Below are positions 1 through 51,200 of a stretch of 51,200 nucleotides of DNA, piece by piece. Made by a program: the position numbers and the translations under genes. Below the pieces are notes generated by a model. The model had not been told where the DNA came from. It worked only from the letters and a program-made list of their open reading frames with translations, and made no database searches. The number at the start of each line of letters is the position of its first letter. Positions within the stretch are counted from its first letter, which is position 1. Source of the stretch: Verrucomicrobiota bacterium (GTDB taxonomy: Bacteria > Verrucomicrobiota > Verrucomicrobiia > Opitutales > Opitutaceae); assembly GCA_018239675.1 (NCBI GenBank), contig JAFEGX010000033.1, positions 1 through 51,200 of the forward strand. The letters are read 5' to 3'.

Positions 1-855
1 CGGGCGGCGGAGCGTTGTCATATCACTCAACCGTCTCTCAGTCAGCAGATTCTAAATCTAGAACGAGAGCTGGGGCACAAGCTTTTCCACCGCTTGGGCC
101 GGAAAGCCGTCTTGACGGAGGCAGGGGCGACGTTTGTCCAGCGGGCCCGGAAGATTCTCATGGAGGTCGAAAACGCGACCAAGGAGATCAAGGACCAGCC
201 CAACCTGGACCGGCGGATCAGCATCGGAGCCATCCCGACCGTTGCCCCATACCTGGTGGCGCCGCTCATCGCCAAATGCCGGGAAACCCACCCCAACCTC
301 GAGGTGCACCTGCGAGAGGATTTTCGCAGTGACCTCAGCCGGGCGGTCATGGAGGGCGACTTGGATTTCGCGGTCGTGACCCTCCCGATCAAGGACCTGC
401 GCCTGTCGGTCGAGCCGCTCATGGTCGAACCGCTCCTGCTGGTGGTGGGAAACGTGCATCCGCTCTCGAAGCAGCGCGAGATCACCACGAACGAGCTCGC
501 GAACGAGACGTGGGTCACGATGGGCGACTCGAGCACGCTCGCCGCCCAGATCCGCGCCTTCTGCGGCGACCACAACTTCACCCCGAAAATCGGCTACCGC
601 TGCGCCCAGGTCTCGACGCTGAAGATCCTCGTCGGCATCGGCGCGGGCATCTCCATCCTCCCCCAGGTGGTGCAGGAACCCGAGGACCGCCGGGCGCTGA
701 CCTACCTTCGCCTGACCGACAGCTTCCCGACCCGTGAATTGGCGGTAATCCGTCACTTGCAGCGTTACCAAAGCCGCGGGGCCGAGCAGTTCCTGACGCT
801 GTTGCGCGACCACGCCCGCATCCAGAGCCAAGCGTTGAACGAGGAAAAGAAGTGA
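1..855 (+). CDS. LysR-family regulator, OxyR-like (5' end cut by window)
   Basis: The frame is open from base 1, so the first turns of the DNA-binding domain lie outside the window. The remaining start is a typical LysR winged helix (AAERCHITQPSLSQQ, then LERELG..LF.R), followed by a linker helix and a substrate-binding fold of about 220 residues (IGAIPTVAPYLVAPLI; GIGAGISILPQ). The effector domain resembles OxyR most, including a cysteine (RAFCGDHN) aligning with the resolving Cys208 of E. coli OxyR. The residue expected at the peroxidatic Cys199 is Ser/Thr here, so canonical peroxide sensing is doubtful. The MFS exporter downstream on the same strand is a possible target or partner. LysR membership is sure; the ligand is unknown. 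Confidence 0.9.
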   Translation, partial: RAAERCHITQPSLSQQILNLERELGHKLFHRLGRKAVLTEAGATFVQRARKILMEVENATKEIKDQPNLDRRISIGAIPTVAPYLVAPLIAKCRETHPNLEVHLREDFRSDLSRAVMEGDLDFAVVTLPIKDLRLSVEPLMVEPLLLVVGNVHPLSKQREITTNELANETWVTMGDSSTLAAQIRAFCGDHNFTPKIGYRCAQVSTLKILVGIGAGISILPQVVQEPEDRRALTYLRLTDSFPTRELAVIRHLQRYQSRGAEQFLTLLRDHARIQSQALNEEKK

Positions 856-982
856 CCCGAATATCCCACGGTGGCCAGGCCGACTGACGATCGCGCGCGG
901 TCCCACGGGAAGCCGGGGGGCCCGTCCCATCCGTCGACTGGAGGTTGCGCTCCGGATAAAAACCCCAAGCGTGTGCGCCTTC

Positions 983-2251
983 ATGTCCTCATCCCGCCAG
1001 TATCATGAGCTGCCCCCAGCCCAGGAGCGTGCCACGTTGCTCACGCTGGCGGCGGTGCAGTTCACGCACATCCTGGACTTCATGATCATGATGCCGCTGG
1101 GCGCCCAGCTCATGCGGGCTTTCCAGATCACGCCGGCGCAGTTCACCCAGCTCGTGGCCTGCTACGGGCTCGCGGCGGCGGTCAGCGGATTCATCGGGGG
1201 ATTTGTGATGGACCGCTTCGACCGGAAGAACGCGCTGCTGACGCTTTACGCCGGCTTCGGGCTCTCGACGTTTGCGTGCGGCCTCGCCCCCACGCACCAC
1301 GCCCTGATGCTGGCGCGGCTCGCGGCCGGAGCCTTTGGGGGATTGGCGGGCTCGATAGTGACCGCAATGGTCGGCGACTTCATCCCGCCGCACCGGCGCG
1401 GCCGCGCGATGAGCTGGGTATCGGCCGCCTTCCCGGTGGCGTCGGTGCTGGGCGTGCCGCTCGGCCTGGTGCTCGCCGGCCACTATGGCTGGCACGCGCC
1501 GTTCTTCCTGCTGGCCGGATGCGCCGCCGCGAATTTCGTGCTCGGCTCGGCCGTCCTGCCCCACCTCCGCACCGCCATCGAGGATCACGATCCCGCGCGC
1601 CAAATGCGCGAGATCCTCGCGCATCCCATCCACCGCCGGGCGTTCGCGCTTGGCACGATCGTCGTGATGGCCGGCGGCGTGCTCATTCCCTTCATCGCCC
1701 CTTCCTTCGTCGCGAACGTCGGGCTCAACGAGACCGTGCAGCTGCCGTTCTGCTACGCCGCGGGCGGCCTCGCCACGATGTTCACGCTGCCGCTGGTGGG
1801 CTGGCTCAGCGACCGGATGGACCGGTACCAGCTCCTGATCTATCTCTCGATCGGCGCGGTCGCGGTCGTGCTGGTCCTGGTGCGCATGGGGGTGTCGTCG
1901 GTGGTCTTCGCGTCAGTCATGATGGCCCTGTTCATGGTGTTCATGTCGGGACGGTTCACGCCGACCATGACGATGGTGACCAATGCCGTGGAGGCCCGCT
2001 ACCGCGGCGGTTTCATGAGCGTGATTGCCGCGCTGCAGCAGGCGGCCAACGGCGTGGCCAACGTCTTCGCGGGCCTGTTCGTCACGACCTCCGCCGCCGG
2101 CCAGCTGGTGGGACTGCCCCTGCTGGGCTGGATCTCCGCCGGATTCTTCGTGCTCACGGTGCTCTGCGCCGCGGAACTGCGCGCCGCCGCGCCCCACGTA
2201 TCGCAGCCCGGCCACCCGCCCACCGCGGTGCCGGTCGAGGCCGCGGCCTGA
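983..2251 (+). CDS. MFS transporter (DHA1-like efflux permease)
   Basis: A 422-residue integral membrane protein with about 12 hydrophobic segments. The loop between segments 2 and 3 holds the MFS signature (GGFVMDRFDRKNALL), and the second half has the equivalent GWLSDRMDRYQ. TM5 carries a glycine/proline-rich antiporter-like stretch (SVLGVPLGLVLAGHYGWHAPF), as in drug:H+ antiporters of the DHA1 group and sugar-efflux permeases. I chose the ATG at 983 over a GTG 12 bases upstream because the protein then starts just before its first helix; neither has a clear ribosome binding site. It lies 127 bases after the LysR gene on the same strand. The substrate cannot be inferred. Confidence 0.88.
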   Translation: MSSSRQYHELPPAQERATLLTLAAVQFTHILDFMIMMPLGAQLMRAFQITPAQFTQLVACYGLAAAVSGFIGGFVMDRFDRKNALLTLYAGFGLSTFACGLAPTHHALMLARLAAGAFGGLAGSIVTAMVGDFIPPHRRGRAMSWVSAAFPVASVLGVPLGLVLAGHYGWHAPFFLLAGCAAANFVLGSAVLPHLRTAIEDHDPARQMREILAHPIHRRAFALGTIVVMAGGVLIPFIAPSFVANVGLNETVQLPFCYAAGGLATMFTLPLVGWLSDRMDRYQLLIYLSIGAVAVVLVLVRMGVSSVVFASVMMALFMVFMSGRFTPTMTMVTNAVEARYRGGFMSVIAALQQAANGVANVFAGLFVTTSAAGQLVGLPLLGWISAGFFVLTVLCAAELRAAAPHVSQPGHPPTAVPVEAAA

Positions 2252-2321
2252 GCCGGCGGCCGCGCCAGTCGCTCCAACCTCGACCTCGGCGACGTGTTCG
2301 CGACAATGCGGCCTGCGCCCG

Positions 2322-4967
2322 ATGAACTCCACCGCCACCGTTTCCCGTTCCCCCGTGGCCGCGCCGCGCGCGCGGCGTCGGCCGGAATTGCTGGCCCCGG
2401 CCGGTGACTGGGAGTGCGCCCGGGCGGCCGTCGAGAATGGCGCCGACGCGATCTATTTCGGACTCGAGCGCTTCAACGCGCGCATGCGGGCCAGGAATTT
2501 CACGCAGGCCGACCTGCCGGCGCTGATGGAATTTCTGCACCGCCGCGGCGTGCGGGGCTACGTGACGTTCAACACGCTGATCTTCACGCCCGAGCTCGCC
2601 GACGCCGAGGACTACATCCGCACCATCGTCGCCGCGGGAGCCGACGCGGCCATTGTCCAGGACGTGGGAGCGTGCCGCCTGATTCGTGGGATTTCGCCCG
2701 ACTTCCCGATCCACTGCTCCACGCAGATGACGATCACGAGCGCCGCCGGCGTGGAGTTTGCCCGCAAGCTCGGCGCCCAGCTCGTGGTGCTGGCGCGCGA
2801 GAATTCCCTGGCGGACATCGCCAGGATCAACGCGGCCCAGGCGACGGCATCGGTTCCATTGCCACTCGAGGTTTTTGTGCACGGTGCGCTGTGCGTCGCG
2901 TACTCGGGACAGTGCCTCACCAGCGAGTCGCTGGGTGGCCGCTCCGCCAACCGCGGGGAATGCGCCCAGGCCTGCCGCCTCCCGTATGACCTCATCGCCG
3001 ACGGCCAGCAGGTGCCGCTCGGCGACCGGCGCTACCTGTTGAGCCCGCAGGATCTCTCGGGCCTCGAGGTGTTGTCCGACCTCGTTCAGGCCGGCGTCGC
3101 CTCGCTCAAGATCGAGGGCCGGCTCAAGTCGCCCGAATACGTGGCCTCGATCACCCGGGTCTACCGGCAGGCCCTGGACGCGGTCTGCGGGGAAGTCGAA
3201 GGGCAAGCGTCCCAGGTCAAAGGCGCCGGACCGACAGCCGAGTCGCGCGGTCATGGCGGCGGCAAGCTGAACTTGGGCGTTGGGCCGGAGCCGTTCGACC
3301 GTCGCACCGCCCGCTACGAGCTCGAGATGAGTTTCTCCCGCGGCCTCTACCCGGGATGGTTCCGTGGAAACAACAATCAAGAGCTGGCGCACGCCCGGTT
3401 TGGCACGAAGCGCGGCGTGTTTCTGGGTGAGGTGCTGCAGGTAGCCCGCGAAAGCGTCACGCTGCGGCCGGTGGGACCGCTCAAGCCGGGCGACGGCGTG
3501 GTGTTTGACGCCGGGAATCCGGAGGAACGCGAGGAAGGCGGCCGCATCTACCAGGCGACCGCCGGCCGCGACGGGGAGATGACCCTGCGTTTCGGCCACG
3601 GCGACATCGACTGGCGCCGGGTGCGGCCAGGACAGCTCGTCTGGAAAACCAACGACCCGGCCCTCGACCGCGAGGTCCGCACGACCTTCGAGGGAGACAA
3701 GATCCGTTTCCAGCGGCCGATCACCCTCGAAGTCCACGGCCGGGACGGCACTCCCCTCACCGTGATTGCGAACGACGGACAGGGTCACGTGGCTCAGGTC
3801 GCGTCGGCCATCCCGCTCGCCCCCGCGGAAAAGCAGCCCCTGAATCCCGACCGGCTCCGCGAGCAGCTCGGCCGCCTGGGCGGCACCCCGTTCACGCTGG
3901 CTTCGCTGCATTCCCAGCTTGAGGGCGAGGTGATCCTGCCGGTGAGCGAGCTGAATCGCCTCCGTCGCGACGTCGTCGCCGCGCTGGACCGGCTGCGCGC
4001 GACGCCCAAACGGTGGCAATCAACGGAGTTCCAGCTGCCCAAATTCCGGAATCCGGAGTCCGGAGTCCGGACCGAGCCCGCGGCTCCGCCCGAGCTGATC
4101 GCCGTGATCCGCCTGCCGGAGCAGCTCGAGGCGGCGTGGTCGGCGGGAGCCCACACGGTTTACTGCGAGTTCGAGAACCCGAAGCACTACCGGGACACGG
4201 TCACGCGCTTCCGTGCGTTGCAGGGTTCGGGGCCGACGGCCGGGTCGTCCATCTGGGTGGCCGCGCCCCGCATCTTCAAGCCCGGTGAGGAATGGATCCT
4301 GAATCAGGTGCGCTCGTGCGAGGCGGACGGTTACCTGGTCCGCACCTACGACCATCTTTCCTGCTTCGCGGGTGACCGGAAGCGCGGCGACTTTTCGCTG
4401 AACGTCGCCAACCAGCTCACGGCGGACTATTTCCTGCGCGAGCATGGGCTGGAACGCGTGACCGCGAGCTACGATCTGAACATCCAGCAGCTGGACGCAC
4501 TGCTGCAGGCCGCGCCGCCGGAGTGGTTCGACCTGACGATCCACCAACACATGCCGATGTTTCACATGGAGCACTGCGTGTTCTGCGCGTTCCTTTCGAC
4601 CGGCAAGGACTACCGCGACTGCGGCCGGCCCTGTGAAAAGCACCGGGTGGCGCTCCGCGACCGCGTGGGGGCCGAGCTGCCGCTGCGGGCCGACGCGGGC
4701 TGCCGCAACACGGTGTTCAACAACCGGGCGCAGACGGGGGCGGAATACGTCGCGCGGTTCATGGAACTCGGGGCGCGCCACTTCCGCGTGGAGTTCGTCA
4801 ACGAGGACCCGACCGAGGTGACCCGCACCCTCACCCAGTACCAGCGCCTGCTCCGCGGCGAAGTCACCGGCGGCGAACTCTGGCGCGAACTCCGGCTCCT
4901 CAACCAACTCGGCGTCACCCGCGGCCAGATGGAAGCCGCGCCCCAGGTGATTCACCGGAAAAGGTGA
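2322..4967 (+). CDS. U32-family protein (RlhA/YdcP-like), long form
   Basis: 881 residues starting MNSTATVSR; the ATG at 2322 is chosen because LLAPAGDWECARAAVENGADAIYFG, the start of the U32 TIM-barrel, follows about 20 residues later. The conserved cysteine cluster is present (HGALCVAYSGQCLTSE, RGECAQACR), which in relatives such as RlhA, TrhP and UbiU binds an Fe-S cluster used in prephenate-dependent hydroxylation of RNA or quinones. A DUF3656-like middle region follows (RGLYPGWFRGNNNQEL), then a second U32-like half with its own cysteines (HMEHCVFCAF, CGRPCEKH, DAGCRNTVF). RlhA of E. coli is about 650 residues, so this is a two-barrel version. A linker near 4043 is encoded by a 7-bp tandem repeat. 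23S rRNA hydroxylation is the likeliest role, by family only. Confidence 0.85.
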   Translation: MNSTATVSRSPVAAPRARRRPELLAPAGDWECARAAVENGADAIYFGLERFNARMRARNFTQADLPALMEFLHRRGVRGYVTFNTLIFTPELADAEDYIRTIVAAGADAAIVQDVGACRLIRGISPDFPIHCSTQMTITSAAGVEFARKLGAQLVVLARENSLADIARINAAQATASVPLPLEVFVHGALCVAYSGQCLTSESLGGRSANRGECAQACRLPYDLIADGQQVPLGDRRYLLSPQDLSGLEVLSDLVQAGVASLKIEGRLKSPEYVASITRVYRQALDAVCGEVEGQASQVKGAGPTAESRGHGGGKLNLGVGPEPFDRRTARYELEMSFSRGLYPGWFRGNNNQELAHARFGTKRGVFLGEVLQVARESVTLRPVGPLKPGDGVVFDAGNPEEREEGGRIYQATAGRDGEMTLRFGHGDIDWRRVRPGQLVWKTNDPALDREVRTTFEGDKIRFQRPITLEVHGRDGTPLTVIANDGQGHVAQVASAIPLAPAEKQPLNPDRLREQLGRLGGTPFTLASLHSQLEGEVILPVSELNRLRRDVVAALDRLRATPKRWQSTEFQLPKFRNPESGVRTEPAAPPELIAVIRLPEQLEAAWSAGAHTVYCEFENPKHYRDTVTRFRALQGSGPTAGSSIWVAAPRIFKPGEEWILNQVRSCEADGYLVRTYDHLSCFAGDRKRGDFSLNVANQLTADYFLREHGLERVTASYDLNIQQLDALLQAAPPEWFDLTIHQHMPMFHMEHCVFCAFLSTGKDYRDCGRPCEKHRVALRDRVGAELPLRADAGCRNTVFNNRAQTGAEYVARFMELGARHFRVEFVNEDPTEVTRTLTQYQRLLRGEVTGGELWRELRLLNQLGVTRGQMEAAPQVIHRKR
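4043..4070 (+). repeat. Four 7-bp units (WTCCGGA type) inside the U32 gene
   Basis: Units ATTCCGG, AATCCGG, AGTCCGG and AGTCCGG follow without gaps. They encode part of the linker FRNPESGVRTEP between the two halves of the U32 protein. Similar short-period arrays in this window are intergenic; this one is in frame within a gene. Confidence 0.75.
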
Positions 4968-4971
4968 GCCA

Positions 4972-5029
4972 ACGACGCCCAGGGTCCCCGGCCGCCCAGC
5001 CCGGCGTCGTGTCACCCTTTGAGTGACAC
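4972..5029. terminator. Two inverted repeats in a tail-to-tail spacer (candidate bidirectional terminator)
   Basis: Between the stop of the U32 gene and the converging VOC gene there is an 8-bp stem ACGACGCC/GGCGTCGT (4972-4979 and 5003-5010) and, overlapping its end by two bases, a 7-bp stem GTGTCAC/GTGACAC with a 7-base loop (5009-5029). The convergent location favours termination. No U-tract follows on either strand, so the call is tentative. Confidence 0.4.
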
Positions 5030-5088
5030 CGCCGGCGGGGCGCAGAGATCGAGGTTGGTCTCCGGCGGACGGCGCTCGCCGCGCGTCG

Positions 5089-5571
5089 CTAGTCCCCGCG
5101 GGCGGCGGCCAGCTCGAGCGACGCGACGTCGATCTTGACCATCGTCATCATCGCTTCCATCACGCGCTTCGCCCTGGCCCGGTTGCGGTCCTTGAGCAGT
5201 TGCTCGAGGCGAACCGGCACGATCTGCCACGCCAGACCCCAACGGTCCCGGATCCAGGAACACGCCATTTCCTGCCCGCCGTTCCGCTTGAGCTTCCGCC
5301 AGATCCGATCGACCTCGGCCTGGTCCTTGCAATGGATCTGGAAGGACACGGCCGGATTGAACTTGAACTCCGGCCCGCCGTTGAGCGCGAGGAACTCCAT
5401 TTTTCCGAGCGTGAATTCCACAGTCAGGACATCGCCAGCCTTGGAATGCGGCGTGTCGGTCGGCGTCCGGAAGACGCGGTCGATGCGCGAGCCGGGCACG
5501 AGGGAGACGTAGAACCTGGCGGCCTTCTCGGCGTCGCTATTGAACCAAAGGCAGGGGGTGATCTTCTGCAT
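5089..5571 (-). CDS. VOC-superfamily (PhnB-like) protein
   Basis: 160 residues, beginning MQKITPCLWFNSDAEKAARFYVSLVPGSRI, the standard opening of the PhnB / 3-demethylubiquinone-methyltransferase-like branch of the vicinal oxygen chelate fold. Other family landmarks are the EFTLGKMEFLALNGGPEFKFNP strand region, SFQIHCKDQAEVDRIW, and GLAWQIVP near the C-terminus. These small proteins are often encoded singly and their substrates are mostly unknown. It converges on the U32 gene and has no obvious functional link to it. Family call is firm; function unknown. Confidence 0.85.
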   Translation of the reverse strand: MQKITPCLWFNSDAEKAARFYVSLVPGSRIDRVFRTPTDTPHSKAGDVLTVEFTLGKMEFLALNGGPEFKFNPAVSFQIHCKDQAEVDRIWRKLKRNGGQEMACSWIRDRWGLAWQIVPVRLEQLLKDRNRARAKRVMEAMMTMVKIDVASLELAAARGD

Positions 5572-5632
5572 AGGGGTGCAGCCACGCTGACCAGGTTAAC
5601 CTGCCACGCAAGCGCGGTCGGAAATCCGAGCC

Positions 5633-6019
5633 TCAAGCCAGGTTCGCCCCGGCCTCAATCAGCAGCTCGCGCAGGATCGAGCGGTGACAGCGCGCGGAAT
5701 CCTCGCAGTAGCATCCCACCGAGAAATCCGCGGCCCGTGACATCGCCGCCAACAAGGCGAGGTCGTGCTTCGGCGCCGGCGCGGCCATCTCCGCCCGGTA
5801 TTTCCGGACAAACCGCTTCCAGTCAGCCGGCGACTTGGCCGCCAGGGCCAGTTTCACGGCCTCATCGCTGGGTGCGAGGTTGGGAAACCAGACATCGTAC
5901 CAGTCCCGCGCGGCAAACTCGGTCTTCGGCACGCCCCGCGGCGGCCGCCGCACCGTGCCGATCCGCAGCCCCTCGCCGGCACTGCGCGGACTCCCCAGTC
6001 GGACAATTCTCACGCTCAT
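5633..6019 (-). CDS. DUF488-family protein
   Basis: 128 residues from the ATG at 6019 (MSVRIVRLGSPRS); an ATG 36 bases upstream would add a sequence with no family resemblance. The DUF488 hallmarks are the basic N-terminal strand with the GLRIGTVRRPPRGV segment, YDVWFPNLAPSDE, WKRFVRKYRAEM, and the C-terminal CYCEDSARCHRSILRELL, where the Cys/His cluster is typical. Biochemical function of the family is not established. It may form a loose operon with the GNAT gene 76 bases upstream. Confidence 0.8.
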   Translation of the reverse strand: MSVRIVRLGSPRSAGEGLRIGTVRRPPRGVPKTEFAARDWYDVWFPNLAPSDEAVKLALAAKSPADWKRFVRKYRAEMAAPAPKHDLALLAAMSRAADFSVGCYCEDSARCHRSILRELLIEAGANLA

Positions 6020-6095
6020 GCGGGAAAGGTGGTGCAGCCCCGCCGCAAAGTCCATCGCGGCGCAATATTCGTCCGCGATTGGCGCCGCCAGCCTC

Positions 6096-6587
6096 TCAGC
6101 TCCCTCCCGCGTGCAGGGGAGCCGTCATCAATTCGATCTCGGGATACCTGGGATGCGCGCCCTGCATGGAAAACCCGAGCGACGCGTAGAGTGCGATGGC
6201 GACCGGGTTGTCCCGGTAGACAAAGAGCGAGTAGCCAGCGATCCGGAAGAGTCCCGGCGCCTCGCGCATCAGCGACGAGCAGAGCATCCGGCCATAGCCC
6301 TGGCCCCGCCGGCGCGGATCCACCACGATTCGCGCGAGGTGCGCGAAATCGGGCTCGCGGAGCTTGAGCTGGCCGAAGCCCACGACTCCGTCGGCCGACG
6401 ACTCGAGCGCGAAGGTGACGAAGTCACCTTGGGTGAGGTCGGACCAGAACATCGTCGCATGGTCGGGCCAGCGCGCGCTCGGACCCGCCCAGCGCTTCAG
6501 GCTGTCGAGGTTGGGCGACCACGACAGCGCGACCGCGGCGTCGGATGGCGTGGCGCGACGCAGGAAGGGCGTGGTCGGGGCGGACAT
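6096..6587 (-). CDS. GNAT-family N-acetyltransferase
   Basis: 163 residues. The acetyl-CoA pyrophosphate-binding motif A is clear (LARIVVDPRRRGQGYGRMLCSSLM, residues near 84-108), preceded by the beta-4 strand VGFGQLKLRE and followed by the motif B region (SLFVYRDNPVAIALYASLGF), which positions the acceptor. The organisation is that of single-domain GNAT enzymes of the RimI/YjdJ size class. The acceptor substrate cannot be told. It sits downstream of the histidine kinase gene on the same strand, 49 bases away, so co-transcription with the two-component system is possible. Confidence 0.85.
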   Translation of the reverse strand: MSAPTTPFLRRATPSDAAVALSWSPNLDSLKRWAGPSARWPDHATMFWSDLTQGDFVTFALESSADGVVGFGQLKLREPDFAHLARIVVDPRRRGQGYGRMLCSSLMREAPGLFRIAGYSLFVYRDNPVAIALYASLGFSMQGAHPRYPEIELMTAPLHAGGS

Positions 6588-6636
6588 GGTGGAGCGGACC
6601 TCTACGGTTGTTCGGCTGATTCGGGCCAGAGGCCGC

Positions 6637-8436
6637 TCACCGCGGCAGCAGGAACTGGAAGGTCGCGCCCTGCCCCGGCTCGCTTGTGCAGGTGATGCTG
6701 CCGCCGTGGGCCACCACGATTTCGCGGGCGATCGCGAGCCCGAGGCCGGCGCCGGTCCGGGTCTGGCCCGGGGCCCGGTAGAACCGGTCGAACACGTGCG
6801 GCCGGGCTTCCGCTGGAATGCCGGAGCCGTGGTCGCGCACCCAGAACTTCACAAAGCCCAACGGCGCGCCGGCGACTCCCAGCGCGACGACGCCCCCGGC
6901 GGGCGAAAACTTCACGGCATTGGTCAGCAGGTTGATGAACACGTGGCGCAAGCGCCCGCTGTCCACGGTCACGCTGGCGTCCGCGACCTCCGGATCGAGC
7001 TCCAGCGCGAGGGACACGCCGGCGGGCTCCACAAACGACCGCGCTTCCGCCGCAATCTCGCCCACCAGGTCGGCGATCCGCACCGGATGACGGTCCAGCG
7101 TGGACGCCCCCGCCTCGAGTCGCGCCAGGTCCAGCAGGTTGTCGAGAATACGCAGCAGGCGGTCGGCGTCGTCGCGCGCCGTTTCGAGCAGCTCCTGCTG
7201 CGTCGGCGTGAGCCCGGCGATCTTCTGTTCCAGCAGGAGGTACACAGCCATCCGGAGGCTGGTCAGCGGCGACTTGAGCTCGTGGCTCACGGTGCCGACG
7301 AGGTTGGTCTTGGCGTCGTCGAGCAAGCGGAACTTCGTCACGTCCTGCAGGATGACCGCCGCCCCGGTGAATTCCGTGAGCTTGTCGCCGATCGCGAGGA
7401 TGCGCGGGAGGTAGTGCCGGTCCTCGCGCGCGACGCGCAGCGTGACCACCTTGGCATAGTCGGTTGGCAGGTAGTGCGTGCCGGTCGCCAGCACCCGGGC
7501 CAGGGGCTCGGCGACGCCCGGGGGAAATCCCCGGGCAAACTCGGTCGTCTGCGCGAGCTGCTCGGCCGCGGGGTTGCGCACCTCGTGGGTGCCGTCGCGG
7601 GACACCACGAAAACCGGGTCCGGCGCCGACGTCAGCGTTGCTTCCATCGTCCGCTGCGTGCGCAGGACCTTCGCCAGCGTGGCGTCGCGGTACGCCCGCA
7701 GGTGCACCGCCATGGAGTTGAACGCCTTCGCCAGCTGGCCGAGTTCGTCCCGCGAGGTCACCGGCACCTCGCGGTCGAGGTCGCCGCCCCCCAGCGCGAC
7801 CGCCGAGGCGGTGAGCGCCTGGATCGGGCGCAGGAACGCGTTGGTCATGCGCCACGCGAGGTAGAAGAACATCACGACGGCGACCACCATGGCGCCGATC
7901 ATGAGGCGCAGCGACTGGTCGATGCGCGCCTTCATGCGCTCCTCCGCGCCGGCGATCTCGCGGTGGTCGCGGTCCAGCAGCTGGTCGAGCGTATGGTTGA
8001 GCGCGAAGAAGGCGGTCTCGGTCTCCTTCATCAGGTCGAGGCCGCCGAGCGATCCGAGCCGCAGGGTGTCGTTGCCGCGCCCGATGAATCGCTTGAGCTG
8101 GGCATCGAGGGCGTTGAGCAGCGCGGCGCGGTCCGGCGCCGGCTGCGCCACCAGCTCGTCGTTGAGACTGCGCTGGAATCGCGTGGCCTGCTCGGCGAAC
8201 CGCTGCCGGGCCGGCGCGAGCTGCGCCTCATCCCGGCGGGCGTCACCGAGCGCCAGGCTCATTTGCGCGGCGGATTCGCGCAGGTCCTGCACCACGCGGA
8301 TCGAGCGGAAGTTTCGCGCAAAAATCGCCTCCACCGAGTCGCCCAGCTCCTGGCTCAGGCGGACGGCGTAGGCGCAAACCACGAGAAACAGGAGCAGCAG
8401 CGGAAGCAGGCCAAGGGTGAGGCGGGTGCGAAGCAC
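6637..8436 (-). CDS. Sensor histidine kinase, KinB-like
   Basis: 599 residues from a GTG at 8436. Order: TM1 (about 6-26), a helical periplasmic sensor region (27-175), TM2 (177-196), HAMP (about 197-250), a PAS-like domain (260-365), HisKA with phospho-accepting His385 in SHELKSP, and HATPase with N-box (NLLTNAVKF, 502-510), G1 (DHGSGI) and G2 (GAGLGLAI). Length and domain order match Pseudomonas KinB, and the adjacent upstream gene is the matching AlgB-type regulator, so the two form a pair. The gap between them holds an 8-bp periodic repeat. In Pseudomonas this pair governs exopolysaccharide and virulence traits; the signal here is unknown. Confidence 0.92.
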   Translation of the reverse strand: MLRTRLTLGLLPLLLLFLVVCAYAVRLSQELGDSVEAIFARNFRSIRVVQDLRESAAQMSLALGDARRDEAQLAPARQRFAEQATRFQRSLNDELVAQPAPDRAALLNALDAQLKRFIGRGNDTLRLGSLGGLDLMKETETAFFALNHTLDQLLDRDHREIAGAEERMKARIDQSLRLMIGAMVVAVVMFFYLAWRMTNAFLRPIQALTASAVALGGGDLDREVPVTSRDELGQLAKAFNSMAVHLRAYRDATLAKVLRTQRTMEATLTSAPDPVFVVSRDGTHEVRNPAAEQLAQTTEFARGFPPGVAEPLARVLATGTHYLPTDYAKVVTLRVAREDRHYLPRILAIGDKLTEFTGAAVILQDVTKFRLLDDAKTNLVGTVSHELKSPLTSLRMAVYLLLEQKIAGLTPTQQELLETARDDADRLLRILDNLLDLARLEAGASTLDRHPVRIADLVGEIAAEARSFVEPAGVSLALELDPEVADASVTVDSGRLRHVFINLLTNAVKFSPAGGVVALGVAGAPLGFVKFWVRDHGSGIPAEARPHVFDRFYRAPGQTRTGAGLGLAIAREIVVAHGGSITCTSEPGQGATFQFLLPR

Positions 8437-8444
8437 GGGGAAGG

Positions 8445-8492
8445 TTGGAAATTTGGGAAATTGGGAATTCGGGAAAGTGGGAAACCGGGAGA
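8445..8492. repeat. Six 8-bp units (TTGGGAAA type) between regulator and kinase
   Basis: Units read TTGGAAAT, TTGGGAAA, TTGGGAAT, TCGGGAAA, GTGGGAAA, CCGGGAGA without gaps. The array lies 9 bases upstream of the kinase start, inside the presumed regulator-kinase transcript, so it fills the place of the kinase ribosome-binding region. No clear inverted partner arm is visible. Confidence 0.8.
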
Positions 8493-8595
8493 CGGGTCAG
8501 CGTGGCGGGTCCTGGGAGGTCACTTCTGGAGGGGCGGGGTGCGCGTTCCTTGGAGGGGGAAAGTCCGGTTGGTGCCCCGGCCATGGCGACGCCGT

Positions 8596-9930
8596 TCACA
8601 GCAGGCCCAGCTTCTGCCGCTTGCGGTAGAGGGTGGCCGGGTCGATGCCCAGCGTCTTGGCGGCATCGTCGAGGTTGCGGCACACCGCCAGGATGCGGCG
8701 GATGTGCTCGGCCTCGAGCGCGTCGATCGTCACCCGGGCGCCGACGGCGACCGCCGGGTCCGACGTCGTCCCGAACTCCTCCGGCAGGTCGTGGAGCTCG
8801 ATCGTCTCGCCTGTCGCCAGAATCGTCGCGCGCTCGATGACATTGCGAAGCTCCCGCAGGTTGCCCGGCCAGCGGTAGGCGGCGAACGCGGTGGTGACCG
8901 CGGGCGCAAAGGCGGTGATCTTCTTGCCGAGGCGGACCGAGAAGAACTTCCGGTAGCTTTCCGCCATCCGCGCGAGATCGCCGGGACGCTCGTGCAGGCC
9001 GGGCAGCGCGACGGTGATCACGTTCAGGCGATAGTAGAGATCCTCGCGGAACCGGCCGGTCTTCACCTCCTCGGCGAGCGGGCGGTTGGTCGCGGCGATC
9101 ACCCGGACATTGGCGCGGCGCGGGCGTGCCTCGCCCACCCGTTCGTATTCGCGCTCCTGGAGCAGCCGGAGCAGCTTCGGCTGGATCGCAAGGGGCAGTT
9201 CGCCGATTTCGTCGAGGAACAGCGTCCCGCCGTCGGCCGCGGCCACCTTGCCGGCCGAGTCGGCCACCGCGCCGGTGAAGGCGCCCTTCACGTGGCCGAA
9301 TAGCTCGGACTCCAGCAGCTCGCGGGACAGGCTCGGGCAGCTGACGGTGACAAACGGGGCGTCGCGCTGCGGGCTACGCCGGTGGAGCTCCCGCGCCAGC
9401 ACGCTCTTGCCGGTGCCACTGGGGCCGAGAATGAGGATGCTGGCCGGGGTTTCGGCCGCCTTGAACGCGATCTCCAGGGCGCGGCGCGTGGCCGGTTCCG
9501 AGGACTCGAGGTCGACCGGCGGCGACTCACGGGCGAGCTCGCTCTCCAGCGACCGGACGCGGGTCTCGAGGACCCGGTTCTTGTCGATCTTGGCCAGCAC
9601 GCCCCGGATCTGGTCGGGCGTGAACGGCTTGGGCACGAAGTCATAGGCGCCGCGCCGCATGGCCTCGACCGCGGTCGCGATGTTCGCGTAGGCGGTGACC
9701 ATGACGACGGCGAGGCTGGGCTGAATCTTAAGCAGCCTGGCGAGGACCTCGAGGCCGTCGTCGGTCCCGAGCTTCACATCGAGGAACACCGCGTCAAAGG
9801 CCTCCTCGTCGAGGAGCTTCTGGGCGCGCAGGCCGTTCGGGGCCTCGGCAGCGGTATGGCCGGCTGTTTCCACCGCGATGCGCGTGGTCTTCCGGATGCC
9901 CGGTTCATCATCGACGATCAGGACGCGCAT
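8596..9930 (-). CDS. Sigma-54-dependent response regulator, AlgB/NtrC type
   Basis: 444 residues: receiver domain (acidic pocket D7/D8, phospho-acceptor D51, K101), AAA+ domain with Walker A GPSGTGKS (169-176), the sigma-54 contact loop GAFTGA (216-221), Walker [11 protein letters not shown] (234-243), an arginine-finger region ([11 protein letters not shown]) and a Fis-type helix-turn-helix at the C-terminus ([20 protein letters not shown]). Extended similarity to Pseudomonas AlgB includes the C-terminal TLGID.STLYRKR motif. It is the first gene of the minus-strand unit with the kinase. It should activate promoters read by sigma-54 polymerase; no convincing sigma-54 promoter was found nearby. 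Confidence 0.93.
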
Positions 9931-10281
9931 GGGCGGGAGTCTTGGTTCGCGCGCGGCGATGGGCCAATCACAAAAGCCAAGGCGGGGCCACCGGTTAGGG
10001 CAGCCCCGCCAGGTCCAGCTTCAACTGCCACCCGCAAGCCAGGCCTGCAGGTGACTTCGCGAAGATAGACCGGACGGAGCAGGCCGGGTTCCCGCGGAAG
10101 ACACCCGAAAGTCAGCGGACACCCATCAGATATGCACCGGGTACCCGCCCGGATTCCGCCCGATTCCTGATGCCTGCCACTTGGCCCCTGGGCCTTGCCC
10201 CGCGACAAGGGCGGTGACGATTTCTTTTGTGGAGTTCGGCGGGAACGCTTTCTATTCCTCGCCCCGCCAACCCGCACGAGC
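9931..10281. other. Divergent intergenic region with one GC-rich hairpin
   Basis: About 350 bases between the divergently transcribed regulator and NMP-kinase-like genes. The only strong structure is a perfect 8-bp inverted repeat GGCGGGGC/GCCCCGCC with a 14-base spacer (9981-10010), about 50 bases upstream of the regulator start. There is also a 10-bp palindrome CGGGTACCCG near 10138. Promoters for both genes must lie here but I cannot place them. No open frame with family resemblance is present. Confidence 0.5.
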
Positions 10282-11514
10282 ATGTCTGCCACGACACCCC
10301 CAAAAAACTCCCCGGCCGCGTCCACCCCGGCGCCGGTTTCCGGAAAATTATCCGACCTGGAAATCAAGGACGCCCTGCTGATCTTCGAGGCCGTTTGGCA
10401 GGACCTCGAGGCGGACTTCGGGCGCGAGAACCTGCGCTTTCCCAAGGAGATCATCCTGCTCGGCGGCGCGCCCGGCGCCGGCAAGGGCACCAACACGGCC
10501 TTCATCAAGAAGACCCGCGGCCTGACCTGCCCGCCGATCGTGATGAGCTCCCTGCTGGATTCGCCCGAGGCGAAGCGGCTCAAGGATGCCGGCAACATGG
10601 TGGGCGACCGCGAGGTGGTCGGCCTCCTGCTGCGCGAGCTGATGAAACCGGCCTACCGCGACGGCGTGATCCTCGACGGCTTCCCCCGCACGAACGTGCA
10701 GGTGGAGTGCCTCAAGATGCTGGTCGACAAGATGCACTCGCTGCGGCGGGAGTTCTTCAACACCCCGCTCGGGATTCATTTCCGCCAGCCCACGATCCAC
10801 ATCATGGTGCTGTTTGTGGACGAGCGGGAGTCGATCGCGCGCCAGCTGAAGCGGGGCCGCGAGACCCTGATCCACAACGCGGAGGTCAAGCGTTCGGGGG
10901 TCGGGACCCTCTGGGAGGACCGGCCGACCGACCACGACGAGGCGCTGGCCCAGCGCCGCTACCGCGTGTTCAAGGAGCAGACCTGGGACGCGCTGCAGTC
11001 GCTGAAGGAGATCTTCCACTACCATTTCATCAACGCCGAGGGCCCGCTGGAGGAGGTCGAGCGCAACATCCTCGCCGAACTCGAATACCAGAGCACGCTG
11101 GAGCTCGACCCGCGCACGGTGGACCGGCTGCGCTGCCTGCCGGTGGCGAACGAGATCATCGTGCATGCGCGCCAGGAACTGGTGAAGCGGCTCGACAGCT
11201 ACGAATTCGGCCAGCCCGAGCTGTTCTCCCGCGTCGTCGGCTTCGTCGCAAAAAAGATCATGCCGATCGTGCAGCGCCATGCCATCTCGGGCGCGGCCCT
11301 GATCAACACCGAGGACCCGCTGCTCGACGACCACCCGGCCCTCGCGATGCTGATCGACGTATTCTCCGAGCGCGGCTTCCACGCCGTCGTGGACATCCAT
11401 CGCATCGAGGTGCCGGAGAAGGTCGACCTCGCGACCGGCCAGATCAGCTGCCGCGTCAAGAAGGTCTACCGCATCCAGGTCCGGTTCAAGGGCTCCGAGA
11501 TCCGGCGCGGCTAG
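10282..11514 (+). CDS. Adenylate-kinase-like NMP kinase with C-terminal extension
   Basis: 410 residues from the ATG at 10282 (MSATTPPKNS); the frame extends upstream but only in non-conserved sequence. Residues about 55-245 show adenylate kinase features: P-loop GAPGAGKGT (62-70), NMP-binding helix region, the DGFPRT motif, and a lid/arginine region (ARQLKRGRE). The lid seems remodelled, with a long insertion before FKEQTWDAL. The last roughly 150 residues (AELEYQSTLELDPRTVDRLRCLP onward) have no counterpart in standard 180-240-residue adenylate kinases. Nucleotide phosphotransfer is likely but the acceptor is uncertain. It stands alone, divergent from the two-component pair. Confidence 0.8.
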   Translation: MSATTPPKNSPAASTPAPVSGKLSDLEIKDALLIFEAVWQDLEADFGRENLRFPKEIILLGGAPGAGKGTNTAFIKKTRGLTCPPIVMSSLLDSPEAKRLKDAGNMVGDREVVGLLLRELMKPAYRDGVILDGFPRTNVQVECLKMLVDKMHSLRREFFNTPLGIHFRQPTIHIMVLFVDERESIARQLKRGRETLIHNAEVKRSGVGTLWEDRPTDHDEALAQRRYRVFKEQTWDALQSLKEIFHYHFINAEGPLEEVERNILAELEYQSTLELDPRTVDRLRCLPVANEIIVHARQELVKRLDSYEFGQPELFSRVVGFVAKKIMPIVQRHAISGAALINTEDPLLDDHPALAMLIDVFSERGFHAVVDIHRIEVPEKVDLATGQISCRVKKVYRIQVRFKGSEIRRG

Positions 11515-11638
11515 AGCCTCGCCCGCTGGCATCCCGGCCCGGCGCCGGATAAGATTGAAGGCGGTAGCCCGGTTGCCGTATAACGCGGCCGGCACGGCCA
11601 TCGTCGTGCCCCAGGTCCAACCTCAACCCCGAAATCCC

Positions 11639-12004
11639 ATGCTGTTCATCGTTCAGCTTGTCATCATCGTTCTGATTGTCGCCGGCTTCTGGAAGGTCTT
11701 CACGAAAGCCTCGCAGCCCGGCTGGGCCGCCATCATCCCCATCTACAACCTCTACATCCTGCTCAAGATCGTCGGTCGGCCGGCCTGGTGGCTCATCCTG
11801 TTCCTGGTGCCCATCGTGAACCTGGTCATTGCGGTCCTCGTGGCGCTCGACGTGGCCAAGTCGTTTGGCAAGGGCACGGGCTTCGGCATCGGCCTGTTCC
11901 TCCTCGGCTTCATTTTCTACCCGATCCTCGGCTTCGGCGATGCCGTGTACGGCGGTCCGTCCGTCGCTCCGAAGGCCCCGCCCCCAGCACCGCCGGCTGC
12001 GTGA
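11639..12004 (+). CDS. Small multi-spanning membrane protein (DUF5684-like)
   Basis: 121 residues from the ATG at 11639 (MLFIVQLVIIVLIVAGFWKVF). Three hydrophobic helices with the internal signature FTKASQPGWAAIIPIYNLYILLKIVGRPAWW, then LFLVPIVNLVIAVLVALDVAKSFGKG and GIGLFLLGFIFYPILGFGDAVYGGP. This is the pattern of DUF5684 proteins, sometimes found next to signal peptidase I genes or at their N-termini. The tail is Pro/Ala-rich. Function unknown. It converges on the efflux operon. Confidence 0.75.
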   Translation: MLFIVQLVIIVLIVAGFWKVFTKASQPGWAAIIPIYNLYILLKIVGRPAWWLILFLVPIVNLVIAVLVALDVAKSFGKGTGFGIGLFLLGFIFYPILGFGDAVYGGPSVAPKAPPPAPPAA

Positions 12005-12057
12005 CGCGCGTCCCGGCCGTCCGGCCCACTTCGCGCATTCCCTCCGGGGGGTGCGCG

Positions 12058-13299
<1,242 letters not shown>

Positions 13300-13306
13300 G
13301 GGCGTC

Positions 13307-14557
13307 CTATTCGTAGCGCAGCGCCACGACCGGGTCGAGGCGGGCCGCGCCCCAGGCTGGGGCGAAGCCGCTGACGATGCCGACGGCGATCGACACCATC
13401 ACGCTGATGAACACGAGGCTGATCGAGAACTCCACCGGAAACGCCGGAAAGGCCGCGCCGACGCCGAGCACGAGACCGTAAGTGAGCGCCAGGCCCACGA
13501 TGCCGCCGATAAGGCAGATCGAGACCGCCTCGATCAGGAACTGCAGCAGGATCGTGCGGCGGCGGGCGCCGAGCGCCTTGCGCGTGCCGATCTCCTTGGT
13601 GCGCTCCTTCACGCTCACAAACGTGATGTTCATGATGCCGATCGCGCCGACGAAGAGCGAAAGCCCGGTGATGAACAGCCCGGCCATCGCGATGCCCTGC
13701 TTCACCGGATCGAGCTGGGCCTTGATCGCGCCCTGCTCGTTGATGCTGAAATTGTCGCGCACGCCAGGCATCTGCGCCCGGACCCGCCGCATCGCGCCCG
13801 TCAGCTCCTCCATCGCGTCCTGCAGCCGGTTCTTGTCCCGGACCTTCACCCGCAACTCGGAACCGCGGCGCACGCCGAATGCCTTGCGGAAGGCCTCGAG
13901 CGGCACCACCGCCTGGTTGTCAAAGTTCATCAGGCCCAGGAAGGATCCCTGCTTGGCCAGGACGCCCACGACCGTGAACGGATGGCCGTTGAGGAACACC
14001 TGCTCCCCGAGCGGCGAGCGGCCCTGGTAGAGCGCCTCGGCGATGTCGTACCCCAGGACGCAGACATTGCGGCCGGAGGCGTCCTCGGTGTCGTTGAAGA
14101 GGCGCCCCTCCTTGAAATCGACATTGAGGATCCGGCTGTAGTCGCTGTTGGTCCCGATCGTGAAGACGCTGCTGACCTTGTTCTCGCCGAATTTCGCGGT
14201 CGTGCCCCGCCCGGCCACCGGCACCGCGATGTCGAGCAGCGAGTTCGGGGTCTGGGCGATGACCGTGTTCAGCCGCCCGGCCAGGTCGGGCGTGATCGGC
14301 GGCCGGCCGACGTAGTTCCACCAGTCCTCCACGTTGTGCCAGGGCCACTTCTGGACATACAGGATGTCGTCGCCGAGCATATTCAGCGAGTTCTGGAAGC
14401 CCGTGTCGATCCCGCGGATTGCGGTGCCCATGAGCGTCACCGCGACGATGCCGATGATGACACCCAGCGCCGTGAGGGCCGAGCGCATCTTGTTCGCCCG
14501 GATCTGGGCGAAGGCGATGCGGAAGGACTCGGTGATCTCGTAGTACAGGCGTTTCAC
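13307..14557 (-). CDS. MacB-type ABC transporter permease (proximal)
   Basis: 416 residues from a GTG at 14557. Same fold as the neighbouring permease: TM1 (MRSALTALGVIIGIVAVTLMGTA), periplasmic MacB core, and an FtsX C-terminal region with VGAIGIMNITFVSVKERTKEIGTRKALGARR and a RLDPVVALRYE end. The two permeases are clearly paralogous, so the pump may use a heterodimeric membrane part. The spacer upstream of it carries a 7-bp-period palindromic element that separates it from the ATPase gene. Confidence 0.92.
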   Translation of the reverse strand: MKRLYYEITESFRIAFAQIRANKMRSALTALGVIIGIVAVTLMGTAIRGIDTGFQNSLNMLGDDILYVQKWPWHNVEDWWNYVGRPPITPDLAGRLNTVIAQTPNSLLDIAVPVAGRGTTAKFGENKVSSVFTIGTNSDYSRILNVDFKEGRLFNDTEDASGRNVCVLGYDIAEALYQGRSPLGEQVFLNGHPFTVVGVLAKQGSFLGLMNFDNQAVVPLEAFRKAFGVRRGSELRVKVRDKNRLQDAMEELTGAMRRVRAQMPGVRDNFSINEQGAIKAQLDPVKQGIAMAGLFITGLSLFVGAIGIMNITFVSVKERTKEIGTRKALGARRRTILLQFLIEAVSICLIGGIVGLALTYGLVLGVGAAFPAFPVEFSISLVFISVMVSIAVGIVSGFAPAWGAARLDPVVALRYE

Positions 14558-14566
14558 GGCGATTTC

Positions 14567-14690
14567 TGAAATACGACTTACGACTTACAATTTTCGATTG
14601 CGGGTGAGAGTGTGGCGAAAAATGACTCGGGCCGGCACTGCTGGATGGGTTCGAACCGATCGTAATTCGTCAGTCGCAATTCGTAAATCA
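14567..14690. repeat. Palindromic element with 7-bp-period arms in the efflux operon
   Basis: The left arm (14567-14599, units ACGACTT, ACGACTT) and right arm (14658-14690, units GTAATTC, GTCAGTC, GCAATTC, GTAAATC) are imperfect reverse complements, matching at 24 of 33 positions. The core between them is about 58 bases and contains the palindrome GGTTCGAACC. The right arm includes the last base triplet (stop codon) of the ATPase gene. Confidence 0.7.
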
Positions 14691-15425
14691 AGTTGCGGGG
14701 GCATCGCTCTCGATGAGGCCGTCGCGCAGGCGCACGATGCGGCGGGCGTGGCGGGCGATGTCCTCCTCGTGGGTGACGACGATGATGGTGTTGCCCTCCT
14801 CGTAGAGCTGCTCGAAGAGCGTCATGATCTCGACGCCGGTCCGGGAGTCGAGGTTGCCGGTCGGCTCGTCGGCGAGGATGATCGAGGGATTGTTGACCAG
14901 CGCGCGGGCGATGGCGACGCGCTGGCGCTGTCCGCCGGAGAGCTCGTTCGGCTTGTGGTACATGCGCTCGCCCAGGCCGACCTCCTCGAGGACGCGCATG
15001 GCGCGCTCGCGCCGCGCGTGGTGCGGCTGGCCCGCGTAGACGAGCGGCAGCTCGACATTGGCGAGGGCGGTGGAGCGCGGCAGCAGGTTGAACGTCTGGA
15101 AGACGAAGCCGATCTCGCGGTTGCGGATGTCGGCGAGCTCGTCGTCCTCCATGTGGGCGACGTTCTTGTGGTTGAACAGGTACCGGCCGGCGGTCGGGGT
15201 GTCGAGGCAGCCCAGCATGTTCATGAGCGTGGACTTGCCCGAGCCTGACGGGCCCATGATCGCGAGATACTCGTTGCGACGGATCTGGAGCGAGACGCCG
15301 CGCAGCGCGTGGATGATCTCCGAGCCCATCTTGTAGAGCTTGGTGACCCCCTCGATGTCGATCACGAGCGGGCCGGGCGGCCGCGTGACGCGGTTGAAGG
15401 GAATGGCGGCGGGGGCGGGAGTCAT
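14688..15425 (-). CDS. ABC transporter ATP-binding protein (LolD/MacB type)
   Basis: 245 residues. Walker [10 protein letters not shown] (58-66), Q-loop in [22 protein letters not shown], signature [15 protein letters not shown] (from 162), Walker B IILADEP (182-188) and the switch histidine in [14 protein letters not shown]. The FNLLP and [13 protein letters not shown] segments place it in the LolD/MacB/YbbA group that drives mechanotransmission-type exporters rather than solute import. Neighbours are the adaptor upstream (30 bases) and the two permeases downstream. Confidence 0.95.
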
Positions 15426-15455
15426 GGCGCGGGAGGAGGCTCGCGTCGGCGCGGG

Positions 15456-16829
15456 TTATTTCTTCTCCTGGTCCTTCTTCGGTTTCTCGATCTGCACGAC
15501 GGAGCCGTCCTTCAGCTTGCGGCTGATCGCCGCGTAGCTGCCGGAGACGACCTCCTCGCCAGCCTTCAGGCCCTGCTTGATCTCGATGTAGGTGTTGTCG
15601 GCGATGCCGGTCTCGACCTTGCGCTGCTCGACCTTGTTGCCCTTCTTGACGAAGACCACGCGGTCGAGCTTCTCGCGGTTGCGGCGGGCCTCGTCACGCT
15701 CCGAGGCGATGTCGAGTTCGTTGCCGGACTTTTCCTTGGCCTCCTTCGCCTTCTGCTGCTGGAGTTCCTCGGTCGTCTTGGTGCCGGCGCGGACCGTCAC
15801 GCTCTGCACCGGGATCGAGACCACCTTGGTCACGGTCTGGGTCTCGATGTCGGCCACGCCGCTCATGCCCGGGCGCAGCACGACGTCGCGGTCGTCGATG
15901 CGGATCTTGACCAGGAAATTGGACACCTCGTCGGTCGAAAGCGCCTGGTTGGAGCCGGCCGCGGTGGCGCCGGTGGAGATCGCGGAGCTGGAAATCTCAT
16001 AGACCTTGCCGCTGAATTTCCGGCCGGGGAACGCGTCGATCGAGAGCGCGGCCTTGTCGCCGATCTTCACGTTGACGATGTCGTTCTCGTTGACCTTCAC
16101 CCGCATTTCCATGTTGGCGAGGTCGGCGACCCGCATGATCTCCGTGCCCGCGAACGAGCCGGTGCCGACGACGCGCTCGCCCACCTCGCTCGAGAGCGAA
16201 CTGATCGAGCCGTCCATCGGCGCGTAGATCGTGGTCTTGTTCAGCAGATCATGCGCCTGGCTGAGCGCGCCTTCCGTGCGGCGGATCTGCGCGAGCGAGT
16301 TGTCGTAATTCGCCTGGGCCACCTCCTGGGTGGTCTTGGCTGCGGTGAAATCCGAATCGGACACCAGCTGCTTGGAGAACAGGTCGGAGACGCGCTTGAA
16401 GTCTTCGCCCGCCTTGAGCAGCTGCGCGTTGGCCTGCACGGCCGACGCCTTCGCGGCGACCAGGTTAGCCTCCTGCTGCTCGACCTGCGCCTGATAGGTG
16501 TCCTGCTTGATCCGGACGATCACCTGGCCCTTCTTCACGCTGGCGCCCTCCTTGAACGGAAGGTCGGTGATCTCGCCGGCGACCTCGGGGGAAATCTTGA
16601 CCTCGACCTCCGGCTGGACCTTGCCCGTGGCGGTCACCAGCTGCGTGAGGTTGCGCACCTCGGCCTTCTCCACCGTGACGGGGATGCCGGCCTCGGAGTT
16701 CTTGGCCTTGAAATAGGCGCCCACGCCCAGCAGCACCACCAGGGCAACGCTGCCGGTGATGATCCACTTGAGCTTGGTCTTCTTTTGGGGCGCCGGAGCG
16801 GCGGCCGGAGCGGCGGGAGCCTGGTTCAT
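15456..16829 (-). CDS. Efflux periplasmic adaptor (HlyD/MacA family)
   Basis: 457 residues from the ATG at 16829 (MNQAPAAPAAAPAPQKK); the frame is open 40 codons further but without family features. One N-terminal TM anchor (about 22-40), then beta-barrel and lipoyl halves (TVTATGKVQPEVEVKISPEVAGEI..KEGASVKKGQ), an alpha-helical hairpin (QVEQQEANLVAAKASAVQANAQLLKAG to TEGALSQAHDLL), and the second lipoyl half (TTIYAPMDGSISSLSSEVGERV). A charged helical insertion (EELQQQKAKEAKEKSGNELDIASERDEARRNREK) follows. It bridges the inner-membrane pump to an outer-membrane channel; no TolC-like gene is in the window. Confidence 0.93.
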   Translation of the reverse strand: MNQAPAAPAAAPAPQKKTKLKWIITGSVALVVLLGVGAYFKAKNSEAGIPVTVEKAEVRNLTQLVTATGKVQPEVEVKISPEVAGEITDLPFKEGASVKKGQVIVRIKQDTYQAQVEQQEANLVAAKASAVQANAQLLKAGEDFKRVSDLFSKQLVSDSDFTAAKTTQEVAQANYDNSLAQIRRTEGALSQAHDLLNKTTIYAPMDGSISSLSSEVGERVVGTGSFAGTEIMRVADLANMEMRVKVNENDIVNVKIGDKAALSIDAFPGRKFSGKVYEISSSAISTGATAAGSNQALSTDEVSNFLVKIRIDDRDVVLRPGMSGVADIETQTVTKVVSIPVQSVTVRAGTKTTEELQQQKAKEAKEKSGNELDIASERDEARRNREKLDRVVFVKKGNKVEQRKVETGIADNTYIEIKQGLKAGEEVVSGSYAAISRKLKDGSVVQIEKPKKDQEKK

Positions 16830-16911
16830 GGTAGTCAGGGATGCAGTTGAGGGGTGCGAGGTTCGAAAAATTACACCGCCAAAGCAAGCGGTTGCGCCTC
16901 GCCCAAAATAA

Positions 16912-16943
16912 GTGTGGAGAGGCCCACAACGACCTCTCCACAC
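16912..16943 (-). promoter_or_regulatory. Leader hairpin upstream of the efflux operon (attenuator or operator)
   Basis: A perfect 11-bp inverted repeat GTGTGGAGAGG/CCTCTCCACAC with a 10-base loop, 83 bases before the adaptor start. Read on the operon strand, the stem is followed at once by TTATTTT, as in an intrinsic terminator. It may therefore be a transcription attenuator in the leader. The symmetric arms could instead be an operator for a repressor. Confidence 0.5.
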
Positions 16944-17227
16944 CGACACAACTGACTACTACGAACGAGGGACGGAAATGGGAAAAATCGCGGCGAATGG
17001 AATAGCATAGCGACGAAACCCGGCAAATTCACGACGAGTTGAAGTGATTCGCTGCCCAAGCCGCAAAGTCCGGGGATTGCCGCTGCCATGACCCGACAAC
17101 ACCTGCTCCGGGCACAAAGTTACACCGATATTTGATGAGTGGACGGTGGGGAGGATGGGCGGAATCCCCCAAATCCGAGGCCCTCGCCCGCCCCTTTCCA
17201 ATAACCGCATGGGTCAGCCCATCGGGC

Positions 17228-17261
17228 AAAAAAAAGCGCGTCCCGCCAACCGGGACGCGCT
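17228..17261 (-). terminator. Intrinsic terminator of the TonB-receptor gene
   Basis: Perfect 11-bp stem AGCGCGTCCCG/CGGGACGCGCT with a 5-base loop, followed on the minus strand by an eight-base T-run. It lies 24 bases beyond the stop codon of the receptor gene. Confidence 0.92.
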
Positions 17262-17284
17262 GATCATGAGGGGCTTGGGTCCGG

Positions 17285-20032
17285 TCAGAACTCGCGGGAG
17301 AGCCGAACGTACCAGAAGGCCGGTTCCGCAACGCTCACCCCGGAGTAGTAGCCGGTGCCGAGGTCGAGGTAGCGCGGCGGCGCCTTGTTGAACACGTTGC
17401 GGACACCCACCGTGACCTTGGTGCCCCAGATGCCGTTGTAGCTGACCTGGGGATCGACCCGCCACTGGTCGGCCATCGGGAACTCGGGCACGCCGAGCTG
17501 GCCCGGTACGAATCCGCCGCTCCAGTAAACCCAGACTGAACTGGCCCAGCGGCCTTTCTGCCAGGCGATCGTGCCGGAGCCGCGCCAGAGCGCGAACGGA
17601 TCGTTGCCGTCGAAATCGAACAGCGAGACATTGCCAAGCGAGTCGAGATTGGTCCGCTCGTAGTTCGCGACATAGGTCGCCTCCAGGCCGATCCGGAACT
17701 GGCCGAGCGTCTGGGTCTTCAGCGTGTAGGAGACGCCCAGGTCATAACCGTCGAGCAGTCCCGCATTCGCATTGAACCAATCCGTCGCCACATAGTCGAG
17801 GATGCCGACGGTGTACCCGGCCGAGGCCTCGGCCGCCGTGAGTGGCTTGCGGACGACGCGGCCCGCCGGGAGTCGGAGCTCGTTCGTGAGCGTGAACGCC
17901 GCGGTATCCCGGGTGATCAGGTTCTTCTGCTTGAAGCGGAAGTAGCCGAGATCGAACGTGAGACCCTTGAGCGGCCCCTTCGGGATTTCGATCACCGTGC
18001 CGAGATAGTTCGTGTCGGTCGTCTCCGGCTGAAGGCCCGGGTTGCCGCGCCCGACTGTCTTGATCTGGTTCGCCGGCTGGTCGGGGCGCCGCGGGTCGAC
18101 GGCCTGGGAACCGGTGAAGCTGACGCTGCCCTTGCTGTAGAGGAAAGCCAGGTCCGGCGCCTTGAACGACTGCGAATACGAGCCGCGGACCATGAGCCAG
18201 GAGGTCGGACGGTAGCCGAGGGCCACCTTCGGTTTCGTCGTCGTGCCGAAATCGCTGTAGTCCTCGAATCGAGCGGCGAGCTGCAGCTCGAGCTCGCGGA
18301 GCAGCGGCACTTTCACCTCGGCATAGGCGGACGTGACATTGCGCTTGCCGGTGTAGCCGAAGCCCTCGGCACCGCCGACGACGTTGCCGGTCTCGTTCTC
18401 CAGCGTGCGCACGTCCACAATGCTCTCCTTGCGGAATTCCGTGCCGACCGCGAGGCCGACCATGCCCGCCGGGACCTCGAAGAGATCGCCGCTCACGGAG
18501 GCGTCATAGAGGTTCGCGGTGAACGTCGTCTTCGTCGGGTTGTTGCCCGAGTAGAAGTCGGTCACGCGCGGGTCCTCCGGCCCAAACGGATTGGCGTAGA
18601 GCCTCTGGCCGTCGACGACGATGCCCTTGAGGGCCTGCTGGATGGCCGAGTCGAACGACGTACCCGGGGCGGTATCGGTATAGCTGCCCTGCGCGAACAT
18701 GTACGCGGCCTCCCACGACCAGTCCTTCGGGAGCTTGCCGCCGAGCCCGAAAAGCAGGCGTGGGTAATCCGAGGTCGTGTCGCGCAGCCGCGGGCCGGCG
18801 TTCACCAGCCGGAACGTGCTGAGCTCGATCGCCTGGCCGGCGCTGCCGAAGTAGCGCGTGCCATAGGGATTGTACGGGCTGTCGGCCGGCACCACGAGGC
18901 GGTTGTTGGTGCCGTCGCCCTTGTCCGTCGTCGTGAAGGGCGACGGCGCGGCGCCGTTGACCGCCTCCACGCGGCGGAAGAACAGCTCGGCAAATCCATA
19001 CAGGTTGTCCGAGAACTCGTGACGGATGAACACGCTGATGCCGCGCGAGTCATCCTCGGGGCGCTGGTAGGTGTCCTGCTGGAAGTCATAGTAGCCCACG
19101 CCAGTCGCGCGGGAGGCCGCGAGCGCGCCGGCGGGATTTGGGTCGGTCGTGGGACCGGCGAAGCTGCGCACGGTCGCCGTGCCCGGGATGAAGAAGCGCG
19201 CCGGGAACGAGCTGCTGCTGCGTCCATCGTAGCCGGTCACGAAATTGCCCGTCGGGTCGACCTCGAGCTGCGCGGTCGAGTGGCGGTCGGCCCGGAGATC
19301 CGCCGTGCGGGAGAACGCGAGGTCGACGTCCTTGATGGCATTGCGGTGCGAGAGATCCGCCTGCACCACGAGGTTCGTGCGCCCCGTGGTCGCGCCGGCA
19401 ATGAGGTAGGCCTTCCGCTCGAACGAGTCGGTGCCGAAGGTGTTCCCGAACGACAGGTCGACGCCGACCCCGGTGTAGTCGCGGCGGAGCTTGATGTTCA
19501 GCACGCCGGCCACCGCGTCGGAGCCGTAGATCGCGGACGCGCCGTCCTTCAGGACCTCGATCGCGTCAATGGCGCCGATCGGGATCTGCCGGAGGTCGAT
19601 CACCGACTGGAAGCCGTTGAACGCGCCGGCGCCGGACGGCACCGCGCGGCGGCCGTTGATCAGCACCAGGGTGTTGTTGTTGCCGAGGCCACGGAGATTG
19701 ACCGTGGAGGTGCCGGAGGCGAACCCGTTGCCCGAGCCCTCGGGCACGATGGACTGGCCGTTGTTGAACGGCAGCGCCCGAAGCGCATCGTCCACGGTGC
19801 TGAAGCCCGTGTTCGCGAGTTCCTCCCGGGTGAACCGGATGACGGGACTCGGGGTCTCGGTGTCGAGTCGCTTGATGCGCGAGCCGGTGACCTCGTAGGC
19901 GCCGAGTTGCTGGATGTCTTCCTTCTTTGGTGCCGCCTGCTGGGAAAAGGCGACTCCACTGCTCAAGGCCAAGGCAAGCGCGAGCACAGCCCGACGCCCA
20001 CCCGCCTGTACTAGCGGCATGGATTTGTTCAT
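17285..20032 (-). CDS. TonB-dependent outer-membrane receptor
   Basis: 915 residues from the ATG at 20032 (MNKSMPLVQAGGRRAVLALALALSSGVAFSQQ, a signal peptide). Residues about 50-190 form the plug: TGSRIKR start, DALRALPFNNGQ, TVNLRGLGNNNTLVLINGRR, IGAIDAIEVLKDGASAIYGSDAVAGVLNI. The rest is a 22-strand-type barrel ending in the LSREF aromatic terminus required for BAM insertion. The plug is of the kind common in carbohydrate- and peptide-scavenging receptors of Proteobacteria and Opitutaceae; no N-terminal carboxypeptidase-like domain is seen. An upstream repeat pair resembles those before the neighbouring LytS/LytTR operon, so that system may regulate it. Confidence 0.93.
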   Translation of the reverse strand: MNKSMPLVQAGGRRAVLALALALSSGVAFSQQAAPKKEDIQQLGAYEVTGSRIKRLDTETPSPVIRFTREELANTGFSTVDDALRALPFNNGQSIVPEGSGNGFASGTSTVNLRGLGNNNTLVLINGRRAVPSGAGAFNGFQSVIDLRQIPIGAIDAIEVLKDGASAIYGSDAVAGVLNIKLRRDYTGVGVDLSFGNTFGTDSFERKAYLIAGATTGRTNLVVQADLSHRNAIKDVDLAFSRTADLRADRHSTAQLEVDPTGNFVTGYDGRSSSSFPARFFIPGTATVRSFAGPTTDPNPAGALAASRATGVGYYDFQQDTYQRPEDDSRGISVFIRHEFSDNLYGFAELFFRRVEAVNGAAPSPFTTTDKGDGTNNRLVVPADSPYNPYGTRYFGSAGQAIELSTFRLVNAGPRLRDTTSDYPRLLFGLGGKLPKDWSWEAAYMFAQGSYTDTAPGTSFDSAIQQALKGIVVDGQRLYANPFGPEDPRVTDFYSGNNPTKTTFTANLYDASVSGDLFEVPAGMVGLAVGTEFRKESIVDVRTLENETGNVVGGAEGFGYTGKRNVTSAYAEVKVPLLRELELQLAARFEDYSDFGTTTKPKVALGYRPTSWLMVRGSYSQSFKAPDLAFLYSKGSVSFTGSQAVDPRRPDQPANQIKTVGRGNPGLQPETTDTNYLGTVIEIPKGPLKGLTFDLGYFRFKQKNLITRDTAAFTLTNELRLPAGRVVRKPLTAAEASAGYTVGILDYVATDWFNANAGLLDGYDLGVSYTLKTQTLGQFRIGLEATYVANYERTNLDSLGNVSLFDFDGNDPFALWRGSGTIAWQKGRWASSVWVYWSGGFVPGQLGVPEFPMADQWRVDPQVSYNGIWGTKVTVGVRNVFNKAPPRYLDLGTGYYSGVSVAEPAFWYVRLSREF

Positions 20033-20185
20033 GGGTTTGGTTGGTGTTCCAGGATCGCGCCAGCAGCTGGACGGCCGGCCGTGTCCCGTGGCGCGAGCAA
20101 TCCCGGTCACTCCAACCTCTCAACGTGTTTGCGATCACTTCGCCTTCGTCCGCGCCAAATCGACCACCGACCGCGCCGAAAATCT

Positions 20186-20216
20186 GCGACATAAACGGCC
20201 AAACGGAGACGAACTG
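20186..20216 (-). promoter_or_regulatory. Candidate LytTR-binding site upstream of the TonB receptor
   Basis: On the plus strand the site reads GCGACATAAACGG, CCAAACG, then GAGACGAACTG. Its second half matches the half-site GCGACGAACGG found upstream of the LytS/LytTR operon at 9 of 11 positions; the first half carries a two-base insertion. Total length is 31 bp against 32 bp there. It lies 154 bases before the receptor start. Confidence 0.45.
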
Positions 20217-20240
20217 AGCCGAATTGCGGTCGAGCCGCGA

Positions 20241-20987
20241 CTATTCCGGCGCCAAATGCGCCGTGGCCACCTCGCGCCAGCGAAGCGAGTTTCCCGCCTT
20301 CGCGACGAGCGGCATCGGCACCGGATCCAGCGCCACCCACCTCGCTTTCACGATCTTCTCATCGGTCAGGGTGGCGGTCGCCAATGCCATGGGATCCTCC
20401 CGCCACAACCGGGAGAAACGCCGCGGCCGCCGCCACCCCGGGTCCAGCACCTCGACGCCGTCGGTCGTCTCGTAAACCAGAACCGTGTGGCCGCGAAGGC
20501 CGGCAGCAGTCTCGGTGTAGCACGACAGCAACCGGGGGCGCGTACCCTGGTCCCCGCGCTCCACCTTGGCCCGCCAGCGCGCGATGCACTCGAGGAAGCA
20601 TCCGTTCGGCAGCGGTGAGTTCGCCACCGGCGCCGCCGGCCGCTCAACCACTGAAACTTCCCGATGCCGCACGAATCCTGGCTCGATCGCCGCGAGGAGC
20701 GGCGCCAGGTCCGCTTTGTCGGCGTCGGCATGGTTGCGGTACAGGGACAGGCTCTGCGTGCCCTCGCTGGGGACATAGAACCAAAGGATGCCACCCTGTT
20801 CGAAGACCAGCGCGTCGAACCGCGCCGGATAGGCGCTGTGACGGTGGCGGTTTTCGATCCGAATCACCTCCGCCCACGTGTCCGGACCCAGCAGGTCACG
20901 GGCGCGCCATACATCCTGCGACGGCGACGACGCGCCCGCGGCCAGCGGGACCAGGACGCACCAGATCAGTCGGCGGAGAAACGTCAC
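20241..20987 (-). CDS. Secreted protein of unknown function
   Basis: 248 residues from a GTG at 20987, with an N-terminal signal peptide (TFLRRLIWCVLVPLAAGAS). No family is recognised. Visible features are a mixed alpha/beta mature part, two cysteines in NGCFLECIARW and one in LLSCYTETAAG, and a segment HTVLVYETTDGVEVLDPGWRR that could suggest a transglutaminase/papain-like or bacteriocin-peptidase-like layout; the Cys-His-Asp order is not demonstrable. It lies 122 bases after the LytTR regulator gene and 208 bases before the TonB receptor, and has its own candidate LytTR site, so it probably acts in the envelope with them. Confidence 0.7.
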   Translation of the reverse strand: MTFLRRLIWCVLVPLAAGASSPSQDVWRARDLLGPDTWAEVIRIENRHRHSAYPARFDALVFEQGGILWFYVPSEGTQSLSLYRNHADADKADLAPLLAAIEPGFVRHREVSVVERPAAPVANSPLPNGCFLECIARWRAKVERGDQGTRPRLLSCYTETAAGLRGHTVLVYETTDGVEVLDPGWRRPRRFSRLWREDPMALATATLTDEKIVKARWVALDPVPMPLVAKAGNSLRWREVATAHLAPE

Positions 20988-21028
20988 GCCGCACAGAACC
21001 GCGCGGCGCCGCGACCGGTCGCAGAAAT

Positions 21029-21060
21029 GCGATCAAGCGCGCCAACTTTGCGGCCAACGC
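21029..21060 (-). promoter_or_regulatory. Candidate LytTR-binding site upstream of the secreted unknown
   Basis: Two 11-bp units, GCGATCAAGCG (21029-21039) and GCGGCCAACGC (21050-21060), spaced 21 bp start to start. Each differs at three positions from the GCGAYGAACGG unit found upstream of the kinase operon, with the same spacing and orientation. Weaker than the kinase-operon site. Confidence 0.35.
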
Positions 21061-21109
21061 CAGCCGGACCGGGCCGGGAGCGACGAACCCGACCGGGGCG
21101 CGGCGCCGG

Positions 21110-21933
<824 letters not shown>

Positions 21934-21937
<4 letters not shown>

Positions 21938-23007
21938 GTGCGGTAGGGTAAGACGATTTGGACCGAGACTCCCCGTCCCGGTTCGCTGCGCAGGGTCAGC
22001 TGGCCGTGCGAGCCGTAGAGCTTGGCGAGGCGCTCGCGGGTGTTCGCGAGGCCGATGCCCTCCTTGGCGCGCACGGAGCCGTCGAAGCCCGCGCCATCAT
22101 CGCGGACCTCCAGATGGAGCTTCTCGCTCTCGACGCGGCCGGCGATCTCGACCAGGCCCGGCCCGGCCTTGGGCGCGATGCCGTGGAGGATGGCGTTCTC
22201 GACGATGGGCTGGAGCAGCAGGTTCGGGATCCGGGCCTGCATCGCGTCGGGCGGGATCGCGATCGACACCTTAAGCCGGTCCGAGAAACGCGCCTGCTGG
22301 ATCTCGAGGTAGCGCTCGAGGAAGTCCATCTCCTGCCGCAGCGTGATCTCCTGCACGCCGGTGTTGTCGAGGGACATCCGCAGCAGCGTGCTGAGGCGCG
22401 CGACGAGATTGACGGCCTCGTCATTCTTGTTCTCGCGGACGAGCACGGAGATGGTGTTCAAGGTGTTGAACAGGAAGTGGGGGTGCATCTGTTGACGCAG
22501 CGCCTTGAGCTCGGTTTCAATCAGCCGCGCCTCCAGCTGCGCCGCGCGCACCTCTTCGGTGCGGTACTTGCGGTAGATCTCAGCGCTGAAGCCGAAGGCC
22601 AGCACAGCCCAGTAGAAGGCCATGTCCACAATGTTGCGGCCCCAGAAATTGTTCAGGCACAGCTGCCAAAAATCCTGAAAGCTCTCGCCAAACACGATCA
22701 CCCAGCCGGCCATCCGCCCGATGAAAAAGTCGGCCATCACCACGAAGCTCGCGACGAAGTGGAAGGCCAGCCCGCCCACCCATCGCCCCGAGCCGAGCGG
22801 CACCAGCTCGCGCAGCCGGAGGATGAACGGGGCCATCGCGGCCCACATGACCGCCCGGACAAACTGCGGGAAAGCCACCTCGATGAAGTCGATCGGCTTC
22901 ATCATGTTGTTCACCCGCGTATTGAAATACGCCTCGATCGCCAGCACCGCGCCGACAAACAGCCACATCGCGGCCAGGGTGAAGAGCTTGAACCAGCGGC
23001 GCTGCAT
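21934..23007 (-). CDS. LytS/YehU-type membrane histidine kinase
   Basis: 357 residues. Four hydrophobic segments in the first 145 residues, a coiled linker (EEVRAAQLEARLIETELKALRQQ), then the His_kinase domain with MHPHFLFNTLNTISVLV (phospho-acceptor His177) and a HATPase domain (LLLQPIVENAILHGIAPK, DDGAGFDG, GIGLANTRERLAKLYG). The family signals to LytTR regulators, and the regulator gene follows with a four-base overlap. The TM domain is short and has no named sensory module, so the stimulus is unknown. A direct-repeat pair 62 bases upstream suggests autoregulation. Confidence 0.94.
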
Positions 23008-23068
23008 GGGACGACGGGCGGGTTCTTCGCCCCGTTCCGCGCCGACTCAAGTGGATAAGCTCAGTTTT

Positions 23069-23100
23069 GCGACGAACGGCCAAAAAACCGCGATGAACGG
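23069..23100 (-). promoter_or_regulatory. Candidate LytTR-binding site upstream of the kinase operon
   Basis: Two 11-bp direct repeats, GCGACGAACGG (23069-23079) and GCGATGAACGG (23090-23100), differ at one base and are spaced 21 bp start to start, the geometry expected for a LytTR dimer. The site is 62 bases before the kinase start, suggesting autoregulation. Confidence 0.6.
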
Positions 23101-23131
23101 CGGCTAGATGCGCCGGAGCCTGCGACGAATT

Positions 23132-24106
23132 TCAGGAGGCAAACCGCCGGCAGTCGACCGTCGGGTCAAATCCCACTCCCGACCTGAGGTGATCAACCCA
23201 CTGGCGCGCAAGCCAGGGCGCCAGCAATACTCCCTTGGACCCGAGGCCGTTGAGCACACCCAGCGCGGGTTGCGCCGGATGCCGCCCCGCCGCCGGTCTC
23301 CGGTCGGGCAGCTGCACCCGCACGCCGGCCCACTGCTCACGCACGGCGAACGGCCGCGCCAACAGGTCCGCCGCGCTTTCCTCCAGCCGAGCCCGCCCCA
23401 CCGCGCTCGTTTCGGGCGAGTCACATCCGGGTTCGTGCGTTGCTCCCACCAACGCCGTGCGTTCGTCCAGCGGGCAGACCCAGTGCCGGCGGTTCAGGAT
23501 CACTCCGGGCTCGAGACCCGTGGTCTCCACCAACAGCACCTCGCCGCGAGAGCGCTCCCACGGGACAAATCCGAACGCTGCGGTGCCGCGACCAGCGCAG
23601 TCGATCACGAGCTCCCGCCGCGAAATCTCGGCCGTCCAGTCGCAAGCTGCTTCACACAGCCGGCCCGAGGCTCGCCAATGCTCGCGCGCGGCGGAGAGCA
23701 GCACGGGCAGGTCGACGCGGGCGGCGCCTTCGATCCAGAACCCGTCGTCATCCGCCAATCCCGCCCAGGGCGCAAGTTCTCCCCGGGCACGTTTTTCGTG
23801 GAAGACGCGGCGCTCGCGCTCGTCGGCGAAGCGCCGCCGCACACGCATCTCGTGCCAGAGTTTCCGCCCCAGCCTTGACTCGATCCGGCCGTAAGCGTCG
23901 CGAGCCAGCGGACGGAGTTCCGCGACGCGCCAGCTTTCCACCAGACGCCGGCCCGTGACCGGGTTCACGATGCCGGCAGCGACGCGAGAGGCCGCAACGC
24001 CGTGACCGGCATCGGCAATTTCGAAAGGCAGGCCTGCAACCTCTAGCTCCCACGCCAGCAGCGTGCCGGCGAGCCCCTGGCCAACGATCAGGATAGGCGC
24101 AGCCAC
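23132..24106 (-). CDS. FAD-dependent oxidoreductase (DAO family)
   Basis: 324 residues from a GTG at 24106. The N-terminus is a Rossmann dinucleotide-binding motif (ILIVGQGLAGTLLAWELEVAGLPFEIAD), followed by AASRVAAGIVNPVTGRRLVESW, as in D-amino-acid oxidase, ThiO and MnmC-C type enzymes. Further family features are VIDCAGRGTAAFGFVPWERSRGEVLLVET, and the C-terminal flavin-contact loop LGVLNGLGSKGVLLAPWLARQWVDHL. The substrate is probably a secondary or primary amine but is not identifiable. It is the last gene after the slyD-like and ppgK-like genes, starting 15 bases after the glucokinase stop. Confidence 0.85.
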   Translation of the reverse strand: MAAPILIVGQGLAGTLLAWELEVAGLPFEIADAGHGVAASRVAAGIVNPVTGRRLVESWRVAELRPLARDAYGRIESRLGRKLWHEMRVRRRFADERERRVFHEKRARGELAPWAGLADDDGFWIEGAARVDLPVLLSAAREHWRASGRLCEAACDWTAEISRRELVIDCAGRGTAAFGFVPWERSRGEVLLVETTGLEPGVILNRRHWVCPLDERTALVGATHEPGCDSPETSAVGRARLEESAADLLARPFAVREQWAGVRVQLPDRRPAAGRHPAQPALGVLNGLGSKGVLLAPWLARQWVDHLRSGVGFDPTVDCRRFAS

Positions 24107-24121
24107 CGCGGCGCAATCCGG

Positions 24122-24862
24122 CTACCTGAGGTTGTGGCGATCGTACGAGAGCGCAGCTCCGACGATGCCCGCCTCGTTGAGGAACTTCGCCGGCACCATC
24201 TTGGCGCGCGGCTTCACGTACTTGAAATACTTTCGGCTCTTCGCGCTCACGCCGCCGCCGACGATGATCAGCTCGGGCCAGAGAAGTCGCTCCAGGGTCC
24301 GGATGTAGTCACCCAGCTCGGTGCCCCACTCCTCCCACGAGAGGTCGCGGCGCTTGCGGGCCGAGGACGACACAAATTTCTCAGCGGATTTTCCCCGGAT
24401 CGGGAAATGGCCCAGTTCGCACGGCACCACCAGGCCGTGGTAGCAGAGCGCCGATCCGATGCCGGTGCCCAGGGTGAGCAGCAGGGTCTTGCCCTTGAAC
24501 CGGCGCCCCGCGCCAAAGGTCATCTCGGCCAGCGCCGCCGCCGCCGCGTCATTGGTGATCGTGACCGGGCAACGCGTGGCCTTGCCGAACAGCTTGCCGG
24601 CGTCGCAGCCGATGAAGCGCTTGTGGAGATTGGCCGACGTGTAGAGTTTCGACCCCTCCACCACGCCCGGGAATCCGATCCCAATGGGTCCGCGCCAGCT
24701 GAAGTGCTGTGCAATCTCGGCCACGATTTTGGCGGCCCGCTCCGGGGTCACAATCTTCGGCGTCTCGATGCGGAAACGCTCGGCCAGCAGCCGGCCGGTA
24801 TTGATGTCAACTGGCGCGCCCTTCAGCGCGGAACCACCAATGTCGATGCCGAGGACTTTCAT
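24122..24862 (-). CDS. ppgK: Polyphosphate glucokinase-like ROK protein
   Basis: 246 residues from the ATG at 24862 ([19 protein letters not shown]). ROK/ASKHA features: phosphate-1 loop [24 protein letters not shown], phosphate-2 [31 protein letters not shown] and adenosine site [15 protein letters not shown]. The last two segments are typical of polyphosphate glucokinases, which phosphorylate glucose from polyP and/or ATP, rather than of ROK repressors; no DNA-binding domain is present. The zinc-binding cysteines of many ROK sugar kinases are missing, as usual for PpgK. It sits in an apparent operon with slyD-like and FAD oxidoreductase genes. Confidence 0.85.
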
Positions 24863-24888
24863 GGCTCCATCATGGGGCGGTCCTTCGC

Positions 24889-25380
24889 CTAGTGGCAATG
24901 CTCGCGTCCATCCGCCCCATGTGCGTGGCCATGTTCCATTTCCTCGGTCGTCGCGGCCCGCGCCACCAGCACCTCCACCTCAAAGGTCAAGTCGACGCCG
25001 GCCAGCGGGTGATTGGCATCAAGCGTGACGTCGTCGCCGTCGATCGCGACCACCGTGACAATCGGCGCGCCCCGGTCCGAACCCGCCTGAAACTGTTCGC
25101 CGAGCTTCAGTTCACCGTCCACCGGAAGCTGTTTGCGCTTCACCTTGCGAACCTGGTTGGGGTCGTGCATCCCATAGGCTTCGGCCGCCGGCACCTGGAC
25201 CCGGGTTTTGGCCCCGGCCACCGTCTCGCGCAGGCGAACGTCCAGTCCATCGATGATCTGGCCCGCACCCTCGAGATAGGTGATGGGCTCGCCACCCGCC
25301 GACGTGTCGAGCACGCGCCCCGAGGGATCACGAAGCGTGTAGTGAAAGGAGACAACGCGGCGGTTTGTCGGGCTGGTCAT
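24889..25380 (-). CDS. slyD: FKBP-type peptidyl-prolyl isomerase, SlyD-like
   Basis: 163 residues from the ATG at 25380 ([18 protein letters not shown]). The FKBP half with the IF-domain insertion is clear: [45 protein letters not shown], then [25 protein letters not shown], the SlyD signature. The C-terminal tail is short but keeps a His/Cys-rich metal-binding end ([14 protein letters not shown]). Such proteins assist folding and deliver nickel in some bacteria. The first gene of the slyD-ppgK-oxidoreductase cluster, 26 bases before ppgK. Confidence 0.9.
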
Positions 25381-25434
25381 GGACTCCCCATCCAAGCCAG
25401 AACCGCCGCATTGTCCAAAGGCATTTTTCCATCG

Positions 25435-26148
25435 CTAGGCGCGCGAGCCACAGCCCGATCCTGGCAACGAACTCTCCTTCCATGCAAACGGCCCGGCTGA
25501 GTCCAGGTACTCTGATTTGAATCCATCCTCGGCTGCCTTCCAAAAAGAGACGTCTTCCCGCAGCCGCGACACCAGCTTTTCCAGTTGGTCGCCCGGCAGA
25601 CTGCGTTCGGAGTCGAGGCAAACGACCCCGATCACTTGTTGATCTCGCTTAAGCGGCACTGCGACCATGCTGCGTGCCCGATCCGCGAGATCGCACTCCG
25701 TGCCGAGTTTCGCCGCGGCCCAGTCTCCGACCACAATCTCGTGTCCTTCCAGGTAAGCCCGGCCCGCGAGAGTGCGGTGGGTGGGAAGAAACCGCCACCG
25801 CCTCGAGCCATCTTCTTTCTTTGAGCGCCACAATACCCTCAGCACGTCATCCGACGACGGCACAAGCAGGGACAGTCTCACCGAAGCGTGCAAACTACGT
25901 TCGATACTGGCCTGGGTTTCCCTCGTCACCCGCTCCAGCTGGTCGGCGACGCTTCTGACCAATTTACGATTGCGCCGCAATTCGAGCAATACGGCGAACA
26001 ACACCTGCCCAACCAAAGCCATGACGATCGCCCAGTATTGGCCGTTGTGCTTGGCCAGATAGCAGGCGGTCAATCCGAAGACGATGCCGTAGAGCAGAAC
26101 CAGTCGGCCCACCAAACGGCGACTTAATGCCAGGCGCCCAGGGATCAT
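25435..26148 (-). CDS. Membrane-anchored GAF-domain protein
   Basis: 237 residues from the ATG at 26148 (MIPGRLALSRR). Two adjacent TM helices (LVGRLVLLYGIVFGLTACYL and YWAIVMALVGQVLFAVLLEL), a coiled-coil linker (RSVADQLERVTRETQASIERSL), then a GAF-like domain (RTLAGRAYLEGHEIVVGDW.., MVAVPLKRDQQVIGVVCLDSERSL). There is no kinase, cyclase or HTH output domain. Its ATG overlaps the stop of the upstream small membrane protein gene by four bases, so the two are co-translated and probably form a complex. The function is unknown; a signalling or stress sensor is a guess. Confidence 0.75.
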   Translation of the reverse strand: MIPGRLALSRRLVGRLVLLYGIVFGLTACYLAKHNGQYWAIVMALVGQVLFAVLLELRRNRKLVRSVADQLERVTRETQASIERSLHASVRLSLLVPSSDDVLRVLWRSKKEDGSRRWRFLPTHRTLAGRAYLEGHEIVVGDWAAAKLGTECDLADRARSMVAVPLKRDQQVIGVVCLDSERSLPGDQLEKLVSRLREDVSFWKAAEDGFKSEYLDSAGPFAWKESSLPGSGCGSRA

Positions 26149-26471
26149 GTCGTCTTTTTCCTCCCGGTGAAGAACTGCTCGATTGTCGTCGACCAGGTGA
26201 GGCCGGAGACGAATGCCCCGGCAAAGTCGGCCGGCCGAATCATTCCCGCGGTCACCAGTGCCGCCCCGAGCATCCCCAGGATCGTTCGCAAGGCCACCAC
26301 CACCAGCGGCCAATCCAGCCGGATGGTCCATTGTCGGTTCGGGCTGAATAGCTCCGAGTCAATGGCTGGCAGAATTCGGCAGAGCTGGTAAACCACGACC
26401 GCCACGGCTCCGGCTGCGCCGGAGCCCGCATTGAACCAAACATCGGAATGGACAGCAGGTGATTCGGTCAT
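26145..26471 (-). CDS. Small membrane protein paired with the GAF protein
   Basis: 108 residues from the ATG at 26471 (MTESPAVHSDVWFNAGSG). Predicted helices are GAAGAVAVVVYQLCRILP, LDWPLVVVALRTILGMLGAALV and possibly FAGAFVSGLTWSTTIEQF. A basic tail (GRKKTT) ends it. No known family is recognised. The four-base overlap with the next gene argues for a common function with the GAF protein. The spacer up to the ABC permease gene shows nothing else. Confidence 0.6.
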   Translation of the reverse strand: MTESPAVHSDVWFNAGSGAAGAVAVVVYQLCRILPAIDSELFSPNRQWTIRLDWPLVVVALRTILGMLGAALVTAGMIRPADFAGAFVSGLTWSTTIEQFFTGRKKTT

Positions 26472-26637
26472 GTTGACGAGGTCGGTCGGAAGCATCGGCC
26501 GTCGGCCGGCGTCAGCGATGGATCCTGGGGCAACGCGCGGGACCATGGTTCATCGGGCCGCGAGTTCGGCGCGGATCCACTAACCGCACAAGGCCTGATT
26601 TGGTCACACGCGGCGCCGGCCGCACGGTCACCTGTTC

Positions 26638-29163
26638 TCAGGTTTCCTGACGCAGCACCTCGAGGGGCGGGTGGTCCACGATGCCGCGGTTGGCGACAAG
26701 GCCGGTGACCAGGGTCACGACCACGGAGGCGGTCACCGCAACCAGCAATACGACCGGTGATAGCACGAATGCCGTCTTGAACACGAACCGCGACAGCAGC
26801 GCGTTCGCGAGCACCGCCAGGCCGCCGCCGGTCACCGCCGCCAGCGCGCCCAGCACCGCGTACTCGACCAGCTGGATCTGCCGGAGCTGCCGGCGCGTGG
26901 CGCCCAGGGTGCGCAGCAGCACGGTCTCGCGCAGGCGCTGGAAACGGCCCGTCAACACCGCTCCCGCCAGCACGATCACGCCGGTCACGACCGTGAAGGC
27001 GGCCATGAAGGTGATGACGGCCGAGACCTTTTCCATGATGCCCATGAACGTCTGCAGGATGAGCGCGAGGTCGATGGCTGAGACGGTTGGAAATTCCTTC
27101 GCGACCGCCCGCTGGACCTTGGCGGACTCCTCGGGACCGGCCGCGCGCACCGCCGCGATGAAGGTCTTGGGCGCGGGCTCGAGCACGCCTTCGGGAAAGA
27201 CGATGAAGAAGTTCGGCTGCATGCGCTGCCACTCGACCTCGCGCAGGCTCGAGACGTAGGCGTTGACCGGCACACCCTGGACATCGAACACCAGCGCGTC
27301 GCCCAGCTTCAGCTGGAGCTCCTTGGCGAGTCCGGCCTCGACCGAGACGGGAATTCGGGCGGTGCCGGGCTCGACCCGGCCGACGAACCTGCCCTCGGTC
27401 ACCTTCTCGGTGTTGGCGAGTTCGCCGCGGTAGGTCGAACGGTACTCGCGCCGGAGCGTCCACGCCGGGATGCCGGACTTGTCGTCCTTGAGGATCTCGT
27501 CGGCCGTCCGCCCGCGGAGGTTCGCGAGCCTCATCGTCACGACCGGCGCCTGGGCCACCAGCTGCGCCCCCTGCTCCTTCACGATCGCACCGAGCCGCGC
27601 GATCTGGTCGTCCTGGATGTCGAAGAACATCAGGTTGGGCCGCGCGCCCTCGCCGACCCCGAGGATCTTGTTCACCAGCGTCTGACGGGTGAGCACGAGC
27701 GTGAGCATGAGAAAGGTGCCCAGGCCGAGCGACAGGAGCAGCAGGACGGTACGGTTGTTTGGACGGTGGAGGTTTGCCAGGCCCTGTCGCGCCACATAGG
27801 GCAGTTTCCGGCGCGGGACGAACCGCCGGGCCAGCCACGAGACCAGCTGCGCCATCCCGGCAAGGGTGCCAAAGCCTACCGCCATCATCAGCGCAAAGCC
27901 CAGGCCGGTGAGCCAGCGCCCGGTCTGCCACACGGCGAAGCCGAGGATTGCCACCGCGATGGCCGCGATCAGGGCCGCCTGCAGGGAATCGCGCCCCGCC
28001 GTCTCACCCTGCGCCGAGCGAATCGCGAGCAGCGGCGACACCCGCCGGACCGTCAGCAGCGGAAGCAGCGTGAACAGCACGCAGATCACCAGCCCGGCGA
28101 GGGCGCCCTTCCCCACCGCCGGCCACGACACGGAGAAATCCACGCTGAACGGAAGGAAGTCCTTCACCACGATCGGCAGGACCAGCTGGACCACCACGCC
28201 CAGGGCCGCCCCGAGCAGCGCGCCCAGCACGCCGACTCCGGCGCCCTGGACCACGTACACCGCGAAGCTGGTCCGCGTGCTCGCGCCCAGGCAGCGCAGG
28301 ACGGCCACGGTGTTGAGCTTCTGCCGGACGTAGACGTGCATCGCGCTGGCCACGCCCACGGCGCCGAGAAACAGCGCGACGAAACCGACCAGGCTGATGA
28401 ACGAATACGTGTCCTTGAGCGCCTGGCCGAGATCGCGCTTCCGCTCCTCCACCGTCGCATACTGCCACCGCTGCTTGCCGAATTTGGCCTTCAGGTCCTT
28501 CACCACCTGCTCCGGATCGCGGTCCGGCGGGAACCGGAAGTGCTCGCGGTGGGTGATGAAGGTCTTGCTCGCCAGCAGTCCCGTGGACTCCAGCGCTTCC
28601 CTCGACACATAGACTCGCGGCGAGAACATGGCGACCGCCGCCGATTCGCCCGGGATCTTGCGGAGGGCGCCGACGACCTTGAACGTGGAGCGGCCGATGC
28701 GCACCTCGTCGCCCGCCTGCACGCCGAACTGCACGAGCAGCGTCTCCTCGAGCAGCGCCCCCTGGCCCGCCTGCACGAGCGCCATCGCGCCCGGCGGCGT
28801 GGTCACGATCTCGCCGTAGAACGGGAAACGTCCCTCGAGCGCCCGCACCTGCACCAGGCGCCGCTGGTCCCCGCGGGTGGGAAACGACACCATCGAGCCC
28901 AGCGAAATCTCCGCGGCCCGCTCCGCCCCGAGCGCCCGGAACGCCGCCTCCGCCTCGGGCGGAAATTTCTGCCGCGACACAATGGTCAGGTCGGAGCCCA
29001 GCAGCGCCTTCGTCTGCAGCTCAACCGTGCGCTTCAGGTTGTCCGCAAACGACCCGATGCCCACCAGCGCCGCGATGCCCAGCACGACCGACAACGAAAC
29101 CAGCGCCAGCCGCCGCCGCGACGCCCGCGAGTCCCGCCACGCCATCTTGAGGAGGAAGTTCAT
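26638..29163 (-). CDS. ABC permease, YbbP/FtsX family
   Basis: 841 residues from the ATG at 29163 (MNFLLKMAWRDSRASRRRL). Two FtsX-type blocks: the first after a large extracytoplasmic domain (FISLVGFVALFLGAVGVASAMHVYVRQKLNTVAVLRCLGAS), the second near the C-terminus (ITFMAAFTVVTGVIVLAGAVLTGRFQRLRETVLLRTLGATRRQ); about ten TM helices in all. This is the YbbP layout. With the ATPase at 29624-30310 and the divergent tesA-like gene it reproduces the E. coli tesA / ybbA-ybbP arrangement. Here an inverted-repeat cassette with its own gene lies between ATPase and permease, and its left arm ends four bases before this start codon, so no Shine-Dalgarno sequence remains. Confidence 0.9.
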   Translation of the reverse strand: MNFLLKMAWRDSRASRRRLALVSLSVVLGIAALVGIGSFADNLKRTVELQTKALLGSDLTIVSRQKFPPEAEAAFRALGAERAAEISLGSMVSFPTRGDQRRLVQVRALEGRFPFYGEIVTTPPGAMALVQAGQGALLEETLLVQFGVQAGDEVRIGRSTFKVVGALRKIPGESAAVAMFSPRVYVSREALESTGLLASKTFITHREHFRFPPDRDPEQVVKDLKAKFGKQRWQYATVEERKRDLGQALKDTYSFISLVGFVALFLGAVGVASAMHVYVRQKLNTVAVLRCLGASTRTSFAVYVVQGAGVGVLGALLGAALGVVVQLVLPIVVKDFLPFSVDFSVSWPAVGKGALAGLVICVLFTLLPLLTVRRVSPLLAIRSAQGETAGRDSLQAALIAAIAVAILGFAVWQTGRWLTGLGFALMMAVGFGTLAGMAQLVSWLARRFVPRRKLPYVARQGLANLHRPNNRTVLLLLSLGLGTFLMLTLVLTRQTLVNKILGVGEGARPNLMFFDIQDDQIARLGAIVKEQGAQLVAQAPVVTMRLANLRGRTADEILKDDKSGIPAWTLRREYRSTYRGELANTEKVTEGRFVGRVEPGTARIPVSVEAGLAKELQLKLGDALVFDVQGVPVNAYVSSLREVEWQRMQPNFFIVFPEGVLEPAPKTFIAAVRAAGPEESAKVQRAVAKEFPTVSAIDLALILQTFMGIMEKVSAVITFMAAFTVVTGVIVLAGAVLTGRFQRLRETVLLRTLGATRRQLRQIQLVEYAVLGALAAVTGGGLAVLANALLSRFVFKTAFVLSPVVLLVAVTASVVVTLVTGLVANRGIVDHPPLEVLRQET

Positions 29164-29167
29164 GGGC

Positions 29168-29622
29168 GGCCCACGGAATACACTGAACACGCGGAAGCAG
29201 TCATAACACGAACCGCTCGTGCTCGACCTTGGGGAAATGCCCGAAGTTCACGAGCAGCCCGAGTCGATACCCGGTGGCGTGGAGATAATTCTGGACCTGG
29301 GCTCGATGTTCGTCGGCTAAAACCGTAGTCGCCTTGATCTCGACCAGCACCGAGTCGAAGCAGACGAAATCTGCCTCGTAGCATTTTTTCAGCCGCCGCC
29401 CTTTGTATTCGAGTTCGATCGGCAACTGCGCCCGCGCCGGGACACCCCGTTCAGCGAACTCTATCTCCAGGCACTCTTGGTAAACCGCCTCGAGGAACCC
29501 GCAGCCCTTTCGACGATATACCTCAAAGCACGCTCCAAGGATCGCAAATGATTTACTCTCTTTGATCAGCATGAACATCTGTCCCGATTCTCCTTCCGCG
29601 TGTTCCGTGTATTCCGTGGGCC
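29168..29622. mobile_element. Inverted-repeat cassette carrying a GxxExxY gene
   Basis: A 30-bp arm at 29168-29197 and its reverse complement at 29593-29622 differ at a single base. Each arm contains 9-bp units of the TTCCGYGTR type (TTCCGCGTG, TTCCGTGTA, TTCCGTGGG on one strand). The 395 bases between them are filled by the GxxExxY gene, whose stop codon begins three bases from the left arm. The cassette occupies the ybbA-ybbP junction, one base after the ATPase stop and four bases before the permease start. Related arms form two 101-bp elements at 31093 and 32940. Confidence 0.7.
29201..29578 (-). CDS. GxxExxY-family protein (PD-(D/E)XK nuclease-like)
   Basis: 125 residues, the usual family length. 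The name-giving motif is GFLEAVY at 27-33 in YRRKGCGFLEAVYQECLEIEF. The core then shows the PD-(D/E)XK pattern D70 (YEADFVCF), E80-x-K82 (LVEIKATTVL), and a helix with QVQNYL as in the PDDEXK_3 group, followed by GYRLGLLVNFG. A nuclease fold is therefore likely, though activity is unproven for this family. Start could also be the ATG two codons in. The gene is enclosed by 30-bp inverted repeats and lies in sense with the flanking ABC genes. Confidence 0.85.
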   Translation of the reverse strand: MFMLIKESKSFAILGACFEVYRRKGCGFLEAVYQECLEIEFAERGVPARAQLPIELEYKGRRLKKCYEADFVCFDSVLVEIKATTVLADEHRAQVQNYLHATGYRLGLLVNFGHFPKVEHERFVL

Positions 29623-29623
29623 A

Positions 29624-30310
29624 TCAATTCACTTCGTCACTCGACACGGCCCCGCCCTTGAGGCGGATGATGCGCTGGCAGCGGCGGGCGAGATCGAGGT
29701 CGTGCGTCACCAGGATGAGCGTCGTGCCGCGCTCGCGGTTCAGGCCGAAGATCAGCTCGACCATCGCCTTTGCCGTCTCGCCGTCGAGGTTCCCGGTCGG
29801 CTCGTCGCAGAAGAGGATCTTCGGCCGGTTCATGAACGCCCGCGCCAGCGCCACGCGCTGCTGCTCGCCGCCGGAGAGCTGGACGGGATAGTGGTCACAC
29901 CGCTCGCCCAGGCCCACGCGCTCGAGCAGTGCCCGGGCCTCGGCTTCGCGCGTCGAGTCGCCCGCCAGTTCCACCGGCACCAGCACGTTCTCAAGCGCGG
30001 TCAGGGTCGGGATCAACTGGAAGTTCTGGAACACAAACCCGACATGCGCATTGCGGACCAGCGCTCGCTGGTCCTCGTCCAGGCCTCCGATCGCCTCGCC
30101 CGCCACCGCGACCGTGCCGCGGGTGGGCCGGTCGAGCCCGGCGCACAGGCCCAGCAGCGTGGTCTTGCCACTGCCGCTCGGGCCCACGACCGCGACCGTG
30201 GCGCCGGCGCTGATCTCGAAATTCACGTCGCGCAGCACCGTCAGCGCCCCGCCCGTCGAGGGATAGGTCTTGGTAAGCTGCTCCACCTTCAGCATCGGCG
30301 ATCCGCTCAT
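29624..30310 (-). CDS. ABC transporter ATP-binding protein, YbbA type
   Basis: 228 residues from the ATG at 30310 (MSGSPMLKVEQLTKTY); an ATG five codons further in is also possible. Walker A GPSGSGKTT (43-51), signature QLSGGEQQRVALARAF, Walker [16 protein letters not shown], and H-loop LVTHDLDLA. It belongs to the LolD/YbbA/MacB class. Partner of the YbbP-like permease, from which it is now separated by the GxxExxY cassette; diverges from the tesA-like gene. In E. coli this cluster is linked to lipid or esterase-related envelope functions, but no substrate is settled. Confidence 0.92.
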   Translation of the reverse strand: MSGSPMLKVEQLTKTYPSTGGALTVLRDVNFEISAGATVAVVGPSGSGKTTLLGLCAGLDRPTRGTVAVAGEAIGGLDEDQRALVRNAHVGFVFQNFQLIPTLTALENVLVPVELAGDSTREAEARALLERVGLGERCDHYPVQLSGGEQQRVALARAFMNRPKILFCDEPTGNLDGETAKAMVELIFGLNRERGTTLILVTHDLDLARRCQRIIRLKGGAVSSDEVN

Positions 30311-30376
30311 AAGAAGATTCTGGCCAGACAACACGCGAATCGGCACGAAAGCTAGTTCAAGCGGTCATTTTCCTGC

Positions 30377-31000
30377 ATGAAGCTGCGGTTTTACGTTTTG
30401 GTGCTCGGCCTCCTCGCGGCCGCCACGGTGCGCGGCGCCGAGACCGCGCGGGTTTTGGTGTTTTTCGGCGACAGCCTGACGGCCGGCTACGGGCTCGACG
30501 ATCCCGACACCGAATCCTATCCCGCGCTGATCCAGCAGCGGATCGAACAAACCGGCCGGCCGTGGCGCGTGGTCAACGCCGGGCTCAGCGGCGAAACGTC
30601 CTCGGGCGGCCTCCGTCGCGTCGATTGGGTGCTGCGCCAGCCGGTCGATCTCTTCGTCCTCGCCCTCGGCGCCAATGACGGCCTGCGCGGCATCGAGCCC
30701 GCCGTCACCGCCGCCAACCTCCAGGCGATCATCGACCGCGTCCGCGCCAAGTTCCCGGCGGCCCGCATCGTCGTCGCCGGGATGCAGATGCCCCCGACCA
30801 TGGGCGACGCCTACGCGCGGGAGTACGCCGCGATCTTCCCGGCGCTGGCGGAGAAGAACCACTTGACCCTGATCCCGTTCCTGCTGGCCGGCGTCGCCAC
30901 CAAGCCCGACCTCAACCAGCCCGACGGCCTGCACCCCAATGCCGCCGGCGCCGCCAAGGTCGCGGAAACCGTCTGGCAGGCGTTGCTTCCCCTGCTGTGA
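30377..31000 (+). CDS. tesA: SGNH-hydrolase, TesA-like thioesterase/arylesterase
   Basis: 207 residues with a signal peptide (MKLRFYVLVLGLLAAATVRG). All SGNH blocks are present: GDSLTAGYGL with Ser33, SGETSSGG with Gly72, GANDGLRG with Asn100, and DGLHPNAAG with Asp183 and His186. Length and spacing match E. coli TesA, a periplasmic acyl-CoA thioesterase/lysophospholipase/arylesterase. The divergent ybbA-like gene is the same neighbour as in E. coli and many Proteobacteria, supporting orthology. Confidence 0.9.
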   Translation: MKLRFYVLVLGLLAAATVRGAETARVLVFFGDSLTAGYGLDDPDTESYPALIQQRIEQTGRPWRVVNAGLSGETSSGGLRRVDWVLRQPVDLFVLALGANDGLRGIEPAVTAANLQAIIDRVRAKFPAARIVVAGMQMPPTMGDAYAREYAAIFPALAEKNHLTLIPFLLAGVATKPDLNQPDGLHPNAAGAAKVAETVWQALLPLL

Positions 31001-31092
31001 ACCCCGCCCGCTGAGCCCCGCCATCTTGAAGGGCCGTGCCGGCGCCGTGGAGACTTTCGCAAGCTCCGCACCAGCCTAGAAAGCGCCATACC

Positions 31093-31193
31093 AATCCGGT
31101 GGCCCACGGAACACGCGGAAAATAGCCCGGGCCGTCTGATTGCTCCGGCACTCAGCTTCCGTGTCTTCCGTGTGTTCCGTGGGCCGCCGGATT
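31093..31193. repeat. 101-bp palindromic element, copy A
   Basis: Outer arms are imperfect reverse complements (AATCCGGTGGCCCACGGAA on the left, mirrored on the right) built from 9-bp units TTCCGTGTC, TTCCGTGTG, TTCCGTGGG. A 36-base core (31114-31149) is identical, in reverse orientation, to the core of copy B at 32940-33040. It sits between the tesA-like gene and the coiled-coil gene, beyond both stop codons. Its arms resemble those framing the GxxExxY gene. Confidence 0.85.
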
Positions 31194-31222
31194 GAAAGCT
31201 AAAACAAAGGCTGCTATTGAAG

Positions 31223-31519
31223 CTAGCGACCTTCGTCGCGTTCGATTTCACGCACTTTTTGACTGAGGCGGTCGATTTCCGCGTGCAGCCGTTCCGTCGC
31301 AGCGTGATCGGACCGAATCGCGGCGAGGCGTTCGGGCGAGACCCGCGCGGCGGCGAGGCGAGCGTGCTCGTTCCGCAGCCGCAGCAATTCCTGGTGCTGC
31401 GTCTGCAACAGGGCGACTTCACCCCGGAGGGTATCATTGTACTGCCGCTGCAGCCAGAGCACGACCCCGGAGCAGAGGGTCAGCAGGAACACCAGCAGGA
31501 ATGGCCAACGGATGCGCAT
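31223..31519 (-). CDS. Small membrane-anchored coiled-coil protein
   Basis: 98 residues: one N-terminal TM helix (WPFLLVFLLTLCSGVVLWLQ) followed by a long coiled coil (TLRGEVALLQTQHQELLRLRNEHARLA, then ERLHAEIDRLSQKVREIERDEGR). No known family. It starts three bases after the sigma-TonB fusion gene ends, so it is surely in the same transcript. The fusion also has a TM helix and coiled coil, so the two may pair through them. Confidence 0.75.
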   Translation of the reverse strand: MRIRWPFLLVFLLTLCSGVVLWLQRQYNDTLRGEVALLQTQHQELLRLRNEHARLAAARVSPERLAAIRSDHAATERLHAEIDRLSQKVREIERDEGR

Positions 31520-31522
31520 CGT

Positions 31523-32857
31523 CTACTTGGGAAACACGGTCGCGCCCTTCACCTCGACCGTCGCCGGCGTCTTCGATGAAACGGCGAACCGGATCGGAAC
31601 CGTGATCCGGGTGTTCACCGCCCGCCCGCCTTTCTTGCCCGGATTGAAGGTCCATTGACGGACCGCCTCGACCGCCGGCGCCTCAAATTCGGGTCGTGAG
31701 GACTTTTCAACCGCAACATCGCGGGCGACGCCATCCTTGTCCACCACCAGACTAACCGTCACTTCGCCTTCGATTCCGAAGTTTCTCAGGGAAGTTGGAT
31801 ACTCGGGCCTGGCTTGGGTCTTTGGACTCGGGGCCTGGTCGAGACTGTCCGACAACCTCGGCCGGGCCGCGCGCGCGTTTTCAGCCCGGATCACCGCCCG
31901 ATTCAATCGCCCACCTAGCAACGCCGCCTGGGCGTCAAGGTCGGCCAAGACCCCGTCGTCATTTTTCATGGCCGCGACTTCCGCCGCTTCGCGCGACAAC
32001 TGGGCCACATCGCTGCGCAGCCGGGCGAGGTCCGCACTCTCTCCCTCAAGCTGCGCGACTCTCGCCTGCAACTCGACTCGCTCCTGCTGCTGGATCGCAA
32101 AACCCGAGGCTCCGAGCGCGGCGATCATCACGCCCGTGCCGATGGCAAGTTTGTTGGTGCTCATAAGTGTGAGGATCAGGCTTGCGACGCCACCCGTGCC
32201 TGCGACGGCGAGCGCCGTTCCGGTCACGGTCGTGGCGAGCCCCGCCGGCGCGGCGACCGCGGCGTGCTCGGCCAGCGCAGCGGCCAGGGCGACAACGCTC
32301 GAGCCCAGTCCCCGTCGCGCGAGCTGGACCTGGAGCTTATCGAGGGCGCGGTCGACCCGCATGCGCGCGCCGCTGTCGGTGAGCGCCAGCCGGGACGCAA
32401 CTTCGCCGTAGCTACGCCCTTCATAGAATCGCAATAGAATCGCCGCCCGATCCTGCGCGCCCAACTGTTCCAGCGCCTCGTCCATGATGGGCCGAAGGAT
32501 CTCCCAGTTGACCGGGGCTGGTTCCGGTGAGTCCTGCAATGCAGTCATGCGTGAAGCCTCCTGCTCGCGTTCCCTCCGGCGTTGCTCGGTTCGCACGAAC
32601 TTGGCCGCCGCGTAACGGGAACTGGTGAAGAGCCAACCGGCGAGTTCGGATTCGGCCGCGACGATCCGGGCCTTGCGGGCGAGGTCCGAAAAAACCTGCT
32701 GGGTGATGTCCTCGGCAGAGTGGGTGTCGCCGTTCAACCGCCGCAACGCCACGCCGTAAACAAGCCCGATGTGACGCCGGACAATCTCGGCAAAGGCCTC
32801 CGGCGCACGGTTGGCCGCGAAGCGATGGAGCAGGTGTGTATCAGTCTCCTCGTGCAT
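31523..32857 (-). CDS. ECF sigma factor fused to a TonB C-terminal domain
   Basis: 444 residues. Region 2 (about 8-95: FAEIVRRHIGLVYGVALRRLNGDTHSAEDITQQVFSDLARKA, then LAGWLFTSSRYAAAKFVRTEQRR) and region 4 (LEQLGAQDRAAILLRFYEGRSYGEVASRLALTDSGARMRVDRALDKL) are those of an ECF sigma factor. From about 185 an Ala-rich hydrophobic stretch and a TM segment (LAIGTGVMIAALGASGFAI) lead to a coiled coil (QQERVELQARVAQLEGESADLARLRSDVAQL). The C-terminus (about 345-430) is a TonB/TonB-like domain (ARPEYPTSLRNFGIEGEVTVSLVVDKDGVARDVAVEKSS..AVEAVRQWTF). This puts RNA-polymerase targeting and a periplasmic TonB domain in one membrane protein. Enclosed by palindromic elements A and B. Confidence 0.88.
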   Translation of the reverse strand: MHEETDTHLLHRFAANRAPEAFAEIVRRHIGLVYGVALRRLNGDTHSAEDITQQVFSDLARKARIVAAESELAGWLFTSSRYAAAKFVRTEQRRREREQEASRMTALQDSPEPAPVNWEILRPIMDEALEQLGAQDRAAILLRFYEGRSYGEVASRLALTDSGARMRVDRALDKLQVQLARRGLGSSVVALAAALAEHAAVAAPAGLATTVTGTALAVAGTGGVASLILTLMSTNKLAIGTGVMIAALGASGFAIQQQERVELQARVAQLEGESADLARLRSDVAQLSREAAEVAAMKNDDGVLADLDAQAALLGGRLNRAVIRAENARAARPRLSDSLDQAPSPKTQARPEYPTSLRNFGIEGEVTVSLVVDKDGVARDVAVEKSSRPEFEAPAVEAVRQWTFNPGKKGGRAVNTRITVPIRFAVSSKTPATVEVKGATVFPK

Positions 32858-32939
32858 CGGCTGGTTCTACCCTTAGCACCCGGATCAGCGAAATTAGCAC
32901 AAAAAAGACCGACGTGAGCACCATCCGAAACGCCCACCC

Positions 32940-33040
32940 AAACCGGTGCCCCACGGAATACACGGAAGCGGAGCGCCGGAGCAATCAGACGGCCCGGGCT
33001 ATTTTCCGCGCGTTCCGTGTATTCCGTGGACCACCGGTTT
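32940..33040. repeat. 101-bp palindromic element, copy B (inverted relative to A)
   Basis: Same element as at 31093-31193 in opposite orientation. The 36-base core (32975-33010) is identical; the outer arms AAACCGGTGCCCCACGGAAT and mirrored sequence pair with about three mismatches in 28. Relative to A, one 9-bp unit is missing from one arm and an extra unit is present in the other, so total length stays 101. It lies between the sigma-TonB start and the small Cys-rich gene. Confidence 0.85.
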
Positions 33041-33129
33041 GGCCGACTTGGCCGGGAACAAACTTGCCTCGGGGCGTTCTAGACATACTCGTTTGTCTCC
33101 ACTCGAATCCTGAAACCCTAAAAAATCCC

Positions 33130-33339
33130 ATGAAGAAAATCCTCATCACCCTGATCTCCCTCTGCGCCGTTTCCTTTGCTTTCGCCGGCGGCGAAGCCTG
33201 CAAAAACAAGGACGCCAAGTGCGATGCCAACTGCACGAAGGAGTGCTGCAAGAAGGACGCGAAGAAGGAAGACGCGACCAAGACTGCCAGCACCGACGCC
33301 AAGAAGGACGAGAAGGCGCAGTCCGCCGACAAGAAATAA
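33130..33339 (+). CDS. Small secreted Cys- and Lys-rich protein
   Basis: 69 residues from the ATG at 33130: signal peptide MKKILITLISLCAVSFAFAG, then a cysteine cluster GEACKNKDAKCDANCTKECCKKD (C-x6-C-x3-C-x3-C-C), then a Lys/Asp/Ala-rich tail without structure. The frame is open further upstream, but only through the repeat element, and the signal peptide fixes this start. The cysteine spacing suggests metal binding or disulfide cross-linking; no family is recognised. It has its own strong terminator. Confidence 0.8.
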   Translation: MKKILITLISLCAVSFAFAGGEACKNKDAKCDANCTKECCKKDAKKEDATKTASTDAKKDEKAQSADKK

Positions 33340-33373
33340 CCCTCTCCGAGCGCGGCCTTCGCGCCGCCTCCCC

Positions 33374-33405
33374 AAGCCCGTTCCTCTCCGGAACGGGCTT
33401 TTTTT
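33374..33405 (+). terminator. Intrinsic terminator of the small Cys-rich gene
   Basis: Perfect 11-bp stem AAGCCCGTTCC/GGAACGGGCTT with a 5-base loop; the stem runs into a tract of seven T residues. It lies 35 bases after the stop codon. Confidence 0.93.
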
Positions 33406-33419
33406 GCGCAGGAATCGCC

Positions 33420-33449
33420 CTTGAACCCGTGATTGCCCATCACTAGCCT
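33420..33449 (+). promoter_or_regulatory. CTTG/-10-like promoter candidate before PEP-CTERM gene 1
   Basis: CTTG at 33420-33423 lies 32 nt before the GTG start. TTGAAC, a 17-bp spacer and TAGCCT would place the transcript start at or near the first codon. The same CTTG position recurs in all five PEP-CTERM genes. Confidence 0.4.
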
Positions 33450-33455
33450 GCGAGC

Positions 33456-36400
33456 GTGAACGCGCGAGTTCTGGTCTCGCTCGCTGCTTTCTTTGCAGCG
33501 GGCGCGTCGGAATTGCAGGCCCAGTTCATCTGGACCGGCGCTGGAGCGGATGGTGACGTCCGAAATCCGGCCAACTGGCAGGGAGGCGCGGCCCCGACCG
33601 GCGGAGGGTCCGAGTACATCGTCTTCAGCGCGGAAGGGACCAACACGCCCGTGGTGCCCGTCCCGTTCAGCGTGGGCTTTGTGATGCTCACCGCATTTTC
33701 CAGCAACTACATCGTGACCGGAACCGGCGCGCTGACTCTGAACACCGACGTCACCACGGAGCCAGGCACGTACGGCCTGTTGACCATCACCGCGCCAGTC
33801 ACCCTGGCGACTGGCGTCCACAACATCTCGCTCGGCGGCCAGCAGGGCACGGGCGCCGACGTCACCCTCCTCGGCGCCATCGACGGCCCTGGCAGCTTCA
33901 TCAAGTGGGGCGTGAGCACACTCACCATCGATCACGCCGGCAACTCCTTCAGCGGCTACGTCGAGCTCGAGCAGGGCCAGGTCAGGGTGCACGGCGACGG
34001 CGCGCTGGGCACCGGTCCGGTCTATTTCAATGGCGGTTCGCTCGTCGCACTGGACACCCACCCCGGCAGCCTGACGACGGTCCTGACGAACGAATTCAAT
34101 ATCGGCCCGGTCTCGGACTTCGGCGAATACGGCGGGAAAGGCTCGCTGACGATCACCGGCACAACGTACCTCCAGGTGGAGGCGGGCTACGCGCAGGTGA
34201 ACAGCCTGGGCGACGGCGTGCTCACCTTTGGCAGCATCATCGAGGCCGTGCCCGGCACGAGTCTGGTCGTCGCCGGCAGCGGGGTCGTGCGGGTGGCCGG
34301 CGAGACCGGCTACACGGGCGGCACCCACGCGCAGAACAACGCGACGGTGATCTTCGCGAGCGCGCTGCCCTCAACCGGCCTGCTGGTCGCGCACGACGAT
34401 TCCTACATCGGCACGGAGCGGACCACCAACATCCAAGCCTCCTTCCTCTCGCGCTTCGACCCGGTCAACACGATCGGCATCGTGGGCTTCGACACGCCGA
34501 ACCTGGCCCAGCCGGCCGTCGTGAGCGAACTGATCGACCTCTCCTATTTCGATCCCTCCGTCCGCGTCGGCACCGCAACGGCCGCGTTCTTCACCGGGAC
34601 GATCACCCCCGGGGCCTTCGGTTATCGCTTCGGCGGGCGCGGCACGCTGACGATCCTGTCGGCCCTCACCGGCGAGACCAGCGTCGAGGCGACCTCCGGT
34701 CTGCTGCTGTTCCTGAAGGGCGCGAACCAGTACTACGGTCCCACGCGCGCAGGCGCCGGGGCGGCGATCGTGTTCGCGGGGAGTTCCTTCCTGTCCGGCA
34801 CGACCTTCAACGTCGACGCCGGCAGCTACCTCGGATCCACCGAGACGACCGGGCTCACTGTCGCGAGCTTCCTGAACCACTTCAACCAGTCGGCCACCTT
34901 CGGGGTGATCGGCTTCGACACCGAGAATATCGGCGGCCGGATCGTCGGCGATCCCATCATCCTGACCGGCTTCCAGAGCGACGTTTACCTCGGCACCGCC
35001 ACCCAGGCGACCCTCGCCGGCCCGATCACCCCGGCCGCGGGCAATTACCAGTTCACCGGCTTCCGCGACGGCCAGCTCACCGTCAGTTCGGCGCTCTCGG
35101 GCAGCGCTGCGGTCTACGTCGGCCAGCCGCAGGAGGTGCTGTACTCCTCTGCACCCGGCGGTGTCACTTATTCACCCAGCGTCACCCTCATCGGCGACAA
35201 CAGCTACACGGGCGGCACCTACCTTCAGTCGGGTCGCCTCCGGGTGGGCAACACGGCCGCCCTCGGGACTGGAATGCTGCACCTCACGAACTATCAGGGC
35301 TCCGTCGGACTGGAGAGCACCGTGGCAGATCTCGGGATTCCCAACCCCATCGTCTTCGAGAACTACTCCAGCCTCACGCTCGGGGGCGCCAATGACTTCA
35401 CGCTATTCGGCAACGTGAACAACTCGGTCAATGGACTGCTGGACAAGATCGATACCAACACCGTCACGTTGACCGGCGACAACAGCGCCATGCTGGGCAA
35501 GGTTCAGGTGCACAGCGGCGTCCTGCGTCTCGACGCCCAGTACGCCGCGGGCATGGGCCCCGTGAGTCTGCTTAATTTCGACGGCGTTTACGACGGCCAG
35601 TTGGTGGTCTTGTCGCCATCGGCTTACGTGCACGACCTGACCGGCGAGAATCAGACCAAGATCACGCTCGAGTCGGGCAATCTCGTGGTCGACCAAACCT
35701 CGAACACCCAATTCAGCGGTCAGATCACCGGCACCGGCGCCCTGGTGAAGATCGGCAGCGGCAGCCTCACCCTGACAGGGAGCAGCGTCTTTTCCGGCGG
35801 CACCGAGGTCAACGGCGGCACCGTGACGCTCGATGGCGCCACGGTCACCCACTCAAGCGGCGACGTCACGGTTGGATTTGCCGATGGCGACAACGGCAGC
35901 CTCCAGCTGATCCGGGGCGCGATGTTGGCGAACCAGAACGCCAATATCGGCCACGACAGCGGCAGCATCGGCCAGGTGCTCGTCAGCCGGGACTCCGCCT
36001 GGCACGTCGTAAACAATCTCAGTGTCGGCCTCAACGGCGACGGCTCGCTCGCGGTCGAGACCGGCGGCGCCGTCACGAGCCTGTCGGGCTACGTGGGAGT
36101 GTCGGGCATCGGCTGGGCCGCGGTCCGCGACCCGGGCAGCTCGTGGAACCTGACCAATGAACTGGTGATCGGCGGGTTTGGCGTCTCCGGCCAGGGGAAC
36201 CTGAGCATCAGCAATGGCGGCGCGGTCAGCAGCGGCGTGGTCACGATCGGCCAGCTGGGCGTGGGCCAGGCCTCGGTCGACGGTTTCGGCAGCACCCTGC
36301 ACAGCGACGGCGGGATCAACGTCGGCACCAGCAGCGGCAGCGGATCGCTCATCGTGCAGAACGGCGGCATCATTTCCAGCGCCTACAGCGAGATCGGGAA

Positions 36401-37502
36401 CGATTTCGCCGGCGGCTATGTGGTGATCACGGGGCTCGACAGTGCCTGGAATGTCGTCACGAGCATCGACGTCGGCCTCAATTCCGGCTCCGGCAACCTG
36501 ATGGTCATGGACGGGGCCCAGGTGAACGTCGGCAACGGCACCGGCACGATTTCGATCGGCGTCAACGGCGGCGTCGGCGCCTTGGTCGTCGGCCAGAGCC
36601 CCTTCGCCGCGCAGGCCGGGATCATCAATGTCGGCACCCTGCTGGGCAACTCGCAGGTGCAGTTCGCCACCGCCGCGACGTCGGCGATTCCCTACTACCT
36701 GACCCGGGACGGCACCGCGTTGGGCACCCCGGTGGTGATCAGCGGCGGCCTGACCGTGCTCAACTTCGAGGGCTACAATGTCCTGAACGGAGCCAACACC
36801 TACACCGGCGGAACCTATCTGAACGGCGGCACCCTGGTGGTCGCGGTCAACAACGCGCTTGGCACCGGTGGCATCGTCTTCAACGGCGGTCGGCTGAGCA
36901 TCGCGTCCGGCGTCACGCTCAACAATCCCATCGCGTACACCGGCGGGGGCGTCCTCGGCGGCAACGGGACCTTCGGCAATCCGGTCACCGTCGGCGCCGG
37001 CGTCGATCTCGCCCCGGGCAACTCCGTCGGCCTGCTCACGTTCGCCAACGGCACCACCTGGGGTCCGGGCGGCACGTATGACATCGAGGTCCAGAGTGCC
37101 ACCGGCACGCGGGGCGTCGGCTACGATAGCATCAACGTCACCGGCGGGCTCACCTTCACCGCCACGCTCGGCGCGCCCTTCACGCTCAACCTCATCTCGC
37201 TCGACGCGGGAGGAAATCCCGGCGCGGTGTCCGACTTCTCGTCCGCCGGCAATTATTCGTGGCTGATCGCGCAGACCGACGGCCTGTCGGGCTTCGATCC
37301 CGCCAACATCTCGGTCGCAACCACGAGCTTCACCAACAACCTCGGTACGGGACTGTTCACCGTCAGCGCCGCTGGAAACAACGTCTATGTGAACTTCTCG
37401 CCCGTGCCCGAGCCGGCCACTTGGATGCTGTTCGGCCTCGGGCTCGCGGCCTTCGTCGTGGCGGCGGCAAGACGTTTCAGGGGGCTTCCGCGTCGGAGGT
37501 GA
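33456..37502 (+). CDS. Giant PEP-CTERM autotransporter-repeat protein 1
   Basis: 1348 residues from a GTG; signal peptide (NARVLVSLAAFFAAGASELQAQ) and the FIWTG..NPANWQGG opening shared with its neighbours. Autotransporter-associated beta-strand repeats occur throughout (GTLVVAVNNALGTGGIVFNGGRLSIASG). Two copies of a GFDT module lie near residues 315-410 and 460-555. Residues about 800-1040 hold T5SS/PEP-CTERM-associated repeats (GSLAVETGGAVTSLSGYVG, GNLSISNGGAVSSGVVTIG). The end is PVPEPATWMLFGLGLAAFVVAA with a basic tail, the sorting signal cut by an exosortase. Predicted to be exported and surface- or matrix-associated; no outer-membrane beta-barrel transporter domain is present. Confidence 0.93.
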   Translation: MNARVLVSLAAFFAAGASELQAQFIWTGAGADGDVRNPANWQGGAAPTGGGSEYIVFSAEGTNTPVVPVPFSVGFVMLTAFSSNYIVTGTGALTLNTDVTTEPGTYGLLTITAPVTLATGVHNISLGGQQGTGADVTLLGAIDGPGSFIKWGVSTLTIDHAGNSFSGYVELEQGQVRVHGDGALGTGPVYFNGGSLVALDTHPGSLTTVLTNEFNIGPVSDFGEYGGKGSLTITGTTYLQVEAGYAQVNSLGDGVLTFGSIIEAVPGTSLVVAGSGVVRVAGETGYTGGTHAQNNATVIFASALPSTGLLVAHDDSYIGTERTTNIQASFLSRFDPVNTIGIVGFDTPNLAQPAVVSELIDLSYFDPSVRVGTATAAFFTGTITPGAFGYRFGGRGTLTILSALTGETSVEATSGLLLFLKGANQYYGPTRAGAGAAIVFAGSSFLSGTTFNVDAGSYLGSTETTGLTVASFLNHFNQSATFGVIGFDTENIGGRIVGDPIILTGFQSDVYLGTATQATLAGPITPAAGNYQFTGFRDGQLTVSSALSGSAAVYVGQPQEVLYSSAPGGVTYSPSVTLIGDNSYTGGTYLQSGRLRVGNTAALGTGMLHLTNYQGSVGLESTVADLGIPNPIVFENYSSLTLGGANDFTLFGNVNNSVNGLLDKIDTNTVTLTGDNSAMLGKVQVHSGVLRLDAQYAAGMGPVSLLNFDGVYDGQLVVLSPSAYVHDLTGENQTKITLESGNLVVDQTSNTQFSGQITGTGALVKIGSGSLTLTGSSVFSGGTEVNGGTVTLDGATVTHSSGDVTVGFADGDNGSLQLIRGAMLANQNANIGHDSGSIGQVLVSRDSAWHVVNNLSVGLNGDGSLAVETGGAVTSLSGYVGVSGIGWAAVRDPGSSWNLTNELVIGGFGVSGQGNLSISNGGAVSSGVVTIGQLGVGQASVDGFGSTLHSDGGINVGTSSGSGSLIVQNGGIISSAYSEIGNDFAGGYVVITGLDSAWNVVTSIDVGLNSGSGNLMVMDGAQVNVGNGTGTISIGVNGGVGALVVGQSPFAAQAGIINVGTLLGNSQVQFATAATSAIPYYLTRDGTALGTPVVISGGLTVLNFEGYNVLNGANTYTGGTYLNGGTLVVAVNNALGTGGIVFNGGRLSIASGVTLNNPIAYTGGGVLGGNGTFGNPVTVGAGVDLAPGNSVGLLTFANGTTWGPGGTYDIEVQSATGTRGVGYDSINVTGGLTFTATLGAPFTLNLISLDAGGNPGAVSDFSSAGNYSWLIAQTDGLSGFDPANISVATTSFTNNLGTGLFTVSAAGNNVYVNFSPVPEPATWMLFGLGLAAFVVAAARRFRGLPRRR

Positions 37503-37581
37503 TGGGAAAAAACACCAGGTCGCAGGTTTCCAAGGACCAGGATTCGTGCCGGCAGCTCCGCCGCCGTTGACTGACCTTCGA

Positions 37582-37664
37582 CTCGAGACCGTCGAACAAC
37601 CACCACGGTCTCGAGCTAATTGGGCAGGAAGGATCGTACTCCCGCGCCTCCTCGGTTGCGGGAG
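37582..37664. other. Two consecutive hairpins in the spacer
   Basis: First stem: perfect 11 bp CTCGAGACCGT/ACGGTCTCGAG with a 12-base loop (37582-37615). Second stem: perfect 7 bp CTCCCGC/GCGGGAG with a 12-base loop (37639-37664). Neither is followed by a U-tract, so ordinary Rho-independent termination is not obvious; RNA processing, protein binding or a small RNA are alternatives. Confidence 0.5.
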
Positions 37665-37867
37665 AGTAAACCAGATGAAGCGCATTATCCCAACGCGCGG
37701 AAGGTCTCGTCGCCCCTTCCTCGTCAAGGCAGCGCGTGATACGTCGGGACGACGCATGCCACCTTCCATCTTCAACCTGATCCGCTCCTGCAGCTTGGAA
37801 CCTGAATTCCTGTCACCTGCCGCCTGCCGCCCCGAGGCGGCCACTGGTCATTTCTTGTCATTTGACC

Positions 37868-37897
37868 CTTGCCGCGGGAGGCGGACTTTTCCAGATT
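37868..37897 (+). promoter_or_regulatory. CTTG/-10-like promoter candidate before PEP-CTERM gene 2
   Basis: CTTG at 37868-37871 lies 33 nt before the TTG at 37905. TTGCCG is followed after 17-18 bp by CAGATTC. This argues that the in-frame TTG at 37869 is part of the promoter, not the start codon. Confidence 0.4.
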
Positions 37898-37904
37898 CCG
37901 CGCC

Positions 37905-40900
37905 TTGAACCTTCGGCGGATACCCCTCCTGCTTGGCTTTGCCGTGCTCGCGTTTGGCGCGGTGGCGGCGCGGGCGCAGTTTGTCTGGACCGGTTCGGCC
38001 GGCGACGGGATTGTCAGCAACGGAAACAACTGGTCCGGCAATGTGGCACCGGCGGGCACCAGCGGGTCGGACAGCATCGACCTTACCTACGCCGGCACCT
38101 ATTCGCTGAACTTCACCGCGCCGTTCACCGTCTTGAATGTCACGCTCAACCAGGGCGTGTATGACCTCACCGGCACCGGTCCGCTCACGCTCAACGGCGA
38201 CGTGACGACCAACCTCGGGAGCAGCGGCTACCTTTTCTTTTCGGCGCCGCTGGTCCTGTCGGCCAATCCCCATAATTTCTCGCTGGGCAGCATCGAGGTC
38301 GCCGGCGCGGACGTCGCCATCTTCGGACCGATCAGCGGCACCGGGAGCATCGTGAAGTACGGCGCGGGTTCGCTCTTCATCGAGACCGCGTCGAACACGT
38401 TCACGGGTGGAGTGGACCTTCGCGAAGGCCGCCTGGTCGTGCATGGCGACGGCGCGCTCGGCACCGGCTTGATCACGATGAGCGGCGGCACTCTGGTGGC
38501 GGCTGACTACTACAACGACAGTCACACGAGCGTCCTGGCCAATGATCTGAGCCTCTCGCAGACCTCGCGGTTCGGCGACTACAACGGCCTTGGCTCGCTG
38601 ACCTTCACCGGTACCGCCACGGCCCAGGGCGGCCTTTATCTGAACACCGCCCATCTCAGCGTCTCCGGCACCGGCCTGCTGACGTTCAACAATCTCGCCG
38701 AGACCGACCCCAGCACGGTGTTCAGCTTCGAGGGCGGCACCACCCGCATCACGGGCAGCGCCAACTACACCGGCGGCACGCAGGTGATCTACGGCGGCGT
38801 CGTGATCTTCGCGGGCAGTCCGCCCGCGACCGGCACCCTGCAGTTTCCCAATGCCGACGGCAGCTACATCGGCACCGAGCAGACGACGTCAATCGCGACC
38901 AATTTCCTCTCCCACATCGATTACGCCTACAGCGACGGCATCATTGGCTTCGACACGCCGAACGGCACCCCGGCGACGGTCAATGAGAACATCGACCTGA
39001 CCGCGTTCGATCTCAGCCCCAACATCCGCCTCGGCACTGCCACCGCCGCAGTGTTCAACGGCACGCTCACACCCTGGAACAGTTCCTTCCGCTTTGGCGG
39101 ACGTGGCGTGTTGACGGTGAATTCCAACCTTGTCGGCAGCGGGGTTTGCGTGGACGCCAGTAACGACATCCAGGTTTTTCTCACCGGCACCAACACCTAC
39201 GACGCTGGCACGTTTGCGTCGAGCGGCGGCGCGGTGGTGTTTGCCAACATTCCGGGCGCGCTTCCCGCGACCGGCAGCCTGACCGCCTACTTCGGCGGCT
39301 ACATCGGCCAGACCGAGGCCACCGCGCTTTCGGCCAGCACGTTTCTCTCGAGATTCGACGTGATAAACACCAACGGTGTCGTCGGCTTTGACGCCGCCAA
39401 TCCGCTGGCCGGCCGGACCGTCTCCGACGCCATCGACCTCGCCACACCCGGCTTCGGTTCCGGGGTCTACATCGGCACCTCCACGGCCGCCACCCTGACC
39501 GGCACGATCACGCCGGTGGGCACCCAGTACCGTTTCACGGGTTTCCGCGACGGGCGACTGACCGTAAATTCCAATCTGGGCGGCAGTGGCTACTCGATGG
39601 TCGTCGGCCAGGAGGGCGAGGCGATCAGCGGCTTGGCGCCGACCGGGGTCACGTTCAACCCAAGCGTGACGCTTAATGGCACGAACACCTATGACGGCGG
39701 CACCACCCTGCAGTCGGGCGGCCTGATCCTCGGCAATGCCAGTGCGCTCGGCCCCGGCGACCTGACGATATCCTCCTACACGCCAACGCCAGTGTGGCTG
39801 AGCACCAACACTCCCGGCCTGACGATCGCGAACAACGTCTATGTCTCGTCCGCCACGGAGTTCGATCTCGGCGGCTCGAACGACTTCACGCTGAGCGGCA
39901 GCTTTTTCCTGGGAGACTATATCGCGGTGAAGAAGACGGGCGCCAACACGGTGACCTTCAGCGGTGACAACGTCGGCTGGCACTCCCCGTTCGAGGTGGC
40001 GAGCGGCGACGTGATCTTCGCCACCAACACCGCGGCCGGCGACGGTGGGCTCCGGCTGCGCAACAGCACCGTCGCCAACGCCCGCGCCTTTTTCACCTCC
40101 AGCGCGCCGGCCGTCGGCTCGCTTTCGGGCGAGTCAGACACCCAGCTCGACGTCGGTCCGGGGATTCTGGCGGTATCGCAGGGAGTCGACGACCATTTTG
40201 ATGGCACGATCACGGGTACCGGCGGGCTCGCCCTGTTTGCCGGCCACACCCTGTTTTTGGGTGGCCACAATACTTATGCCGGCGGGACGTTCGTGCACAG
40301 CGGCGACTTGGACCTCAATGGGGGCTCCATCACCCACGCGCTGGCCGACATGGTGGTGGCAGACGGCGAGACCGACTCCGCCTCGTTGACCGTCGAGAAG
40401 GGCGGCACAGTCTCCAGCTACAATGGCACCCTCGGCAACCAGTCCGGCAGCTCCGGTTCTGCGAGCGTCGATGGCGCCGGCAGCGCGTGGGCCAATGCCG
40501 GATCACTCAATGTCGGCGTGAGCGGTTCCGGGCAGTTGACGGTCACGAATGGCGGTGCAGTCACCGCTTATGGCACCTTCGTCGGCCAGTCCGGCTTCGG
40601 CTCCGTTACCGTCAGCGACTCGGGCAGCTCCCTCAGCACCACCGATGAGATCATTGTTGGCGCCTTCAGCGGCCTGGGCCAAGGCGACCTTGCGATCGAA
40701 CTAGGCGGCACCGTCAATGCCGGCCGCGGATCCATCGGCTATATCGGCAACGGCTACGTCTCCATTGATGGCGCCGGCTCCGCCTGGCACAACACCGGCT
40801 ACCTTTATGTCGGATCCGGCGGCGGCAACGCCCACCTCAACTTGACGAATGGCGCGACGCTCACGAGCAATTCCGGCGAAATCGGCCTCGACGGTGCCTT

Positions 40901-41993
40901 CGGCAACGTGGTTCTGAATGGCACTGGCACCCACTGGGATGTCACGACCGGGCTGAACGTCGGCCACAACAGCCCGGGCAGCGGCGTGCTCGAGCTGCTG
41001 AACAACGCCGTCATCAATGTCGCCAGCGGCACCGGCGTCATCACGCTGGGCAACGGCGCCGGCAGCAGCGGCCTGCTGATGGTCGGGGAGAGCGAGTACT
41101 CGCCTTTCGGGGGCTACCTCAACACCGCGGAGGTCACGAGCGGCGGCGGCTCCGCCGTGGTGCAGTTCGACACCGGCGCCACCAAGACCTCGCCGTACTA
41201 TTTCACCAAGGACGGCTCGGCGGGCGGCACCTATGTGCAGCTCACCGGGACGATCACGGTCAACAACTACAACGGCTACAACGTGCTCTCCGGCACGAAC
41301 ACCTACACCGGCGGCACCCTGCTCTACGGCGGCACGCTGGTCGCCGCCAGCAACGGCGCGCTTGGCACCGGCACGGTCCAGTTCAGCGGCGGCCGACTCA
41401 GCGTCGCCTCCGGGGTCACGCTCTCCAACCCGCTCACGTTTGCCGGCCCCGCCATCCTCGGCGGCAACGGCACGCTCGGCAGCGCGGTCACGGTCGGAAC
41501 CGGCGTGGACCTAGCGCCCGGCAACTCCGTCGGTCTGCTGACTTTCTCCAGCGGCACCACCTGGGGTCCCGGCGGCAACTACGACGTCGAGGTCCAAGCC
41601 GCCGGCGGCGCCCGCGGCGTGGGCTACGACTCGATCGACGTCACCGGCGGACTCACGTTCAACGCCACCCTCGGTTCGCCGTTCACGGTCAACCTCATCT
41701 CGCTCGATGGCAGCGGCAACCCTGGCGCCGTGGGCGACTTCAACTCGGGGATCGGCTACGCCTGGCTGATCGCCCACACGGACGGAATCACCGGTTTCAA
41801 CGTCGCCAATCTCCAGGTCGTCACCACCGGCTTCACCAACAGCATCGGCTCCGGCGGCTTCTACGTCACCACGGTCGGCAACGACGTCTACCTGAACTTC
41901 AGCCCCGTGCCCGAACCGTCCACCTGGATCCTGCTGGGCCTCGGCCTCGGTCTCGGCGCACTGCGCTGCCGGCGCCGGCGCACCGCGCGATAG
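37905..41993 (+). CDS. Giant PEP-CTERM autotransporter-repeat protein 2
   Basis: 1362 residues from a TTG at 37905 (NLRRIPLLLGFAVLAFGAVAARAQ signal peptide, then FVWTGSAGDG); another in-frame TTG 12 codons upstream would add a hydrophilic extension and overlaps the promoter motif. Paralogue of protein 1 along its whole length: two GFDT modules (near residues 321-415 and 465-565), T5SS/PEP-CTERM-associated repeats at about 810-1065 ([19 protein letters not shown]), a final PATR repeat, the LAPGNSVGLLTF..GTTWGPGG block, and a PVPEPSTWILLGLGLGLGAL sorting tail. Exported and probably processed by an exosortase encoded elsewhere. Confidence 0.92.
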   Translation: MNLRRIPLLLGFAVLAFGAVAARAQFVWTGSAGDGIVSNGNNWSGNVAPAGTSGSDSIDLTYAGTYSLNFTAPFTVLNVTLNQGVYDLTGTGPLTLNGDVTTNLGSSGYLFFSAPLVLSANPHNFSLGSIEVAGADVAIFGPISGTGSIVKYGAGSLFIETASNTFTGGVDLREGRLVVHGDGALGTGLITMSGGTLVAADYYNDSHTSVLANDLSLSQTSRFGDYNGLGSLTFTGTATAQGGLYLNTAHLSVSGTGLLTFNNLAETDPSTVFSFEGGTTRITGSANYTGGTQVIYGGVVIFAGSPPATGTLQFPNADGSYIGTEQTTSIATNFLSHIDYAYSDGIIGFDTPNGTPATVNENIDLTAFDLSPNIRLGTATAAVFNGTLTPWNSSFRFGGRGVLTVNSNLVGSGVCVDASNDIQVFLTGTNTYDAGTFASSGGAVVFANIPGALPATGSLTAYFGGYIGQTEATALSASTFLSRFDVINTNGVVGFDAANPLAGRTVSDAIDLATPGFGSGVYIGTSTAATLTGTITPVGTQYRFTGFRDGRLTVNSNLGGSGYSMVVGQEGEAISGLAPTGVTFNPSVTLNGTNTYDGGTTLQSGGLILGNASALGPGDLTISSYTPTPVWLSTNTPGLTIANNVYVSSATEFDLGGSNDFTLSGSFFLGDYIAVKKTGANTVTFSGDNVGWHSPFEVASGDVIFATNTAAGDGGLRLRNSTVANARAFFTSSAPAVGSLSGESDTQLDVGPGILAVSQGVDDHFDGTITGTGGLALFAGHTLFLGGHNTYAGGTFVHSGDLDLNGGSITHALADMVVADGETDSASLTVEKGGTVSSYNGTLGNQSGSSGSASVDGAGSAWANAGSLNVGVSGSGQLTVTNGGAVTAYGTFVGQSGFGSVTVSDSGSSLSTTDEIIVGAFSGLGQGDLAIELGGTVNAGRGSIGYIGNGYVSIDGAGSAWHNTGYLYVGSGGGNAHLNLTNGATLTSNSGEIGLDGAFGNVVLNGTGTHWDVTTGLNVGHNSPGSGVLELLNNAVINVASGTGVITLGNGAGSSGLLMVGESEYSPFGGYLNTAEVTSGGGSAVVQFDTGATKTSPYYFTKDGSAGGTYVQLTGTITVNNYNGYNVLSGTNTYTGGTLLYGGTLVAASNGALGTGTVQFSGGRLSVASGVTLSNPLTFAGPAILGGNGTLGSAVTVGTGVDLAPGNSVGLLTFSSGTTWGPGGNYDVEVQAAGGARGVGYDSIDVTGGLTFNATLGSPFTVNLISLDGSGNPGAVGDFNSGIGYAWLIAHTDGITGFNVANLQVVTTGFTNSIGSGGFYVTTVGNDVYLNFSPVPEPSTWILLGLGLGLGALRCRRRRTAR

Positions 41994-42064
41994 TTCTGGG
42001 GCAGGCGTTCTGGTTGAAAGCCGCGGTTAGAACACGGGCTTGTTGCACAGGAGCAAACGGCGGG

Positions 42065-42184
42065 GAGAACCGCTAATTTTCGCTAATCTGCACTAATCCG
42101 ATCTGAAGCCCGAGCCCTTTCCCGAGTTTGGGGCAACTTTAACCGGATCGGACTAGTTCCGATTAGCGAGAATTAGTGGTTCCC
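42065..42184. repeat. 120-bp palindromic element with 10-bp-period arms
   Basis: Left arm 42065-42102 and right arm 42147-42184 are reverse complements at 31 of 38 positions. Arms consist of 10-bp units GCTAATTTTC, GCTAATCTGC, ACTAATCCGA. The 44-base core is GC-rich. It lies between PEP-CTERM genes 2 and 3, upstream of the promoter of the latter, and overlaps no coding sequence. Confidence 0.8.
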
Positions 42185-42222
42185 TTCGCTCCCTCCTGTG
42201 GAGATCTTCTGGTCGATTATCG

Positions 42223-42252
42223 CTTGTGGATGCGGCTGACATTCACAAGATA
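42223..42252 (+). promoter_or_regulatory. CTTG/-10-like promoter candidate before PEP-CTERM gene 3
   Basis: CTTG at 42223-42226 lies 33 nt before the GTG start. TTGTGG, a 17-bp spacer and AAGATA (42247-42252) make this the best -35/-10 pair of the five genes. Confidence 0.5.
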
Positions 42253-42259
42253 ACCCGTT

Positions 42260-45200
42260 GTGAAACGGCGCACCCTGCTCCCGTTGGTTGCCGCCCTGTT
42301 CGCTTTCGCCCTGGCTGGTAAGGCGCAGACGGTGGTTTATACGTGGACCGGTCTGGGCCAGTACGCCGACTGGACCTACTCCTACAACTGGCAGGGCGGA
42401 TTGGTCCCCGCGAGCGATCTGGTGAACACCCAGGTCGTGTTCGGCGACACCCTGCACACGGCAGTCTATTACTACGACGCCTACGTCAATAAGCTCACCA
42501 TTTCCGGCAACACCCGCGCCTGGAACGTGGTCGGCGACTCCAGCACCACCCACATCGGCAACGGCGGCATCGTCTACAATCCGTCCGGCTCCGTCACCTC
42601 GACGCTCTTTGGCCGCGTCATGCTGGAGGCCAACCAGACCTGGAACATCCAGGGCGGCACCTTCGTGGTCAATGACTCCATCCTGGAAAACGTCGGGCCG
42701 TTCACCATCACGAAGACCGGCGCCGGCACGCTGGAACTGGTCGACAGCTCGAATAGCACGTGGACCGGCGGGATCAATCTGAACGCCGGCACGCTCACCA
42801 TCCGCGCCCTCTACGGCTCGAACTCCGCCGTGCTCGGCACGGGTGCCCTGACGTTCAACGGGGGCACGCTTAAGACCGTGCAGAATCCCAACGACTCCTC
42901 TGCCGACAGCGTCACAATCACCAATGACATCGTGAGCAACGGGCTCCTGAGCTTCGTCAACAAGGTCGACCTCTACCTCCAGACCAACGGCACCTCGCAC
43001 GTCACGCTCAACGCCGACACCACCCTCGACTCCCACGGCAAGCCGACCTGGTTTGAATCGGGCATCGTCGAGTCGAGCCCGGGCCTCAAGCTGACGGTGA
43101 CCGGTCCCGGCTGGGTGATTTTCGATGCCCCGACCGGCTATACGGGTGGCACGGTGGCAAACAACGGCGCGCTCATTTTCACGACGATCAACACCCTGCC
43201 GACCGCGCCGGTCGCCAATGCGTTCACGGTCGGCGCCAACGGCTACATCGGCCTCGGTGACGACTCCACCGGCACCTATAACCTCCAGTCCACCTTCATC
43301 GATCGCTTCAACAAGGCCGCGACGCTGGGCACCGTCGGTCTTGACACCGATCCCTCGCTCTCGTCGCCGACGGTCTGGACCGATCCGATCGACCTCACCG
43401 GCTTCGCCGCCACGGCGCGCCTCGGTTCCGCCACCTCGGCGTCGATTGCCGGCACCATCACCCCGCAGGGCTCCGACTACCGCTTCGGCGGCGGCGGCGG
43501 CTGGCTCGAGGTCTCCTCGATCCTCACGGGCGCCCGGAATCTCGTGGTCGACTCACCCTCTGGCTACCCGCTCACCCTCCATCTCACCGGCGGCAACGAC
43601 TACACCGGGACCACGACCGTGACCAACTCCGCGGTGGTCTTCAGCGATATCTCGCTGCCAACGGGCTCCCGGCTCGTCAGCATCGGGGCCGGCGGCTACG
43701 TCGGCACCGAGAGCGCCAATTCGGGCAGCGACACGCCGGATGACGCGGACATCGCGACCTTCCTCGGCAACATCACGCTTTCGTCGACCGGCATGATCGG
43801 CTTCGACGGATCGTACCGCACCCTGGCGCGGCCCATCGACCTGTCCGCCTTCACCGGCACGCTTTACCTTGGCACCGCCAGCTTGGGCTACGCGGGTGAC
43901 GGCGTGAATGCCGCGCTTACCTTGACCGGTCCCATCACCACGACCAACGGCGGCAACGATCCGTACCGCTTCGCCGCGTACAAGGGCGGCGTGCTCGAGG
44001 TCGATTCCACGCTGACCGGATCCCACGGGGTCGTCATCGGCGACCCGAACTCGCCCGCGACCTTTGGCGATTATTCCCGCCAGATGTACTCGACGGTCTA
44101 TCTCAACGGCGACAACGGCGCCCTGACCGGCAATGTCACGTTCTATGCCGGACAGTTGTTCGTCGGCCAGGTGAACGGCGTGCAGGGCGTCGACCCGACG
44201 ACGGCCCTGGGCACCGGCACGCTCGTCGTGCAGCCGATGACGCTGCCGACCGGGTGGACCGATACCAGCAACAAGATCTTCCCGCTGCTGGCGACCATCT
44301 ACGACACGATCATCGCAAATCCGATCCAGCTCAACACCACGCTGACCAGGAGCGCGGAGACCGCCGGAGTCACCTTCACGGGCAAGATCAGCGGCACGGG
44401 CGGCCTCTATCTCGAAAACCCCAGCTGGGGCGGCATCTTCACGACCCTCAGCAACGACCTCAACGACTTCACCGGCGGGGTCTACGTGGAAGGCGGCAGC
44501 ACGCTGAATCTTGACGCCAACCACGCCCTCGGTCTCGGAACGCTGTCCTTTGGCAACTCCACCGGCGATGTCTATTTTGGGACCACCGCACCCGTGATCT
44601 ACGGGCTTGAAACCACCCAGCCCAACGACTCACCAATCCTCTACTCCACGCAGATTGATACGGTGCTGACGATCGACCAGTCTTTCGACAGCACCTTCCA
44701 AGGCACGTTCGCCTCCACGCTGAACCCGGTCGACAATTTCCGTCTCGTGAAGACCGGCACGGGCACGCTGAACCTGGTCAGCGGCGGCATGTATTTCTAC
44801 AATGGCACGGCCGAACCCACGCTGCCGGGCTCGCCGGCGGTTTGGATGCAGGTCAACCAGGGCGAACTGGTCATCGGGCAGCAATTCCAATTTGGAACCG
44901 GCACCCCCACAATCTGGGTGCACGGCGGTTCGCTGGTGCTCTCCAACTACAATTACTACTCGATCGTCAATCCCATCGTCGTCGACAACAGTGGTCGCCT
45001 CGCCGGCACCGGCTCGCTCAACGGCCTGACCACCATCGCCTCCGGCGGCATCCTCTCGCCCGGCCTGTACGGCAGCGCGGATCTCGGCGCGCTGTACTTC
45101 AACAATCTCACCCTCAAAGGCGGCGGGACGATGGAGTGGAACCTCATCAACCCGACAGCCGGTGCCGGCGACGGCTGGGACGCCGCCTTTGTCTCGGGCC

Positions 45201-45565
45201 AGCTGACCGTCGACTCTTCCGTGACGGCCGGAACGCCATTCACGCTGAAGCTGATCTCCCTCGGGCCCACCGGCGCCCTAGGTGCCGTGACGGGCTTTGC
45301 GGACGGGACTTATTCTTGGACGCTTTTCGATGGCGGCACCAACCCGATCGTCTTCGGCGGCGGATCGTTTGACCCCAATGCATTCGTCATCGACTCCTCA
45401 TCGTTCTCCACCGACTTCGGCACTGGCACCGGCTATTTCACGTTCTCTCAAAACGGAAACGCCCTGCAGTTGAATTTTGTGCCTGTGCCCGAGCCCTCCA
45501 CCTACGCGCTGCTCGCGCTGGGTCTGGGACTGTTCGCCAAGGGATTGCGCAAGCGCCGCACCTAG
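42260..45565 (+). CDS. Giant PEP-CTERM autotransporter-repeat protein 3
   Basis: 1101 residues from a GTG (KRRTLLPLVAALFAFALAGKAQ signal peptide, then VVYTWTGLGQYADWTYSYNWQGG). It has PATR-type beta repeats and two GFDT-type modules (about 330-425, with GTVGLDTDPS; and 480-595, with GMIGFDGSYR), but lacks the T5SS/PEP-CTERM-associated repeat block of proteins 1 and 2. The end PVPEPSTYALLALGLGLFAKGLRKRR is a standard sorting signal. The most divergent of the five paralogues. Its GTG start agrees with the signal peptide and with the position-locked CTTG motif upstream. Confidence 0.92.
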   Translation: MKRRTLLPLVAALFAFALAGKAQTVVYTWTGLGQYADWTYSYNWQGGLVPASDLVNTQVVFGDTLHTAVYYYDAYVNKLTISGNTRAWNVVGDSSTTHIGNGGIVYNPSGSVTSTLFGRVMLEANQTWNIQGGTFVVNDSILENVGPFTITKTGAGTLELVDSSNSTWTGGINLNAGTLTIRALYGSNSAVLGTGALTFNGGTLKTVQNPNDSSADSVTITNDIVSNGLLSFVNKVDLYLQTNGTSHVTLNADTTLDSHGKPTWFESGIVESSPGLKLTVTGPGWVIFDAPTGYTGGTVANNGALIFTTINTLPTAPVANAFTVGANGYIGLGDDSTGTYNLQSTFIDRFNKAATLGTVGLDTDPSLSSPTVWTDPIDLTGFAATARLGSATSASIAGTITPQGSDYRFGGGGGWLEVSSILTGARNLVVDSPSGYPLTLHLTGGNDYTGTTTVTNSAVVFSDISLPTGSRLVSIGAGGYVGTESANSGSDTPDDADIATFLGNITLSSTGMIGFDGSYRTLARPIDLSAFTGTLYLGTASLGYAGDGVNAALTLTGPITTTNGGNDPYRFAAYKGGVLEVDSTLTGSHGVVIGDPNSPATFGDYSRQMYSTVYLNGDNGALTGNVTFYAGQLFVGQVNGVQGVDPTTALGTGTLVVQPMTLPTGWTDTSNKIFPLLATIYDTIIANPIQLNTTLTRSAETAGVTFTGKISGTGGLYLENPSWGGIFTTLSNDLNDFTGGVYVEGGSTLNLDANHALGLGTLSFGNSTGDVYFGTTAPVIYGLETTQPNDSPILYSTQIDTVLTIDQSFDSTFQGTFASTLNPVDNFRLVKTGTGTLNLVSGGMYFYNGTAEPTLPGSPAVWMQVNQGELVIGQQFQFGTGTPTIWVHGGSLVLSNYNYYSIVNPIVVDNSGRLAGTGSLNGLTTIASGGILSPGLYGSADLGALYFNNLTLKGGGTMEWNLINPTAGAGDGWDAAFVSGQLTVDSSVTAGTPFTLKLISLGPTGALGAVTGFADGTYSWTLFDGGTNPIVFGGGSFDPNAFVIDSSSFSTDFGTGTGYFTFSQNGNALQLNFVPVPEPSTYALLALGLGLFAKGLRKRRT

Positions 45566-45590
45566 TTAGGTACAAGTCAGCAAGATTTAA

Positions 45591-45607
45591 GGTATCAATA
45601 AGATACC
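45591..45607. other. Small hairpin after PEP-CTERM gene 3
   Basis: Perfect 6-bp stem GGTATC/GATACC with an AATAA loop, 25 bases after the stop codon. No U-tract follows, so it may be a weak 3'-end structure rather than a terminator. Confidence 0.4.
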
Positions 45608-45627
45608 GAGCCCTTGTCCCCATTTCA

Positions 45628-45657
45628 CTTGCGGGGCGGGGCAATCTTTCATGACTA
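45628..45657 (+). promoter_or_regulatory. CTTG/-10-like promoter candidate before PEP-CTERM gene 4
   Basis: CTTG at 45628-45631 lies 32 nt before the ATG. TTGCGG is followed after 17 bp by TGACTA, or after 18 bp by GACTAT. The stretch from ATTTCAC to the ATG is similar to the leader of gene 5. Confidence 0.45.
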
Positions 45658-45663
45658 TGGCTT

Positions 45664-48600
45664 ATGAGGTTTCCACAACGCCTTATTGCCGGGCTTGTGC
45701 TCATGCTGGTGTCGGTCGCCGGTGTGCACGCCCAATTTATCTGGTCGGGCCAGGGAGCGACTCGGCAGATCACGGACGCGGGCAACTGGCAGGGCTTGGT
45801 GGCGCCGCCCAACGATGGCACTGCGGTCCTCTATCTGGGCAAGGGCCTGCATGACACGCTCCTGCTCGGTTCGAACTACGATCTCGACACCATCATCGTC
45901 GCGGGCGGACAGACTTTTTCCATCGATTCGGCCGCGCCTATCACGGTCAACATCGGCAGCGGGATCCTCTCGTCCGATCTGTTGGGCAACTACCTGAGTT
46001 TTGGCTCGAACATCACGCTGAACATTTCGGGCTCCCAGGTCTTCGACACGAAGGCTGGCACCACGCGCATCTCCGGCGGCATCGCGGGCACCGGCTCACT
46101 CGCCCTCGTCCAGACATCGAATGACAGCAATTATACCGGGACGTTTATCTTCAACAACACGTCAACCGGCAATACCTACACGGGCGGCACGACCTTGGGC
46201 GACGGCACCAATTCGGTCGGCGTCGCCTTCTGGAACTCGTCCCCCTTTGGCACCGGCAACGTCGACATCCTCGTTCCTAACGCCGGCGTGATTACGCTGA
46301 TCTCGCACGGCTACCAGACTCTCAACAACAACCTCACGGTGACGCAGGTGAATCCCAGTTCGGGCCAGATCACGTTCCGCAGTTGGGACTCCCCGCTCGT
46401 CTTCGACGGCACCGTCACCTTGGCGACCAGCTCGATCTTTGCTTCCGGCTTCACCCAGAACGTCATCCCCGCGCCCGACAACAGCGGCAGCGTCCCGGTC
46501 CCGGGCATGTTCTCGCGGAATCCGATCATGTTCACCAACGCGATCACGGAGTCCGGCGGCAGCCGCAGTCTTGTGTTCAACGGCACCAATGTCTTCTTCC
46601 TCACGGGCTCGAACACCTACACGGGCGGCACTACGGTCAACGGCAGCCTGGTCTTCGGCAGCCTTGGCGCCGTCCCCACCACCGGCACGATCACGGTCAA
46701 CACGGGCTACGTCGGTTTCGGCGACACCACCGCCAACTCCTTCGCGACGTTCCTTTCGACTTACATCCCGGTCGGCTCCACGGGCGCCATCGGTCTCGAC
46801 ACACTGCCGGGGAATCCGACGCAGACGTTCAGCGATCCGATCAACCTTTCCTCGTTCTCGACCAGCATCAGGATCGGCTCGGCCACGAGTGCCAATCTCG
46901 CGGGCACCATCACCCCGAATGCCGGCGGCTTTCGGTTCGGCGGCGGCGGCGGTCGGCTAAACGTGCAGTCCAGCCTGGCCGGCGCTTTCGGGCTCACGCT
47001 CTTCAGCAATAACGGCAACATCCCGCTTACCGTCTACCTCCAGGGCACCAACTCCTACACCGGGTTCACCAACGTCAACAATGGCTTCCTGATCTTCGAC
47101 AGCGGCGGCGCCTTCTCCTCCGGCGCCCCGGCCCAATCTCTCACCGCCACCGGCGCGGCCAACAACGTCGGCGCGAGTTACATCGGCTACACGGGCGGCA
47201 CCAGCTTCACGCCGTCCACGTTCCTCTCGAACTTCAACCAGGCAAACACCTGGGGCATCATCGGCTTCGATACCGGCGCCACGGCGATCTCCAGTCTGAA
47301 CCTGACCGGCTTCAATGACGGCGTCTTCATCGGCACCACGACCTCCGCCCAGATCGACGGGTCAACCCTGACCGGCACGACCGTCACCAATGGCAGCAAC
47401 GCCGCAAATACCCTCCGGTTCACCGCGGCGCTGGGCGGCGTGCTGACGGTGACCGGACCGATCATCGATGGCGCCAGCCCGAAGGCGGTGATGATCGGCA
47501 GCCCGTCGCCCTCCGGTCCCTACAGCGGCGGCACCGTGATCCTCAGCGACGCCAACAGCTACACCGGCGGTACGACCGTCAACGCCGCCAACATCGCCAG
47601 CATCACCCTCGGCGTCGGCAACAGCGCGGCCCTCGGCACCGGCCCGCTGACGTTCACGAGCGGCAGCGGCAACCTGGCCGGCCTGAAGGCGACCACCACC
47701 GGGATCAACCTGCCGAACGCGATCACGCTGTACAATTCGGCCCCGGGCACGGGCAGCGGCCCGCTCGTGTACTTCACCGGCTCCAACGATTTCACACTCT
47801 CGGGCAGCATCACCGGCGACGCCACCACGAGCCTGAACATGTACAATTCGACGCCGATTGCAGTCACGCTCTCGGGCAACAACTCGGCGTTCCTCGGCAA
47901 CATCACTCTCTATAACGGCACCCTCAATCTGCTCAACAACTACGCGGCCGGTGGCGGCAGCATCTTCTTCGGCCTCGCCGGGAGCGGCCTGCTCACGTTC
48001 GGCGGCGCCGCCACCAATCCCGTCATCTACGGCCTTAGCGGCGACAGCGGCACCATCAGCATCCCGGGCGGCACCAACCTGAATTACGACATCTCGTACG
48101 GCGACAACCGCGACACCGACTATGGCGGCACGATCACCGGCGCGGGCTCCCTGACGCTCACCGCCCCGACCAGCCCCAACATGCAGGGCGCGCTGCTCTC
48201 GGGCAACAACACCTACTCTGGCGGCACGACCGTGCTCAACAACGCCATCCTGGCCTTGGGCTCCAATACCGGCGCCGGCTCCGGCACCGTGGTGGTCAAC
48301 GCCCCCGGCGGCGGCCTGGCCCTCAACTCGGGCGTCACGTTCACCAATCCGCTTACCTTCACCGCGGGCTCGCTGTTGGGCTGGGGCACGTTTGCCCCGA
48401 CCGGCACTTCCACATTCACGTTCGACACCAATCACGCGGTGGCCCCGGGCCTGGCCGGTGCGGATCAGAATGACGGTGGCGTTGTGGGCACCCTCACCTT
48501 GAACGCCGACGTCGTCTTCGCCGATGGCGGCACGTTCAAATACGCGATCAAGGATCCTTCGACGCCCGACGGGCTCGCGCTGCTCGCCATCAACGGGAAC

Positions 48601-48945
48601 CTGAACATCACCGCCAGCCCGGGCGGATTTACCCTCAAGCTCTTCACGTACGACACCGCGAACACCCTGGGCTTCGCCAATCTCACGCTCGGCAACACGT
48701 ACAACATCCCGATCGCCACAATCTCCGGCAGCATCACCGGCTTCTCCCCCACCGCGTTCACTATCGACGCCACGAACTTCCAGCTCGGCCAGTGGAGCCC
48801 CACCGTGTTCTCCCTCTCCCAGAGCGGGGGCACGCTCTACCTCAACTTCACCGCCGTCCCCGAGCCCTCGACCTACGCCTTGCTCGCCCTCGGCCTCGGC
48901 ACCCTTGTCCTTCCCGGCTTCCGCCGCCGGCGCCAGTCCCGGTAG
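45664..48945 (+). CDS. Giant PEP-CTERM autotransporter-repeat protein 4
   Basis: 1093 residues from the ATG at 45664 (MRFPQRLIAGLVLMLVSVAGVHAQ signal peptide, FIWSGQGATRQITDAGNWQG). Multiple PATR repeats (NTYTGGTTVNGSLVFGSLG), two GFDT modules (about 350-440 with GAIGLDTLPG, and 505-615 with GIIGFDTGAT), no T5SS/PEP-CTERM-associated block. Ends AVPEPSTYALLALGLGTLVLPGFRRRR. It is collinear with protein 5 over all of that protein's visible length, including signature stretches such as VGVAFWNS.PFG and TGFNDGVFIGTTT, so the pair arose by tandem duplication. Confidence 0.93.
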   Translation: MRFPQRLIAGLVLMLVSVAGVHAQFIWSGQGATRQITDAGNWQGLVAPPNDGTAVLYLGKGLHDTLLLGSNYDLDTIIVAGGQTFSIDSAAPITVNIGSGILSSDLLGNYLSFGSNITLNISGSQVFDTKAGTTRISGGIAGTGSLALVQTSNDSNYTGTFIFNNTSTGNTYTGGTTLGDGTNSVGVAFWNSSPFGTGNVDILVPNAGVITLISHGYQTLNNNLTVTQVNPSSGQITFRSWDSPLVFDGTVTLATSSIFASGFTQNVIPAPDNSGSVPVPGMFSRNPIMFTNAITESGGSRSLVFNGTNVFFLTGSNTYTGGTTVNGSLVFGSLGAVPTTGTITVNTGYVGFGDTTANSFATFLSTYIPVGSTGAIGLDTLPGNPTQTFSDPINLSSFSTSIRIGSATSANLAGTITPNAGGFRFGGGGGRLNVQSSLAGAFGLTLFSNNGNIPLTVYLQGTNSYTGFTNVNNGFLIFDSGGAFSSGAPAQSLTATGAANNVGASYIGYTGGTSFTPSTFLSNFNQANTWGIIGFDTGATAISSLNLTGFNDGVFIGTTTSAQIDGSTLTGTTVTNGSNAANTLRFTAALGGVLTVTGPIIDGASPKAVMIGSPSPSGPYSGGTVILSDANSYTGGTTVNAANIASITLGVGNSAALGTGPLTFTSGSGNLAGLKATTTGINLPNAITLYNSAPGTGSGPLVYFTGSNDFTLSGSITGDATTSLNMYNSTPIAVTLSGNNSAFLGNITLYNGTLNLLNNYAAGGGSIFFGLAGSGLLTFGGAATNPVIYGLSGDSGTISIPGGTNLNYDISYGDNRDTDYGGTITGAGSLTLTAPTSPNMQGALLSGNNTYSGGTTVLNNAILALGSNTGAGSGTVVVNAPGGGLALNSGVTFTNPLTFTAGSLLGWGTFAPTGTSTFTFDTNHAVAPGLAGADQNDGGVVGTLTLNADVVFADGGTFKYAIKDPSTPDGLALLAINGNLNITASPGGFTLKLFTYDTANTLGFANLTLGNTYNIPIATISGSITGFSPTAFTIDATNFQLGQWSPTVFSLSQSGGTLYLNFTAVPEPSTYALLALGLGTLVLPGFRRRRQSR

Positions 48946-48982
48946 ACCACAAAATCTGCGCAGTGCGGACCGGGTGATTCAC

Positions 48983-49012
48983 CTTGCCGGGTCGGCCCAT
49001 ATTTGATGACGG
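48983..49012 (+). promoter_or_regulatory. CTTG/-10-like promoter candidate before PEP-CTERM gene 5
   Basis: CTTG at 48983-48986 lies 32 nt before the ATG. TTGCCG is followed after 17 bp by TGACGG, a poor -10. The spacing to the start codon is what matches the other four genes. Confidence 0.4.
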
Positions 49013-49018
49013 TGGGCC

Positions 49019-51200
49019 ATGCGCCCAACGCTGCGGCTTCTCGCCGGGCTTGCCATCATGCTGGCCATCGCCGCCAGCACTCGCGCCCAGTTCATCTGGA
49101 TCGGACAGGGCGCCACGGGATCGGTCAGTGACCCGTACAACTGGATCGGGCATGCGGCTCCGCCCAACGACGGTTCCGCCAGCCTGTATTTCACGAAGAG
49201 CCTGCACGATCAGGCGCAGCTGCCGTCCAGCTTCGCCCTGGATACCATCCTGGTCGGCGGCGGTGTCGACTTCACGCTGGATGCGGCGAGCCCGACGACC
49301 CTGACGATCGGGAGCGGCATCGCGTCGATCGACACCAACGGCAACTTCCTCCGCTTCGGCCCGAATCTCACGGTCAACTTCGCGGGCACGGTCTTGTTCG
49401 ACACCAAGGGCGGCACCACTCTGTTCGCCGGCCACATCACAGGCGGGGCGACCCTCGACCTCATCCAGAGCGACGCCACGTCAAACGGCACTTTCATCTT
49501 CAACAACACCGGGTCCGGCAACTCCTACTCGGGCGCCACTTATCTCGGCGACGGCGTGGGCTCGGTCGGTGTGGCCTTCTGGAACTCGGCGCCCTTCGGA
49601 TCGAGTTCCGTCTACTCGCAGGTGCCCAACGGCGGCTCGGTCACCCTCATCGCCCACGGCGCCCAGACGCTGACGAACAGTTTCAGCTACATGTTCCTCA
49701 ACCCGGGCGCCGGGCAGGTGACCTTCCGCAGCTGGGACGCCCCGCTAGTGTTCTCCGGCCAGAACACCCTCAACAGCAGCGGCACCTTTGGTTCCCCGAT
49801 CCTCACCAACGCGCTGCCCGCTCCCAACGGCGCGGGCAGCATCCCGATTCCCGGAAATTTCCAGCGGAATCCCATCGTCTTCCAGGGCGCCGGCATCACC
49901 CAGAGCGTGGCCGGGCTCGCCCTTACGTTCAATGGCCCGGGCTTCTTCGTCCTGACCGGCAGCAACTCTTACTCGGGCGGCACGGTGGTGAACGGCCACG
50001 TGGTCTTCGGCAGCAACGCGTCAATCCCGGCTAGCGGCGCCCTGACGATCAACGGCGCCGGCTACGTCGGTCTCGCAGACAACACCTCCGGCCAGTTCGC
50101 CGCCTTCCTCAGCGGCCATGTTCCAACCGGCACGTCCGGGGCCGCCGGCTTCGACACGCTGCCGGGCAGCCCCATCGCCACGTTCAGCGACGCGATCAAT
50201 CTCACCGGTTACGTCAACCTCCGCCTCGGCAGCGCCACCAAGGCCATCATCACCGGGAACATCACGCTCGATGGCACCGCCACCACCTACAAGTTCGGCA
50301 ATGGTGGCGGCACGCTCCAGGTGCAGTCGCCCCTGGGCGGGACGCAGGGCCTCTCCCTCACCAGCGGCAACGGCAACGTTCCGCTCACGCTCTACCTGCA
50401 GGGCTACAATACCTATTCGGGCACGACGAATGTCGGCAATGGTTTCCTGATCTTCGATGGCGCCAATGCCTTCTCGGTCCTGGCCCCCACCAACTCCCTC
50501 GTCGCCGGCGGCGCCGCCACCAACGTGGGCGCCAGCTATATCGGCTACACGTCGGCCAGCGGATTTACGCCGGCGGCGTTCGTCGGGAATTTCAACAAGG
50601 CCAGCACCTGGGGCATCCTCGGGTTCGACACGGGCACGACCATTTCCAGCCTCGACCTGACCGGCTTCAACGACGGTGTCTTCATTGGCACCACCACCGC
50701 GGCCACGATCGACGCCTCCACGCTCATCGGCACCACGGTGGCCAATGGCAGCAACGCCGCCAACACCCTCCGCTTCACGGCCTCGCAGTCGGGCACGCTC
50801 ACGGTCACGGGCGCCATCGCCGACGGCGCCAACCCGACAGCCGTCATGATCGGCACCCCGGCCGCGGCCGGATCCTACTCCAGCGGCACGGTGGTTCTCG
50901 GCAGCGCCAGCACCTATTCGGGCGGGACCATCGTGAACGCCGCCGGCGTGGCCAGCCCGACCCTGGCCTTTGGCAACAATCTCGCGCTCGGCACCGGCAC
51001 CCTGACGTTCACCAGTGGCGTCGGCGGGCTCGCCGGGCTCAAGGCCACCGCCGGCGGGCTCACTCTCGCCAACCCGATCGTCCTGAACAACACCGCCCCC
51101 GGCACGGGCGCGGGGCCGCAGCTTTACCTCACCGGCACGAACTCATTCACCCTCTCCGGCAACATCACCGGCGACGCCTCCACCAATCCCACGCCCTTCA
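49019..51200 (+). CDS. Giant PEP-CTERM autotransporter-repeat protein 5 (3' end cut by window)
   Basis: At least 727 residues from the ATG at 49019 (MRPTLRLLAGLAIMLAIAASTRAQ signal peptide, FIWIGQGATGSVSDPYNWIG), open to the window edge. Collinear paralogue of protein 4: shared N-terminal block, PATR repeats (NSYSGGTVVNGHVVFGS), first GFDT module near residues 348-440 (GAAGFDTLPG), second near 506-612 (GILGFDTGTT, TGFNDGVFIGTTTAATID). The PEP-CTERM tail is expected beyond the window but not seen. It starts 73 bases after protein 4 ends. Confidence 0.9.
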   Translation, partial: MRPTLRLLAGLAIMLAIAASTRAQFIWIGQGATGSVSDPYNWIGHAAPPNDGSASLYFTKSLHDQAQLPSSFALDTILVGGGVDFTLDAASPTTLTIGSGIASIDTNGNFLRFGPNLTVNFAGTVLFDTKGGTTLFAGHITGGATLDLIQSDATSNGTFIFNNTGSGNSYSGATYLGDGVGSVGVAFWNSAPFGSSSVYSQVPNGGSVTLIAHGAQTLTNSFSYMFLNPGAGQVTFRSWDAPLVFSGQNTLNSSGTFGSPILTNALPAPNGAGSIPIPGNFQRNPIVFQGAGITQSVAGLALTFNGPGFFVLTGSNSYSGGTVVNGHVVFGSNASIPASGALTINGAGYVGLADNTSGQFAAFLSGHVPTGTSGAAGFDTLPGSPIATFSDAINLTGYVNLRLGSATKAIITGNITLDGTATTYKFGNGGGTLQVQSPLGGTQGLSLTSGNGNVPLTLYLQGYNTYSGTTNVGNGFLIFDGANAFSVLAPTNSLVAGGAATNVGASYIGYTSASGFTPAAFVGNFNKASTWGILGFDTGTTISSLDLTGFNDGVFIGTTTAATIDASTLIGTTVANGSNAANTLRFTASQSGTLTVTGAIADGANPTAVMIGTPAAAGSYSSGTVVLGSASTYSGGTIVNAAGVASPTLAFGNNLALGTGTLTFTSGVGGLAGLKATAGGLTLANPIVLNNTAPGTGAGPQLYLTGTNSFTLSGNITGDASTNPTPF

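Follow-up and report, generated by a model that had tools for sequence, protein, structure and literature searches.

Periodic inverted arms around GxxExxY nuclease-like genes: a probable two-part element at an ABC operon junction

The window analysed here, a stretch of 51,200 nucleotides from a 3.85 Mb genome assembled in 148 contigs, holds a small gene between two inverted arms at an ABC operon junction. The site is bounded by a ybbA/LolD-like ABC ATPase (29624..30346, minus strand) and a ybbP-like FtsX/MacB permease (26638..29163, minus strand). The gene encodes 125 amino acids (29201..29578, minus strand) and matches GxxExxY (PD-(D/E)XK-like) profiles; the left arm (29168..29197, plus strand) carries three CACGGAA-type units spaced 9 bp apart and pairs with the right arm (29593..29622, minus strand). 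The arms are 30 bp long and differ by one mismatch (96.7% identity, blastn E 4e-11), and a longer pairing extends over 49 nt with 84% complementarity. Only 3 nt and 14 nt lie between arms and gene, 1 nt separates the cassette from the stop codon of the ATPase (29624) and 4 nt separate it from the permease start (ATG at 29163). A first-pass annotation of the same DNA had described two 30-bp arms with one differing base and gaps of 3 and 14 nt, which holds to the base, as well as a cassette fitted between the ybbA-like stop and the ybbP-like start, which leaves just the 1 nt and 4 nt given above. What kind of element is this? Terminal inverted repeats around a small open reading frame are present, and the site is a protein-coding operon junction rather than a 23S rRNA gene. 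The sole gene of the cassette matches PF13366 only, a DDE or HUH/Y1 (IS200/IS605-like) transposase being absent from it, and a scan of 12 window proteins around it turned up no transposase. Rfam gave no match in window positions 28900-33300, and no target-site duplication is evident by eye at the junctions read in relatives or at two gene-less copies in the window (see below).

The window protein is a member of the GxxExxY / PDDEXK_3 family, scoring above the curated cut-offs of PF13366 (133.4 bits, cut-off 22, E 6.5e-39) and TIGR04256 (131.8 bits, cut-off 35, E 1.4e-38) and carrying the catalytic D and ExK. The PD-(D/E)XK-like core proposed from the sequence (D70, E80, K82) is conserved over 95 loci, among the matches listed: D70 in 94, E80 (or D) in 95 and K82 in 94. 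The dN/dS ratio is 0.03-0.13 in 11 of 13 GxxExxY pairs, those where it was computable, which corresponds to strong purifying selection; taken together with the conserved residues, this indicates that the gene is maintained as a protein with catalytic residues. What could such a protein act on? T7 endonuclease I is a Holliday-junction-resolving PD-(D/E)XK enzyme. The two best PDB profile matches of the GxxExxY protein, with no others below E 1, are T7 endonuclease I-type entries, with the D and the E.K inside the aligned segment, at a non-significant E of 0.83-0.84 that makes them a lead only; an enzyme that resolves junctions would be a natural match for folded-out arms. PADLOC and PHROGs returned no match for the window protein, no GxxExxY protein was found in phage records, and the search returned eight plasmid records. 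The source genome has six GxxExxY genes, and the named records nearest to the one in the window are from Opitutaceae. Tandem double GxxExxY domains within one open frame of about 280 residues were seen at G016:C1:5003436-5004194, G060:C14:39384-40145 and G062:C17:13393-14139.

Are the arms a peculiarity of this locus? Arms were sought by aligning locally the 200 bp before a gene to the reverse-complemented 200 bp that follow it (180 bp on each side for 80 named loci), and were called at an alignment score of at least 26, with mismatched partners as the null. Among the matches listed, 80 of 95 loci in the source genome and its relatives have them (null 5.6), as do 33 of 40 second-batch loci of relatives (null 3.4); these 135 loci leave out some matches, mostly partial, and L056 was dropped as a duplicate of L034. 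The named set gave 74 armed loci out of 80, against a null of 37.8 that is inflated because many of these loci share one arm class. By phylum, the armed named loci are 56/59 in Verrucomicrobiota, 9/12 in Planctomycetota, 2/2 in Lentisphaerota and 3/3 with no phylum, and single loci from Kiritimatiellota, Myxococcota, Calditrichota and Thermodesulfobacteriota are all armed. Twelve genomes outside Verrucomicrobiota or unassigned, chosen by the author from the named set, have arms at 27 of 30 loci (null 3.7); ten of these loci were already among the 80 named, and the new ones are armed in 17 of 20 cases. As controls, PIN-domain genes in the same relatives gave 0/30 at a score of at least 24, and random 345-bp stretches of GxxExxY loci (those of at least 2500 bp) gave 4/173 at 26 or more and none at 30. 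The mismatched-partner nulls, random offsets and PIN controls rule out a chance inverted repeat. The first-pass annotation had treated gene and repeats as one unit, and had held that GxxExxY genes standing without repeats elsewhere would speak against it: other GxxExxY genes are armed, far more often than control genes, and the recurrent association supports the single unit.

An arm is about 30 bp long and consists of about three tandem units of 8-10 bp with a 7-nt core (CACGGAA, CACGAAT, CGCAGAG, CGCTAAT and CCAGGAA, among others); of 80 first-batch loci, 73 had their strongest periodicity at a lag of 8, 9 or 10. Both unit sequence and period follow the GxxExxY protein phylogeny. On the protein tree, the period (8, 9 or 10) requires 20 changes over 106 labelled loci, compared with a mean of 49.6 and a minimum of 41 in 300 shuffles, and a first protein tree gave 15 changes against 35.9 when shuffled. 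Protein identity also correlates with arm similarity over 80 loci (Mantel rho 0.25, 0/1000 permutations), a correlation partly expected whenever arms and gene travel together, since co-travel alone would yield it. At the ybbA/ybbP-like junction, the two arms of one cassette score a mean of 44 against each other and 23.3 across species (0/20000 permutations), with the own-arm score as the row maximum in only 6 of 11 cases. Concerted arm change within one lineage was considered and set aside, as replacement of cassettes can explain the signal instead. A minority of loci have arms of reversed polarity, with the units inside-out (among them L037, L048, L055, L238, L248, L328 and L334).

Arms that flank a GxxExxY gene also occur in the genome as gene-less inverted doublets. 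The window contains two of the cassette's own arm class, at 31091..31194 (arms 31092-31120 and 31166-31194, ssDNA fold z -8.8) and at 32938..33042 (arms 32938-32967 and 33013-33042, z -7.7), which are inverted copies of each other; the first-pass annotation had pointed out two gene-less members of the cassette's arm family, and they are real. A further element at 42067..42182 (z -5.7), absent from that annotation, has 10-bp units of the CGCTAAT class, as do the arms of a different GxxExxY gene on contig 98 of the same genome. The strong ssDNA folding is what any inverted repeat would show. The CGCTAAT-class element is flanked (window 42046-42200) by half-sites similar to arms of the ACAGGAGG class, the class of the GxxExxY gene of contig 92, so that it looks like an element within an element. 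The DNA between the two cassette-class elements (31523-32857) encodes an unusual fusion of an ECF-type sigma-70 factor with a TonB C-terminal domain in one open frame, and just beyond the second one (33456-37502) is a long repetitive open frame with passenger-associated-transport repeats (PF12951) and a PEP-CTERM tail (PF07589).

Do the gene-less copies go with their gene? Gene-less elements of the cassette class lie mostly on other contigs than the gene. Two arm patterns were counted in 57 genomes, with clades A and B delimited by the author on the tree and gene-cassette arms included in the counts: pattern A, TTCCGTGTNTTCCGTG, totals 191 matches in 13 genomes that carry a clade-A gene and 57 in the remaining 44, and pattern B, CGCTAATNNNCGCTAAT, totals 97 in 7 genomes that carry a clade-B gene and 21 in the remaining 50. 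Within 37 same-family genomes, pattern A is associated with the clade-A gene (MWU p 1e-5) and not with the clade-B gene (p 0.33), and pattern B with the clade-B gene (p 1.5e-6) and not with the clade-A gene (p 0.14), p values that are rough and not independent tests because the genomes are related. The correspondence has exceptions: G006, G031, G035 and G036 have at least three pattern-A matches with no clade-A gene among the tree loci, the same is true of G015, G033, G038 and G056 for pattern B, and four clade-A genomes and one clade-B genome have fewer than three matches despite their cognate gene. The earlier proposal that the gene-less elements are tied to the gene is thus upheld for the two classes tested, in which outside arm matches follow the cognate gene. 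Among the 40 matches of G004 are eight arm pairs that lie close together and face opposite ways; they include the gene cassette, and by the author's count all eight have the same polarity. At least 12 of 15 CACGGAA sites in G004 have an element-bearing orthologue in the close relative G006, so vertical inheritance accounts for many gene-less elements, a complication for the mobile reading; 11 of the 12 matched sites score at least 26 in both genomes and one scores 34 against 23, and the remaining 3/15 have no match among 16 G006 stretches. No base-exact empty site of the CACGGAA class was found; all stretches were chosen for holding elements, so such sites could not appear in this comparison.

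How stable is the cassette at its operon junction? The permease is present in 36 of the 57 genomes, and 30 junction loci were read. Ten have an intact GxxExxY cassette and one (G026) has arms with an interrupted gene. Four carry gene-less inverted elements: G008, G005 and G027 with 7-bp units (scores 34, 30 and 22, the last weak) and G016 with 9-bp units (score 38). Two longer spacers, in G003 and G007, are without clear arms (score 18). The rest are eight gaps of at most 29 nt, extrapolated from protein alignments, and five more, 39-205 nt long, that lack arms (scores up to 16). These counts reject the idea that the arms are an ancestral, fixed part of the operon; the first-pass annotation had regarded a cassette fixed in all relatives as evidence against a mobile unit, and with 10 of 30 loci intact and one interrupted this is not the case. 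On the operon tree, cassette presence takes 8 changes against 9.2 when shuffled (G026 scored as present), and the proteins found at the junction group closely in the GxxExxY tree (2 changes). The comparison of orthologous ybbA-ybbP loci that the annotation had proposed reveals exchange of whole cassettes, most clearly in the sister species G002 and G004. Most 100-bp bins of their ATPase and permease genes are 92-99% identical (exceptions 0.77, 0.84, 0.90 and 0.90) and their cassette bins only 53-71%, with CGCGAA-type arms in one and CACGGAA arms in the other and proteins from two different GxxExxY subclades. Near-identical flanks around different cassettes indicate that whole cassettes were replaced or acquired separately at the junction. 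Three intergenic spots were compared between the close relatives G006 and G004 (L365/L388, L360/L394, L358/L395): at one, the arm pairs of the two species differ (scores 51 and 35), and the other two have an arm pair in G006 (32, 30) and an unrelated short spacer in G004 (12, 20). Among 161 protein pairs with at least 78% identity, most share flanks, i.e. they were inherited in place, and eight have no flank match on either side, some of them between phyla: L239 (Myxococcota) is 87.6% identical to L270 (Planctomycetota) and 81% to L279. The locus with retained arms and interrupted gene at the G026 junction (L193) may be a step from a gene-bearing to a gene-less element. Two GxxExxY cassettes on contig 92 of G043 (L064, L074), 96% identical and separated by about 2 kb, have similar arms and unmatched outer flanks, with a four-helix-bundle gene a few kb away.

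Four-helix-bundle proteins have cassettes of their own. TIGR02436 is the protein family of 23S rRNA intervening sequences (IVSs), and its genes occur in 39 of the 57 genomes searched, with 11 in the source genome. The PF05635 family is also described as resembling the Avd protein of diversity-generating retroelements (PMC10053308). Inverted arms surround 34 of 50 TIGR02436 loci (2.6 expected), a sample of a longer match list, and 20 of 27 in the 12 chosen genomes (0.7 expected), where the partial matches L417, L418 and L429 were left out (loci L127-L176 and L407-L436). The arm period is 7 in 30 of 34 and 19 of 20 armed loci. These cassettes form a system parallel to that of GxxExxY, with the same architecture around an unrelated protein that is not a known nuclease.

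The feature in the window is probably one copy of a widespread two-part element, a pair of the REPIN/RAYT type built on a PD-(D/E)XK nuclease. The recurrence of the layout across phyla, and the presence of gene-free arms, for the two arm types examined, mainly in genomes with the matching gene, suggest a DNA cassette, selfish or domesticated, of a kind not recognised before. In its autonomous form, two inverted arms, each with about three tandem units of 8-10 bp, would enclose a GxxExxY nuclease gene; in its dependent form, the same arms would enclose roughly 10-200 bp and no gene. A dimer or oligomer of the PD-(D/E)XK protein may recognise the repeated units once the arms are folded out as a hairpin or cruciform, and may cut there; host repair would then copy or excise the hairpin, and the arms could be spread or kept in the manner of REPINs and RAYTs. 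Arm recognition, cutting and movement by the GxxExxY protein, with spread through host repair, are what we infer from these patterns.

But is the protein between the arms the one that moves them? The same layout around the unrelated four-helix-bundle protein makes a third-party mobiliser possible: an unlinked host or phage enzyme could move the arms, with GxxExxY and four-helix-bundle genes as cargo that settled in one kind of hairpin element and protects, silences or packages it. Two unrelated proteins in one architecture, the lack of a transposase among the 12 scanned proteins around the cassette and the location of most cassette-class gene-less elements away from the gene's contig all fit such an enzyme. 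We nevertheless judge it rather unlikely, as arm class and period track the GxxExxY clade, arm copies track the cognate clade in the two classes tested, and a shared mobiliser would need to read very different arms, of period 7 for four-helix-bundle genes and 8-10 for GxxExxY.

Could the arms instead work in RNA? The IVS of Coxiella 23S rRNA is described as bounded by terminal inverted repeats that form a 28-bp stem and has been called selfish; RNase III cleaves IVSs, which code for the four-helix-bundle S23 protein (PMC4990558). Arms that pair in the transcript, with the hairpin processed and the insertion in an operon tolerated, would agree with these IVSs, with the shared architecture of four-helix-bundle genes and with the position of the window cassette inside an operon. 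Selection on a sense-RNA hairpin should, however, produce an excess of G.U-compatible mismatches, and the 185 loci of all sets have 134 of them on the gene strand against 178 of the A.C type (p 0.015), the opposite of the expectation; this large wobble count, like the tree, was made without L337, whose reading frame is unsure and which is kept in the flank count, and it also leaves out L217 and L226 (the same loci as L063 and L109). By set, the numbers are 55/90 in the first batch (p 0.005), 25/39, and 54/49 in the 80 named loci, with no bias; four-helix-bundle arms have 28 against 33 (p 0.61). Sense-RNA hairpin selection is not supported on this ground, and with no Rfam match across 28900-33300 either, an RNA-level element seems improbable. 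A regulatory or defence module, in which the protein binds its arms and thereby controls its own gene and a set of distant operators, or serves as a nuclease toxin or defence factor with a terminator-like hairpin, would be in keeping with the strong purifying selection and with gene-less elements that persist at orthologous sites. We regard it as very improbable: the window protein is without a PADLOC or PHROGs match, the distant copies are inverted doublets, which operators do not need, and between close species the elements at a given junction differ or are missing.

GxxExxY and four-helix-bundle proteins are widely annotated with no clear function, and matched periodic arms give both families a concrete substrate to test. 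The cassettes also suggest where short inverted repeats in the intergenic DNA of bacteria may come from, and they add a second system, based on an unrelated enzyme, for studying how hairpin repeats persist in genomes. More tentatively, and with somewhat less confidence than we have in the two-part element itself, GxxExxY and S23/IVS proteins might each drive a separate class of self-spreading hairpin elements with protein-specific units (8-10 bp and 7 bp). Such mobile DNA would be distinct from insertion sequences, REPINs and MITEs, and many unexplained heptamer and nonamer inverted repeats might be its non-autonomous offspring. Searches of an open-access library without subscription papers or preprints found nothing that links GxxExxY or four-helix-bundle proteins with such arms.

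How does the element compare with known systems? MITEs and their parent insertion sequences are non-autonomous and autonomous forms that share terminal inverted repeats. Gene-bearing and gene-less GxxExxY forms are alike in this; unlike them, the GxxExxY cassette has no DDE or HUH domain and no target-site duplication was seen, and its arms are internally periodic and diverse. Cyanobacterial STRR repeats are tandems of heptamers. The GGGAATC heptamers of Xanthomonas often form inverted pairs that converge, with 70 cases in Xcc and 75 in Xac, and the passages on them name no associated protein (PMC4692102). Both heptamer families would correspond to the 7-bp arms of four-helix-bundle genes and not to GxxExxY. 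Like the cassette, the 23S rRNA IVSs contain a small open reading frame flanked by terminal inverted repeats that form a hairpin (PMC4990558), but the GxxExxY cassette lies outside rRNA genes, encodes a different protein and has no sense-RNA pairing signal; TIGR02436 cassettes are their nearer kin. The element resembles REPINs and RAYTs in having arms on both sides of a conserved gene, inverted doublets without a gene, and long persistence (PMC3116915, PMC8049555). RAYTs are reported as Y1/HUH transposases related to IS200/IS605, and REPs as palindromes of 20-40 bp (PMC3116915, PMC3733652), whereas the GxxExxY protein is of the PD-(D/E)XK-like kind and its arms are tandems of 8-10-bp units that pair with each other.
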